Below the pieces are notes generated by a model that was not told where the DNA came from, made no database searches, and saw only the letters and a list, made by a program, of their open reading frames with translations. A stretch of DNA of 49,443 nucleotides from Candidatus Desulfaltia bathyphila. Lineage in GTDB: Bacteria; Desulfobacterota; Desulfobacteria; Desulfobacterales; ETH-SRB1. Shown one piece after another: positions 1 through 49,443 of this stretch (position 1 is the first letter of the stretch; each line of letters begins with the position of its first letter). A program made the position numbers and the translations under genes. The stretch is from assembly GCA_014381545.1 (NCBI GenBank), contig JACNLL010000060.1, positions 1-49,443 of the forward strand, in the 5' to 3' direction.

Positions 1-72
1 AAAGTCCACGATGTCGTGGCACATCTCGCAGTCCACGATGTTGTGGCACTTACCACTTAACACCTAACACGT
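1..72. repeat. Palindromic direct repeat followed by heptad-like tract
   Basis: Two near-identical copies of an inverted repeat (CCACGATGTCGTGG at about 9-22 and CCACGATGTTGTGG at about 33-46) are followed by a degenerate 7-nt tandem tract (CACTTAA, CACCTAA type units) up to the first gene. The sequence shows the repeat directly. It looks like dispersed intergenic repeat DNA and has no recognised function. It is cut by the window edge, so its true extent is unknown. Confidence 0.5.
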
Positions 73-82
73 TTCGTAAAAA

Positions 83-502
83 ATGATACTATTTGATTTG
101 AAATGTTCCAACGGCCACACCTTTGAAGGCTGGTTTGATGATAGCCGGGCCTTTGATAAGCAGAAAGCAAAAAGCATGATTGCATGCCCTGTATGCGAAG
201 ATACTGCTGTTTCAAAGGTTCCTTCCACCTTTGCGATAAAAGCCTCTCAGCTAACAGCAGATTCTTCTTGCAAACATGAAGATCTGGAAAATATAGGAAA
301 AAAAATAGCGGATTTTGTGAAAAATAACTTTGAAGATGTGGGTTGTAAATTTACAACAGAAGCCTTGAAAATGCATTATGGCGTTTCCGAGCCAAAAAAT
401 ATTAGGGGAACCAGCACCGAAAAAGAGGAAAAAATCTTAAAGGATGAAGGTATAAACTTCTTTAAGATTCCCGTGCTGACCGATCAAAACACCGACACAT
501 AA
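83..502 (+). CDS. DUF1178 family protein
   Basis: A 139-residue protein that I recognise as DUF1178. It opens with MILFDLKCSNGHTFEGWF, carries a second cysteine pair (ACPVC, around residue 35) and ends in a conserved C-terminal half (PKNIRGTSTEKEEKILKDEG). The two N-terminal cysteine clusters suggest a small zinc-ribbon-like fold; that is inference, and the family's function is unknown. The length is typical. The start ATG has no strong Shine-Dalgarno sequence (upstream GTTTCGTAAAAA). It is the first of three closely spaced plus-strand genes (26 nt to the next) and probably forms an operon with them. Confidence 0.85.
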   Translation: MILFDLKCSNGHTFEGWFDDSRAFDKQKAKSMIACPVCEDTAVSKVPSTFAIKASQLTADSSCKHEDLENIGKKIADFVKNNFEDVGCKFTTEALKMHYGVSEPKNIRGTSTEKEEKILKDEGINFFKIPVLTDQNTDT

Positions 503-528
503 ATTGAGACCTTTGAAATGGTAAAAAT

Positions 529-1686
529 ATGCAAACATATCTCGACAAACTACCTTCCTTTGTCGATGCAATAGAATCGATTAAGGAAACAATTATTGCC
601 AATATTGTGTTTATCGGCCAGGTGCCATCTCCTACTTTCAAGGAAAAAAGACGCACCAGTGTTTTTATGGATAGACTGGCGGAATCCGGGGTCGATGAAT
701 GCTCTACCGATGGTTATCGGAATCCCATAGGAATCATCAGGGGAACCTCCGAAACAAAACCGCCTATTTTTGTAGTTGCTCACCTTGACACACCTTTTGA
801 TGCAGATATCGATCATAATTTCACCATCAAAGAAAATTCAATTAAAGGCGCGGGTATTTTAGATAATTCAGTTGGTGTTGCAGTGCTGGTATCATTACCT
901 GAAATTTTCCGTAAGTTAAATCTTCGTTTTAAATCCGATATTGTTCTCGCAGGCGTCATACAATCAATGGGAAATGGCAACCTTCGAGGCATCAGGCATC
1001 TGTTAAGGACATGGGACACTCCAATAAGAGGGGCTGTTTGCGTGGAAGGGGTCGACCTCGGCAGGATAAACTATTATTCTTATGGAATGATCAGAGGCGA
1101 AATTGATTGCAATATACCCGCCGCAACGGAATGGGAACATCAATTTAAGCCAAATGCCATCCTGATATTAAATGAAGTAATCAACCAGATCCTGAAACTT
1201 CGTCTGCCCCAAAGACCAAGATCCAGAGTTGTTATTGGAAAAATTTCAGGCGGTTTTAAGCATGGAATAATCGCCTATGATGCAAAACTCGGTTTTGAGA
1301 TACAAAGCGACTCCGACAAAATGGTAAGAGCAATTCATAATGATATTAAAGACATTGTTTACGGCATAGGCCACGAAAGCGGAGTTGCTTTAAACATCAA
1401 GACCATAAGCAATCTCAGGACATCTAAATTAAAATATAATCATCCTTTGGTAAAAAGCGCTATGGCAATAATGGAAAAGCTGGATATACAACCGGTAAAC
1501 GACCCAAGCGAATCGGAACTTTCCATTTTTCTTTCCAACAACATACCTGCGCTAACACTCGGCATAACAAATGGAGAAAATTATCACCTGGAAAATGCCA
1601 GCATGGAAATTGAAGCGATGTTTAAAGGGATTGCTCAGCTTATAGGAGTTATTATGGCAATAGACAGCGGGGTTTGCGATGAATAA
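529..1686 (+). CDS. M20/M28-type metallopeptidase homologue with altered active site
   Basis: A 385-residue protein with the fold signatures of M20/M28 zinc aminopeptidases: VVAHLDTPFD (His85, Asp87), a GAGILDN segment with Asp112, Glu173 in VEGVDLGRI, and a late His in ENYHLEN. These match four positions expected for metal ligands. The segment where active enzymes carry the Glu-Glu pair (general base plus zinc ligand) reads VIQSMGNGNLRG at 143-154 and has no acidic residue. It may therefore be catalytically dead or use different chemistry. Its 3' end overlaps gpgS by 8 nt, so the two are probably translationally coupled, but no functional link between them is established. The substrate is unknown. 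Confidence 0.7.
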   Translation: MQTYLDKLPSFVDAIESIKETIIANIVFIGQVPSPTFKEKRRTSVFMDRLAESGVDECSTDGYRNPIGIIRGTSETKPPIFVVAHLDTPFDADIDHNFTIKENSIKGAGILDNSVGVAVLVSLPEIFRKLNLRFKSDIVLAGVIQSMGNGNLRGIRHLLRTWDTPIRGAVCVEGVDLGRINYYSYGMIRGEIDCNIPAATEWEHQFKPNAILILNEVINQILKLRLPQRPRSRVVIGKISGGFKHGIIAYDAKLGFEIQSDSDKMVRAIHNDIKDIVYGIGHESGVALNIKTISNLRTSKLKYNHPLVKSAMAIMEKLDIQPVNDPSESELSIFLSNNIPALTLGITNGENYHLENASMEIEAMFKGIAQLIGVIMAIDSGVCDE

Positions 1687-2653
1687 CAACTGGCTTAAAA
1701 AGAATACATTTCACCATTCTGAGTTTAAAGACATCAATCATCTCGTTGAAGAAAAAACAAGAAAAAATCTTACCATAGCTTTGTGCCTGCCTACTCTGAA
1801 TGAAGAAAAGACAATTGCAAAAGAGATTATTATTATTAAATCCGAACTAATGACACACTATCCGCTTATTGACGAAATAGTTGTTATCGACTCAGGCTCG
1901 ACAGACAATACAAGAAAAATTGCAAGAGAATACGGCGCTGAGGTTTATAAGGCAACCGATATTCTGCCGGACATTGAAGCGTTTAAAGGGAAAGGTGAAA
2001 ATCTGTGGAAAGCTCTTTATATTACAAACAGCGATATAATTGTATATCTTGATGCTGACATAAAAAATATTCACCACAGATTTGTTTACGCCCTTGTCGG
2101 CCCTCTGATTCTTTTCGATAATATTAAATTTTCCAAGGCCTTTTACGACAGGCCGATCGCTACAGGTAAAAGCAAAATCAGGCCCACCGGCGGCGGCAGA
2201 GTTACAGAGCTTGTTATAAGGCCATTGCTGTCACTGTTTTTCCCGGAGCTCACACAGATTATGCAGCCGCTTTCCGGAGAATATGCAGGCTATCGGGAAC
2301 TTTTTGAAAAAATACCTTTCCCGATCGGATACGGCGTTGAGACGAGCATGCTTCTCGATATTTATGAAAAATGGGGGCTGGATGTAATCGCTCAGGTCGA
2401 TCTTGACAAACGTGTTCATAGAAATCAGGATACAAAAGCTTTGGGAAGAATGGCATTCGTTATCCTTAAAACCTTTTGCAACCGCATTGAAAAGCTTGGA
2501 ATAGTAAATTTAAATAAAGAGATTTTCGATGAAATGATTCAATATAATCTTATCCGAAATGAATATAAGCCGACTATTTTTAAAATTAAAGGGGTTGAGA
2601 GACCACCGATTATTGAAATCAATGAATACCGAAAAAAATTTAATATAATGTAA
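1679..2653 (+). CDS. gpgS: Glucosyl-3-phosphoglycerate synthase (GT81)
   Basis: A 324-residue GT-A glycosyltransferase. LCLPTLNEEKTI near residue 35, DSGSTDNTRKIAREYGAEV and the metal-binding LDAD (about residue 125) mark the nucleotide-sugar site. PTGGGRVTELVIRPLLSLF, PLSGEYAGYRE and GYGVETSMLLDI are typical of the GpgS/mannosyl-3-phosphoglycerate synthase-like family. The known reaction transfers glucose from NDP-glucose to 3-phosphoglycerate, the first step to glucosylglycerate, a compatible solute. The partner phosphatase is not adjacent. The start ATG lies inside the preceding gene. The family call is strong; the exact donor sugar is inferred. Confidence 0.85.
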   Translation: MNNNWLKKNTFHHSEFKDINHLVEEKTRKNLTIALCLPTLNEEKTIAKEIIIIKSELMTHYPLIDEIVVIDSGSTDNTRKIAREYGAEVYKATDILPDIEAFKGKGENLWKALYITNSDIIVYLDADIKNIHHRFVYALVGPLILFDNIKFSKAFYDRPIATGKSKIRPTGGGRVTELVIRPLLSLFFPELTQIMQPLSGEYAGYRELFEKIPFPIGYGVETSMLLDIYEKWGLDVIAQVDLDKRVHRNQDTKALGRMAFVILKTFCNRIEKLGIVNLNKEIFDEMIQYNLIRNEYKPTIFKIKGVERPPIIEINEYRKKFNIM

Positions 2654-2659
2654 CACTCT

Positions 2660-2740
2660 CAAAAAAAGAAGCCCGGTCCGTGGCAGTGGGAGGCTACATT
2701 TACTCACACAACAGCACAATACGCACCGGGCTTAATTTCA
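2660..2740 (-). ncRNA. Candidate small structured RNA on the minus strand
   Basis: Read on the minus strand, a closing stem AGCCCGGT (2732-2725) pairs with ACCGGGCT (2677-2670). It encloses about 47 nt and is followed directly by a pyrimidine run (TTCTTTTTTT) as in intrinsic terminators. Upstream on the same strand is TTGACT (2772-2767), 17 nt, then TAAAGA (2749-2744), a plausible though weak promoter. No protein is encoded here, and both flanking genes are on the plus strand. I do not recognise the RNA family. A simple terminator is the alternative, but the loop is unusually large for one. Confidence 0.4.
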
Positions 2741-2830
2741 GCCTCTTTAACGGGTTGGGGACAATAAGTCAAGTATTATTTTATATCTTAATTATTTTTT
2801 TATTTTGCTAAATAATGAACTGGATATTTC

Positions 2831-4141
2831 ATGTTAAACAAAGCCGACAAAATTTTTCCTGAAAAGTATAAACTGTATTCACGAAAAAATATTGATCAAA
2901 TCCTGCGCTTAAAGAATCTGCCAAGAGAGCTGCTTGTTGCTATTAAGACCGTTTCCGCTGTATTGCCTTTCAGGGTTAACAACTACATTATTGATGAACT
3001 GATTGACTGGAATAATATTCCTCAGGATCCGCTATATCAGCTTACGTTTCCGCAGCCTGAAATGCTTGACAAACAGGATTTCAAGCAAATGAATGAGCTT
3101 TTAATGAAAAAAACTTCTGAAAAGGATATTCTTACGGCCGCGCGGAAAATCCAGATGAGCATGAATCCTCACCCCGCAGGGCAGATGGATATGAATGTTC
3201 CTGAAGAAAACGGGAAAAATATAAATGGTATGCAGCACAAATATCATGAAACCGTACTGTTTTTCCCAACCCAGGGACAAACCTGTCATGCCTACTGCAC
3301 TTACTGTTTTCGCTGGGCTCAGTTTATCGGGCTTGAGAGTATTAAATTCGCCAGCAGTGATATATATGCCCTGGTGAATTACCTGCAAAAACACCCCGAA
3401 GTAACGGATGTGCTCTTTACCGGAGGAGACCCTCTGTTTATGCGGACAAAAATACTTCGTCGTTATATCGAGCCGTTAATTAAAGAAAGGCCCGGCAATC
3501 TTAGGTCAATTAGAATCGGCACAAAGGTTCCTGCTTACTGGCCTTATCGCTTTTTGACGGATAATGATGCCGATGATCTTATGCGTTTGTTTGAACAGGT
3601 TGTCGCCAGCGGACTCCACCTGTCGATTATGTCGCATTTCAGTCATTACCGTGAAATTGAAACCACTGTAGCGCAGGCCGCTATAAAGCGCATTCTAAGC
3701 ACAGGCGCCGTTGTCCGCTGCCAGGCGCCGCTTGTCCGTCATGTAAATGATGATCATGCAATCTGGGCTAAAATGTGGCAGACTCAGGTAAAAATTGGAG
3801 CAATACCGTATTATATGTTTGTGGAACGAGATACAGGACCTAAAAATTACTTTGAAATACCTCTTGAGCGAACCTACAGGATTTTTACCAAAGCTTATAA
3901 AAAGGTATCCGGCCTGTGTCGTACTGTTAGAGGCCCGTCTATGTCCGCAACCCCGGGGAAGATAATGATCGATGGCATAACGGAAATAGGCGGAGAAAAG
4001 CTATTTGCTTTGAAATTCATTCAGGGACGCAACCCGAATTGGACAAACCAAATATTCTTTGCCCGTTTTGATAAAGAAGCCAGCTGGCTCGATGACTTGG
4101 AACCTGCCTTTGGGGAAGAAGATTTCTTTTTTAATCAATAA
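2831..4141 (+). CDS. KamA-family radical SAM protein (lysine 2,3-aminomutase-like)
   Basis: A 436-residue radical SAM enzyme with the cluster-binding motif CHAYCTYCFRW around residues 156-166, then the SAM-binding stretch DVLFTGGDPLFM and IRIGTKVPAYWPYR, as in the lysine 2,3-aminomutase/EpmB family. Near the C terminus SATPGKIMIDG may hold the PLP-binding lysine, although the usual glycine-rich run before it is reduced. The family uses a 4Fe-4S cluster, SAM and PLP to move an amino group. Substrate cannot be told from sequence, and beta-lysine synthesis as an osmolyte is only one possibility. The gene stands alone on its strand and is followed by a long hairpin repeat. Confidence 0.75.
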   Translation: MLNKADKIFPEKYKLYSRKNIDQILRLKNLPRELLVAIKTVSAVLPFRVNNYIIDELIDWNNIPQDPLYQLTFPQPEMLDKQDFKQMNELLMKKTSEKDILTAARKIQMSMNPHPAGQMDMNVPEENGKNINGMQHKYHETVLFFPTQGQTCHAYCTYCFRWAQFIGLESIKFASSDIYALVNYLQKHPEVTDVLFTGGDPLFMRTKILRRYIEPLIKERPGNLRSIRIGTKVPAYWPYRFLTDNDADDLMRLFEQVVASGLHLSIMSHFSHYREIETTVAQAAIKRILSTGAVVRCQAPLVRHVNDDHAIWAKMWQTQVKIGAIPYYMFVERDTGPKNYFEIPLERTYRIFTKAYKKVSGLCRTVRGPSMSATPGKIMIDGITEIGGEKLFALKFIQGRNPNWTNQIFFARFDKEASWLDDLEPAFGEEDFFFNQ

Positions 4142-4152
4142 GGTGGTTAACT

Positions 4153-4271
4153 CTACAACGTCATTTACCATTTAGATGTCATTTCGAGAAGCGAAGCGAC
4201 GAGAAATCTTACTACAAAAACATATAGTTAAGGATTTCTCCCTTCGGTCGAAATGACAAGTGTCGTTGTAG
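4153..4271. repeat. Nested inverted repeat between convergent genes
   Basis: An outer perfect inverted repeat, CTACAACG at 4153-4160 with CGTTGTAG at 4264-4271, surrounds an inner imperfect hairpin whose arms begin TGTCATTTCGA (about 4177) and end TCGAAATGACA (about 4258). The inner core is shared with the element at 12613-12733. It sits between convergent genes and could terminate transcription in both directions. It resembles the GAGAAATC/GATTTCTC palindromes dispersed in many bacterial genomes. Confidence 0.6.
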
Positions 4272-4273
4272 GA

Positions 4274-5026
4274 TTAAGCGGTATCAGGAAATAGTTTCGA
4301 GGTGATGATCTTCATTTTTGCAAGCCGAAATTTCATGGCGGTATTCAGGCATCCAAAACCATATTTTATACTTCTTCGCAGATTTATTGATGAAGCCTCG
4401 GCAAAATAGCTTGTCGGACAACTGACCTCTGCAATTGTATAATCAAGCCAGACGATCTGAGCCAGCATCTGGTTATCAAAGACAAAATCATCCGAATTAG
4501 CATCAAGTGGCAACCGCTTAAGCAGTTCCCGCGAAAAAGCCCTGTACCCCGTGTGATATTCGGAAAGCTTGGCGCCAAGCATGATGTTTCCTGTAAGCGT
4601 AAGAAAGCGGTTCGCAATATATTTCCAGACAGGCATCCCCCCTTTCAGAGCATACCCACCAAGGATCCTGGAGCCCAACACGCAGTGATACAGACCATTA
4701 CCTATCATGGAAGCCATGGACGGAATCAGCTTCGGAGTATACTGATAATCCGGATGAATCATGATAATAATTTCACCGCCCTCTTCCAGGGCCATTTGAT
4801 AGCAGGTCTTCTGGTTTGCGCCATAACCACGATTTTTTTTGTGAACAAAAACCCTGGTATTCGGCAGGCTCCTTGCAATAGCAGCAGTTTCATCGTCGCT
4901 TGCATCATCAACCAGGATCACCAGATCAACAATACCCTGGCTCATGACCTCGTCATAAGTTTTACGCAGGGTTTTTGCCGCGTTATAGGCCGGCATAACA
5001 ACAATAATTTTTTTATTTTTTAACAT
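4274..5026 (-). CDS. Family 2 glycosyltransferase, dolichyl-phosphate-mannose-synthase type
   Basis: A 250-residue GT2 enzyme. VVMPAYNAAKTL at residues 9-20, VDDASDDET (nucleotide-sugar binding) and IMIHPDYQYTPKLIP mark the GT-A core; HPDYQ takes the place of the usual DxD-type metal site. LGSRILGGYALKGGMPVWKY and EYHTGYRAF are typical of the DPM1-like subgroup that loads sugars on polyprenyl phosphate. There is no long C-terminal membrane region. It follows the DUF502 gene with an 8-nt gap, so the two are probably co-transcribed. The sugar and acceptor are unknown. Confidence 0.8.
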   Translation of the reverse strand: MLKNKKIIVVMPAYNAAKTLRKTYDEVMSQGIVDLVILVDDASDDETAAIARSLPNTRVFVHKKNRGYGANQKTCYQMALEEGGEIIIMIHPDYQYTPKLIPSMASMIGNGLYHCVLGSRILGGYALKGGMPVWKYIANRFLTLTGNIMLGAKLSEYHTGYRAFSRELLKRLPLDANSDDFVFDNQMLAQIVWLDYTIAEVSCPTSYFAEASSINLRRSIKYGFGCLNTAMKFRLAKMKIITSKLFPDTA

Positions 5027-5034
5027 AAAAAAAC

Positions 5035-5634
5035 CTATTTCCTGTAAGCATCGATAAGCATTGCAGAACCTGCACCGCAGCTAATGATCGATCTCATCGC
5101 ATCTTCCACCGGCACATCCACCTGATGAACAAATCTACTTTCAAGATGATAGATGTTGCCTGAGGTTGGATTAGGTCCTGTGGGAACAAATACAGTATAG
5201 CTACCGTCTGAATGCTCATCAGTTACAAATGCTGTCAACATAGTCTCGTTTCCAAAGACCTGAACCAGGGCCACAGAAGAAAAAGGGGGTTTTTTGCGCC
5301 CAAGAAATTGCATTACTGTCTCTTTGATCAGAGAATAACCCGGAGCAAACTTAAGAATTGAATTTTCCAGACTGGTGTGAATGAATCTACCGATTTGCGT
5401 CTTTACAATAACACCGACAATAAAACAGACTGTTATGATAATAGCCACTGCCAGCAAATCCGCCATTATCTCACGAAGGTTTGATTTTATCAGTATAAGA
5501 TCAGTCAACGGTTGAATTACACGTGCAACTACACCAAAGATCCACTTAAAAACGAAAATCAGAATAGCAACCGGCAGTATTACAGTCAAGCCGCCAAGGA
5601 ATGAGGTTTTAATTAACGATTTCATTCTACTCAT
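5035..5634 (-). CDS. DUF502 family membrane protein
   Basis: A 199-residue integral membrane protein recognised as DUF502. The N-terminal segment GGLTVILPVAILIFVFKWIF and a second helix (MADLLAVAIIITVCFIVGVIV, near residues 55-76) are followed by a soluble domain with the conserved VFVPTGPNPTSG (about 150-162). The function is unknown; plant and bacterial members are membrane-bound. It lies first in a two-gene minus-strand unit with the GT2 gene 8 nt downstream, which hints at an envelope role only by association. Confidence 0.85.
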   Translation of the reverse strand: MSRMKSLIKTSFLGGLTVILPVAILIFVFKWIFGVVARVIQPLTDLILIKSNLREIMADLLAVAIIITVCFIVGVIVKTQIGRFIHTSLENSILKFAPGYSLIKETVMQFLGRKKPPFSSVALVQVFGNETMLTAFVTDEHSDGSYTVFVPTGPNPTSGNIYHLESRFVHQVDVPVEDAMRSIISCGAGSAMLIDAYRK

Positions 5635-5731
5635 AATTAGACTCCTACCTTAAACGATGAATTATTATAAAAGAAGTAATGAAGTGAATTTTACACCTTT
5701 CGGATTCCGTTTCATTCGTACAAGGATCTGG

Positions 5732-7081
5732 TCAGCTTTGTTCTATTAACCACTCGATGTAATCATATATCTTTCCGGCAAGAAAGTATGGGAGACTAAG
5801 GAGGGTATATGGTTTTCCCTCGAGTGTTTGTGCCCGGGTTTTTTCCAGCGGCCCGGCATAAAGCCTTATTGCATATGGATGGTTTGATCTGTCTATGAAC
5901 TGGTGTAATGAACGCAGTGCCCCTGTCTTCCCGGATTTTACTTCTACGGGAATGATATATTCTTTATATGGAATTATAAAATCTACTTCCGCATTCGACT
6001 GTTTTTTTTCTCTGATCCAGAATGACGTCTTTCCCGGCTTTTTAATGTCTATTGCCAGCAATTCCTGCCCTACGATATGCTCCGCAAGGAAACCATGATA
6101 AAATGAATGGAGATCACCGGTTTTATAAAAATAGCTTTGGAGATCGACGAAATAGTTGATTAATCCGGTGTCAAGAAACTGAAGCCTCGGTGATTTTCTC
6201 AGATCGGGAACTATTGGAGGATCCGTAGAAGTCGACGGATAGAGAAGATAAATAAGCATTGCGCGTTCAAGAGTTCTTAGCGCCTCTCCCATTTCCCGCG
6301 ATCTGTAATTTGATCTGCCAAAGCCCTGGAATTTTATCCTCTTTCCAGCTTCAAACGGCGCTGTCTCAATCGCATGCCTTATTACCTGGTTCATTGTCGC
6401 ATTTCGGGCGTACTTGCTTACATCATCCAGATAGGAAGTCAAAAGTCCCTGATAGATGGGGGTTAAGGAAGATATATTTTCTTCCTCCGTGTAATTTTTA
6501 ATAATTTCGGGCATTCCTCCAATAAGACAGTATCTATGAAAATGACGCAGGATTTGAGTAAAGGCAAATTCCGGGCATGGAACTGTGTTGTAAAGGCTCA
6601 GCGCCTGTTCGGCTTTGATTGCGGCAAGGAATTCTTCAAATGTCAAAGGATACATGAACATATATTGAACGCGCCCAACAGGGAAGCTGATCTGCTCCCT
6701 GCCGATTACTATTTCGAGTAATGACCCCGCTGCCGCAACATGGATGTCTCCGGCAGATTCATAAAAATATCGCATCATTTTCACTGCTTGAGGTGAGTTC
6801 TGTATCTCGTCAATAAACAGTAATGTCTTGCCTTCTGAAGGAGAAATATTTTTTGACAGGTAAATAGCCTGAATGAGGTCTTTTAGGGGAAGGTCGTTAT
6901 TAAATATTTCCGCATCTTCCTTTTTTTCCAGGTTAAGGTATATATACCGGTCAAATTCCTTTGAAAAAATATCTATGGCAGTCGTCTTCCCAACCTGTCT
7001 CGCACCCCTGAGGATCAACGGTTTTCTATCTTTTTTTTCTGCCCATTGTTTAAGTTCGTCAATTATCTTCCTGTAAAACAA
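5732..7081 (-). CDS. AAA ATPase with DUF4143 domain
   Basis: A 449-residue P-loop ATPase. LILRGARQVGKTTAI (residues 22-36) is the Walker A region and LLFIDEIQNSP (about 88-98) the Walker B. The C-terminal half (from about 200) is the DUF4143 type with the ending seen in this family, including AEVDFIIPYKEYIIPVEVKSG, a PD-(D/E)xK-nuclease-like signature (D, then ExK). Such ATPases are common in accessory regions and have no settled role. The gene is solitary on its strand, next to nucleotidyltransferase genes and repeat DNA, which fits a mobile or defence-like neighbourhood (inference). Confidence 0.85.
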   Translation of the reverse strand: MFYRKIIDELKQWAEKKDRKPLILRGARQVGKTTAIDIFSKEFDRYIYLNLEKKEDAEIFNNDLPLKDLIQAIYLSKNISPSEGKTLLFIDEIQNSPQAVKMMRYFYESAGDIHVAAAGSLLEIVIGREQISFPVGRVQYMFMYPLTFEEFLAAIKAEQALSLYNTVPCPEFAFTQILRHFHRYCLIGGMPEIIKNYTEEENISSLTPIYQGLLTSYLDDVSKYARNATMNQVIRHAIETAPFEAGKRIKFQGFGRSNYRSREMGEALRTLERAMLIYLLYPSTSTDPPIVPDLRKSPRLQFLDTGLINYFVDLQSYFYKTGDLHSFYHGFLAEHIVGQELLAIDIKKPGKTSFWIREKKQSNAEVDFIIPYKEYIIPVEVKSGKTGALRSLHQFIDRSNHPYAIRLYAGPLEKTRAQTLEGKPYTLLSLPYFLAGKIYDYIEWLIEQS

Positions 7082-7532
7082 ATTTCACCCCCTGAAAATG
7101 AAACAGAATTTGCAACAAAGTCAAGGTATTTATATGCAATATTTGTATTATAGTCAAGGCATAAATTGATTTATCGCGTAATAGAGTAAATGGAAAAACT
7201 CATAACCAAGGGACATATCTTAAGTTTCGCACCCCTGAAATGGTCTAAGGCCAGTTAATACCTCGGTAAGGGCTCGGAAAAAATAAAGGAAGTATGCTCA
7301 TGAGACTGAAAAATTATGGCAGAAATCAGAAGAAACGTAAAGAATATATACAACAAAGCGGACTTTTACCCGCACAACTCAATGCCACTTTCTCAAGAAT
7401 GAAAACGTGATTGAAGGGGTGTTTATTTACTGATGGACTTTAAGTCAGTTCCTGATATAAACTTATAAATTGAATGTCCCGTACTTCCACCCTGGATCAC
7501 TCGCGAAGAATGGCGCAGAGCGAAGCGGCATG
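7082..7532. other. Intergenic stretch without convincing genes
   Basis: About 450 nt between the AAA ATPase gene and the nucleotidyltransferase gene. I see only one very short possible reading frame (7300-7410), no clear hairpin terminator and no recognisable repeat family. The mixed composition may reflect decayed accessory DNA. Confidence 0.4.
7300..7410 (+). CDS. Possible very small basic peptide
   Basis: A 36-codon frame from ATG at 7300, with an AAGGAAG-like ribosome site about 8 nt upstream, encodes a lysine/arginine-rich peptide that begins MRLKNYGRNQKKRKEY. I do not recognise it. It could be a real small protein, the remnant of a transposase or chance, and nothing beyond the start signal supports it. 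Confidence 0.2.
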   Translation: MRLKNYGRNQKKRKEYIQQSGLLPAQLNATFSRMKT

Positions 7533-8006
7533 CTATTCTTCGTCAAGTGAATCCAATTGTTCGGCTTCTATGAGCTTCTCAATATCGATTTTGTCTTGCG
7601 GCCTTCCGCTCGCTTTTTTTGCCAGAATCAGGTCAGGTCTCGAAATGAACGGTATCTTAAGGCCATCCAGTTCGACCATCTTTCGATTCTTCCATGCCAC
7701 TTCAAATTTGACTCCTGGGATAGACATCATAATATCAACCCGCAAGGGTGGCCTTCCCATCTGATAGAAGTAATCCTTCTGAGTAAAGTCATTTGCGGTA
7801 AGGTTTGCCAGTGGTGCACCAAATTCCTTTAATGCGACATACACCGAATTTGCATTCTCAGGATCGGTTGCTATCCACACGTCCAAATCTTTCGTAAACC
7901 GTGGCTCGCTGTACTTCATTACCGCATAGCCACCCACAACAAGATAACGAATATCATGCTTTTCGAAAAGATTCAGCAGTTCTCTGAAGTCGGAACTCGT
8001 TAGCAT
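7533..8006 (-). CDS. Minimal nucleotidyltransferase (DUF6036/MNT-like)
   Basis: A 157-residue protein of the nucleotidyltransferase superfamily. VVGGYAVMKY (about 23-32) gives the GG motif, and TKDLDVWIA (about 38-46) gives the paired acidic residues expected to bind metal; a third acidic residue lies in RVDIMMSIPG. The small size and an overlapping small upstream partner are typical of toxin-antitoxin-like or accessory modules. The start at 8006 is supported by GAGGT seven nt upstream, which lies inside the partner gene. The target (RNA, protein or small molecule) cannot be told. Confidence 0.75.
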   Translation of the reverse strand: MLTSSDFRELLNLFEKHDIRYLVVGGYAVMKYSEPRFTKDLDVWIATDPENANSVYVALKEFGAPLANLTANDFTQKDYFYQMGRPPLRVDIMMSIPGVKFEVAWKNRKMVELDGLKIPFISRPDLILAKKASGRPQDKIDIEKLIEAEQLDSLDEE

Positions 8007-8151
8007 CTTTACCTCGCATTAAGAAATAGTCATGTAGCATATCAGATACTGCCTCAAAGATGGCACGATCGCCTTGAGATTGCCAGAAGCGGATATCGAA
8101 TGAACGTCTGTCATCTGTGATACGCTGATAATTTTCCTCTATTCTTGTCAT
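7954..8151 (-). CDS. Small partner protein of the nucleotidyltransferase
   Basis: A 65-residue hydrophilic protein with no cysteine and no membrane segment. It has a good ribosome site (AGGAGA about 7 nt before ATG) and overlaps the nucleotidyltransferase gene by 53 nt, so the two are presumably translated together. I do not recognise the family. By position it may be the regulatory or antitoxin-like partner. The overlap and ribosome site make it more than a chance frame. Confidence 0.6.
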   Translation of the reverse strand: MTRIEENYQRITDDRRSFDIRFWQSQGDRAIFEAVSDMLHDYFLMRGKDANEFRLQRTAESFRKA

Positions 8152-8264
8152 TTTCTCTCCTGCCGAACAAGTGATTGTATGATTTTTTGTTTAAATACCA
8201 CACATAAAAAATCTCGGCAACAAAAATGGCAGAACCATTACTGAAATTCTACTTCTTTTCCGCC

Positions 8265-8399
8265 TTAATCAATAAGACCGCCGACAAAGAGCGGGGTATA
8301 ATCTTTGCGTCCAGCCATACAGGCAACATATAAAATCGATTGGCCCACCTCTAATATCAATTTTATGTTTTCGTGCTGCAGGCTTTTTTCCACAGCCAT
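8265..8399 (-). pseudogene. Short frame, probable C-terminal gene fragment
   Basis: A 44-codon minus-strand frame from ATG at 8399 reads as protein-like (it contains NIKLILEVGQSILYVACMAG). The same frame is open upstream of the ATG as far as the edge of the dispersed repeat at 8431. This suggests the end of a longer gene cut off by repeat insertion, or else an intact small gene with a weak GGAAA ribosome site. I do not recognise the family. Confidence 0.3.
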
Positions 8400-8430
8400 T
8401 TTCCGGAGGCGACAATTATATAGGTAGTTA

Positions 8431-8581
8431 TTGAAGAACCCTGTAGCAAGCTACAGGGAATCTTCGACCGTAAGGAAGTTAGCCATTTTTAGATTCGCTC
8501 GCATTCCCCGCAGCCCCGCTGGAACGGGATCTCCGCTTTGCTCCGACAAGCTACGGGGAATGCGCTCGCTATTGCGGTTCA
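8431..8581. repeat. Dispersed hairpin repeat, copy 1
   Basis: It starts with TTGAAGAACCCTGTAGC, which forms a palindrome (CCCTGTAGC-AA-GCTACAGGG), runs through a shared block that contains GACCGTAAGGAAGTTAGCC and ends in GCTACGGGGAATGCGCTCGC and TATTGCGGTTCA. A second copy occupies 49175-49316. This copy carries a different internal segment (about 8511-8546). Confidence 0.75.
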
Positions 8582-8661
8582 GAAGAGTATATTTGCTTTC
8601 TTCAAAGAAATCTTGGAAGCGGTTAGCATTGGAATGATTCATAATTTAAATTAGGATGGGT

Positions 8662-10599
8662 TTATTCTTTCATTTGATTTAATATTTTAAGATTTTTTAG
8701 AGCCTCAGAATAATCAGGGTCGATTTGAAGAGCTTTTGAAAAAAATTTCTTGGCTTTTTTAAATTTTCCCTTTTGCACTAAAATAATTCCTATATAATTA
8801 TAGGCCTGTTTATAATCAGGATTAATCTTAATAACTTGCGCAAAATTAGCTAAAGCCTCTTTATATTCTTTCTGTTTTAATAATATACAACCTAAATTAT
8901 AATGAGCATTGCTATGTTTGGGATCCTTTTTTATAGCTTCTTTATATTGAAACTTGGCTTTTTCAAGCTTTTCCTGATTTACCAGCACATTTGCAAGCTC
9001 ATAATGTGCGTCAGCAAGTTCGGGATCTATCAAAAGCGCTTTTGTGTAATGCTGCAACGCTTTTTCAAGCTTACCCTGGGTTGCCAAGATCATTGCAGTA
9101 TGTTTGTGAATTCCAGCATGCTTTGGGTCGATTTCAAGCGCCTTTGAATAATAAGATAAAGCCTCTTCAAGCTTTCCAAGCTGAAACAGGGCTACTCCAA
9201 GATTATCATATAATTTTAGGTAATTAGGCCTGATTCGCAAGGCTTTCTTAAAATAAAAAACAGCCTCTTCTGCCTTACCATTACACATTAGAGCTAATCC
9301 CAAATTATTGCAAGCCAGCCAGTTGTAATTTGTTATTTTAATAGCATTTTCAAAAACAGCAGCGCTGTTTTCCCAGTGCCTTATCTGAAAATAACTTCGC
9401 GTTGAAAAAGCGAAAATTAGTATTATGGCAAATACAGCAATGATAATCTTGTTAAAATGCCATTTTTTCAGAATATCTGGAATCCCCCACGCGATGATGA
9501 TAAAAAGCCCTGTTAAGGGAATATATGTATATCGGTCCGCCATACTCTGAGCGCCCACCTGTATCAAGCCTATTACCGGAACAAGTGTTCCAAGATACCA
9601 GAACCATCCAATTGCCACGTATGGATGTTGTTTGAAGGAACGTATTGAAAAAAAGGATATTCCTGCGATAGCAAAAGCCGCCAAAAAGACATACCATAGA
9701 GACGATATCCCAAGTGGATGGGGATAAAAAACCGCAAGGTTTTGAGGCCATATTGTTTTGATTATGTAGTTTGCATAGGAAACAAAAGCATTGGCGATTC
9801 GAACTTTAACAGGCAACGCCTCAAAAGTATATAAAGCTCCGACCTCTTTTTGGGCTAATATGGTCAAAACTGATGAGATTGCTACAGGAATAAAAAGAGG
9901 AGCTTTTTCCCAAATAAGGCGGGGCAAATTTAATGATTGAAAACCGGATGATTGGTGGTAGGAGGAATATTTTAAGCGCTCAAGCGGCCAGAAATCTAAC
10001 AAAAGTAAAACAAACGGCAATGTAACCAGCATAGGTTTTGCCATAAGCCCCAATGACAACAATATAAATACCAGGAAATATCTGAAAAAATTTCTTTTTT
10101 TTACATACCTGATATAAGCTAAAATCGTCAGCATTCCAAAAAAAGCGCTTAAAACATCTTTGCGCTCCGAAACCCATGCCACAGATTCAACATGAAGAGG
10201 GTGCAAGGCAAAAAGCGCGGCCACAAAAGCGCTTCGCCAGAGCGCTCCGGTCATATATTGAAGAATGAAAAACAGTAGGAGGGTATTTGCTATATGTATC
10301 TGCAGGCTGGTCCAGTGATGCCCCATGGGATTCAAGCCATAAAACTGGCAATCCAGCATGTGGGACAACCATGTCAGGGGGTGCCAGTTTCCAGCACGAA
10401 AGGTCGTGAAAGCCCAGGTAATACCGTCAATTGTTAAGCCGGACTGAACCTTAGGGTTTGCAGTAACATATACTGAATCATCAAAGTTAACAAAATCAAA
10501 ATTTTTAACCTGCCAGTAAGCAACGAGGATTATTAAAATTAAAAGAAGATAGATGGTGAGAATTTTATGATGACGCTTAATATCGATAAATTGACGCAT
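8662..10599 (-). CDS. TMTC-like polytopic membrane protein with TPR repeats; candidate pilin glycosyltransferase
   Basis: A 645-residue protein. Residues 1-400 hold about ten hydrophobic helices and motifs of TMTC/PMT-like lipid-linked-sugar mannosyltransferases: FVNFDDSVYVTANPKVQSG at 35-53, then NWHPLTWLSHMLD and ALHPLHVESVAWVSERKD. Residues from about 430 to the end hold six full 34-residue TPR units plus a partial one. The family is thought to glycosylate exported proteins. The gene lies directly downstream of pilA on the same strand, separated by a strong hairpin, so the pilin is the obvious candidate acceptor (inference). No biochemical evidence is visible. Confidence 0.75.
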   Translation of the reverse strand: MRQFIDIKRHHKILTIYLLLILIILVAYWQVKNFDFVNFDDSVYVTANPKVQSGLTIDGITWAFTTFRAGNWHPLTWLSHMLDCQFYGLNPMGHHWTSLQIHIANTLLLFFILQYMTGALWRSAFVAALFALHPLHVESVAWVSERKDVLSAFFGMLTILAYIRYVKKRNFFRYFLVFILLSLGLMAKPMLVTLPFVLLLLDFWPLERLKYSSYHQSSGFQSLNLPRLIWEKAPLFIPVAISSVLTILAQKEVGALYTFEALPVKVRIANAFVSYANYIIKTIWPQNLAVFYPHPLGISSLWYVFLAAFAIAGISFFSIRSFKQHPYVAIGWFWYLGTLVPVIGLIQVGAQSMADRYTYIPLTGLFIIIAWGIPDILKKWHFNKIIIAVFAIILIFAFSTRSYFQIRHWENSAAVFENAIKITNYNWLACNNLGLALMCNGKAEEAVFYFKKALRIRPNYLKLYDNLGVALFQLGKLEEALSYYSKALEIDPKHAGIHKHTAMILATQGKLEKALQHYTKALLIDPELADAHYELANVLVNQEKLEKAKFQYKEAIKKDPKHSNAHYNLGCILLKQKEYKEALANFAQVIKINPDYKQAYNYIGIILVQKGKFKKAKKFFSKALQIDPDYSEALKNLKILNQMKE

Positions 10600-10628
10600 A
10601 GTTAAAATTTTTGCATCACAAAACTTTT

Positions 10629-10661
10629 TACCGCAGGCATAGCAATGCTACACCTGCGGTA
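10629..10661 (-). promoter_or_regulatory. Strong hairpin between pilA and the TPR gene
   Basis: TACCGCAGG (10629-10637) pairs with CCTGCGGTA (10653-10661), extended inward by a short TAGC/GCTA stem with a 3-nt loop. On the minus strand it is followed by AAAAAGTTTT rather than a U-run, so it is not a classic intrinsic terminator. It could stabilise the abundant pilA message or lower read-through into the downstream gene (inference). Confidence 0.5.
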
Positions 10662-10706
10662 AACGCAGTATTTGAGCAAAAGATGTCATTTCAGGATGGC
10701 AACTAT

Positions 10707-11093
10707 TTAAGTTTCGTCAACACCGCCATTAGAGTTAATCGTATAGGTGTGTTCTCCACTATCATGTACAAATGTCTGACCAGATGTTATTGCGCCGGCT
10801 GCGCCAATTATTAAGTCTGTACCTGCCATTGTTACGTCACTATTGGCCTCAAAACCTACGGGTAGATTACTGGAACCAAAAGTGGTTGCAGCGCCGGTAT
10901 CCGCGACCTCAGCCAAAGCCGAAGCACTATAATTCTTTGCGTCTGCCTTGGCAGCAGCATCCGCACCCTTTGTCCGGTATGACAGAAAGTTTGGAATGGC
11001 GATGGCCGCCAGGATACCGATAATCGCGATTACGATCATGAGCTCGATGAGTGTAAAACCTTTTTGATTGTTGCCTCTTAGTTTTTGTAACAT
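10707..11093 (-). CDS. pilA: Type IV major pilin
   Basis: A 128-residue type IVa prepilin. A short basic leader ends KG, followed by FTLIELMIVIAIIGILAAIA. Cleavage is expected after Gly12, giving a mature protein that starts with methylated Phe and keeps Glu5. The C-terminal part is short, has no cysteine pair (so no disulfide D-loop) and is Ala/Gly/Thr/Ser-rich, which would suit O-glycosylation. The ribosome site AAAGGAGG stands 6-7 nt before ATG, which fits high expression. Upstream is a consensus -24/-12 element, and pilS/pilR lie nearby. No other pilus assembly genes are in the window. Confidence 0.9.
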   Translation of the reverse strand: MLQKLRGNNQKGFTLIELMIVIAIIGILAAIAIPNFLSYRTKGADAAAKADAKNYSASALAEVADTGAATTFGSSNLPVGFEANSDVTMAGTDLIIGAAGAITSGQTFVHDSGEHTYTINSNGGVDET

Positions 11094-11158
11094 TTTAAAA
11101 CCTCCTTTGTTTTAAGTGTTAGGTGAGATCTTTGAATTTTACCAGAAATAGTCTAAAT

Positions 11159-11229
11159 TGTCATTCCTGTGCAAACTGGAATCCAGTATTCTCAATTAGT
11201 TATAGATTCCCTCTTTCGCGGGAATGACA
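11159..11229. repeat. Inverted repeat in the pilA leader
   Basis: TGTCATTCC (11159-11167) pairs with GGAATGACA (11221-11229), with a second internal pairing GGAATC/GATTCC. The arms belong to the common GTCATTCC...GGAATGAC class of dispersed bacterial palindromes. It would be transcribed as part of the pilA leader if the -24/-12 promoter is used. Confidence 0.6.
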
Positions 11230-11286
11230 GGAAGAAGGCATTTTCCAAAGATCTTGGATTATCTGGTTTGCCTGATAGCAATAAAA

Positions 11287-11302
11287 AGCAATTAATATGC
11301 CA
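11287..11302 (-). promoter_or_regulatory. Sigma-54 (-24/-12) promoter for pilA
   Basis: On the minus strand TGGCATATTAATTGCT matches TGGCAYRN4TTGCW at every defined position, with the required 7-nt gap between TGGC and TTGC. Transcription would start near 11276, leaving a leader of about 180 nt before pilA. Sigma-54 control of pilA through PilS/PilR is established in other proteobacteria, and homologues of both regulators are encoded at 12824-15814. Confidence 0.75.
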
Positions 11303-11625
11303 TATTGTTTTATCGCGCGTTATTTTTTTAATAGATAGCTGCGGGACTTTTAATTACAAGGGGTTATGCGCAATAGCTTTTTAAATCGGCTTGGCTTATA
11401 TCCTTCCAATCCTAACAATAAAACCGGCGATTTTCACCCAGGGCATGTTGTTTTCACCTTTTTTGACCCCAGTTAAATAATATAAGCTCCGCATTTAACG
11501 GGGCAGGATATACCCTCCAGAGGCAGGCATGATGATCAGGATTATAAGGAAAAATTAAACAGGGACACGAAGAGGTGAAAAAAACATGAAAAGCCGGCAT
11601 GCCGATATTCTGTCCTCTCTTCTTG

Positions 11626-12309
11626 TTATTTCCCCTCGGGGATAAGGGAGTTTTGGTCTCCCTTAAGAATATCTTCAGCAATCAACGCTAAAGAGCCTTG
11701 TGCTTGTTTCAGATCAGGTTGAGTTACCCATTTTATCGGGGTCAGGAGTTCTACCGGAAACTCTTTTATTATTCTGCTGACCTCAATCGGTTCGACCCAT
11801 AAATCTTTCTTTTTTGCTTCTTCAATAATATCCTCCCAACTAAAGGGATATTTTTCCGCAATAAAAAGTATGTCCGCATAGTCTTTTGGTTCCATCCGAC
11901 TTAAAGCGCAAATTTTATTGGAAAGAATATTTCTCCAGTTATCGACATTTCCAAAAAAATCACATTTCCCCAGATCACCAAAATGAAAAGGAACATCATT
12001 TATAAAATCAATCTTTAGAACAAGTTGATTCTTGCTTAAAAAAATACGCAAAAAAGATTCACTGGTTATTGAGACAGTACACTGAAAAGATGTTTTTTTA
12101 AAATGAGCTACGACTATCTCACATTGATGTTTAAAATTTGGATGGTCATTCAAGAATAAATCCAAATCATCAGAATATCTGTGTTCAAGGAAACACCTGC
12201 TTAACGCAGTCCCGCCAGACAGATAAAAGTCAACATCCAGGCTCTGAATTTCCCTTAAAATTTCATCCTGAAATGGATATAGTTTATTTAAATAATATTT
12301 CTCTGGCAT
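11626..12309 (-). CDS. AbiEii/AbiGii-type nucleotidyltransferase
   Basis: A 227-residue protein with the AbiEii signature YLSGGTALSRCFL (about 29-41) and HRYSDDLDLFL (about 43-53): the GG motif, then the Asp pair that binds metal-nucleotide. A third Asp lies in LKIDFIND, and LSNKICALSRMEPKDYAD follows the usual family pattern. AbiEii enzymes are nucleotidyltransferase toxins of type IV-like toxin-antitoxin systems. The upstream 98-residue gene overlaps by 26 nt and would be the partner, although it does not resemble the AbiEi antitoxin by eye. The pair lies among repeats and a lone ATPase, as expected of accessory DNA. Confidence 0.8.
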   Translation of the reverse strand: MPEKYYLNKLYPFQDEILREIQSLDVDFYLSGGTALSRCFLEHRYSDDLDLFLNDHPNFKHQCEIVVAHFKKTSFQCTVSITSESFLRIFLSKNQLVLKIDFINDVPFHFGDLGKCDFFGNVDNWRNILSNKICALSRMEPKDYADILFIAEKYPFSWEDIIEEAKKKDLWVEPIEVSRIIKEFPVELLTPIKWVTQPDLKQAQGSLALIAEDILKGDQNSLIPEGK

Positions 12310-12580
12310 ACTTATATTTTTCCTTTAATTCCTTTGGATACAATCTGCCAAGGACATCATCAGCTAAGGCTTCTCTCAATAATTTCTTTGGAACAAGTTT
12401 GATCAATGTGTACCAATCGTATGTAGATAACAGTCTGCAAAAAATTAATTTTTTATCAAAGAATGGCAATGTTTCAATCTTACCAATTATGAAGTCATAT
12501 AATTGGTTTTCATCAACATTTTTATCCCAGAAAGCATTTGATAATAATTTTTTTTTATCTTCCGGTGTCAATTGCTTCAT
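12284..12580 (-). CDS. Small helical partner protein of the AbiEii-like gene
   Basis: A 98-residue, lysine- and leucine-rich, probably all-helical protein (MKQLTPEDKKKLLSNAFWDK at the start). It overlaps the nucleotidyltransferase gene by 26 nt. I recognise it only as the kind of short hypothetical that precedes AbiEii-like enzymes. No winged-helix motif is evident, so antitoxin function is inferred from position only. Confidence 0.65.
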   Translation of the reverse strand: MKQLTPEDKKKLLSNAFWDKNVDENQLYDFIIGKIETLPFFDKKLIFCRLLSTYDWYTLIKLVPKKLLREALADDVLGRLYPKELKEKYKYAREILFK

Positions 12581-12612
12581 CTTAATTCCTTTTCAGTAGA
12601 TTATTTAGTGTC

Positions 12613-12733
12613 TGAACGAAAACTATCCAAAGCTGTCATTTCGAGCGGAGCGAGAAATCTTATCATATTATTAATATTGAAATTTAAGATTTCTCCCTTT
12701 GGTCGAAATGACAAAAAGTGGGGTTTTCGTTCA
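12613..12733. repeat. Nested inverted repeat, second copy of the element at 4153
   Basis: An outer perfect arm pair, TGAACGAAAAC (12613-12623) and GTTTTCGTTCA (12723-12733), encloses the core TGTCATTTCGA ... TCGAAATGACA also seen at 4177-4258. The outer arms differ from those of the first copy. It lies between the nucleotidyltransferase pair and pilR. Confidence 0.6.
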
Positions 12734-12742
12734 GCCACTATT

Positions 12743-12815
12743 TAGTAACCGTTCACGGTTGTCGGTTCACAGTTTTTTCAACCGCAAACCGATAACTGTA
12801 AACCATAAACAATTA
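12743..12815. repeat. Degenerate heptanucleotide tract
   Basis: Heptads of the form GTTCACG, GTTGTCG, GTTCACA are followed by ACCGCAA, ACCGATA, ACTGTAA, ACCATAA units. The 26 nt at 12745-12770 recur exactly, inverted, at 29916-29941. Confidence 0.55.
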
Positions 12816-12823
12816 TACTATTA

Positions 12824-14188
12824 CTAAATATCCAGTTTTTCAAGCCTGTAGCGCAGTGAATCAAAACTTATATTCAGAAGTCTGGCGGCCTTTGTCTTTG
12901 AACCATTTGTTTTTTGAAGAGCTTTTTTTATCAAAAGCCCCTCGATTCTGGCCAGTTCCTCATTCAAACTTATACCTTCTTCAGAAATAACTGCATTTAA
13001 CACAGTATCCTCATCCGATCCGCCGGTTCCGGATATAACAAGGTTTTCCGGCAGGATTATATTCGTGGTCTCGAGGGCCACACTTCTTTCAATAATGTTT
13101 TCCAGCTCCCTTACATTCCCGGGAAAACGATACTTCATAAGAAGCATAAGAGCATAGGGAGATATCTTTTTGATTTCCTTTCCGAATTCTTTCGAATACT
13201 TTTCTATAAAATAGTTTGTCAGTAGGGGAATGTCTTCATTTCTTTCTCTTAAAGGCGGAATCTCTACAGGAATTACGTTAAGCCTGTAATAGAGATCCTC
13301 TCTAAAACCGCCATTTTTAACTTTCTGCGCCAGATCCTGATTTGTGGCGGATATGATCCTTACATCCACCTTGACATCCTCTGTGCCACCTATCCTTCTG
13401 AAGGTTTTTTCCTGAACAACCCGAAGGAGTTTTACCTGAAGGAACGGCGGTAACTCGCCAATTTCGTCAAGAAAAATCGTTCCCATATGGGCGACCTCGA
13501 AAAGACCTGGTTTATCCGCATGGGCTCCGCTGAATGCCCCCTTCATATAACCGAACAGTTCACTTTCAAGGAGGTTTTCCGGTATTCCGCCGCAATTTAT
13601 AACGACAAATGATTTATCTTTCCTGGGACTGTTTTCATGGATTGCCCTGGCGACCAGCTCTTTGCCTGTGCCGCTCTCACCGGTAATTAGAACGTTGGCG
13701 GTAGTATCCGCCACTTTTTTAACAAGCGAATAGACCTTTAACATGCCCTTGCTTTTTCCAATCATATCCCCGAAGGAAAGAGCATCCTCAACATCCTTCA
13801 TAAAAACCGCATCTTCCTCTTTAACGCCCTTCTTGCTGAGCGCATCCTTTATCACAGCCTTGAGGTCCTCAACATCAAAATTCTTCTCAAGATAGTCGTA
13901 TGCCCCCTCTTTCATCGCGGCAATGGCTGTCTCTCCGGAAGCAAAAGCTGTGATTAATATGACCATGGTTTCAGGTGAAATCTCCCTGATGGTTTTCAAA
14001 ACATCGATTCCATCGACTTTAGGCATCTTCAGATCAGTAATTGCCAGGTCAAATTTATGCTTTTTACAGAGGCCCAGCGCCTCTTTGCCTCCGGAAGCAG
14101 AGGTAACCTCATATCCCTCCGTTGTAAGAAGGATCTCGAGGAATTCTCTCATACTCGGATCATCATCAACAACAAGAATCTTCGCCAT
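12824..14188 (-). CDS. pilR: Sigma-54-dependent response regulator PilR
   Basis: A 454-residue NtrC-family regulator with three domains. The receiver (1-120) has Asp52 as phospho-acceptor in ITDLKMPKVDG. The AAA+ domain (about 145-380) has Walker A GESGTGKE, the sigma-54 contact loop as GAFSGA, and LDEIGELPP. A Fis-type helix-turn-helix (about 415-454) reads GSKTKAARLLNISFDSLRYR. It begins 3 nt after pilS, so the two form a two-component operon. The PilR call rests on the PilS-like partner and on the -24/-12 site before pilA; another NtrC-type role is possible but less likely. Confidence 0.85.
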   Translation of the reverse strand: MAKILVVDDDPSMREFLEILLTTEGYEVTSASGGKEALGLCKKHKFDLAITDLKMPKVDGIDVLKTIREISPETMVILITAFASGETAIAAMKEGAYDYLEKNFDVEDLKAVIKDALSKKGVKEEDAVFMKDVEDALSFGDMIGKSKGMLKVYSLVKKVADTTANVLITGESGTGKELVARAIHENSPRKDKSFVVINCGGIPENLLESELFGYMKGAFSGAHADKPGLFEVAHMGTIFLDEIGELPPFLQVKLLRVVQEKTFRRIGGTEDVKVDVRIISATNQDLAQKVKNGGFREDLYYRLNVIPVEIPPLRERNEDIPLLTNYFIEKYSKEFGKEIKKISPYALMLLMKYRFPGNVRELENIIERSVALETTNIILPENLVISGTGGSDEDTVLNAVISEEGISLNEELARIEGLLIKKALQKTNGSKTKAARLLNISFDSLRYRLEKLDI

Positions 14189-14191
14189 TCA

Positions 14192-15814
14192 TTACTCCTG
14201 CGGCAGCAACACTATACAATCCGTGCCTTTCCCTAATTTGCTTTTGATTCTGACTTTACCCATGTGGCTTTCCACAATCCTGTTTACAATTGCCATTCCA
14301 AGGCCTGTGCCGTTTTCCTTTGTTGTGTAAAAAGGTTCAAACACTTTGTCTTGATTTTTTTCTTCGATTCCACAGCCGGTATCGCTTATCAGTATCTCAA
14401 GATATTTTTTCTTATTATTAAAAACCTGCCTGGTTTCTATTTTCAGTATGCCTTTCTCAGGCATAGCCTGAACAGCATTTAAAATCAGGTTCCAGATTAC
14501 CTGCCTTATCTCCGCCTTGTTTCCATATATATTGGTCTGATTGCATAAATTCTTGTTTACTTCAATATGTTCATGCCATTCAGTGCTAAAGCGAAGAGAC
14601 TTAAGGGCATCATCTATAATGGCTTTAACGTCAATATCTTTTCGTTCAGACTGTTTGGGCCGCGCTAGAAGAAGAAAATCTTTAACAAAGCCTTCAAGCC
14701 GATCCTTTCCCCTCAAAATGATCTGCATGAGCCTTCTGTCTGTTTCGTCCAGCCTTAAATTTTTGCTCAACATCTGAATCGGCCCGCTGATTGATGCAAG
14801 AGGGTTTCTTATTTCATGGGCAAGACCTGCGGCCATTCCACCAACAAATGCAAGTCTTTTATTTTTTTCAATCTCACGTTCCATTTCTTTAACAACCGTC
14901 AAATCCTGAAAGATCAGAATATTGCCTATTTTTTCTCTATTGCGGTCAACAAGGGGAGAAACAGAACAACCCAGTATCTTTCCTGAATCCGTGATTTCAA
15001 ATCTGCGTTCCTGTTTCCATGGGCTTTTTCCATTCATCATCCCTGATAAAGAAGAAAAAATATTATCAATCTTTTTATTTATAACTTCGGAACGCAAAAA
15101 ACCGGTAATTTTTTCAGCCCCTGTGTTAAAGGATTTTATATCCCCATGGAGATCAACTGTTAAAATACCTGTATCTACAGACTCGATTATGCTTCTGTGC
15201 AGCAGGTCAAGCTGATCAAAAGCGCTTTCCTTTTCCGCCAGGAGGTCCCTGGTTTTCTTTTCCTGTCTCGCGGCAAAACTTGTCAGCAATGCAATAATAT
15301 AGAAAGATACGATATGGATAAAAATTCTTGAAAAGACGTAACCCGCATCGAAGTCGTAATCATAACCTGATGGGGATGCCGGTTGAATAAAACCGTAATA
15401 CTCCAGATCAAGCAGCAGCCCGTAAAATATGCTGCTGGCTGAGGCTGAGATTAACCCTCCTCTGCCGGCCAGAAAGAGGGCTGAATAGATGATGACCAAA
15501 GGATAAAAGACAGAATAGATGCTCTCAATTCCGCCTGTTACATATACAAGTCCTGTTATCAGCGAAAGATCTAAAAGGCTTTGCAGGTATATGTTTACCC
15601 TGATGTTTTTGATGATTTTTGGAATGAAAAGGCAGGCAAAAGAAAAAACATAGGTTAATGCTACAATGAAATATACTGGCGCAAACGCTGTCTGCAGTGA
15701 TGATTCTGCTGCTTTAATCCGTATGAAGGTTGCAATGCCAAGCAGGAAGGTTGCAATTACAACCCTGAAAAATATCAACCATCGAAGTCTTCTCTTTAGA
15801 GAATTATCTTGCAA
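14192..15814 (-). CDS. pilS: Sensor histidine kinase PilS
   Basis: A histidine kinase of 540 residues. Six or so membrane helices fill residues 10-190. A PAS domain lies at about 205-310 ([19 protein letters not shown]), a HisKA domain has the phospho-His in [15 protein letters not shown], and an HATPase domain has [14 protein letters not shown] and [20 protein letters not shown]. This is the PilS layout. A TTG at 15814 has GGGAAGG six nt upstream and is preferred over the TTG at 15820. The 5' end overlaps the 3' end of pyrC, so pilSR may be transcribed with the pyrimidine genes. Confidence 0.85.
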
Positions 15815-17084
15815 ACACAACCTTCCCGCCTACCATGGTAAGAACCGCCCTTCCCTTCATATTCCAGCCGTCAAATGGGGTGTTGCGACTCAAAGATTGA
15901 AAGCCGCCTGCATCCACCTTATATGTTATATCCGGGTCGATAATGGTTATATCGGCAGGCTTGCCTTTTTTTATGCCAGGATCAAGTCCTAAAATACGGG
16001 CAGGATTTGTCGACATCTTTGCAATAAGATCAATGATTGTTATTACGCCCTTTTCAACCAGCTTTAAACCCAGGGAAACCGATGTCTCTAACCCTATTAT
16101 GCCGTTTGCCGCAATATCGAATTCAACACCTTTTTCAATGGAGGAATGGGGCGCATGATCTGTGGCAATAACGTCAATGGTTCCGTCGGACATCCCTTCA
16201 AGCACCGCTTCCCTGTCCCGGTCGGAACGCAGGGGAGGATTCATCTTTGCATTTGTGTTATAACCTTCGACAGCATCCTCTGTCAGGGTAAAATAGTGCG
16301 GTGCGGTTTCAGCGGTTACACAAACACCCCTGTTTTTTGCATCCCTTATCGCGCGCACAGATTCAATTGTGCTCACATGGGCAATATGAAGAGGAGCCTC
16401 TGTTAATTCACAAAGCGCTATATCCCGCATGACCATAATGCTTTCAACGGCATTTGGTATTCCGCTGAGCCCCATCCGTGTCGCAAGCGCCCCTTCATTC
16501 ATAACCCCGTTTGCAGCGAGATCAAGAACCTCACAGTGGGAAATAACCGGAAGACCGAATCCTTTTGCATACTCCAGAGCCCTGCGCATCAGCCGGCTGT
16601 CCGTTACAGGGTTGCCGTCATCAGAAACAGCGATAGCTCCAGCATCCTTTAAATCCCCATATTCGCAAAGGCCTTTGCCCTGAAGCCCAGGGCTTATTGC
16701 GGCAACCGGGTAAACACGAACCGTCTCCGCAAGGCCGGCTTTTTTTAATATATATTCCGTAACCTGGCTGTTGTCGTTTACAGGGTTTGTGTTCGGCATT
16801 GTACAGACTGCGGTAAAACCGCCAAAGGCCGCCGCCATGCAACCTGTTTTTATGGTTTCTTTGTATTCATGCCCCGGTTCCCGAAAATGGACATGCATAT
16901 CCATCAGCCCGGGCGTCACTATTTTGCCTGAAGCATCAATTATTCTGACTTCTGACTTCTGACTTCTGACTTCTGACCTCTGTTTCTTTATTTCAACTAT
17001 CTTTCCGTCTTCAATCAGAATATCCATGATGCCGTCTAAATTGCCGGGATCAATTACTCTTCCGCCCTTAATCAGCATCAACAT
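15804..17084 (-). CDS. pyrC: Dihydroorotase
   Basis: Type I dihydroorotase of about 426 residues (cyclisation of carbamoyl-aspartate to dihydroorotate in pyrimidine synthesis). [19 protein letters not shown] holds the two metal His residues; ISHCEV, HIAHVST and [11 protein letters not shown] hold the remaining metal and catalytic residues. ATG at 17084 has GGAGG 8 nt upstream and is preferred over the GTG at 17093. A loop near residues 35-48 ([12 protein letters not shown]) is encoded by five perfect TTCTGAC heptads and is absent from typical homologues. The gene overlaps pyrB by 17 nt and pilS at its other end. Confidence 0.93.
16943..16977. repeat. Five perfect heptanucleotide tandem copies inside pyrC
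   Basis: TTCTGAC is repeated five times without error, plus a degenerate sixth unit. Seven is not a multiple of three, so gain or loss of one copy would shift the pyrC frame. Confidence 0.9.
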
Positions 17085-18006
17085 TGCGCGCACCTCCTGC
17101 AGTCAGATATAAAAGCGCCATACGAACGGCAACACCGTTTGTTACCTGATCAATAATTATCGAGTATGGTCCGTCCGCAACCTCTGGCGCTATTTCAACG
17201 CCACGATTAATGGGCCCGGGATGCATGATCAGCACATCCTTTTTAGCGCCTTTCATCCTTTCCATTGTCAACCCATACACCTTTGCATACTCACGTTCAG
17301 TAGAAAACAACATGCCTTTTTGCCGCTCCTTTTGTATCCTGAGCATCATTATGATATCAGCATTACAAACAGCATCATTCACATTATATGTAACGGAAAC
17401 TCCAAGGGTTTCGATTCCTTTTGGGATCATGGTTGGCGGGCCGGCCAGCACGACGTCGGCGCCCATTTTTGTAAACCCGATTATATTCGATCTCGCTACC
17501 CTGCTGTGGGATATATCGCCGATTATCGCAATACGCAGTCCTGAAATCCTTCCCTTATTTTCTTTAACAGTCATAAGATCGAGCAGCGACTGGGTTGGAT
17601 GTGCATGCATGCCGTCGCCTGCATTTATGATGGATGTCCTGACAATTTTTGCCAGCATATGTGAAGCCCCTGCCCTAAAATGACGCATAACGATCACATC
17701 AGGGTTCATAGCTTCAAGGTTCCGCGCTGTATCTACAAGGGTTTCCCCCTTTATTAGACTGCTGCTGCTTCCGGATATTGAGATACTGTCGGCGCTGAGC
17801 CGCTTTGCCGCAATATCAAAAGATGTGCGAGTGCGGGTGCTGGGTTCATAGAAAAAAAGCACTATTGTCTTTCCTCGCAAAGTCGGAACCTTTTTGACAG
17901 ACCTTTTTGAAATTTCCTTCATTTGTCTGGCAGTATCAAGAATCAAGGTAATTTCATCAACAGAAAGCGATTCCATGTCCAGAATATCTTTTTTTGCAAA
18001 CTGCAT
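17068..18006 (-). CDS. pyrB: Aspartate carbamoyltransferase catalytic subunit
   Basis: A 312-residue transcarbamoylase. [11 protein letters not shown] (carbamoyl-phosphate loop, about 54-64), [21 protein letters not shown] and [11 protein letters not shown] are diagnostic. It makes carbamoyl-aspartate, which the product of the overlapping pyrC uses next. No regulatory pyrI is present, so a PyrB-PyrC assembly is possible (inference). The ribosome site is AGGGGG before ATG, and a TATAAT-like box lies just upstream (about 18020). An A+T-rich repeat tract separates it from lepB. Confidence 0.95.
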
Positions 18007-18019
18007 AATCCCCCTGTAT

Positions 18020-18110
18020 TATAGCAATTAAGGAATTAAGGAATTGTAGGTATTCTATTGATTTCAATCCCTTAATCCCTCAATTCCTAAATCCCTCAAT
18101 CATTTCAATA
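18020..18110. repeat. A+T-rich 7-8-nt tandem tract next to lepB
   Basis: Units such as AATTAAGG and TTAATCCC/TCAATTCC alternate in both orientations. A related tract lies on the other side of lepB (about 18835-18930, with TTCCTAAAT and CTCAATT units). Together they bracket the lepB gene. Confidence 0.45.
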
Positions 18111-18744
18111 AATGTCCGAGTCTGTTCCACCTGACTCCAAAACTTCCATTATCCCATGACCAATAGATAATAAATGCTTTTCCTTTTACAACCTTTAAAT
18201 CAACAAAACCCCAAAACCTGCTGTCATAGCTGTGATCCCTATTGTCCCCCATCACAAAAAGGGAATCAGGAGGCACAGTAACAGGCCCGAAATTATCCCT
18301 TGGTTGAAAAACTCCCGGAATTATGTGTGGATCTGTGTGAATACCATGATCGTGATTAAGAAGCATATTATTAATATATACCTGTTTATTACGTACCTCA
18401 ACCACGTCTCCGGAAACACCGACAACCCTTTTTATAAAATCCTTTTTTGGATCCTCTGGAAATTTAAAAACTATGATATCCCCGCGCTTTGGATTTTTAA
18501 TCGGGATAACCGTAATATCTGAAAATGGGACCTTAACCCCGTAAATAAACTTATTTACCAGTATATGATCGCCGATCAAGAGGGTCTGCTTCATGGAGCC
18601 TGATGGAATTTTAAAGGCCTGAACAACAAAAGTGCGTATAAATAAGGCTATTAATACCGCAACAATTATTGCTTCGATGTTCTCCCGAAGAGCGCTCTTT
18701 TTTGTTGCGCTGGTTTCTATTTCTGAAGAATTTTTTGATTTCAA
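18100..18744 (-). CDS. lepB: Signal peptidase I
   Basis: A 214-residue membrane serine protease that cleaves signal peptides. One N-terminal membrane helix (about 24-44) is followed by FKIPSGSMKQTLLIGD with the catalytic Ser, and KKDFIKRVVGVSGD with the general-base Lys; GDNRDHSYDSRFWGFV is box E. The frame starts with TTG at 18744, with a weak AAGG site upstream. No in-frame ATG precedes the membrane helix. Repeat tracts on both sides isolate it as a single gene. Confidence 0.93.
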   Translation of the reverse strand: MKSKNSSEIETSATKKSALRENIEAIIVAVLIALFIRTFVVQAFKIPSGSMKQTLLIGDHILVNKFIYGVKVPFSDITVIPIKNPKRGDIIVFKFPEDPKKDFIKRVVGVSGDVVEVRNKQVYINNMLLNHDHGIHTDPHIIPGVFQPRDNFGPVTVPPDSLFVMGDNRDHSYDSRFWGFVDLKVVKGKAFIIYWSWDNGSFGVRWNRLGHLLK

Positions 18745-18961
18745 GTTTAATTTATAACCTTTCTTTTTTTATATTAGTTCAGCCACAAAGGTACTAACAC
18801 ACCAAAATTATAATACAATTCTCTTAAAATTCATAATTTGGGAATTCAGGGATTTAGGAATTCCGAATTGAAGGATGTTGTCACTTTTAATTCCTAAATT
18901 CCTCAATTCGCAATTCCTCAATTTATCAATCCTATTCATCCTTCGTGTCCTTGTGGCTGGG

Positions 18962-19423
18962 CTATTGCGATAAATATAAAATAATTCTTAATACCAAATT
19001 ACTGCAAATACCTGCCGCCACATCATCCATAACAATTGCTGTCCCGCCTGATAATTTTCTTTCAATCAAACGTATCGGAAAAGGTTTCAGGATATCAAAA
19101 AATCTGAATATCACAAATCCGGTCAACACATAGACGGCATTAAAAGGCAAATCAAATAATGCTACCATAAGTCCTGCAATTTCATCAATAACAATACGCC
19201 CGGAATCAGTTTTTTTTAATATTTTTTCAGCATGATGAGCTATGAATATGGCAAAAACAATAAATATCACTGTCAGAAAGACAGCAACCGAAAAATTGGT
19301 TCCGGCTAAAAAAAAACAAAGCGGAAGCCCCAGGATGGTTCCAAAGGTACCTGGAGCAAAAGGAATGTTCCCGATAAAACAGCCGGTCGCAAGAAACATG
19401 ACCGATTTTTCCCGCAAATTCAT
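18962..19423 (-). CDS. pgpA: Phosphatidylglycerophosphatase A
   Basis: About 153 residues with the PgpA signatures FIGNIPFAPGTFGTILGLPL (15-34), RIVIDEIAGLMVAL (about 77-90) and FRFFDILKPFPIRLIE (about 108-123). It is an inner-membrane phosphatase that converts phosphatidylglycerol-phosphate to phosphatidylglycerol. Three to four hydrophobic helices are visible. ATG at 19423 is chosen; a TTG two codons earlier is the alternative. It follows larC with a gap of about 15 nt. Confidence 0.92.
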   Translation of the reverse strand: MNLREKSVMFLATGCFIGNIPFAPGTFGTILGLPLCFFLAGTNFSVAVFLTVIFIVFAIFIAHHAEKILKKTDSGRIVIDEIAGLMVALFDLPFNAVYVLTGFVIFRFFDILKPFPIRLIERKLSGGTAIVMDDVAAGICSNLVLRIILYLSQ

Positions 19424-19438
19424 GGCCAATTTCTATAT

Positions 19439-20632
19439 TTAGGCATGTTTTTTGTCAAGGGATTGTTGTGATCCCTCTTTTGTTAGTGTATCGTACACAA
19501 CTCTTATCGGAATATTTTTTTCAAGGGCTATCTTTTTGCAGACCTCATACTCGGGAACGATCCGTACGCCGCCGGCAGGATCTGTAATACGTTTAACCTT
19601 AATCAGCCCGTATCCGGTTTTAATAATTATCTCTTCACGAGCAAGTATTGACCTTTTAACATCATAATATCTTAGGCCTGATGAGGTGGTTTCAGATAAA
19701 ATACGATTTATTATTACCTCCTCCTGGTTTTTCCGGCACAGAACCTGCATCATTGTTCCGGGCCTGTTTTTCTTCATAAAAACCGGGATCCAGTAAACAT
19801 CGAGAGCTCCATCTTCAAACAAACGATCCATGACAAACCCGAAGATTTCAGGGTTCATATCGTCAATACAGGTTTCTATCATAACTACTGTCTCTTTTTG
19901 ACAATAGGTTTGATGATTTTGAGCTGTTCCGGTAATGATCCGCAAAAGATTCGGCTTTGATTTAATGTCCTGCTTACCGGCGCCATAGCCTGTTTTTTCA
20001 ATCACCATATCAGGCATCGGCCCATAAGATTCGGCAAGCGTGGCTATAATTGCGGCTCCGGTGGGGGTTACAAGTTCACAGTCAACTCCTGAGCCAAACA
20101 CCGGAATCCCTTTTAGAATTTCAAGCGTAGCAGGAGAAGGCACAGGCAGCGTGCCGTGCCCACATGATACAAAGCCTGTTCCAAGAGGCAGGCTTGAAGC
20201 AATTATCTTCTTAATGCCGAGATGCTCAATACAAAAAGCCACTCCGACAATATCTGCTATGGCATCAATGCCGCCGACTTCATGAAAATGAACCTTTTCC
20301 GCAGGGCATCCGTGTATTTTTGATTCAGCATTTGCAAGCCTTTCAAAGATTTTAAGACTTTTTTCTTTAACCATGACCAATAAAGGACTTTTTTCAATTA
20401 AAGACCTTATCTTTGTATAATTCCTTGACTGCGCATTATCCTCTGTATGGATATGAACGCTTTTGGCTGTTATTCCATGTCGAGAAACAGATGAAACAGT
20501 TATATCAAAACCTGTTAAGGGAATAGAGCGAAGGGTGTCTTTCAGCCATTTTACAGGCACTCCAAGATCAATAAAAGCCCCTAAGGTCATGTCGCCGCTT
20601 ATACCGGAAAAACAGTCAAAATATGCTATCAT
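19439..20632 (-). CDS. larC: Nickel-pincer cofactor biosynthesis protein LarC
   Basis: A 397-residue LarC/DUF111 protein: AYFDCFSGISGDMTLGAFIDLG at the N terminus, HFHEVGGIDAIADIVG, GHGTLPVPSPATLEIL and ELVTPTGAAI in the first half, and ETCIDDMNPEIFGFVMDRL in the second. LarC inserts nickel into the pincer nucleotide cofactor of LarA-type racemases. Both halves lie in one continuous frame, whereas some species make the second half by ribosomal frameshifting. No larA, larB or larE is in the window. Confidence 0.9.
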   Translation of the reverse strand: MIAYFDCFSGISGDMTLGAFIDLGVPVKWLKDTLRSIPLTGFDITVSSVSRHGITAKSVHIHTEDNAQSRNYTKIRSLIEKSPLLVMVKEKSLKIFERLANAESKIHGCPAEKVHFHEVGGIDAIADIVGVAFCIEHLGIKKIIASSLPLGTGFVSCGHGTLPVPSPATLEILKGIPVFGSGVDCELVTPTGAAIIATLAESYGPMPDMVIEKTGYGAGKQDIKSKPNLLRIITGTAQNHQTYCQKETVVMIETCIDDMNPEIFGFVMDRLFEDGALDVYWIPVFMKKNRPGTMMQVLCRKNQEEVIINRILSETTSSGLRYYDVKRSILAREEIIIKTGYGLIKVKRITDPAGGVRIVPEYEVCKKIALEKNIPIRVVYDTLTKEGSQQSLDKKHA

Positions 20633-20658
20633 CTAATGCAATTCTCCTTTTTAAAGGA

Positions 20659-21834
20659 TTAAGGGGTAATCCCTGCCCCTGACGAATGAAGCTTAATAAT
20701 CTCAAGCAAAAGCTCGGCCGTCTTGACCATATCCTCAATCCGTATTGATTCCCGAATAGTATGCATATCATGCATTCCTGTGCCCAATACCCCTGTTATA
20801 ATTCCTTTCTCAAAAAATATGTTGGCATCCGACCCCCCTCCGGTTGCCTTGGCAACCATCTTTGTCCCTAAATTTATCGCGGCTTTTTGGGCTAAAAGCA
20901 CAACAGGATGATCTGCGGCAATATTTGCGCTGAGAAATTCCTTATCCACAAAAACCTCAAGGTCCGGAAGATTGTCTTCCGACGAATTTGTGTAATTTTC
21001 AACCACATTCTTAAAGGATGATACTATTTCATTTGTAATTTTATCGAGTTTTTCCGTATTATGACTTCTGACTTCCCCCTTAACAGTTACAAGATTCGGC
21101 ACTATGTTAACAGCAATACCCCCTTCTATTATGCCTATGTTGCATGTTGTTTCGCTATCGATCCGGCCGATATTAAGGCCGGCAATTGCTCTGCTTGCAA
21201 TGGCGATTGCATTTATCCCTTCTTCAGGATTTGCTCCGGCATGGGCATCTTTGCCGTGTATTTTAAACTTTAGCCTGTTTGAGGCAGGAGCCCGTATTAC
21301 AATTCCTTCTGTGTCTGTTGCATCCAGAGCATAACCGTATTTTGCAGTGATAAGACTGTAATCAAGATTCTTTGCGCCTAAAAGACCAATCTCTTCACAG
21401 ATAGTAAACACAATCTCTATAGGACAATACGGCAGATCATTTTCCCGGAGAGTTCTCATGGTCTCTAAAAGAACGGCAATTGCGCTTTTATCGTCTGCTC
21501 CAAGTATTGTTGAACCGCTGCTTGTAAAATTTCCGTCTCTTAATACCGCATTTATACCTCTGCCCGGTTCAACCGTATCCATGTGGGCATTAAAAAGAAG
21601 CGGCTCTATTTGCAAGCTTTCATTGAGCCGGTTTCCGTCAAATTTGGCAATAAGATTGCCTGTGTTGCTCCCTGCCCTGTCTCCGGCTTCGTCAACAACC
21701 GTCTTAGCTCCCATAGATTTTAGAATTTTTCTGATTTCGCAGCAAACAGCGGCTTCTTCTTTTGAGACACTGTCAATGCCGACAAGGAGCCTGAATGTTT
21801 CCGCCAGCCTATCTTTGTTTATCATTTTTTCCAT
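20659..21834 (-). CDS. PepT-like M20 metallopeptidase
   Basis: An M20 family peptidase of about 391 residues with an intact active site: FNAHMDTVEPG, GADDKSAIAVLL, TICEEIGLLGAKNLD (Glu pair) and ALDATDTEG, plus the dimerisation domain start KIHGKDAHAGANPEEG and a late GTGMHDMHTIRE. It is most like the PepT-like tripeptidase/deacylase group. ATG at 21834 (MEKMINK) has AGGT about 8 nt upstream; an ATG 48 nt earlier is possible but adds an atypical tail. The gene diverges from selC. It contrasts with the degenerate peptidase homologue at 529-1686. Confidence 0.85.
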   Translation of the reverse strand: MEKMINKDRLAETFRLLVGIDSVSKEEAAVCCEIRKILKSMGAKTVVDEAGDRAGSNTGNLIAKFDGNRLNESLQIEPLLFNAHMDTVEPGRGINAVLRDGNFTSSGSTILGADDKSAIAVLLETMRTLRENDLPYCPIEIVFTICEEIGLLGAKNLDYSLITAKYGYALDATDTEGIVIRAPASNRLKFKIHGKDAHAGANPEEGINAIAIASRAIAGLNIGRIDSETTCNIGIIEGGIAVNIVPNLVTVKGEVRSHNTEKLDKITNEIVSSFKNVVENYTNSSEDNLPDLEVFVDKEFLSANIAADHPVVLLAQKAAINLGTKMVAKATGGGSDANIFFEKGIITGVLGTGMHDMHTIRESIRIEDMVKTAELLLEIIKLHSSGAGITP

Positions 21835-21949
21835 ATTAATAGACCTAAGAACATAAAGTAAATTAATCACGTCTCTTTTCAAGGCGTACGCCGCAAAACA
21901 CGAAACAATACTCTGTGGTGAAAATGTCCGATTTTTTAATTCAAAATTA

Positions 21950-21977
21950 TTGACAAAAAATATTATGATAATATGAT
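21950..21977 (+). promoter_or_regulatory. Promoter of selC
   Basis: TTGACA (21950-21955), a 16-nt A+T-rich spacer and TATGAT (21972-21977) form a near-consensus sigma-70 promoter that ends 38 nt before the tRNA. Confidence 0.7.
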
Positions 21978-22015
21978 AGCAAAACTTTAAGTCCTTTTAC
22001 TATGTCCGCCAATAC

Positions 22016-22113
22016 GGAAGTGCGCAGCTCACTGGTGGGGCTCCCGGACTTCAAATCCGGTGTGGGGCGCTAGAACCGTCCCGGGTGGGTTCGATTCCCA
22101 TGCACTTCCGCCA
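22016..22113 (+). tRNA. selC: Selenocysteine tRNA (anticodon TCA)
   Basis: 98 nt including an encoded CCA. The 8-bp acceptor stem GGAAGTGC (22016-22023) pairs with GCACTTCC (22102-22109), a long variable arm follows the anticodon arm, and the anticodon loop CTTCAAA has TCA at 22051-22053 between CCGGA and TCCGG. The T arm has GGGTTCGATTCCC. These are the tRNA-Sec hallmarks. The host therefore very likely makes selenoproteins, although selA, selB and selD are outside the window. A weak terminator follows at 22187, inside the antisense recD2 gene. Confidence 0.97.
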
Positions 22114-24288
22114 ACTGATTCCTGACCCCTTCATTAGCCTGTTTGCAAGGCTTGAAAAACGCTTTCTGGGGCTGTCGTTTTTCAGTGCAATATTTATTGC
22201 TTTTTTTGAACCTACAAGTATTACCAGCTTTTTGCCTCTTGTTATTGCCGTATAAAGCAGATTCCTCTGGAGCAAAGCAAAATGCTGGGTCATTATCGGC
22301 ACAACCACCGCAGGATACTCAGACCCCTGTGACTTGTGCACGGTTATGGCATATGCCAGTGAAAGCTCCTCTGTTTCCGCAAAATCATAGGCGACTTTTC
22401 TGCCGTAGTAATCCACGGAAAGCCGGCTGTTTGCCGTATCAATGGAGGTAATTGTTCCGATATCACCGTTAAAAACCTCTTTTTGATAATTGTTTTTTAA
22501 ATGCATGACTTTGTCTTCTATATTAAAACGACCGTCTTTGCGCGCAGACCCGGCAGAGCCGGAGTTTAAAGCCTTTTGAAGCGCCTGGTTCAGGTTGGCG
22601 GTCCCCACCGCTCCTTTGTGCATCGGGGTCAACACCTGAATATCATTTACAGAATCAAAATTGAAAACCTTTGGAATTCTTTTGCTGCATAGCTCAACTA
22701 TTGTTTCAACAGCCCTGTCCGGATTGTTTTGCTCAATGAAGTAAAACTCAGACAGGTTTTCAGGCATATAATCCTTTTTGAGGTTAGGCATCTTCCCTGC
22801 ACGGACTCTGTGGGCATTCATAACAATGGGGCTCTCCTGAGCCTGCCTGAAGATCTTCTTTAACTCAAAAGTTTTTATTTTTTTTGAATTGATAATATCG
22901 GCAAGAACATTTCCCGGGCCAACCGATGGAAGCTGAAAAGTATCTCCGACCAGTATTAATACACAGTGCATGGAAATTGCTCTAAGCAGATAAAACATTA
23001 AATATACATCCACCATCGAGGCTTCATCAATGATTATCGCATCTGCATCAAGCGGATTGTCCTGATTTTTATCAAAAAAATCATCCTTGAAATTATATCC
23101 CAAAATTTTATGAACGGTGTTTGCCTCCCTGCGCGTAACCTCTGAAAGACGTCTGGCCGCCCTTCCGGTCGGGGCAGCAAGGATGATTCGCTTTCCAAGA
23201 AGTTCAAAGACCGCGTTAATAGATCTGATAAGTGTTGTTTTGCCTGTTCCAGGGCCTCCGGTTATTACGATAACCCTGTGAGAAAGGCACTCCTGCAAAA
23301 CATTCAGCTGCTCAGAAGAAAGTTTGATGGCAAGTTTTCTTAATACTTCCTGCGTAATCTGCTGTGGGTCTATACACAAAGGGGGAATTGGAACAGACAA
23401 AACAGCCTTTATCCTGTTGGCAATACCTGTTTCCGCCTCATGCAGACTTTTTAGATAAACAGCGTAGGTCTCAACGTCCGCAGTTTTTTCTATAACCAGT
23501 TCCCCTGCATCGACAAGAGCAAGCATGGCATCTTTAGTTTTACTTCGCTCGATCTTAAAAAGATTCTCGCAGCGTTTAAGAATCTGCTCTTCATAGGCAA
23601 AAGTATGCCCTTGCGCTACAAATTGTTCTATGATGTGAATAATGCATGCTTTAATCCTTTCCGGCTTATCCTTTGGAACGCCCAGGTTCTGCGCTATCCT
23701 GTCGGCAATATAAAAGCCGATTCCAGAGATATCACAGGCTATGCGGTAAGGATCATTCTGGATGATGTTAACGGCATCCTTTCCATACTCTTTGAATATT
23801 TTTGCGCTGTATGAAGTTGTGATCCCGTTTCCCTGAAGAAACCGCATAATATCTCTTATTGCATGATGCTCTCTCCAGGAATTGCTTATATGCGCGGCCT
23901 TTACCTTTCCTATTCCTTTAACATCGGCAAGCTTTTCAGGATTCTTTTCAATTATCTCAAGGGTTCTATTTTTATAATGACTAATCAGGGCCGCAACAAT
24001 TTTTGGCCCTATTCCCTTAATAAAACCGGATTCAAGATACTTTTTTATTCCGTCAACGCTTGCAGGAAGGATGACTTCAAATGAGTCGACCTTTAATTGC
24101 TGACCATATTTTGGGTGGGTCTCCCATCTGCCTTTTATTTTAAGAGTTTCGCCGGGACTGACAGCCGGCATGAATCCTATAACGGTTACAGGAGTTTGAT
24201 CTTTGCCTGTCTTTAATCGCGCAACAGTATAATGGTTTTCTTCGTTATAGTAGGTAATTCTTTCAAGATGTCCTTCGAGAGTTATCAT
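22051..24288 (-). CDS. recD2: RecD2-type ATP-dependent DNA helicase
   Basis: A 745-residue superfamily 1B helicase of the RecD2 class, which works without RecBC. The N-terminal OB-like and helix-hairpin-helix region (GFIKGIGPKIV, DVKGIGKVKA) fills the first 200 residues; Walker A is GGPGTGKTTLIRS, Walker B IIDEASMVDVYLM, and motif VI lies in SLAYAITVHKSQGSEYPAVV. The last 20 or so codons (KCMGIEPTRDGSSAPHRI) are the reverse complement of selC, so the two genes overlap tail to tail by 63 nt. No earlier stop exists in frame. Its start overlaps the gmhB stop as ATGA. Confidence 0.9.
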   Translation of the reverse strand: MITLEGHLERITYYNEENHYTVARLKTGKDQTPVTVIGFMPAVSPGETLKIKGRWETHPKYGQQLKVDSFEVILPASVDGIKKYLESGFIKGIGPKIVAALISHYKNRTLEIIEKNPEKLADVKGIGKVKAAHISNSWREHHAIRDIMRFLQGNGITTSYSAKIFKEYGKDAVNIIQNDPYRIACDISGIGFYIADRIAQNLGVPKDKPERIKACIIHIIEQFVAQGHTFAYEEQILKRCENLFKIERSKTKDAMLALVDAGELVIEKTADVETYAVYLKSLHEAETGIANRIKAVLSVPIPPLCIDPQQITQEVLRKLAIKLSSEQLNVLQECLSHRVIVITGGPGTGKTTLIRSINAVFELLGKRIILAAPTGRAARRLSEVTRREANTVHKILGYNFKDDFFDKNQDNPLDADAIIIDEASMVDVYLMFYLLRAISMHCVLILVGDTFQLPSVGPGNVLADIINSKKIKTFELKKIFRQAQESPIVMNAHRVRAGKMPNLKKDYMPENLSEFYFIEQNNPDRAVETIVELCSKRIPKVFNFDSVNDIQVLTPMHKGAVGTANLNQALQKALNSGSAGSARKDGRFNIEDKVMHLKNNYQKEVFNGDIGTITSIDTANSRLSVDYYGRKVAYDFAETEELSLAYAITVHKSQGSEYPAVVVPIMTQHFALLQRNLLYTAITRGKKLVILVGSKKAINIALKNDSPRKRFSSLANRLMKGSGISWRKCMGIEPTRDGSSAPHRI
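22187..22207 (+). terminator. Possible intrinsic terminator of selC
   Basis: GCAAT-ATTT-ATTGC is followed by seven T residues. The stem is only 5 bp, but the U-run is perfect. It lies inside the antisense recD2 coding region. Confidence 0.4.
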
Positions 24289-24869
24289 AAGAGGTGACTA
24301 AAGTGGTTGGTTATCCAGCTCACAGCATCATAAAGATCGAGAGCTACATAATCGGGAAAGATTTTCCTTTCTGACAGGAACCTTTCAGCATTTGAAAAGT
24401 TTTCGCTCTTTACCAGAACACTCAACCCGCAACCTGCCCTGCGCGCGCACTCAATATCCTTTGCATTGTCGCCCACCATTATTGAAGCTGGAAGATCGAT
24501 TTGGTATTTTTTTTGCGCCTGGTATATCAATCCGGGTTCGGGTTTGCGGCAATCGCATCCTTCTTCAGGAGTATGGGGGCAAAAAAAAATGTCCTTTATC
24601 TCGCCGCCCCCTGATTTAATCGCTTTTTTCATCAAGGCATGAATATGCTCAAGTCCCTGCTTTGATATCATATTGCGATTTATTGCAGACTGGTTTGTAA
24701 TAATTATCGTGGCAAATCCCTTTGAATTTAAAAGCCTTATCGCTTCAATACTTCCGGGAAGAAACTCAAATTCCTCCCAGCTCTTTATGTAATCCGGCAA
24801 ATCTTTGTTTATAACACCGTCTCTGTCAAGAAAAACAACTCTTTGCTGCTTTTGGCGACTACTCTGCAA
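24285..24869 (-). CDS. gmhB: D-glycero-manno-heptose-1,7-bisphosphate 7-phosphatase (HAD)
   Basis: About 194 residues of the histidinol-phosphatase-like HAD family. VVFLDRDGVIN holds the nucleophile and acid Asp, IIITNQSAINR motif II, CPHTPEEGCDCRKPEPGL the Cys/His zinc loop typical of GmhB with the motif III Lys, and MVGDNAKDIECARRAG motif IV. It serves ADP-heptose synthesis for lipopolysaccharide core. TTG at 24869 has GAAGGGG nine nt upstream and is preferred; the longer open frame to 24974 runs through rlpA and adds a non-homologous tail. The start overlaps the rlpA stop. Confidence 0.82.
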   Translation of the reverse strand: MQSSRQKQQRVVFLDRDGVINKDLPDYIKSWEEFEFLPGSIEAIRLLNSKGFATIIITNQSAINRNMISKQGLEHIHALMKKAIKSGGGEIKDIFFCPHTPEEGCDCRKPEPGLIYQAQKKYQIDLPASIMVGDNAKDIECARRAGCGLSVLVKSENFSNAERFLSERKIFPDYVALDLYDAVSWITNHFSHLL

Positions 24870-25632
24870 TTGCAAAAGCCCCTTCAAATCCGTTTTCAAT
24901 AAGTTTATTTTCGTATTCAATCGCCTGTTCCAGGGTTGAGCACCTGCCGACACGCACACGGTAGAATGTTTCATCCCCGTTGTTATATATTGTTATATGC
25001 GCATTCTTGTATGTTAAATCAAGTTTTTGCTTTAATCTCTCAGCATTATTGCGATCAGCAAATGCCCCTATTTGAACGGTAAAGTCCCCTTTATAGTAGT
25101 CTGTTGGAACATAGGATCGACTGGAATCCTTTTTTGCCGTTGATCGAACAGGGGTTCCAAGCGCTGTTATTTGAACCAAAGCGGTTCCGGGCCCGACAAC
25201 ACCAAGCTTTTTTGCCCCGGTATAGGAAAGATCGATTATTCTGCCACGGACAAACGGCCCGCGATCATTGATCCTTACATCGATCTCCCTGTTGTTTTTA
25301 AGATTTTTCACCCTGACATATGTGCCAAGCGGCAGGGTTTTATGGGCTGCCGTCATTGCATACATATTATATGTCTCTCCGTTTGCTGTCTTCCTTCCAT
25401 GGAACTTCCTGCCATACCAGGATGCCTTTCCGCGCTGGCTGAAACCTTGAGAATGAGGAATGGGCTGGTACCACTTACCCAAAACCTTATATGGTCTTGG
25501 ATATCCGGCAACACCTGGAGGAGGCTTTGGCTTCGAACAACCAAAAGCAAAAAACAAAAGGCCGCATACGGCAAGAAAACTTAAAAAAATATAAAGGCTA
25601 TGCTTTTTTTTTATTATTTTTCGTGCTTTCAA
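24859..25632 (-). CDS. rlpA: RlpA-type septal ring lipoprotein with SPOR domain
   Basis: A 257-residue exported lipoprotein. A basic N terminus and hydrophobic helix end in the lipobox FAFGC (Cys near residue 32). The double-psi beta-barrel follows (about 65-160: GKASWYGRKFHGRKTANGE, then RINDRGPFVRGRIIDLS), and a SPOR domain that binds denuded peptidoglycan closes it (about 183-257: FTVQIGAFADRNNAERLKQK). RlpA proteins act as lytic transglycosylases or septal ring proteins at division sites. It lies 33 nt after lon and overlaps gmhB in a five-gene minus-strand unit. Confidence 0.9.
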   Translation of the reverse strand: MKARKIIKKKHSLYIFLSFLAVCGLLFFAFGCSKPKPPPGVAGYPRPYKVLGKWYQPIPHSQGFSQRGKASWYGRKFHGRKTANGETYNMYAMTAAHKTLPLGTYVRVKNLKNNREIDVRINDRGPFVRGRIIDLSYTGAKKLGVVGPGTALVQITALGTPVRSTAKKDSSRSYVPTDYYKGDFTVQIGAFADRNNAERLKQKLDLTYKNAHITIYNNGDETFYRVRVGRCSTLEQAIEYENKLIENGFEGAFAIAE

Positions 25633-25665
25633 TTTTTCGTGCTTTCGTGATAGTTTTTTACTTTT

Positions 25666-28026
25666 TTATTTCTCGAGCGCAATTTTCAAAACATCCATCA
25701 TTTTATCAACAAAGTGAAAATGGATTTCACGTTTAACCTTTTCAGGTATGTCCTCCAAATCCTTCTTATTCCAGCTTGGCATAATAATTGTTTTTATACC
25801 TGCTCGATGGGCTGCAAGAACCTTTTCCTTTATGCCTCCAACCGGCAGTACCTGACCTCTCAAGGTTATTTCACCGGTCATGGCAAGATCCTTTTGAATC
25901 TTTTTATGGGTAAGAAGTGAAGCCAGGGCGGTAAGCATGGTAACACCCGCTGAAGGACCATCTTTGGGGATAGCTCCTGCCGGTATATGAATATGTATAT
26001 CCTGAGTTTCAAAAAAATCTTCGGCAATCCCAAGGGAAACAGCATTTGTACGTATGAAACTAAGAGCCGTTGTCGCAGACTCCTTCATCACATCGCCTAA
26101 CTGTCCGGTTAAGGTCAGATGTTTTTTGCCTTTCATTGCAGTGGCTTCAACAAACAAGAGTTCGCCGCCCGCTTGTGTCCAGGCAAGCCCCATGGCTAAA
26201 CCGGGTGTTAAAGTTCTTGCGCTGACTTCCGAAGCAAATCGAACAGGACCGATATAATCTCCAATATCCTTACCCGTTATTTTTGCAGATTCTGCCTCGC
26301 CTTCAGCTATCCTGGTCGCAACCCCTCTGCAAATGGTTGCGATTTCACGCTCCAGATTTCTCAGGCCGGCCTCCCGTGTATAGCCTGAAATTATCTTCTG
26401 CAATGTCCCTCTTGAAAATGATATCTGAGAGGATTTAAGGCCATGGGCTTCACGCTGGCGCGGTATGAGATACCGTGTCGCGATTCTAATCTTTTCGTCC
26501 TGTGTATAACCTAAAAGCTCCAGCACCTCCATCCTGTCTCTTAATGCAGGTGGTATGGTATCAAGAATATTTGCGGTAGTAATGAACATTACCTTTGACA
26601 GATCAAACGACACATCAAGATAGTGATCGGTAAAAGAGAAATTCTGCTCTGGATCAAGAACCTCCAGCAGGGCTGATGACGGGTCCCCTCGAAAATCGCT
26701 CCCAAGCTTGTCTATTTCATCTAACATAAAAACAGGATTGTTTGATTCAGCGCGTCTTATCCCCTGAATTATCCGGCCGGGAAGCGCGCCGACATAAGTT
26801 CGCCGATGCCCCCTGATCTCAGCCTCGTCCCTGACACCGCCCAATGAAATTCGGATAAATTTTCGTCCCAAAGCCCTTGCTATTGACATGCCCAGGGATG
26901 TCTTGCCGGTTCCGGGAGGACCGGCAAAGCACAGTATCGGCCCCTTTGATTCAGGCTTTAACTTGCGAACGGCAAGATATTCTATAATACGCTTTTTTGG
27001 TTTCTTGAGTCCGAAATGGTCTTTATCTAATATCCTTCTTGCCTTTTTTATATCAAGGTTGTCCGTGGTGCTTTCATACCAGGGAAGAACAGTCAACCAG
27101 TCGAGATAGGTTGACGCTACAGTATATTCGGCAGAAGACGGGTGCATGCGGGACAGGCGGTTGATTTCCCGCTGCGCCTCTTTGCGGGCCTCTTCGGGAA
27201 GCTTTTTCTCCTTTATTTTTGCCTTGTATTCTTCAATTTCAACAGCGGTCTCATCCTTTTCACCTAATTCTTCCCTGATAGCCTTAAGTTGCTGGTGCAG
27301 ATAATACTCCCTCTGCTGCTTATCCATGCCCCCCTTCACCTGGGACTGTATCTTGTTCCCAAGTTCTAAAACCTCTACCTGGTAATTTAAAAGCCTTGTA
27401 ACCTCTTTTAATCGTTTTTTAACATCAAAAAGCTCTAAAACCTTTTGTTTTTCTTTAAGTGTCGCATTAATAAGCGAAGCAACCATATCTGCCAATGTGC
27501 CGGGTTCCTGTATCGACTTCGCCATTGCCCCGATTTCCTGCGGCAAGCCGGGAGAAAGTTCAACCACCTTGGCAAACAGACTAATAATATTTGCCGTCAG
27601 TGCATCAATTTCCTTGTCTTTCTCTTCTTTATCCTTAATATACTCCACTCGTGCCTGAAGATAGGGCTTTGCTTTTATAAAATCCTTTACCCTGAACCTG
27701 CTTAAACCCTGGACAAGTAATTGAGTCGTATTATCTTCGGACTTTGCCATTTTAAGTATAAAAGCGCTTATCCCAACCGAATATAGATCGTCAGGTGTAT
27801 AACTGGGTTTGATTTTCATTTCTCTGGCAATAATAAGCCCTATGATACGATCTTTAGACATTGCTTCATCCACCAGTTGCACCGATTCCTTTTGCATGGC
27901 TATAATAGGCACAACCATTTTAGGAAAAAGCACTGTATCAATTAAAGGCAAAACAGGAAGAATTTCCGGAATAGTTTTAGTTCCGGACACGTCATGCGGT
28001 AGCTGCTCGGTCATAGGTGCCTCCAA
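25666..28026 (-). CDS. lon: Lon ATP-dependent protease
   Basis: A 786-residue Lon of standard length. The N-terminal LAN domain starts with [19 protein letters not shown], the AAA+ module has [20 protein letters not shown] and [11 protein letters not shown], and the protease domain has the catalytic Ser in [12 protein letters not shown] and Lys in [14 protein letters not shown]. It degrades damaged and regulatory proteins in the cytoplasm. It follows the hsp20 gene by 24 nt, which points to joint stress induction, and rlpA follows it. Confidence 0.96.
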
Positions 28027-28050
28027 AAAATGATAAATAATATAAAACGG

Positions 28051-28497
28051 CTATCCATCTACGATCGGTATCCTGTGCGTTCTATCAGGCGGCAATTTCG
28101 CAAGCCTGATCTGAAGCAAACCATTAAAATATGTTGCAATTACTTTATCAGCATCAATAGGCGCCGGAAGAAACAATATGCGCTCAAATCTGCCATACTG
28201 GATCTCTGCCAATCTGTATGTTGAATTTTTAAGCCTGGGCATTTCAGTGCGTTCGCCATAAATTTTGGCTGCCCTGGTGTTGATTTCCACACTCAGATTC
28301 TCTTTGTCTACACCTGCAATCTCAGCCAGAATAATTATCTCTTCATCTGTTTCATATATATCCATCTGAGGTTTCCACACGCCTTCGGGAAGAGCGAAAA
28401 ACGGGCTCATTGATCGAAACATGTCCTCAATACCTCTTCCTGTGTCTGAGCTTAACTGATCGGATTCCTTGGTAAATTTTATTTTAATATAATCCAT
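28051..28497 (-). CDS. Hsp20/alpha-crystallin small heat shock protein
   Basis: A 148-residue small heat shock protein. The alpha-crystallin domain runs from about residue 42 (WKPQMDIYETDEEIIILAE) through AGVDKENLSVEINTRAAKIYGER to ATYFNGLLQIRLAKL and ends in the IPI-type tail RIPIVDG. It is an ATP-independent chaperone that holds unfolding proteins. CAGGAG precedes ATG. It heads the hsp20-lon-rlpA-gmhB-recD2 run; a promoter candidate lies about 80 nt upstream. Confidence 0.92.
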   Translation of the reverse strand: MDYIKIKFTKESDQLSSDTGRGIEDMFRSMSPFFALPEGVWKPQMDIYETDEEIIILAEIAGVDKENLSVEINTRAAKIYGERTEMPRLKNSTYRLAEIQYGRFERILFLPAPIDADKVIATYFNGLLQIRLAKLPPDRTHRIPIVDG

Positions 28498-28573
28498 TTT
28501 TTGCTCCTGATTTTATACCGTCATAAAAAATAAAACCCATGTGACAAATTTTATTGCATAAAAATGTTACAAA

Positions 28574-28602
28574 AAAATATCATCACAAAAAGAATTTGTA
28601 AA
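28574..28602 (-). promoter_or_regulatory. Promoter candidate for the hsp20-lon operon
   Basis: On the minus strand TTTACA (28602-28597), a 17-nt spacer and TATTTT (28579-28574) fit sigma-70 moderately. No sigma-32 consensus (CTTGAA/CCCCAT) or CIRCE element is evident, so the source of any heat-shock control is unclear. Confidence 0.35.
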
Positions 28603-28669
28603 GAAGAGATTAGCGTTAAACACTTTGATTATAATTGCCTTTTACCTATAAATACCTTATTGATCAAAT

Positions 28670-29815
28670 ATGGCTAACAGGCGCAAAGCTTCACATAAAT
28701 TCGTTATTGGTTCACAGTACTTTATATACTTTGGCGTAATGGGCATTTTTTTGCCCTATTTTAATCTATACTGTTTTCATATCGGTTTTAGCGGCTTTCA
28801 AATAGGTGTTCTGTCCGCCTTGAGAACAATGGCTATTATCTTATTCCCTTTGTTCTGGGGAGCCATAGCGGATCGCTTTCACATCAGGAAACCGATATAT
28901 ATATTATGTAATTTTATCAGTACGGCAATCTGGGCATTTTTTATATTGACTGCCGACTTTTGGCCGATGCTTATCATCACCATCTTTTATGGCATTTTTT
29001 ATGCTCCCATTATCTCCTTCCTTGAAGCATTTACAATCGATGTATTAGGCAAAGAAAAAAAAAGCTACGGCTCATTAAGAGTCTGGGGCTCAATAGCCTT
29101 TATAACGGTTGTCATAATTTTAGGCAAAGTAATCGATCTGTATTCCATAAAAATAATTATTATACTTATTTTCGCAGGGTCCCTGTTCCAGGCCTTTATT
29201 TCCACGAAAATCCCGTATACCGTAACTTTGAAAAAGCAGTCTTATACTTCCAGTGCAAAGGTTCTGCTAAATAGACGGGTTTTTGTCTTTCTTTTTTGCG
29301 CTTTTTTAATGCTGGCAAGCCACGGAGCCTACTATACCTTTTTTTCCATTCACCTTGCAACTATGGGGTATAGCAGCACATTTATCGGAATTGCCTGGGC
29401 TCTGGCATCATTTGCGGAAATCATTGTAATGATAAAATCAGACATAATATTCAAACGCTACTCAATGGAAAATGTTATAGTGTTTTCATTTATTGTGGCA
29501 ACTTTAAGATGGCTGATACTTTTTTTTGCAACATCTCCGGCAATAATCCTGCTTTCACAGACTCTTCATGCTGTAACTTACGGATCATTTCATGTTGCAA
29601 GTATACTCTACATAGATTCGCTGACTCCGAATGAAGCCAAAACCCTGGGACAGGCCGCAAATAATGCCGTAACTTACGGATTAGGCATGACGGTAGGATT
29701 TTTAATCAGCGGCTGTTTGTACGAAAGCATGGGCTCGTTTGCCCTGTTTCTTATTAGCGCTTTTATTGCGCTTGTGGGCGGCGCTGTATTTAAAGGATCG
29801 CAGATGATTGAGTAA
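28670..29815 (+). CDS. MFS transporter (MFS_1_like/HcaT-type)
   Basis: A 381-residue polytopic membrane protein with about 12 hydrophobic helices. IGVLSALRTMAIILFPLFWG followed by AIADRFHIRKPIY gives the MFS motif A between helices 2 and 3. KKSYGSLRVWGSIAF and the late TYGSFHVASILYID resemble the nucleoside/phenylpropionate-permease subgroup. The substrate is unknown. The start ATG lacks a clear ribosome site (preceded by TTGATCAAAT), so a leaderless or weakly translated start is possible. It is transcribed away from the hsp20 operon. Confidence 0.85.
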   Translation: MANRRKASHKFVIGSQYFIYFGVMGIFLPYFNLYCFHIGFSGFQIGVLSALRTMAIILFPLFWGAIADRFHIRKPIYILCNFISTAIWAFFILTADFWPMLIITIFYGIFYAPIISFLEAFTIDVLGKEKKSYGSLRVWGSIAFITVVIILGKVIDLYSIKIIIILIFAGSLFQAFISTKIPYTVTLKKQSYTSSAKVLLNRRVFVFLFCAFLMLASHGAYYTFFSIHLATMGYSSTFIGIAWALASFAEIIVMIKSDIIFKRYSMENVIVFSFIVATLRWLILFFATSPAIILLSQTLHAVTYGSFHVASILYIDSLTPNEAKTLGQAANNAVTYGLGMTVGFLISGCLYESMGSFALFLISAFIALVGGAVFKGSQMIE

Positions 29816-29817
29816 AA

Positions 29818-29862
29818 AATCCTGGCCCAGAGGACCAGGATTTGGTTATCCCCAGAGGGGGA
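29818..29862. terminator. Hairpin terminators between convergent genes
   Basis: AATCCTGG (29818-29825) pairs with CCAGGATT (29835-29842); on the minus strand it is followed by TTTTTT, a good intrinsic terminator for the radical SAM gene. A second hairpin, ATCCCC-AGA-GGGGAT-like, follows at about 29848-29862. Confidence 0.65.
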
Positions 29863-29915
29863 TTTGTGATTTTAGCCAAAAGACTTCAATTGTTGCATGG
29901 TTCATTAAAAAAACC

Positions 29916-29941
29916 GTGAACCGACAACCGTGAACGGTTAC
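29916..29941. repeat. Inverted copy of the heptad tract at 12745-12770
   Basis: These 26 nt are the exact reverse complement of 12745-12770, directly after the stop of the radical SAM gene on the minus strand. Confidence 0.7.
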
Positions 29942-29944
29942 AGT

Positions 29945-31675
29945 CTATATTCGTCCATGTGTGTCTGTGGCTAAGAATTTATAACAGCTTTCGATATAAT
30001 AACGTGCCTTGTCTGAATCTTTAAACTTTTGAAAACATGAAATTGCTTTGTTATACTTTCCTATATTCATATAACTTATTCCCAGACAGATATGAAGCTG
30101 CTCACTGTCCGGAAATCTCTCAATACCGTCTGAAAGGGCGCTAATGGATTCCGCGTACAACCCTCTTTTTTGCTTAATGATGCCCAATCCTAAATATGCC
30201 CGATGATCAGGATAATAACCCAGGGATTTTTGATACAGTCTTTCAGCAACCCCTTCTTTATCTTTTACAGCTTCAATCCCGGAATAATCGCCATAATCAA
30301 AGGTCATTGCCAGTCTTGAACAAAAATCCGAATGCATTTTGTACAATTCCTTATCATCTATCAGTTCAACTTCATCGGCAAAACCGGAAAGATTTTCGTG
30401 GAAGTCGGTTCTGAGTTTCTTCCCAAAGGCCAGTATCAATTCACTGGATAGAGCTGGATCGGTTTCAAAGTACATAATATCTTCTACCCGCTTTAACCAG
30501 ACATTGTCTGTTTGCCTGGCTCTCTTTTTAAAATCCGAATAAAGGGCTGTTCCTGGGAATATATCAAGTATGTAAAAAATAGCGCCAAGCGGTTTGATCT
30601 CATGAATCAAATCAATGGTCTCCTGAATCGTATCCCAGTTTTCTCCAGGACAGCCATAAATAAAATAGGCCCGTGCCAGTATGCCGTACTTTGTTGTCAG
30701 CGCAAAGGCTCTTTTGATTTGATCGGTCTTAATATTTTTATTCAGGAGGTTTCTTATCTTCTCAGAACCGCTTTCCACCCCATAACTGATCTGAATACAG
30801 CCAGCCTTTCTCATCCAGTCTAAAATCTCTTCGCTTATATAATTAACTCGAGAAATTGCCACCCAGACTATTTTAAGGTCTCTTTCAATGATCTTTTTAC
30901 AAACCTTTATCACCAGATCTTTTTTAAACGTAAATGTATCATCTGAAAAATAAAAAAAGGTAACCCCCTTTTCATAAAGCAGCTCTATCTGTTTGATAAA
31001 ATAGTCGGCGGAATGGAACCTGACCTTATGTCCCCAAAGCTTGGGCGACCCGCAAAAGGTGCAGTTTCCGGGGCATCCCCGGGTCAAGGCAACATGTTGA
31101 TATTTAAAATATTTTGCAGGAATCGGCAATTTGTCGAGGTCCTGAATTTTATCAGCGGGCTTGGTCTTAACCGCCTTGCCGCCTTTTCTGAAAGCGATTC
31201 CCTTAATGTTTTTTATATTTTTATATCTAATCTTACCAGGACGATACTTTTGAAAGCATTTAATCAGGCTTAAAAAGGTATACTCACCTTCCCCTATTAC
31301 GGCAAAATCAACCTCTTTAAAATGCGTTAAAAGGTGCTTCCATAAAAAGGTGGCGCCGACCCCTCCAAAAACAATTTTTACATGTGGATTAAGCTGTTTC
31401 GCAATCCGGGCAATTTCTATGGCGCCCCAACGGTTTGCATGCACTATGGAAAAACCGATAACTTTCGGCTTCTTTATAATTAAGGTCTCTTTAATTCTTT
31501 GAGGTGTTTCATTAATATTATGCCAGTTCAGTATTTCAACATCATAATTATTCTCCTCTAACAAAGCACCGATATAGTAAAGACCGATCGGCACAAAACT
31601 AACCTCTTCTGCATGAAGCCTGTCTTCAAGGCAATAAGGATATATAAGTAGTATTTTCATTTTTGGTAAAATCAC
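29945..31675 (-). CDS. B12-binding-domain radical SAM protein with C-terminal TPR
   Basis: A protein of about 576 residues. The N-terminal cobalamin-binding-like domain (MKILLIYPYCLED, GLYYIGALLEENNYDVEILNW, IGFSIVHANRWGAIEIAR) is followed by the radical SAM core with LTRGCPGNCTFCGSPKLWG (CxxxCxxC) at about 200-215 and the YGVESGSEKIRNLLNK loop. A TPR-like C terminus (about 480-577) follows. The B12 domain lacks an obvious DxHxxG motif, as in many members of this class. Reactions in this class range from methylations to ring contractions; the substrate is unknown. GTG at 31675 has AAGGA about 5 nt upstream; ATG at 31660 is the alternative. Confidence 0.8.
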   Translation of the reverse strand: MILPKMKILLIYPYCLEDRLHAEEVSFVPIGLYYIGALLEENNYDVEILNWHNINETPQRIKETLIIKKPKVIGFSIVHANRWGAIEIARIAKQLNPHVKIVFGGVGATFLWKHLLTHFKEVDFAVIGEGEYTFLSLIKCFQKYRPGKIRYKNIKNIKGIAFRKGGKAVKTKPADKIQDLDKLPIPAKYFKYQHVALTRGCPGNCTFCGSPKLWGHKVRFHSADYFIKQIELLYEKGVTFFYFSDDTFTFKKDLVIKVCKKIIERDLKIVWVAISRVNYISEEILDWMRKAGCIQISYGVESGSEKIRNLLNKNIKTDQIKRAFALTTKYGILARAYFIYGCPGENWDTIQETIDLIHEIKPLGAIFYILDIFPGTALYSDFKKRARQTDNVWLKRVEDIMYFETDPALSSELILAFGKKLRTDFHENLSGFADEVELIDDKELYKMHSDFCSRLAMTFDYGDYSGIEAVKDKEGVAERLYQKSLGYYPDHRAYLGLGIIKQKRGLYAESISALSDGIERFPDSEQLHICLGISYMNIGKYNKAISCFQKFKDSDKARYYIESCYKFLATDTHGRI

Positions 31676-31733
31676 CACAATTCCTTTTCATCTTGTGCTT
31701 GCAACCGATTTTAAATTATTATATCCTATTTTA

Positions 31734-31874
31734 ATGAAAAAAGATACTATCCATATCATCCCTGAAAAAGAGATTGAAGGGGTGGGGCTTGTGGGTATAG
31801 AAAATACCTTTCAGGTAACCCCTGAAGGGGGAAAGAGGCTTACGCCGGGTTTGGATGAAATAAAAATTCTTTAG
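31734..31874 (+). pseudogene. Fragment of an M24 (Xaa-Pro) peptidase C terminus
   Basis: A 46-codon frame whose end, GLVGIENTFQVTPEGGKRLT and then a DEI motif, looks like the C-terminal metal-site strand and tail of M24 aminopeptidases. The catalytic core is missing, and no M24-like sequence is seen upstream although the frame stays open for about 60 nt. It is best read as the remnant of a lost gene, and probably has no function. Confidence 0.45.
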
Positions 31875-31907
31875 AAAACACACCCACCACTCTTTACCGG
31901 AAGCGTT

Positions 31908-34900
31908 ATGAAGCGATTAAATCTTTCCATAGGAATTTTTAAAGTATTTGCCTGTGTTTTGATCATCTTATTGTCAGGCAGCCTTATACTGGGAGGTATT
32001 GTTTATGCGACCGAAAAGCCAGAAGTATTTGTACAGCTCGGGCATTCGAATTCTGCACTTGCCGTAGCCTTCAGTCCTGACGGCAAGTATGCTCTTTCGG
32101 GCAGTGTTGATAATACAATGAAGTTATGGGAGGTTTCAACGGGCAGGGAGGTGAAAACCTTCAGGGGACATACGAATTACGTTAACTCCGTAGCCTTCAG
32201 TCCTGACGGCAGATATGCACTTTCAGGGAGCGGTGACAAATCCCTCAAGCTCTGGAAGGTTTCAACAGGCAGGGAGATGAAAACTTTCAGAGGACATACG
32301 GATTATGTCGTCTCCGTAGCTTTCAGTCCTGACGGCAGATATGTACTGTCGGGAAGCAAAGATAATACACTTAAACTCTGGGACGTTTCGACGGGGAAAA
32401 TGGTAAAAACTTTCAGGGGACACACAGATTATGTCGTCTCCGTAGCTTTCAGTCCTGACGGCAGATATGCGCTGTCGGGAAGCAAAGACAACTCTTTGAT
32501 ACTTTGGAAGGTTTCAACAGGCAGGAGGGTAAAGACATTTAGGGGACAAAAATACATTAGTTCTGTAATCTTTACCCCAGACGGCAAATACGCCTTGTCA
32601 GGGAGCCGGGATAATACCCTGAAGTTCTGGGATATATCAACCGGCAGGGAGATAAGGTCATTCAAGTGTTCAAAGGTGCCGGACAATTTCCTCCGGGCGC
32701 ACCCGGCATCCTATATCAATTCCGTGGCCATCACCCCCGATGGTAATTATGCCCTGTCGGTAAGCGGAGATAGTACCCTGAAACTCTGGAATATTGCTAC
32801 CGGCCGGGAGACCAGAGTTTTTAAGGAACGCGTAAATAGCTGTAATTCCATAGCCTTGAGCCCTGACGGCAGGTATGTGCTATCAGGAGGCGGAGGTGAA
32901 ACATCAGCCGATCTAAAACTCTGGGAGGTCTCAACCGGCAGAGTGGTGAGGAGCTTTAAGGGTCATTCTGATTTGATAAATTCTATAGCTGTCAGTCCTG
33001 AAGGGAAATACATACTGTCGGGAAGTGGAAATGGTGTTATGCGATTGTGGAATAGATCCACCGGCAAAGTGGTAAGGAGCTTTAAGAGTCATTCACGTAT
33101 CGGATCCGTAGCTTTCAGCCCGGATGGCCGCTATGTCCTGTCGGAGAGTAAAAACGATACACTGAAGCTCTGGAAGGTCTCAACCGGCAAGGAGGTCAGA
33201 ACCTTCAGGGGTCATTCGGATTTTGTCGGGTCTATAGCCTTCAGTCCGGACGGCAGGTATGTGCTGTCGGTGAGTCGGGACAATACTCTGAAGCTATGGG
33301 ATACACAGACGGGAAAAACAAAGGCAACCAAAAAGAATATAGGCCCGATAAGGTCTGTTGTTTTTTCACCCGATGGAAAACGTGCCTTGCTCGGCGGTGG
33401 AGGATGGAAGGCTACACTGTGGCTCCTGGATATGAGAACGGGAAAACGGATTAGAAATTTTACAGGACATACGAGGGGCATTCATTCCGTAGCAATATCC
33501 CCGGACGGCAGATATGCCCTTTCTGGTAGCGACGACTATACCCTCAAACTCTGGGATATAGCCACCGGTAGGGAGATCAGAACTTTCAAGGGGCATTCCT
33601 GGGTAGTAAACTCGGTAGCTTTCAGCCCGGACGGCAGGTATGCACTCTCCGGGAGCGGAGATTATACGTTAAAGCTCTGGGATATCTCGACGGGCAACGA
33701 GATAAGGACCTTTAAGGGGCATACTTATTATATCTTTTCCGTAGCCTTCAGCCCGGACGGCAGGTATGCGCTCTCCGGGAGTTGGGACGGCACTATAAGG
33801 ATGTGGAATGTTAATACAGGCACGGAAATTGCCATGATGGTTGGATTTAAAAATGGAGACTGGGCAACGATCACCCGTGATGGCTATTTTGTGGCTTCGA
33901 AAAATGGTGCAGAGCATATTAATGTTACAATTGGTCTGAAGAGTTATACCATCGATAATTTCTTTGAGAAATTTTATAATCCGGAAATCGTGGGAAAGGT
34001 AATGAGCGGCAAGCGGGTTAAAGTAGCATCCGACATCAGGAAATTAACTTCTACACCTCCCGAAGTAAAAATAATAAACCCAAAACACGGGGCAATATTT
34101 GCCAGAAGGAATATTATAATAACCGTTCAAGCTATCGACACGGGAGGTGGTATTGATGAAATTCGGCTCTATCAGAATCTCAAGCTTATTTCCGAAGAAC
34201 AGCGCGGTGTGGCTATCACTCCTAAGAAAGGTCACGGAATAACAAAAAGATATAACGTAATACTCCTCCCGGGAACAAACGAATTCCGGGCCATTGCCCT
34301 TAACAGAGACAGAACGGAATCCAACCCGGCCATCATAGAAATCCATTCAAAGGCGGTGCATGCGTCAGCCGATTTATATATCCTTGCCGTCGGCATAAAT
34401 GAGTATAAGAACCCAAGATACAAACTCAATTATGGCAAGTCCGATGCCGAAGCATTTGTCAACGCCGTTGAGCAAAGGGGCAGGGGCATTTTCAAACATA
34501 TTTATAAACAGTTGCTTTTCGACAATCAGGCAACACGCAATTCGATAGAAGCAGCTTTCAAGCAGATTATGGCAAAAGCCGGACCCGATGACGGATTTCT
34601 TCTCTACTATGCGGGACACGGGGTAATGAGTGAAGGAGACAGAAATACACCGCCGGACTTTTATATTGCGCCGTACGATGTAACAAGGCTTTATGGCCAT
34701 GATGACATTCTGAAATCAAAGGGAATATCAGCAAAAAGAATGAAAGAATTGTGCACAAAGATAAAAGCGCAGAAGCAATTAATAATTCTGGACGCCTGTC
34801 AGTCTGGTGGGGCTATAGAATCATTTGCATTGCGGGGTGCGGCGGAAGAAAAAGCCATACTGCAACTTGCAAGGAGTGCGGGGGTTGTCGTGATGGCTGC

Positions 34901-35150
34901 AACGGGAACAGAACAGTTTGCAACCGAGTTCAAAGCGTTAGGTCATGGTGTGTTTACTTATGCTTTGCTTAAAGGGTTGGAAGGTGAAGCTGACGGCGGA
35001 TCACCTCCTGACAGAAAAATTACCGTTAAGGAACTTGAGGCGTATATAAATGATAAGGTACCTGAGTTGACCGAAAAATACCGGGGAACAGCTCAGTATC
35101 CCAATAGCTTTTCCCAGGGACAGGATTTCCCGCTCAGTATTGTGAAGTAA
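31908..35150 (+). CDS. Exported WD40-repeat caspase-family protease
   Basis: A 1080-residue protein. A signal peptide (1-37, hydrophobic ACVLIILLSGSLILGGIVYA) is followed by 14 WD40 repeats (about 45-640) of the form AFSPDGRYALSGS, enough for two seven-bladed propellers. A linker of about 200 residues with a probable Ig-like segment comes next, then a C14 caspase domain (about 825-1080). The catalytic pair is visible: His904 in LLYYAGHGV and Cys964 in ILDACQSGG. WD40-caspases are known in large-genome bacteria; activation and substrates are mostly unknown. It is followed closely by a small exported protein, probably in one operon. The signal peptide places it outside the cytoplasm. Confidence 0.88.
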   Translation: MKRLNLSIGIFKVFACVLIILLSGSLILGGIVYATEKPEVFVQLGHSNSALAVAFSPDGKYALSGSVDNTMKLWEVSTGREVKTFRGHTNYVNSVAFSPDGRYALSGSGDKSLKLWKVSTGREMKTFRGHTDYVVSVAFSPDGRYVLSGSKDNTLKLWDVSTGKMVKTFRGHTDYVVSVAFSPDGRYALSGSKDNSLILWKVSTGRRVKTFRGQKYISSVIFTPDGKYALSGSRDNTLKFWDISTGREIRSFKCSKVPDNFLRAHPASYINSVAITPDGNYALSVSGDSTLKLWNIATGRETRVFKERVNSCNSIALSPDGRYVLSGGGGETSADLKLWEVSTGRVVRSFKGHSDLINSIAVSPEGKYILSGSGNGVMRLWNRSTGKVVRSFKSHSRIGSVAFSPDGRYVLSESKNDTLKLWKVSTGKEVRTFRGHSDFVGSIAFSPDGRYVLSVSRDNTLKLWDTQTGKTKATKKNIGPIRSVVFSPDGKRALLGGGGWKATLWLLDMRTGKRIRNFTGHTRGIHSVAISPDGRYALSGSDDYTLKLWDIATGREIRTFKGHSWVVNSVAFSPDGRYALSGSGDYTLKLWDISTGNEIRTFKGHTYYIFSVAFSPDGRYALSGSWDGTIRMWNVNTGTEIAMMVGFKNGDWATITRDGYFVASKNGAEHINVTIGLKSYTIDNFFEKFYNPEIVGKVMSGKRVKVASDIRKLTSTPPEVKIINPKHGAIFARRNIIITVQAIDTGGGIDEIRLYQNLKLISEEQRGVAITPKKGHGITKRYNVILLPGTNEFRAIALNRDRTESNPAIIEIHSKAVHASADLYILAVGINEYKNPRYKLNYGKSDAEAFVNAVEQRGRGIFKHIYKQLLFDNQATRNSIEAAFKQIMAKAGPDDGFLLYYAGHGVMSEGDRNTPPDFYIAPYDVTRLYGHDDILKSKGISAKRMKELCTKIKAQKQLIILDACQSGGAIESFALRGAAEEKAILQLARSAGVVVMAATGTEQFATEFKALGHGVFTYALLKGLEGEADGGSPPDRKITVKELEAYINDKVPELTEKYRGTAQYPNSFSQGQDFPLSIVK

Positions 35151-35203
35151 AACAAAACAGCACTGCGTTGTCTGAAGTGCAAGCATTAAGGAGGAGGAGA
35201 GCG

Positions 35204-35854
35204 ATGTTTATTTTAAATTACTGTAAAACATTTTTCTTTAAGACAATACGGAATTCCTGTATTAAAAACCGTCCTATATTTTTCCCCGCTGTTATTCTTG
35301 GTGTTTTTTGTCTAATAACATCCACCGGCTATGCACAACAGACAGTTGATGTAGCCAATATGTTTCCGGAACAGCTTCTGGATCTCGAAATATCAAAATC
35401 TCAGGAAGGTGCCGAGGGTAATAAAGGGTACGGCTATTCAAAACAATACGCCTTACCAGGCGAGGAAGCTAAACCTAACAGTTATATCGGAATCGTGTTA
35501 ATCGAATTAAGCAGGCAGTCCTTGAGGCGTGATCGGCTTGGTCCGGGGGTTACAAAAAGTAAGTGGCAAAGATCACTTCAACAATACATCGATAAGGCGC
35601 CCCCCGGTACCAGTGACGATGAGATTAATAGTGTTTACAGGGCAATAGGATCGGGAGGCTGGGCCGATGACAAAAACCGTGGAAACACCTTTCGTGTAGT
35701 TATGGAGGTAAATAGACCGGGCAAGCGTCTCATTGGTTTTTTCAGATTCTACAACTATATGTGTTATGTTGACTCCATAGGAAACAAGTATGCTACATAT
35801 GAATATTTTGATGAAGCATTTCGCCTCATTCTGGCAAGATTGGGGTGGCTGTAA
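35204..35854 (+). CDS. Exported protein of unknown family, partner of the WD40-caspase
   Basis: A 216-residue protein. ATG at 35204 has an excellent ribosome site (AAGGAGGAGGAGA) and is preferred over the in-frame start at 35168. A signal peptide (PAVILGVFCLITSTGYAQQ, residues 26-44) precedes a soluble domain of about 170 residues rich in Tyr and Arg (for example GKRLIGFFRFYNYMCYVD). I do not recognise the family. The 53-nt gap after the caspase gene, the same strand and a shared export signal suggest joint expression; it could be a substrate, inhibitor or sensor (inference). Confidence 0.75.
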   Translation: MFILNYCKTFFFKTIRNSCIKNRPIFFPAVILGVFCLITSTGYAQQTVDVANMFPEQLLDLEISKSQEGAEGNKGYGYSKQYALPGEEAKPNSYIGIVLIELSRQSLRRDRLGPGVTKSKWQRSLQQYIDKAPPGTSDDEINSVYRAIGSGGWADDKNRGNTFRVVMEVNRPGKRLIGFFRFYNYMCYVDSIGNKYATYEYFDEAFRLILARLGWL

Positions 35855-35882
35855 AATAACTTCGATGATCGATGCCAAAAGA

Positions 35883-38800
35883 TCACGCATCAAGCATTCT
35901 TTTGTGCAAACGCTCTGCTCGCAGGCAGAAGGTCTCCAGCTTTGCATTTATCAGTTGCGGGAAAGGGGAACCATCACTTTCAATTGCAAGGAAAGGCAGG
36001 TCTTCAATATTTGCCAGGATTTTTCGTAGCCGCTTATTTGTCGGGTCGGTTGCCAGTTTCCCTTCACGATTCATCATCGTGTTTAAGATAGCCTCTGACA
36101 GGCGGTTCGGCATGCAGCCGAAGGGTCCTATGGCGATTGCGCCGCATGCATGAGTGGCTACCTCGGTTATAGTGCCTCCTACTGTGAGAACAGCTTCACC
36201 CGTCAGGTTTGAAGATATATAAGGCTCAGCATTTTTTATTATTTCTTCAACGTCAAGAGGTTCTGCGTGAACAAGCCGTGACCGGGATAAAATGGATTTA
36301 ATAAGCTTTTCGTACTTAGCCATATATTTCTTTTTGATTCCAAATGCCAGCTTCTCCATTGTTGACATCTTATGTTCAGTAAGCCCTTTGTCCACGATGT
36401 AGTCGGAATATAATATCCATTCAGCAACAGGGGAACAGACAGTGGCAAATCCGCTTTTTGCCAGACGTCCTGTCAAATACTGGCGCGATATTGAATCTCT
36501 ACGAACAAATATTTCACCTATAAGGCAGATTATTGGCACCTCTTTTGGTGGAAGTTTCATTGGAATCCGTCTAAAACGTTCGGAAGTACGAACCATCTGT
36601 TTTTCCAGCTCAGAAAAGTCACCTCTTTCTATCTCTTCCAATATCAGATTCCATTCCTCATGAAATATCCTCATCCCATCTTCGGTATCTGTTGCATTGG
36701 CCAATAGCATCGACCGTATATCTTCCATAACATCGGATATTACAACAGCGCACCATGCTCTTAACTGGAAATCTTTCCCCAAACCAGCGTAAGAATTCTC
36801 TGATGTAAGCGAAAAAAGGGCTACATCCGGCAGTTCAAGCCTTTTTACAAGGTCTTCCATGAATACATAATACTGGCCGAACCGGCAAGGGCCTGATCCG
36901 GTGGGCATAAAGTAAATAAGAGCCTCATTTTCCTTTTTTATATTGTAAATATAGTTAAGCAATGTCCCTGTTGTGAGTATCAGCGGCAAACACTCCTTGC
37001 AGGAACTGTTTGCACGTCCAAGCTTCAATACCGCCTCGTCAGACGGTGGATGGGCAATTGCATTGAACCCAAAACCGCGAAATACCGCTGCCAGAGATTC
37101 AGAGGAAATTTTGCCCATAGACGGAAACATAAGGGTCACACGTGGGTCGGTGACCGGCAGTGTTTCGCCGGAAGATGTCACCAGGTTAACCCTTCCATTT
37201 CCCATTTCCAGACGGGCAGGAACAAAAGCCCGTTTCTTCTGGACGATCACCTTCTCTGCCAGAAGTTGCCTGTAAGCTGCGACAATATCAAGAAACGCCT
37301 CAACCCTGGTCTCAAGGCCGGCATCTGCCGTGTGACTGTCCAGCTCGAGGGTCAGCGATGGTTTTTGACCCATAATGCTCCTGAAATATCCGACTATAAA
37401 TGAATCCGGCCCGCAGGAAAAGTTTGTAATATAAGTTCCAAACAGTTGAGGATGCCTCTTAACAACTCTTGCCGCCTTCAATATGGTCTGGCCCATTCCC
37501 CAGTACATATGGCGCTTTGTTTTCTCATCATCAAATGTAAGAAAATCAAACGGCATTACCAGAATGCCCCTTGATGCAAGCTTGTTTGGAATTCCCATAT
37601 GCGCTTCTTTAACAAATCCGTTGTAAGGCCGGGCAAATATCACCACCGCTGTTTTATCCGGATTTTTTTCCAGATCTTCAAGGGCTTTATCGCCGATTTT
37701 TTTCATCTCGGTCATGCATTCCATCTGTTTTTTCATGGCCTTCTGAAAAGCCTTTTTAGCCTCTTTTTTTCCAATCCCCATTTTTACAGCGGTTTCGACA
37801 AGAGGCTTTCCTGCGGTCTCCAGCCCTTCTGTCAGGTCAAGCAGCGGGGTTAATACTTTTATCCCTCTGACTCTCAGTTCATCCAGTTTTTTCCTGAATG
37901 CGCTCCTTAAAAAAAAGGTTTCACCCTGAACAAAAGGACAAACCTGCGAGCTTGCGTAACCGTTTTGGGCCGGAACAGCCTTAAAGTGGGGCAGGAATAT
38001 AAACTCCGGAGGATTTTCCATATAAATAAGGGAATGGAAAAAACCATGGGTCAGTTCTGCAGGATAGCAAAAGGCCGCCTCTTTCTGATCCATTCCTTTT
38101 TTAGAAGGAAAATCAGGCACAACCGGCTCAAACCCTAATTCGGTGAAAAACGTGGAATAAAGTGGATAAAAAGTATTAACCAGGAAACTCCTGTTTATTC
38201 CGATTCTCCCCCTGGGCTTTTTTCCGCCACCCTCCGGTAGTTTGCCTCCATACTTATCAAAAATTAATTGCTGCCGGACACGAACAAGGTCCAGATTTTC
38301 CACATCGTATTTCACCTTGTTCCGCAAATTATAATATCTGTTGCAGGCTCCGCCAAACGGATATTTCTTTCCTTCCAGCTTGATTAAAGCTATATTGCAG
38401 CGACGGTCACATTTTTCCTTTCCGCCTTTGCATATAAACGATTTTCCGTATTGCACCTCACGGTTAAGCAGAGCATTTAGGTCAAAGATTTTCTTTTCCA
38501 TCAAACCTGTTTCAATCCTTTTCTTGACCTCAAGCGCAACACCAAAAGCGCCCATAAGCCCCGGCTCAGGAGGAACGACTATCGGCTTGCCCACAAGCGC
38601 AGCCATGGCAAAGGGAACCGCCCTGTTATAGCAGACACCTCCCTGCATAAAGACCTTCTCTCCCACCGGCTTATTGCCCTTGACCCTGTTTGAATAGTTC
38701 ATACAAATAGAATACACCAGACCCGCGATAATATCCTCGTGCTTCACACCTTCGTGAATGGCATTCTTAATGTCGGATGCAATAAATGCAGCGCACTGGT

Positions 38801-40283
38801 CATTAAAATTTGGGGGAGTTTTGCCCTTAAATGCAATGTCGGCAATATCCTCCATTTTCACTCCAAGGGTCTCGTATGCCGACTCTTCCAGAAAAGAACC
38901 TGTGCCGGCAGAACAGGCTTCATTCATCGCATAATCGGATGGCACGGCATTTGTGATATAGGTATATTTTGCATCCTGTCCACCTATCTCAAATATTGTG
39001 TCCACGCTGGAATCGAAATATACCGCCGCAGTCGCGTGGGCAATTATCTCGTTGATAACCCCTTTTGTAAGAGCATGGAGGCCGGCTATCTGGCGGCCGG
39101 AGCCGGTAACACCAAGCCCCGTTATACTTATCTTGTCAGGATTTATCTTTTCACTTATCTGTTCAAGAATAGAACCATAACACTTACGGGAAGCTCCAAC
39201 AGGATCACCGTCGGTACGCAGATAAATGGACGCAAGAATTGCATCGTCTTCGATCCGCAAAAGAACCGCCTTTGTTGTTGTTGAACCGACATCAAGCCCC
39301 AGTATGCATTCATTCCCCTGCCGGACATCCCCCATCGCAACAGTTTTGAATTCAACCATTTCTTTAAAATCCATAAGGGGCATAAGTGTGTCAAATGATG
39401 TAGCCTCTGTCCTTAATAAATCCGACATTCCAGGGAATGCAGCGGTCTCATTTTCCAAAGCCCAGAGAGAGGCTCCAAGAGCTTCGAAATACGGGGCTTC
39501 CTCAGGAACAATAAGGCCGGTAATATCTTTGCGCAGGTACTCAATCATCATCCGGTTGAGCGCAGTGCCCCCGACAATCATAATGTTCTTCCTTTGGACC
39601 TTTTTTAACAGCTCAAGTATTTTCTCCGCCATCATTTTGCAAAGTCCGGCGGTTACCTTTGATTTGGGAATGCCTTTATTGGTTGCATGTGTGCAGTCAG
39701 ACTTGCAAAAGACCGAACAACGCCCCGAAAGCTGATACGGCTCTTCCGTAACTGCCCACTGGGCCGCCTCTTCCAGCGTTACCTTCATCCTGCGCAGTTG
39801 CTGAAGAAAGAATTCACCGGTTCCGGATGCGCACTTGTTGCCGGTCAAAACATTGGATATCTGCCCCTGACCGTCCAAAATATATATCATGAAGGTCTCC
39901 CCGCCTGCGGAAACAACTGCCGGACATGCAATATCAGCGGGTTTGACAAAACGGTATGCGTATTCCACGGTTTCCGGTTCAGATATGGATGACAGGTTTA
40001 CAAAGTTGCGAAATCTCCTTCCTGTCACGGCAATCCTGTCGTATGAATTCATATCCAGCGACTTGAGAGCTGAAAGCAATGTTTGCTTTGGATTTCCCTC
40101 GTGTGAATGAAGTAAATATTTAAGCACACGGGGCTTTATTTTGTTTTCCCCATCCTTGCCCTGCTCAAGTTCCATCCAGACAAGTGATACTGTAGATGCC
40201 CCCAGGCATATCCCCAGCGAACTTATCTTGCCGGACATCTGCCTTTTTTGACCTGATTGCTTGTTTAAATTTTTACTTTGCAT
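35883..40283 (-). CDS. Giant CoA-dehydratase activase (two BcrAD/BadFG domains plus DUF2229)
   Basis: A 1466-residue protein. The first ASKHA ATPase domain (about 20-310) holds NKCASGTGEFFLQQLRRMKV with further cysteines in CSVFCKSDCTHATNKG. The second (about 325-610) starts LGLDVGSTTTKAVLL and has EIGGQDAKYTYI and NEACSAGTGSFLEE. A DUF2229 region follows (about 700-900: RIGINRSFLVNTFYPLYSTF, then CYPAEL). The C-terminal third resembles the dehydratase-subunit (HgdB-like) fold. In 2-hydroxyacyl-CoA dehydratase and benzoyl-CoA reductase systems the ATPase drives an electron into the catalytic subunit. Here activator and acceptor-like parts are fused, and the substrate is unknown. No dehydratase genes are adjacent. 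Confidence 0.85.
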   Translation of the reverse strand: MQSKNLNKQSGQKRQMSGKISSLGICLGASTVSLVWMELEQGKDGENKIKPRVLKYLLHSHEGNPKQTLLSALKSLDMNSYDRIAVTGRRFRNFVNLSSISEPETVEYAYRFVKPADIACPAVVSAGGETFMIYILDGQGQISNVLTGNKCASGTGEFFLQQLRRMKVTLEEAAQWAVTEEPYQLSGRCSVFCKSDCTHATNKGIPKSKVTAGLCKMMAEKILELLKKVQRKNIMIVGGTALNRMMIEYLRKDITGLIVPEEAPYFEALGASLWALENETAAFPGMSDLLRTEATSFDTLMPLMDFKEMVEFKTVAMGDVRQGNECILGLDVGSTTTKAVLLRIEDDAILASIYLRTDGDPVGASRKCYGSILEQISEKINPDKISITGLGVTGSGRQIAGLHALTKGVINEIIAHATAAVYFDSSVDTIFEIGGQDAKYTYITNAVPSDYAMNEACSAGTGSFLEESAYETLGVKMEDIADIAFKGKTPPNFNDQCAAFIASDIKNAIHEGVKHEDIIAGLVYSICMNYSNRVKGNKPVGEKVFMQGGVCYNRAVPFAMAALVGKPIVVPPEPGLMGAFGVALEVKKRIETGLMEKKIFDLNALLNREVQYGKSFICKGGKEKCDRRCNIALIKLEGKKYPFGGACNRYYNLRNKVKYDVENLDLVRVRQQLIFDKYGGKLPEGGGKKPRGRIGINRSFLVNTFYPLYSTFFTELGFEPVVPDFPSKKGMDQKEAAFCYPAELTHGFFHSLIYMENPPEFIFLPHFKAVPAQNGYASSQVCPFVQGETFFLRSAFRKKLDELRVRGIKVLTPLLDLTEGLETAGKPLVETAVKMGIGKKEAKKAFQKAMKKQMECMTEMKKIGDKALEDLEKNPDKTAVVIFARPYNGFVKEAHMGIPNKLASRGILVMPFDFLTFDDEKTKRHMYWGMGQTILKAARVVKRHPQLFGTYITNFSCGPDSFIVGYFRSIMGQKPSLTLELDSHTADAGLETRVEAFLDIVAAYRQLLAEKVIVQKKRAFVPARLEMGNGRVNLVTSSGETLPVTDPRVTLMFPSMGKISSESLAAVFRGFGFNAIAHPPSDEAVLKLGRANSSCKECLPLILTTGTLLNYIYNIKKENEALIYFMPTGSGPCRFGQYYVFMEDLVKRLELPDVALFSLTSENSYAGLGKDFQLRAWCAVVISDVMEDIRSMLLANATDTEDGMRIFHEEWNLILEEIERGDFSELEKQMVRTSERFRRIPMKLPPKEVPIICLIGEIFVRRDSISRQYLTGRLAKSGFATVCSPVAEWILYSDYIVDKGLTEHKMSTMEKLAFGIKKKYMAKYEKLIKSILSRSRLVHAEPLDVEEIIKNAEPYISSNLTGEAVLTVGGTITEVATHACGAIAIGPFGCMPNRLSEAILNTMMNREGKLATDPTNKRLRKILANIEDLPFLAIESDGSPFPQLINAKLETFCLRAERLHKRMLDA

Positions 40284-40372
40284 AATATTAAAATGTTAGG
40301 TGAACTAAAGTGCCTAAAGTTAAGGAATTCTGTCAATTTTATATAAAAAAACGGAGCGCAGCGACATCATTA

Positions 40373-40403
40373 TTCGACGTTGGATGTTCGATGTTGGACG
40401 TTC
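40373..40403. repeat. Heptanucleotide tandem tract
   Basis: Four 7-nt units of TTSGAYG form (TTCGACG, TTGGATG, TTCGATG, TTGGACG) and a partial fifth lie between the activase gene and the MBL gene. Confidence 0.75.
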
Positions 40404-40451
40404 ATCTTTTACTCATTTCGTGTCGCTCAAACCCTTGAATCCTTATGATCC

Positions 40452-42032
40452 TTATTTTATCCGCACCATTTCTCCAACCCTGGGCACAACTACCGAAAAA
40501 CCTTCATTTTTGAGCTGGTTGGCAAATGAAATCGACTGGTCTTCTTCTCCATGGACTACCACGATCTTCTTTATGCGTAAATTTGACTCCCTGACAAATC
40601 GAAGCATTTCATTTTTGTCGGCATGAGCGCTGAACCCGCCAAGCCTTGTAACATGGGCTTTAAGCGGATAAATTTTATTGAGGAATCTAAGCTGCGGAGA
40701 CGGCTCCTTTCTGCCCGACCTCTCGTATGATTCGCCGTTTTCCTGTATGCGACGGCCAAGGGTGTTTTTTGCCATATAACCGACAATAAGAACGGTATTT
40801 TTTTCATTATGTATCTTATAACGCAGATGATGCAAAATGCGGCCCGCCTCACACATCCCGGAAGCGGCGATAACAATATGCTGCTTTTCATCCCGCATGA
40901 GCTCCATCGACTCATCAACCGATTCCACAAAACGGATCTTGTCAAATATAAAAGGGTTTTTGCCGTTCTTTAAAAAGACTTCATTGGTTTTACTGTCATA
41001 AACTTCGGGATGTTCGCCGTAAACCCCTGTTAATTTAGTTGCAAGGGGGCTGTCGACATAAATCGGCCTCCGCGGCACTTCTCCCTCATCATAGAGTTCG
41101 TGAAGAAAATACACAATCTCCTGTGTGCGTCCGTATGCAAAACATGGTATTAAAACAGAACCGCCTCTGTTGAAAGTATCGATGAGCACATGTTTCAATT
41201 GTTGCTTTAAATCCTTCACCGGTTCATGTAAACGATTGCCGTATGTGCTCTCCATGATCAGCAAATCTATGTCCCTGTCCTCCTCTTGAAAGTTCAGGGT
41301 CGGATTTTTTACTATCGGCGTATCAAATCTGCCTATATCACCGGTATAACAAACAGTATATGATCGGCCGTTTTCAATGGTTTTGATAATGGAAAAGGCC
41401 GATCCAAGAATGTGACCGGCATCATAAAAGGTACAGGTCGTATGCTGCCCGATTGTTATTGGTTGACGATATGGATAACCGTTAAAATATTTAAATGATT
41501 GTTGTGCCTCAAAAACAGTATATAGCGGCCGGACACCTTCTATATGGTATTTTTCAATATATTCGTTAATTTTTTCCGTGTTAAGAGTATTACGTTGGCC
41601 CTTTAAAATTTTTCTTATCTTTTCACCGTCACGACCTGACTTTTTCCCCTTGTCGGCAGATGTCAACAACTGGTATAAATATGAACGGACAGCTTTATAA
41701 TTAAGATAATTTGCATCCGACTCCTGAATATAAGCGGAATCATCCAGCAGATATTCACAGACATCGGCTGTGGCTCGCGTGCAGATGATATTTCCGTTAA
41801 ATCCGTTTTTCGTCAACAAAGGAATGCGGCCGGAATGGTCTATGTGGGCATGCGAAAGCACTATGTTTGTGATAATCTGCGGGTCAAAAGAAAGCACCCT
41901 GTTCTTTTGTTCGGTCTCCTTCCGTCGTCCCTGAAACATTCCACAATCCAGCAGTATCCTGTCGGTCTCGGTTGCAATAAGATGCATCGATCCAGTGACT
42001 TCCCGGACTGCGCCATAAAATGTTACATGCAT
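40452..42032 (-). CDS. MBL-fold beta-CASP ribonuclease-like protein
   Basis: A 526-residue metallo-beta-lactamase-fold protein. GAVREVTGSMHLI and LLDCGMFQG mark the N terminus; SHAHIDHSGRIP is the HxHxDH zinc motif (about 60-71); YDAGHILGSAF and VCYTGDIGR give further metal ligands; the beta-CASP domain then has ESTYGNRLH, VLIPCFAYGRTQE and the late IAASGMCEAGRILHHL and GFSAHADK. These proteins resemble CPSF73/archaeal CPSF nucleases and process RNA. It is the last gene of the yraN-rsmI-acyl-CoA synthetase-PPTase run (21-nt gap). Confidence 0.88.
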   Translation of the reverse strand: MHVTFYGAVREVTGSMHLIATETDRILLDCGMFQGRRKETEQKNRVLSFDPQIITNIVLSHAHIDHSGRIPLLTKNGFNGNIICTRATADVCEYLLDDSAYIQESDANYLNYKAVRSYLYQLLTSADKGKKSGRDGEKIRKILKGQRNTLNTEKINEYIEKYHIEGVRPLYTVFEAQQSFKYFNGYPYRQPITIGQHTTCTFYDAGHILGSAFSIIKTIENGRSYTVCYTGDIGRFDTPIVKNPTLNFQEEDRDIDLLIMESTYGNRLHEPVKDLKQQLKHVLIDTFNRGGSVLIPCFAYGRTQEIVYFLHELYDEGEVPRRPIYVDSPLATKLTGVYGEHPEVYDSKTNEVFLKNGKNPFIFDKIRFVESVDESMELMRDEKQHIVIAASGMCEAGRILHHLRYKIHNEKNTVLIVGYMAKNTLGRRIQENGESYERSGRKEPSPQLRFLNKIYPLKAHVTRLGGFSAHADKNEMLRFVRESNLRIKKIVVVHGEEDQSISFANQLKNEGFSVVVPRVGEMVRIK

Positions 42033-42035
42033 ATA

Positions 42036-42062
42036 TCAATATTCCTCTAATCCTTAATCCTC
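42036..42062. repeat. GGATTAG-like tandem tract before the MBL gene
   Basis: On the minus strand repeated units of GGATTAG, AGGATTA and AGGATTAG lie directly upstream of the MBL gene start. A related short run (GGATTAGGATTAAGG) lies before yraN at about 46076-46094. Confidence 0.5.
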
Positions 42063-42668
42063 TAATCCCTGCCTCCTGACAACCGACCACTTAATATCAT
42101 ATAAACCTTTATTTACCGATGTAATATGACCGTTGAAAAAGAGATGCTCAACCAGCCACCTTTTATTCATATAGTCTATGGCAAGATTATTTTCATCAAT
42201 AAGGTGCGCAATTTTGCATTTTGAAAGATCTTTCAGGCCTGTCCCGACAGCCTTAAGCACAGCCTCTTTGGCGGTCCAGTAGCGAAAGAACAGCTTAAAT
42301 TTATCTGTATCAGCGAGTCCCCATTCTCTGTGATCAGCTATTTTCCTGAAAAGAGACTCCGAGCATCTCCGTATTTCTTCTATATCAATGCCGATTCTTT
42401 CAGGAGCCACTACTGCCGCAACATATGCGGGTTTATGCGAAAGGGACCAGTAATTGTCTCCGCAGGGCTGCGGAACGCCGTTTTCATCCTTTAAAAGATC
42501 ACTCAAATGAATGCGGCTCTTCCGGGCGGATATTTCAAGGGCATCCCTTGCATGCCTGCTGAGATATAATGTCCTGTTTTTACCGGAAAGGTTTCTCTTG
42601 TCATCGGGAACCGCAAGTATAACCGGATAAATAGAAGCCAAATCAATATACCTATTTCCCCGAATCAT
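42054..42668 (-). CDS. 4'-phosphopantetheinyl transferase superfamily protein
   Basis: A 204-residue PPTase. CGDNYWSLSHKPAYVAAVV, RIGIDIEEIRRCSESLF (metal-binding Asp/Glu) and RYWTAKEAVLKAVGTGL (the WxxKEA motif) are diagnostic. It transfers phosphopantetheine from CoA to a carrier-protein Ser. The Sfp/EntD-like length suggests a role beyond the housekeeping AcpS. No carrier protein is adjacent. It overlaps the acyl-CoA synthetase gene by the ATGA junction, so the two are co-translated. Confidence 0.88.
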   Translation of the reverse strand: MIRGNRYIDLASIYPVILAVPDDKRNLSGKNRTLYLSRHARDALEISARKSRIHLSDLLKDENGVPQPCGDNYWSLSHKPAYVAAVVAPERIGIDIEEIRRCSESLFRKIADHREWGLADTDKFKLFFRYWTAKEAVLKAVGTGLKDLSKCKIAHLIDENNLAIDYMNKRWLVEHLFFNGHITSVNKGLYDIKWSVVRRQGLED

Positions 42669-44815
42669 TCGGCTTTTTTAAGAATAATTCTGCAGTCAGC
42701 CACGGTAGCCCCTTTTCCTTTCTCATGAACCAGAAGCGGGTTTATATCCATCTCATTGATTTCCGGGTGGTTAATTGACATATCTGAAAGGCTTACCATT
42801 GATTTTTCAAGAATTTCTATATCGGCCACAGGCCTTCCTCTGAAGCCCTGCAATAGTTTATATCCCCTGATGCTGCGGATCATCCTGCGGGATTCGTTTC
42901 TGCCGATAGGGGCAATACGAAATGCAACGTCTTGGAAAACTTCAACAAATATTCCGCCAAGACCAAACATCAGCAAAGGACCGAACACCGGTTTACGACT
43001 CATGCCTAATATGACCTCTTCGCCCGGCATAGCCATTTTTTGAATCAGCAAGCCCTTTATTTCCGCGTTGGGATCATACTGTTTAGCTTTTTCAACGATC
43101 TTATTAAAAGCCTTTTTTACCTCATCCCGGCTCTCAAGCCTCAACATGACTCCGCCGGCATCGGTTTTGTGCAGAATCTGCGGAGAGACAATTTTCATTG
43201 CTACAGGGAAGGCAATAGTTTCGGCAATCTCTGCCGCTTCATCCTCACTTTCCGCAAGCTGTGTCGGCAATACATTAAAGCCGTAACATTTAAGCAGTTC
43301 AATTCCATCCAGTTCACCCAGACGGGTTTTTCCCGATTCAAGACAATTTTTAATAATATCGGCGGCGCGCTCTTTATCGTGCTTTAATTCATATTGCGCA
43401 AAATGCTGCCGGTTCAACCACTTAAAATATCTATAAAGAGCCCCGAAAGCCTTTGCCGCATTTTCAGGAAACTTATAAACCGGATAACCATACTCCTGAA
43501 GATATTTTACTCCGGCGGAAACATCAACAACCCCCATAAAGCAGCAGAGAATAGGCTTGTGAGTGCGCCTGGCAATTCTGATAACGGCTTCCGCTGTTCC
43601 AAGAACATTCGTCATCGACTGAGGCGTCAGAATTACAACGGCTCCATCTACTCCATCGTCATTTATTACAACGCTTAAAGCGTTTTCATAACGATCCTGT
43701 GCGGCATCTCCGATGATATCCACTGGATTATGAAGGTTTGCGGTAAAGGGGAGATGGCTTGCAAGGGCATCAATCGTTTCCTGACGGAATTTTGCAAGCC
43801 TGAGCCCGGACGACATAGTAATATCGGTAGCAATAATCCCCGGCCCTCCCGCATTTGTAACAATGGCGACCCGGTTGCCGTGCGGAATCTTCCTCGTGAG
43901 TTTTCCCAAAGCTGTTGCACTTTTATAGGCAAAAGCGGTTGCAAAATCAAAAAGCTCATCAATTGAATCAACACGAATCATCCCTGTCTGCTGGAAGATC
44001 GCATCATACACCGCCTCGGATCCGGACAGAGCCCCTGTATGAGACGCTGCTGCCCGGGCTCCCGCGCTTGTTCTTCCCGACTTTATGGCAAGTATAGGGG
44101 TAGGCCTGTTTCCGGAGGTAATCTCTTTTACAATCTCAATAAATTCCGGGCCTCTTCGAAGCTCTTCGAGATACATTAAAATAACCCTTGTATCCATGTC
44201 TTCATGCAGATAGCGCAGGAGATCAAGCTCATCCACATCAGCCTTGTTGCCTATGGAAATGAACTTTGAAAAACCAAAATCCCTGTCGGCGGCAAAATCC
44301 AGAACAGCCGTACACAACGCACCACTCTGGGAAATAAAGGAAATATTGCCGCTTGCAGGCATACGCGCTGCAAAACTCGCATTCAGACTTACCGAAGGAA
44401 GCGGATTGATCACGCCGAGACAGTTTGGGCCCACAAGACGCACCCCTGCCTTTTTGCAAGCAGCAGCTATCCTGTTTTCTATCTCCAGGCCTTCGGCGCC
44501 CACCTCCCGAAAGCCGGCAGATACAATCACAATTCCCTTTACCCCCTTTTTCACGCTCTCTTCAACGGCCTTTAAGGCAAGCCTGGGCTGGAGAATTATT
44601 ATTGCAAGATCCACATCACCCGGCACTTCCAGGATAGATGGATAGGCCATTATATTTAAAACCGACTTGGCATTAGGATTAACAGGATAAAGTGTCCCCT
44701 GATAATTTCCACTCAAGATATTGGCAAAAATATCGTGCCCAACCTTTCCGGGCCTGGTGGACGCCCCTATAACTGCCACCGATTTCGGGGAAAAAATCGC
44801 ATCAAGGCTTTGCAT
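42665..44815 (-). CDS. ADP-forming acyl-CoA synthetase (fused alpha/beta)
   Basis: A 716-residue NDP-forming acyl-CoA ligase. The CoA-binding domain starts FSPKSVAVIGASTRPGKVGH; the succinyl-CoA-ligase-like domain follows with AAASHTGALSGSEAVYD, which holds the phospho-His; the ATP-grasp beta domain (about 480-716) has AMKIVSPQILHKTDAGGV and FGLGGIFVEVFQD. It converts acyl-CoA and ADP to acid and ATP, or the reverse. It has no GNAT domain, so it is not the Pat acetyltransferase form. It overlaps rsmI by 14 nt and the PPTase by 4. Confidence 0.88.
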   Translation of the reverse strand: MQSLDAIFSPKSVAVIGASTRPGKVGHDIFANILSGNYQGTLYPVNPNAKSVLNIMAYPSILEVPGDVDLAIIILQPRLALKAVEESVKKGVKGIVIVSAGFREVGAEGLEIENRIAAACKKAGVRLVGPNCLGVINPLPSVSLNASFAARMPASGNISFISQSGALCTAVLDFAADRDFGFSKFISIGNKADVDELDLLRYLHEDMDTRVILMYLEELRRGPEFIEIVKEITSGNRPTPILAIKSGRTSAGARAAASHTGALSGSEAVYDAIFQQTGMIRVDSIDELFDFATAFAYKSATALGKLTRKIPHGNRVAIVTNAGGPGIIATDITMSSGLRLAKFRQETIDALASHLPFTANLHNPVDIIGDAAQDRYENALSVVINDDGVDGAVVILTPQSMTNVLGTAEAVIRIARRTHKPILCCFMGVVDVSAGVKYLQEYGYPVYKFPENAAKAFGALYRYFKWLNRQHFAQYELKHDKERAADIIKNCLESGKTRLGELDGIELLKCYGFNVLPTQLAESEDEAAEIAETIAFPVAMKIVSPQILHKTDAGGVMLRLESRDEVKKAFNKIVEKAKQYDPNAEIKGLLIQKMAMPGEEVILGMSRKPVFGPLLMFGLGGIFVEVFQDVAFRIAPIGRNESRRMIRSIRGYKLLQGFRGRPVADIEILEKSMVSLSDMSINHPEINEMDINPLLVHEKGKGATVADCRIILKKAE

Positions 44816-45698
44816 ATTGGTTTTCCTTTTTAATTTTCAAAGCCTCATCATACACTCTGTTTTTAGGAAGATTATATTTCTTTGCTATCTCTTTTGTAAT
44901 GTCGGACAGGCTGCCTTTTGCCGATGCCAACCTCTTTTTTATTTCCCTTCTTACCTTTTCCATGGAAACATCTTTATTTTCCTCTTCTCCGGTCACAAGA
45001 AGTGTGCATTCTCCCTTTATTGATGAACGTTTTTTCAACGCTCTGAGAATATCGGATAAATTACCTCTGACAAACTCCTCATGAATCTTGGTCATCTCAC
45101 GGCACAATACACCCTTTCTGTCGCCTATATTCAATATTATTTCCTCTAAAAGTGTCTGTATGCGCCTTGGAGATTCATAAAATATTATTGTTCTTTGCTC
45201 AAAGGCCAGTTTCCTCAACTGCTCAAACCGCTTTCCCTTTTTTTTAGCCAAAAATCCGACAAAAACAAAGGAATCGGTCGGCATTCCCGAAACGCTAATG
45301 GCGGTAACGGCTGCAGATACGCCGGGTATTGGAATAACTCTTATATCCCTCTCTATGGCTGTCTTTATCAATTGATAGCCGGGGTCGGACACAGTCGGCG
45401 TCCCGGCATTCGACACAAGCGCGACAGATAACCCGGAGTTAAGTTTATCAAGCAGGTTTTTCGTGCGCTCCCTTTCATTATGTTCATGATAAGAAATAAG
45501 ACGGCCTTTAATATTATAATGAGATAAAAGTCTTAATGTATGCCTTGTATCCTCTGCAGCGACAAGATCAACTCTTCCCAGAACATTGAGGGCTCTTAAA
45601 GTGATATCCTCCCTGTTACCAATCGGAGTGGCAATAACATAAAGGTCCCCTTTTTTACCGGGCTGTTCAGGATTATTTGTAGGCGAGTTCAAAGGCAT
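44802..45698 (-). CDS. rsmI: 16S rRNA (cytidine(1402)-2'-O)-methyltransferase
   Basis: A 298-residue SAM-dependent methylase of the tetrapyrrole-methylase fold. DLYVIATPIGNREDITLRAL at the N terminus, AAEDTRHTLRLLSHY, VSNAGTPTVSDPGYQLI and FYESPRRIQTLLEE are the standard RsmI blocks. It 2'-O-methylates C1402 of 16S rRNA. The C-terminal extension is helical and lysine-rich. It overlaps yraN upstream by 26 nt, a common gene pair in proteobacteria. Confidence 0.95.
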   Translation of the reverse strand: MPLNSPTNNPEQPGKKGDLYVIATPIGNREDITLRALNVLGRVDLVAAEDTRHTLRLLSHYNIKGRLISYHEHNERERTKNLLDKLNSGLSVALVSNAGTPTVSDPGYQLIKTAIERDIRVIPIPGVSAAVTAISVSGMPTDSFVFVGFLAKKKGKRFEQLRKLAFEQRTIIFYESPRRIQTLLEEIILNIGDRKGVLCREMTKIHEEFVRGNLSDILRALKKRSSIKGECTLLVTGEEENKDVSMEKVRREIKKRLASAKGSLSDITKEIAKKYNLPKNRVYDEALKIKKENQYAKP

Positions 45699-46071
45699 TT
45701 TTGATTATCTTAATGTTTGGCCTCTCTTTTGCTGAATTGACTGAATTGACTGAATTAGCTGAATTGATAGCTACCACGTCAAACCTGGCCTTTGCATTGC
45801 TTTGTTTTGTGGATTTGAGATAATATAAAGCTACCATCGAAATTTTTCTCTGTTTTTTTTGGGTTACCGCCAATTCAGGACGACCGAACCGGCTGGATTT
45901 TCTGGCTTTTACTTCTATAAAGACAAGGGTTTCCCCCTGTTTTGCGATTATGTCGATTTCTCCTAATTTAGTGCGATAATTTATCTCAATTATCCTGTAT
46001 CCCTGTTTTTTAAGGCAATCAACGGCAACAGATTCACTTTTTTCGCCGAATTCCTGATACTTAGTCGTCAT
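45673..46071 (-). CDS. yraN: YraN family endonuclease-like protein
   Basis: A UPF0102/YraN protein of about 132 residues with a restriction-endonuclease-like fold. YRTKLGEIDIIAKQGETLVF and IEVKARKSSRFG supply the Asp and ExK positions, and AVTQKKQRKISMVALYYL follows as usual. ATG at 46071 has AAGGGC six nt upstream and is preferred over the start at 46101. A short segment, INSANSVNSVNSAKE (about 108-122), is encoded by 9-nt GAATTGACT tandem units (45729-45768) and is not usual in the family. The cellular role is unsettled. Confidence 0.88.
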   Translation of the reverse strand: MTTKYQEFGEKSESVAVDCLKKQGYRIIEINYRTKLGEIDIIAKQGETLVFIEVKARKSSRFGRPELAVTQKKQRKISMVALYYLKSTKQSNAKARFDVVAINSANSVNSVNSAKERPNIKIIKNAFELAYK

Positions 46072-46225
46072 AACAATGCCCTTAATCCTAATCCCTGACA
46101 ACTATCAATTGAGCTTTTTGCTTAATTGAGGTTAAAGTATAATACTATTAAAACAAAATCAATACAGGATTATTGTTTGGGAAAAAGCTTCCTGTAAAAC
46201 ATTTTTTTGTGATATAAAAATAATT

Positions 46226-46981
46226 ATGATTATCATCGAATCAGCAGGCATTACAGACATCGGCAGAAAACGAAAAAATAATGAGGATTGCCTGTTTCTG
46301 GATGATGACCAGAGACTTTATGTGGTAGCCGACGGAATGGGAGGTCACCGGGCCGGCGAAGTGGCAAGCAAGCTGGTGGTTAAAACAATTCAAAACGACA
46401 TGAAGCGGCTTGGGGAAGAGGAAGGCAGAGAGGCCACGCCAAAGGCGTGGCTCCTCTCCAGCATCCATCTGGCCAACCAGGTGGTATTCCACGCCTCGTG
46501 CAATAAAAACTCATGCCAGGGGATGGGCTCCACCGTATCGGCCGTCTGTTTCACCGACAATACCATCATTGCCGCCAATGTTGGCGACAGCCCCATATAT
46601 CTTATACGTGACAAGAGCATAAAGCTGCTGTCAGTAACCCACAATCTTCTTGCCGAGCAGACGGCTATCGACCCGGAGGGAGCAAAGTATCTGAGCAGCG
46701 TGTTCAAACACATACTCACCCGCGCCATAGGAATTGAAAAAACGGTAAAGCCCGATATCTGCGAAATTCAGTGTTTGAAAGATGATATCCTGGTCATTAG
46801 TTCCGACGGCTTAAGCGATAAGGTCTCTCCGGAAGAAATACTTGCAGTTGTTAATAAAAAAAGGCCGGATAAGGCCTGCAAGACGCTGGTGGATCTGGCT
46901 AATAAATATGGAGGAGACGACAATATTACTATTATTATATTAAAGATAAAGAGGATAAATAATGATGAATTCGTAGCCTAG
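46226..46981 (+). CDS. PP2C-type serine/threonine phosphatase
   Basis: A 251-residue PP2C/Stp-like phosphatase. RKNNEDCLFL, VVADGMGGHRAGEVAS (the DGMGG metal motif, about 35-39), NVGDSPIYLI, ISSDGLSDKV and GGDDNITIII carry the conserved Asp residues. It dephosphorylates Ser/Thr in two-metal catalysis, usually against Hanks-type kinases; none is in the window. It is a lone plus-strand gene, and its last codons overlap the cfa stop on the opposite strand by 4 nt. Confidence 0.9.
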   Translation: MIIIESAGITDIGRKRKNNEDCLFLDDDQRLYVVADGMGGHRAGEVASKLVVKTIQNDMKRLGEEEGREATPKAWLLSSIHLANQVVFHASCNKNSCQGMGSTVSAVCFTDNTIIAANVGDSPIYLIRDKSIKLLSVTHNLLAEQTAIDPEGAKYLSSVFKHILTRAIGIEKTVKPDICEIQCLKDDILVISSDGLSDKVSPEEILAVVNKKRPDKACKTLVDLANKYGGDDNITIIILKIKRINNDEFVA

Positions 46982-48096
46982 CGCTGGGCCTGATACCCGT
47001 TGGGAACCCCTCCCGGAGAAAGAACTATCTGCCATACCTGGTTTTGTCGGGCACGAAAGGATCCGGCACAGGCCAAAAGATAAAATTTCCACATTCTGTA
47101 GAACCGCTCATCATAACTTTTTTTCAGAACATCCCAATTATCATGGAAATTTTTAAACCAGCACATAAGTGTCTTATCATAGTAAGCGCCAAAACTATGC
47201 CAGTCTTCAAGAACAAACAATCCATTAAAAGCATCGCATAGCTGTTTTGCAGACGGCAGCATTGAATTAGGAAAAATGTAACGATCAATCCATGGATCAG
47301 TGCTTGTAACTGAAGAATTCCCGCCTATTGTATGCAGCAGGAAGAGTCCATCCTTCTTAAGGCACCTTTTAACTACACGCATAAATTCAGCGTAATTTTT
47401 GCAACCAACATGTTCGATCATGCCGACTGAAAGGATGCGGTCAAAGACTCCATCAATGCTGCGATAGTCCTGCATGCGGATTTCAACCGGAAGACCGCGG
47501 CAAAGCTCCTTCCCAAGCTTATACTGGTTATCGGAAACCGTTATGCCGACAACTTCGACCTTGTAGCGCTGTGCAGCAAACTTTGCGGTTCCGTTCCATC
47601 CGCAGCCGATATCCAGCACCCGCATGCCGGGTTTTAAACCCAGTTTGCGGCAAATCAGGTCCAGCTTAGCCTCCTGGGCTTCGTCAAGGTTTGAAGCTTT
47701 TTTCCAGTAAGCGCAACTATAAATCATGCGCTTGTCAAGCATGCAGCGGTACAGATCGTTGCCCATATCATAGTGGTGCCGTCCTATCCTAAAAGCGCGG
47801 GAGGGTCTTTGCATGTTGACTATTTTAGCCTTCACAGCTTCGAATAAATATGAAAGCGGTTTAATCTTTGCATCCAGCTCGGCCATAAAAACCTTATAAA
47901 AAAATTGGTCAAGACTGTCACAATCCCACCACCTATCCATATAGGATTCGCCCACACCCATCGAACCCTCGGCTAAAAACCTTGCATACAGCTTATCATT
48001 GTGAACCTGAATATCCCAAGGACGGCCTCCTCCGATTTTAACATCGGCAAAAGAAAGAAGCTCCTTAACCTTTTCGCGGAATTTGTCCTGAGGCAT
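46978..48096 (-). CDS. cfa: Cyclopropane-fatty-acyl-phospholipid synthase family methyltransferase
   Basis: About 372 residues. The N-terminal lipid-binding part has GSMGVGESYMDRWWDCDSLD; RHHYDMGNDLYR and IYSCAYWKKASNLDEAQ follow; the SAM site is VLDIGCGWNGTAKFAAQ, and EHVGCKNYAEFMRV and FLLHTIGG close the core. It adds a methylene from SAM to unsaturated acyl chains of membrane lipids. ATG at 48096 has GGAGGT five nt upstream and is preferred over the one at 48108. Mycolate-type or other lipid C-methylation is a possible alternative. Confidence 0.88.
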   Translation of the reverse strand: MPQDKFREKVKELLSFADVKIGGGRPWDIQVHNDKLYARFLAEGSMGVGESYMDRWWDCDSLDQFFYKVFMAELDAKIKPLSYLFEAVKAKIVNMQRPSRAFRIGRHHYDMGNDLYRCMLDKRMIYSCAYWKKASNLDEAQEAKLDLICRKLGLKPGMRVLDIGCGWNGTAKFAAQRYKVEVVGITVSDNQYKLGKELCRGLPVEIRMQDYRSIDGVFDRILSVGMIEHVGCKNYAEFMRVVKRCLKKDGLFLLHTIGGNSSVTSTDPWIDRYIFPNSMLPSAKQLCDAFNGLFVLEDWHSFGAYYDKTLMCWFKNFHDNWDVLKKSYDERFYRMWKFYLLACAGSFRARQNQVWQIVLSPGGVPNGYQAQR

Positions 48097-48114
48097 TTCC
48101 ACCTCCAACTACAC

Positions 48115-48336
48115 TTATTCTACGATCTTAAAATCCCAAATTTCATCCTTATAAATATCTCGAAGCTTACTGGAAGCCTTTTCCGGTGTTTTAGCCCTCC
48201 ATGTTAAAAGCAAATCATCGCCGGTCATACCTCCGACTTTATATGTCCAGCCATCCTCTTCTTTTACAAGGGTCAGAGAAATAATCCCGCTGTAATTTTC
48301 ACCTTTTGCGCTGACTTCAACTTTATTAATAATCAT
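48115..48336 (-). CDS. Small protein of unknown function
   Basis: A 73-residue, acidic, soluble protein (MIINKVEVSAKGENYSGIIS at the start) with probable beta strands followed by a helix. The ribosome site is AAGGAAAAT just before ATG. I do not recognise the family. It precedes cfa with an 18-nt gap and follows the MBL gene with a 33-nt gap, so the three minus-strand genes probably share a transcript. Confidence 0.6.
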   Translation of the reverse strand: MIINKVEVSAKGENYSGIISLTLVKEEDGWTYKVGGMTGDDLLLTWRAKTPEKASSKLRDIYKDEIWDFKIVE

Positions 48337-48369
48337 ATATTTTCCTTACACGGCTACTCGGCCTTGCGC

Positions 48370-49005
48370 TCATATTGTAATAATCCTGCCGGCGGCGCCT
48401 TCAATATATTTATCAGGATAAAGAGACCTGATTTTTTCTTTGAATTGAGTGCAATGGGTTGGACAAATGCTTTCCAGATCTTGTATCAGATCAAACTCTT
48501 TGAATCCATGCAATCCGCCGATAAGGGTGACAACTCTGCCATAGTTTGAAGACGCCTGAAGAATTTCCCGAACACCCGGGTGAGAACATCCGGCAATCAC
48601 AACAACTCCTCTGTTGTATCTTATTACAAGGGATTGCTCCTGTGCGTTCAGCTCGCCTGTTGAAAAAATATTTTCATGAATTGCAACAGGGCTTTTAACT
48701 CTTATTAATTCCTTTGATCCCTGGACCTCCTGGCAGGAACAAGGAATATAAAGCTTTGCGGGATTGATTTTAAGAAAAGATAAAAGCCCGCCAGTGTGGT
48801 CCCAGTGGGCGTGCGAGATAAAAATTATATCAATTAGCGCAGGATCGATATTCAACTTTTTCATATTGCCAAGCAGGATATCGCCGTTTGCGCCTGTATC
48901 AAAAAGTATTTTCCTTCCAAAAGCCTCGATCAGGCATGAAAAGCCCCAGTCGGGCTTAAGGCTTTTATCAAACGCCTCATTGTCATATATGATGGTAATC
49001 TTCAT
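48370..49005 (-). CDS. MBL-fold hydrolase of the DHPS-like group
   Basis: A 211-residue metallo-beta-lactamase-fold protein. IYDNEAFDKSLKPDWGFSCL and LFDTGANGDILLGNM lead to SHAHWDHTGGL (HxHxDH, about 64-74), AGCSHPGVREIL (ligand His) and IGGLHGF. This is the pattern of dihydropterin-beta-ribofuranosylaminobenzene phosphate synthase-like enzymes first seen in methanogens. The bacterial substrate is unknown. It is the first gene of a three-gene minus-strand run. Confidence 0.82.
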   Translation of the reverse strand: MKITIIYDNEAFDKSLKPDWGFSCLIEAFGRKILFDTGANGDILLGNMKKLNIDPALIDIIFISHAHWDHTGGLLSFLKINPAKLYIPCSCQEVQGSKELIRVKSPVAIHENIFSTGELNAQEQSLVIRYNRGVVVIAGCSHPGVREILQASSNYGRVVTLIGGLHGFKEFDLIQDLESICPTHCTQFKEKIRSLYPDKYIEGAAGRIITI

Positions 49006-49443
49006 TTTGTCTTTTTTCTAACCATCAGCAATTGGAAGCAAAATATCTTTAATATTTAAAATATAGCAAAAAAATTCACTCGGGTAAAGATTTTAAAAGA
49101 AAAAAAACATTATATCCTAAAACAATAGAAGATTATGGACATTGCTCAGGATAAACTCATTTGGATATTGCTGATTGAAGAACCCTGTAGCAAGCTACAG
49201 GGAATGTTCTGCCTGACGGCAGTGCTTCGCAGTGACCGTAAGGAAGTTAGCCATTTTTAGATTCGCTCGCTAACCCCGCAGCAAGCTACGGGGAATGCAC
49301 TCGCTATTGCGGTTCAATGAAATTGAAAAACGTTGACACCCTTGATTCTATCTTGATAAAATTAAAAATAAGAATTATAATAAAAATTGGTAATTGATTA
49401 AGTTATGGCACCTATGTTAAAGGTGTCAAATGGACTTAAAAAC
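49006..49443. other. Intergenic right end of the window
   Basis: About 440 nt without a supported gene. It holds the second copy of the dispersed repeat (49175-49316) and a small hairpin (GGCACCT, then AGGTGTC, about 49406-49427). The A+T-rich remainder shows nothing recognisable. Confidence 0.5.
49175..49316. repeat. Dispersed hairpin repeat, copy 2
   Basis: It shares both ends and most of the centre with 8431-8581 (TTGAAGAACCCTGTAGC start, GGAAGTTAGCCATTTTTAG centre, GCGGTTCA end) but carries a different insert with its own hairpin (CTGCCTGACGGCAG). The shared termini define a family unit of about 140-150 nt. Confidence 0.75.

Follow-up and report, generated by a model that had tools for sequence, protein, structure and literature searches.

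A predicted exported WD40-caspase of Candidatus Desulfaltia bathyphila and the apparently lineage-restricted orphan gene close behind it

WD40 is the most frequent domain to accompany the caspase p20 domain (73 of 671), and N-terminal helices, possibly signal peptides, have been reported in bacterial metacaspases and orthocaspases (Asplund-Samuelsson et al. 2012, PMC3501461; PMC2853523). In the cyanobacterial cases that PMC7475262 describes, the caspase is N-terminal and the WD40 repeats are C-terminal, with a membrane span between them. Here we analyzed a 49,443-nucleotide stretch of DNA from Candidatus Desulfaltia bathyphila (the window), in which a WD40-caspase gene is closely followed by a small orphan gene. 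The locus is compact, two genes whose products can both be produced and assayed, and it bears on the targets and the control of exported bacterial caspases outside the cytoplasm. Our explanation of the whole, held with rather more confidence than doubt, is an extracytoplasmic propeller-caspase that would cut after Arg/Lys, together with a lineage-specific, co-exported accessory protein.

Both genes lie on the + strand, at 31908-35150 and 35204-35854 according to the open reading frames of the window; they are separated by 53 nt and flanked by - strand genes at 29945-31678 and 35883-40283. No terminator-like site was seen on the + strand between them, and promoter-like sites were at chance level (8 found, 8.1 expected). 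By its reading frame, Pfam matches and motif counts, the first gene encodes a predicted exported WD40-Ig-caspase of 1080 amino acids. Residues 1-34 (31908..32009, + strand) form its predicted signal peptide, with a mean hydrophobicity (Kyte-Doolittle) of 2.62 over 19 residues and a VYA-type site after which, as we read the sequence, cleavage would occur. The first-pass annotation had staked its view of the locus on export of the caspase, and this signal passes both our loose and our strict rule. Past residue 40 the values over 19 residues stay at or below 1.29 on the same scale, and therefore a second membrane span is not indicated. The propeller region (32040..33857, limits approximate) contains 14 blade motifs of the type [ST]P[DE]G spaced 41 to 53 residues apart, and Pfam finds WD40 in 13 stretches of the protein (E 1.7e-150). 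Fourteen blades most likely correspond to two seven-bladed propellers. Then comes an Ig/Fn3-like spacer (34059..34349, limits approximate), where the Pfam family Big_7 scores 26.6 bits against a cut-off of 24.1, the AlphaFold model has strands, and the PDB matches are Fn3-like.

The caspase domain (Peptidase_C14, 34383..35114, + strand) is seen in both profile and predicted fold. Pfam PF00656 scores 65 bits against a cut-off of 21.4, which places the domain with Peptidase_C14 and the prokaryotic orthocaspases. The AlphaFold model of residues 654-1080 has a mean pLDDT of 85.7, and Foldseek ranks GSU0716 (3bij) best, followed by MALT1 paracaspase and metacaspase 9. The catalytic residues His904 (34617..34619) and Cys964 (34797..34799), both on the + strand, are invariant in all 39 aligned sequences, the window's own caspase included. 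The anatomy given by the first-pass annotation, namely the signal peptide, 14 WD40 repeats, the His904/Cys964 pair, the 53-nt gap and a strong ribosome site, was thus recovered in full, each element at its place. Asp95 and Asp211 of metacaspase MCA2 are acidic S1-pocket residues for Arg/Lys (PMC6426788). Their counterparts here are D846, assigned from an alignment with MCA2 that stops before the Cys, and D962, assigned by its place two residues before Cys964; both are invariant in 39 of 39 sequences. Since both acidic residues have counterparts, a basic (Arg/Lys) specificity is predicted. The EACC1-associated caspase family NF047832 (NCBIfam) scores 77.6 bits, below its curated cut-off of 140. 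In PADLOC, the caspase part matches PDLC02987 at 6.3e-20, one caspase model, which by itself does not define a system.

The first-pass annotation had regarded export as unusual for a caspase, a view that the relatives of this caspase do not support. By hand-made, loose signal-peptide rules rather than a trained predictor, an export-like N-terminus was called in 58 of 64 complete relatives and in 121 of 245 background ORFs; under the stricter rule the counts were 42 of 64 and 81 of 245. All 45 scanned relatives contain Peptidase_C14, and 41 carry a WD40-type propeller as well. The window's protein fits this group in its export signal, propellers, Ig-like segment and C-terminal caspase. Judged from sequence, exported propeller-caspases are common, and the window's protein appears to belong to a broad family of a widespread, little studied kind. 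The earlier reading is supported in part (an exported and apparently intact caspase, a likely double propeller, and a co-directional gene close behind), but not in taking export as a distinguishing trait. Four of 13 other genes of the window also passed the loose rule, false calls apparently among them. We propose that the large gene specifies an extracytoplasmic orthocaspase, located in the periplasm or at the cell surface. Its two N-terminal propellers would be the platform on which a protein or surface ligand docks, its Ig-like domain would act as a spacer, and its C-terminal caspase would cleave after Arg or Lys.

The orphan gene (35204..35854, + strand; ATG at 35204, stop at 35854) encodes 216 amino acids of unrecognized family with a signal-peptide-like N-terminus. 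Its codon bias of 0.148 per codon exceeds the 99th percentile (0.127) of 265 off-frame chunks but not their maximum (0.231). Among 53 true-gene chunks, for which the minimum is 0.039 and the 5th and 25th percentiles are 0.090 and 0.201, it falls inside the range. Codon bias therefore favors a real gene. Residues 1-44 (35204..35335, + strand) form a probable signal peptide, in which a positively charged n-region some 23 residues long precedes a hydrophobic stretch and GYA. It passes the loose rule and fails the strict one, and is less certain than that of the caspase. The ribosome-binding site aaggaggaggag (35188..35199, + strand) forms a Shine-Dalgarno duplex of -12.8 kcal/mol, which ties for the strongest among the 23 window starts tested, compared with -3.5 at the caspase start. 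In the mechanism that we favor, the orphan is probably made from the same message as the caspase, at a higher rate of translation, and would be exported to the same compartment. The asymmetry between the two duplexes would also suit a periplasmic partner of the inhibitor or immunity type, produced in surplus to restrain the protease, as would the small size of the orphan and the compartment that the two proteins are predicted to share. We nonetheless consider this specific role unlikely, given that the orphan has neither a family match nor a usable model and that its relatives are absent beside the other caspases examined.

Searches for relatives of the orphan returned very little. It matched no family in Pfam, NCBIfam, PADLOC or PHROGs and nothing in plasmids, viral contigs or genome contigs, and its best hit in the PDB was a designed protein at E 1.1. 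At E 0.001 it found itself alone in 94 surrounding genomes and in 345 genomes of the phylum; among 389 genomes of the class it matched its own genome and one other (G288), and among 145 genomes around G288 it matched G288 alone. With the threshold relaxed to E 1, the order search gave matches in 47 of 389 genomes, own genome and G288 counted. The other 45 matches were set aside as chance because they are short and weak (best 0.004), many of them broken by stops. For four of the weak matches phmmer gave E 6e-4 to 0.008, values that are biased since the loci had been picked for a weak orphan match, and the four were rejected. Two of the four loci (L060 and L065) are near-copies of one another and, by our reading of the alignments, share no motif with the rest. 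When the C-terminal match was searched as DNA at E 0.01, 5 of 291 genomes gave hits: G288 (over 112 columns), the own genome, and three others with short matches of 21 to 31 bases. Between the window and G288, changes number 5, 4 and 18 at the three codon positions over 38 codons. This excess at third positions led us to reject a DNA repeat and to take the match, a 39-residue coding relic, as a decayed coding relative.

No second genome with the caspase-orphan pair was found among the genomes searched, so conservation lends a functional link no support. The contig of the relic carries no caspase match, which leans slightly against a dedicated partnership. The orphan might accordingly be an unrelated lineage-specific gene, a chance neighbor of a caspase that works alone, as its relatives must. 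Its lack of a family in these searches and the relic's contig both fit this possibility, as do the genes beside caspase relatives, which are varied and mostly unrelated, forming small clusters and many singletons. A small export-like gene stands directly behind the caspase in 13 of 73 relatives (one of the 13 being a 'tm' call), and none of these 13 overlaps with the matches to the orphan; a small exported neighbor as a general theme was rejected on this low count, the small clusters and the many singletons. A chance neighbor is a serious contender, to which we give somewhat less than even weight; it sits poorly with an isolated, same-strand pair only 53 nt apart, with export-like N-termini on both proteins and a strong Shine-Dalgarno duplex. 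Under the co-exported accessory reading, the orphan would be lineage-specific and probably fast-evolving, most plausibly a substrate of the protease or a factor that restrains it.

The orphan model, built from a single sequence, is poor (mean pLDDT 51), and Foldseek gave no match to it at E <= 0.001. With the same model, VIA-align placed the ToxS periplasmic domain in the top row and scored ToxS/VtrC-like periplasmic sensors at Z 5.9 and 3.3, where a Z below 8 can reflect merely a common arrangement. Because the model is poor, ToxS, StARkin, Whirly and EagT6 were dropped as structural leads. That the orphan is specifically a caspase substrate or a ligand-sensing periplasmic subunit also seems improbable to us: a caspase of Arg/Lys specificity would be well matched by its basic stretch SRQSLRRDRLGPGVTKSKWQR, and the ToxS match is a very weak pointer in the same direction, but basic stretches are common and the model is poor.

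A different protein family is more regularly associated with these caspases. Across 38 genomes there are 49 DUF4384 matches, 30 of them no farther than 5 kb from a caspase match, with at most 0.76 expected. Seven of the 30 share an open frame with the caspase, which leaves 23 of 42 as neighbors, or 14 of 32 without one genome (G022). In the genome of Candidatus Desulfaltia bathyphila itself, four of five caspase genes have a DUF4384 gene no more than 2.5 kb away. Only the caspase of the window does not, and on its contig (C85) no DUF4384 match was found, hence none within 5 kb. In another genome (G013), three exported caspases of the window's type stand in tandem, immediately preceded by the gene of an export-like DUF4384 protein whose N-terminus resembles that of a DUF4384 protein encoded elsewhere in the Desulfaltia genome, on contig C20. 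The window's caspase could thus work with this C20 protein, as some relatives may do in cis, the orphan being a local replacement or a bystander. We regard this as quite unlikely, since removal of the same-frame cases and of G022 lowers the counts as given, and in three genomes (G001, G002 and G004) no caspase match shares the contig of the C20-type gene. Nevertheless, the linkage between caspase and DUF4384 is better supported than the caspase-orphan pairing. In this bacterial group a DUF4384 gene, in many cases one for an exported protein, often neighbors a caspase gene, and the DUF4384 family, as a candidate partner, is a better handle on caspase biology than the orphan.

Returning to the accessory reading, its boldest form would be a self-contained extracytoplasmic cassette, in which the propeller-caspase is coupled to a fast-evolving, lineage-specific exported protein acting as its cognate inhibitor or as a cleavable signal. 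We rate this as a long shot; if true, every lineage would have a separate key to a proteolytic switch in the envelope.

Compared with known systems, the locus shares parts with several. Among solved structures, GSU0716 of Geobacter sulfurreducens (3bij) comes nearest in fold to the caspase part (Foldseek E 3.4e-12, profile E 2.1e-6), whereas its chain of 262-265 modeled residues is too short for propellers and identity over the aligned part is 19-20%. Type I metacaspase MCA2 of Trypanosoma brucei (4afr) has both acidic S1-pocket residues, as does the window's protein with D846 and D962, while its solved chain of 367 residues is likewise too short for propellers. The caspase-DUF4384 loci of the own genome resemble the window in having a caspase gene, and three of the four other caspases are export-like; in contrast to them, the window has the orphan in the place of a DUF4384 match. 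The combination of caspase p20 and WD40 is that of the WD40 metacaspases and orthocaspases of bacteria, among which several cyanobacterial proteins have 14 repeats, cbMC-beta being given as WD40(14) (PMC3501461; PMC2853523). Relative to the cyanobacterial cases described in PMC7475262, the window's protein has the reverse domain order, an Ig spacer and no internal span, and its whole chain is predicted to be exported.

The large open reading frame, the second gene and the spacing between them lie where the first-pass annotation had placed them: a caspase gene at 31908-35150 (+, 1080 aa) is followed after 53 nt by an orphan gene at 35204-35854 (+, 216 aa), on contig C85 of a draft genome of 2.07 Mb that is 97% complete. 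The two genes are isolated on the + strand, with a - strand gene on either side, one starting at 31678 and divergent from the caspase, the other at 35883-40283 and convergent with the orphan. In consensus scans, neither promoter-like sites (8 vs 8.1 in shuffles) nor terminator-like sites (5 vs 4.2) exceeded shuffles. The 14 blade motifs, His904 and Cys964 of the caspase were all recovered; WD40 (13 stretches), Big_7 and Peptidase_C14 each score above the Pfam cut-off, and the predicted model of residues 654-1080 (pLDDT 85.7) resembles 3bij, MALT1 and metacaspase 9.

The orphan has a codon bias consistent with a real gene, and the strong ribosome site ascribed to it holds, its SD duplex being one of the two strongest among 23 starts tested. 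It was rightly described as of unrecognised family: Pfam, NCBIfam, PADLOC and PHROGs gave no family and PDB no relative. Searches of 94 and of 345 genomes returned only the orphan itself, and across 389 genomes of the class only the orphan and genome G288 were found; in the order search of 389 genomes, with E up to 1, these two alone reached 0.001. These samples overlap, since all were drawn around the same genome. Scans of plasmid, viral and genome contigs were empty, the contig scans detecting close relatives only. In G288 a coding relic of the orphan C-terminus (L073:633-746, contig C439) adjoins an unrelated lysine-rich ORF. It is 72% identical over a 39-residue stretch, with changes mainly at third codon positions (5, 4 and 18 over 38 codons), and its open frame spans only 50 aa. 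The remainder of the orphan has no significant match on this 4.4-kb contig, and G288 has a single caspase match, a weak one (9e-4) located on a different contig. The locus may encode a proteolytic switch and its dedicated partner, but conservation lends no support to this reading.

Relatives of the caspase are widespread. The C-terminal 427 aa matched in 55 of 94 genomes, own genome counted, although these are not all WD40 proteins because the query includes the caspase domain. Genome contigs were scanned with a query of ten aligned sequences, via one peptide pattern; this yielded at least 564 related stretches, and the 80 best, from 79 loci (titles Bacteroidota, Nitrospirae, deltaproteobacteria, KSB1 and others), were retained. 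Among these best 80, 64 of the 79 loci hold a complete caspase ORF, taken as the longest candidate per locus; at a few loci (L107, L116) this choice picks a tandem neighbour instead of the matched ORF. For these 64, a home-made loose signal-peptide rule scored 58 as exported vs 121 of 245 background ORFs, leaving six without a signal, and a strict rule scored 42 vs 81 of 245. Pfam, run on the first 45 of the same 64, found Peptidase_C14 in all 45, a THOC3-type WD40 propeller in 41 and the WD40 repeat model itself in 38. The caspase is an ordinary representative of a group of exported caspases that is widespread, and its neighbour is an orphan.

Across 39 aligned sequences, namely the window's caspase and 38 that we picked from the loci at hand, neither the two catalytic residues nor the two pocket acids vary. 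D846 aligns in the profile alignment with the MCA2 Asp after Cys-Cys-Asn (Asp95 by our count, given a construct offset of 20 residues). D962 sits two residues before Cys964, which we take to be the place of MCA2 Asp211 from its numbering relative to catalytic Cys213. The caspase is predicted from sequence to cleave after Arg or Lys, because D846 and D962 match the two MCA2 acids that, according to PMC6426788, accommodate basic residues.

Exported DUF4384 proteins occur among the neighbours of related caspases; some have a FlgT_N-like start, none over or near the cut-off (best 26.7 vs 28.8 bits). Across 38 genomes, 30 of 49 DUF4384 matches have a caspase match no more than 5 kb away, vs at most 0.76 expected, and 28 of 102 caspase matches have a DUF4384 match within that distance. 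Seven of the 30 are fusions in the same open frame as the caspase. With fusions removed, DUF4384 is a neighbour gene in 23 of 42 cases, and in 14 of 32 without G022, a genome rich in both; the window's own caspase family gives 10 of 21, fusions not separated. In the own genome, the caspases on C107 (two), C97 and C66 have DUF4384 no more than 2.5 kb away, the caspase of C85 has none at that range, and the fourth DUF4384 gene is on C20, a contig without a caspase. Translated from the first start, the DUF4384 proteins encoded on C107, C97 and C20 begin with an export-like N-terminus; for the one on C66 this requires a start 51 codons later.

Of the own genome's other four caspases, which lie on contigs C107, C97 and C66 (loci L048, L049 and L050), three have an export-like N-terminus by the loose rule. 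On C97, the caspase ORF at L049:7964-10476 lacks its own signal, and a small lipoprotein-like ORF in another frame ends just upstream; this could reflect either two separate genes or a frameshift. Locus L037 (G013:C43) carries three exported propeller-type caspases in tandem, an export-like DUF4384 protein upstream and, between the second and third caspases, a 198-aa export-like protein without a Pfam family. At L162:6626-12699, L163:1005-4499 and L161:1413-4882, tandem lipoprotein-like caspases precede an export-like DUF4384 protein, a layout resembling C107.

No publication on the two-gene unit was found in a literature search that was thin on subscription journals. In published passages on DUF4384 it is a domain within alphaproteobacterial or cyanobacterial caspase homologues and not a neighbour gene. 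PMC3501461 counts 73 prokaryotic metacaspases with WD40 among 671, reports helices at the N-terminus as possible signal peptides, suggests extracellular roles and calls the operons diverse, and PMC2853523 lists WD40(14) in several cyanobacterial proteins; given these WD40 metacaspases and WD40(14) proteins, this kind of protein was already known.
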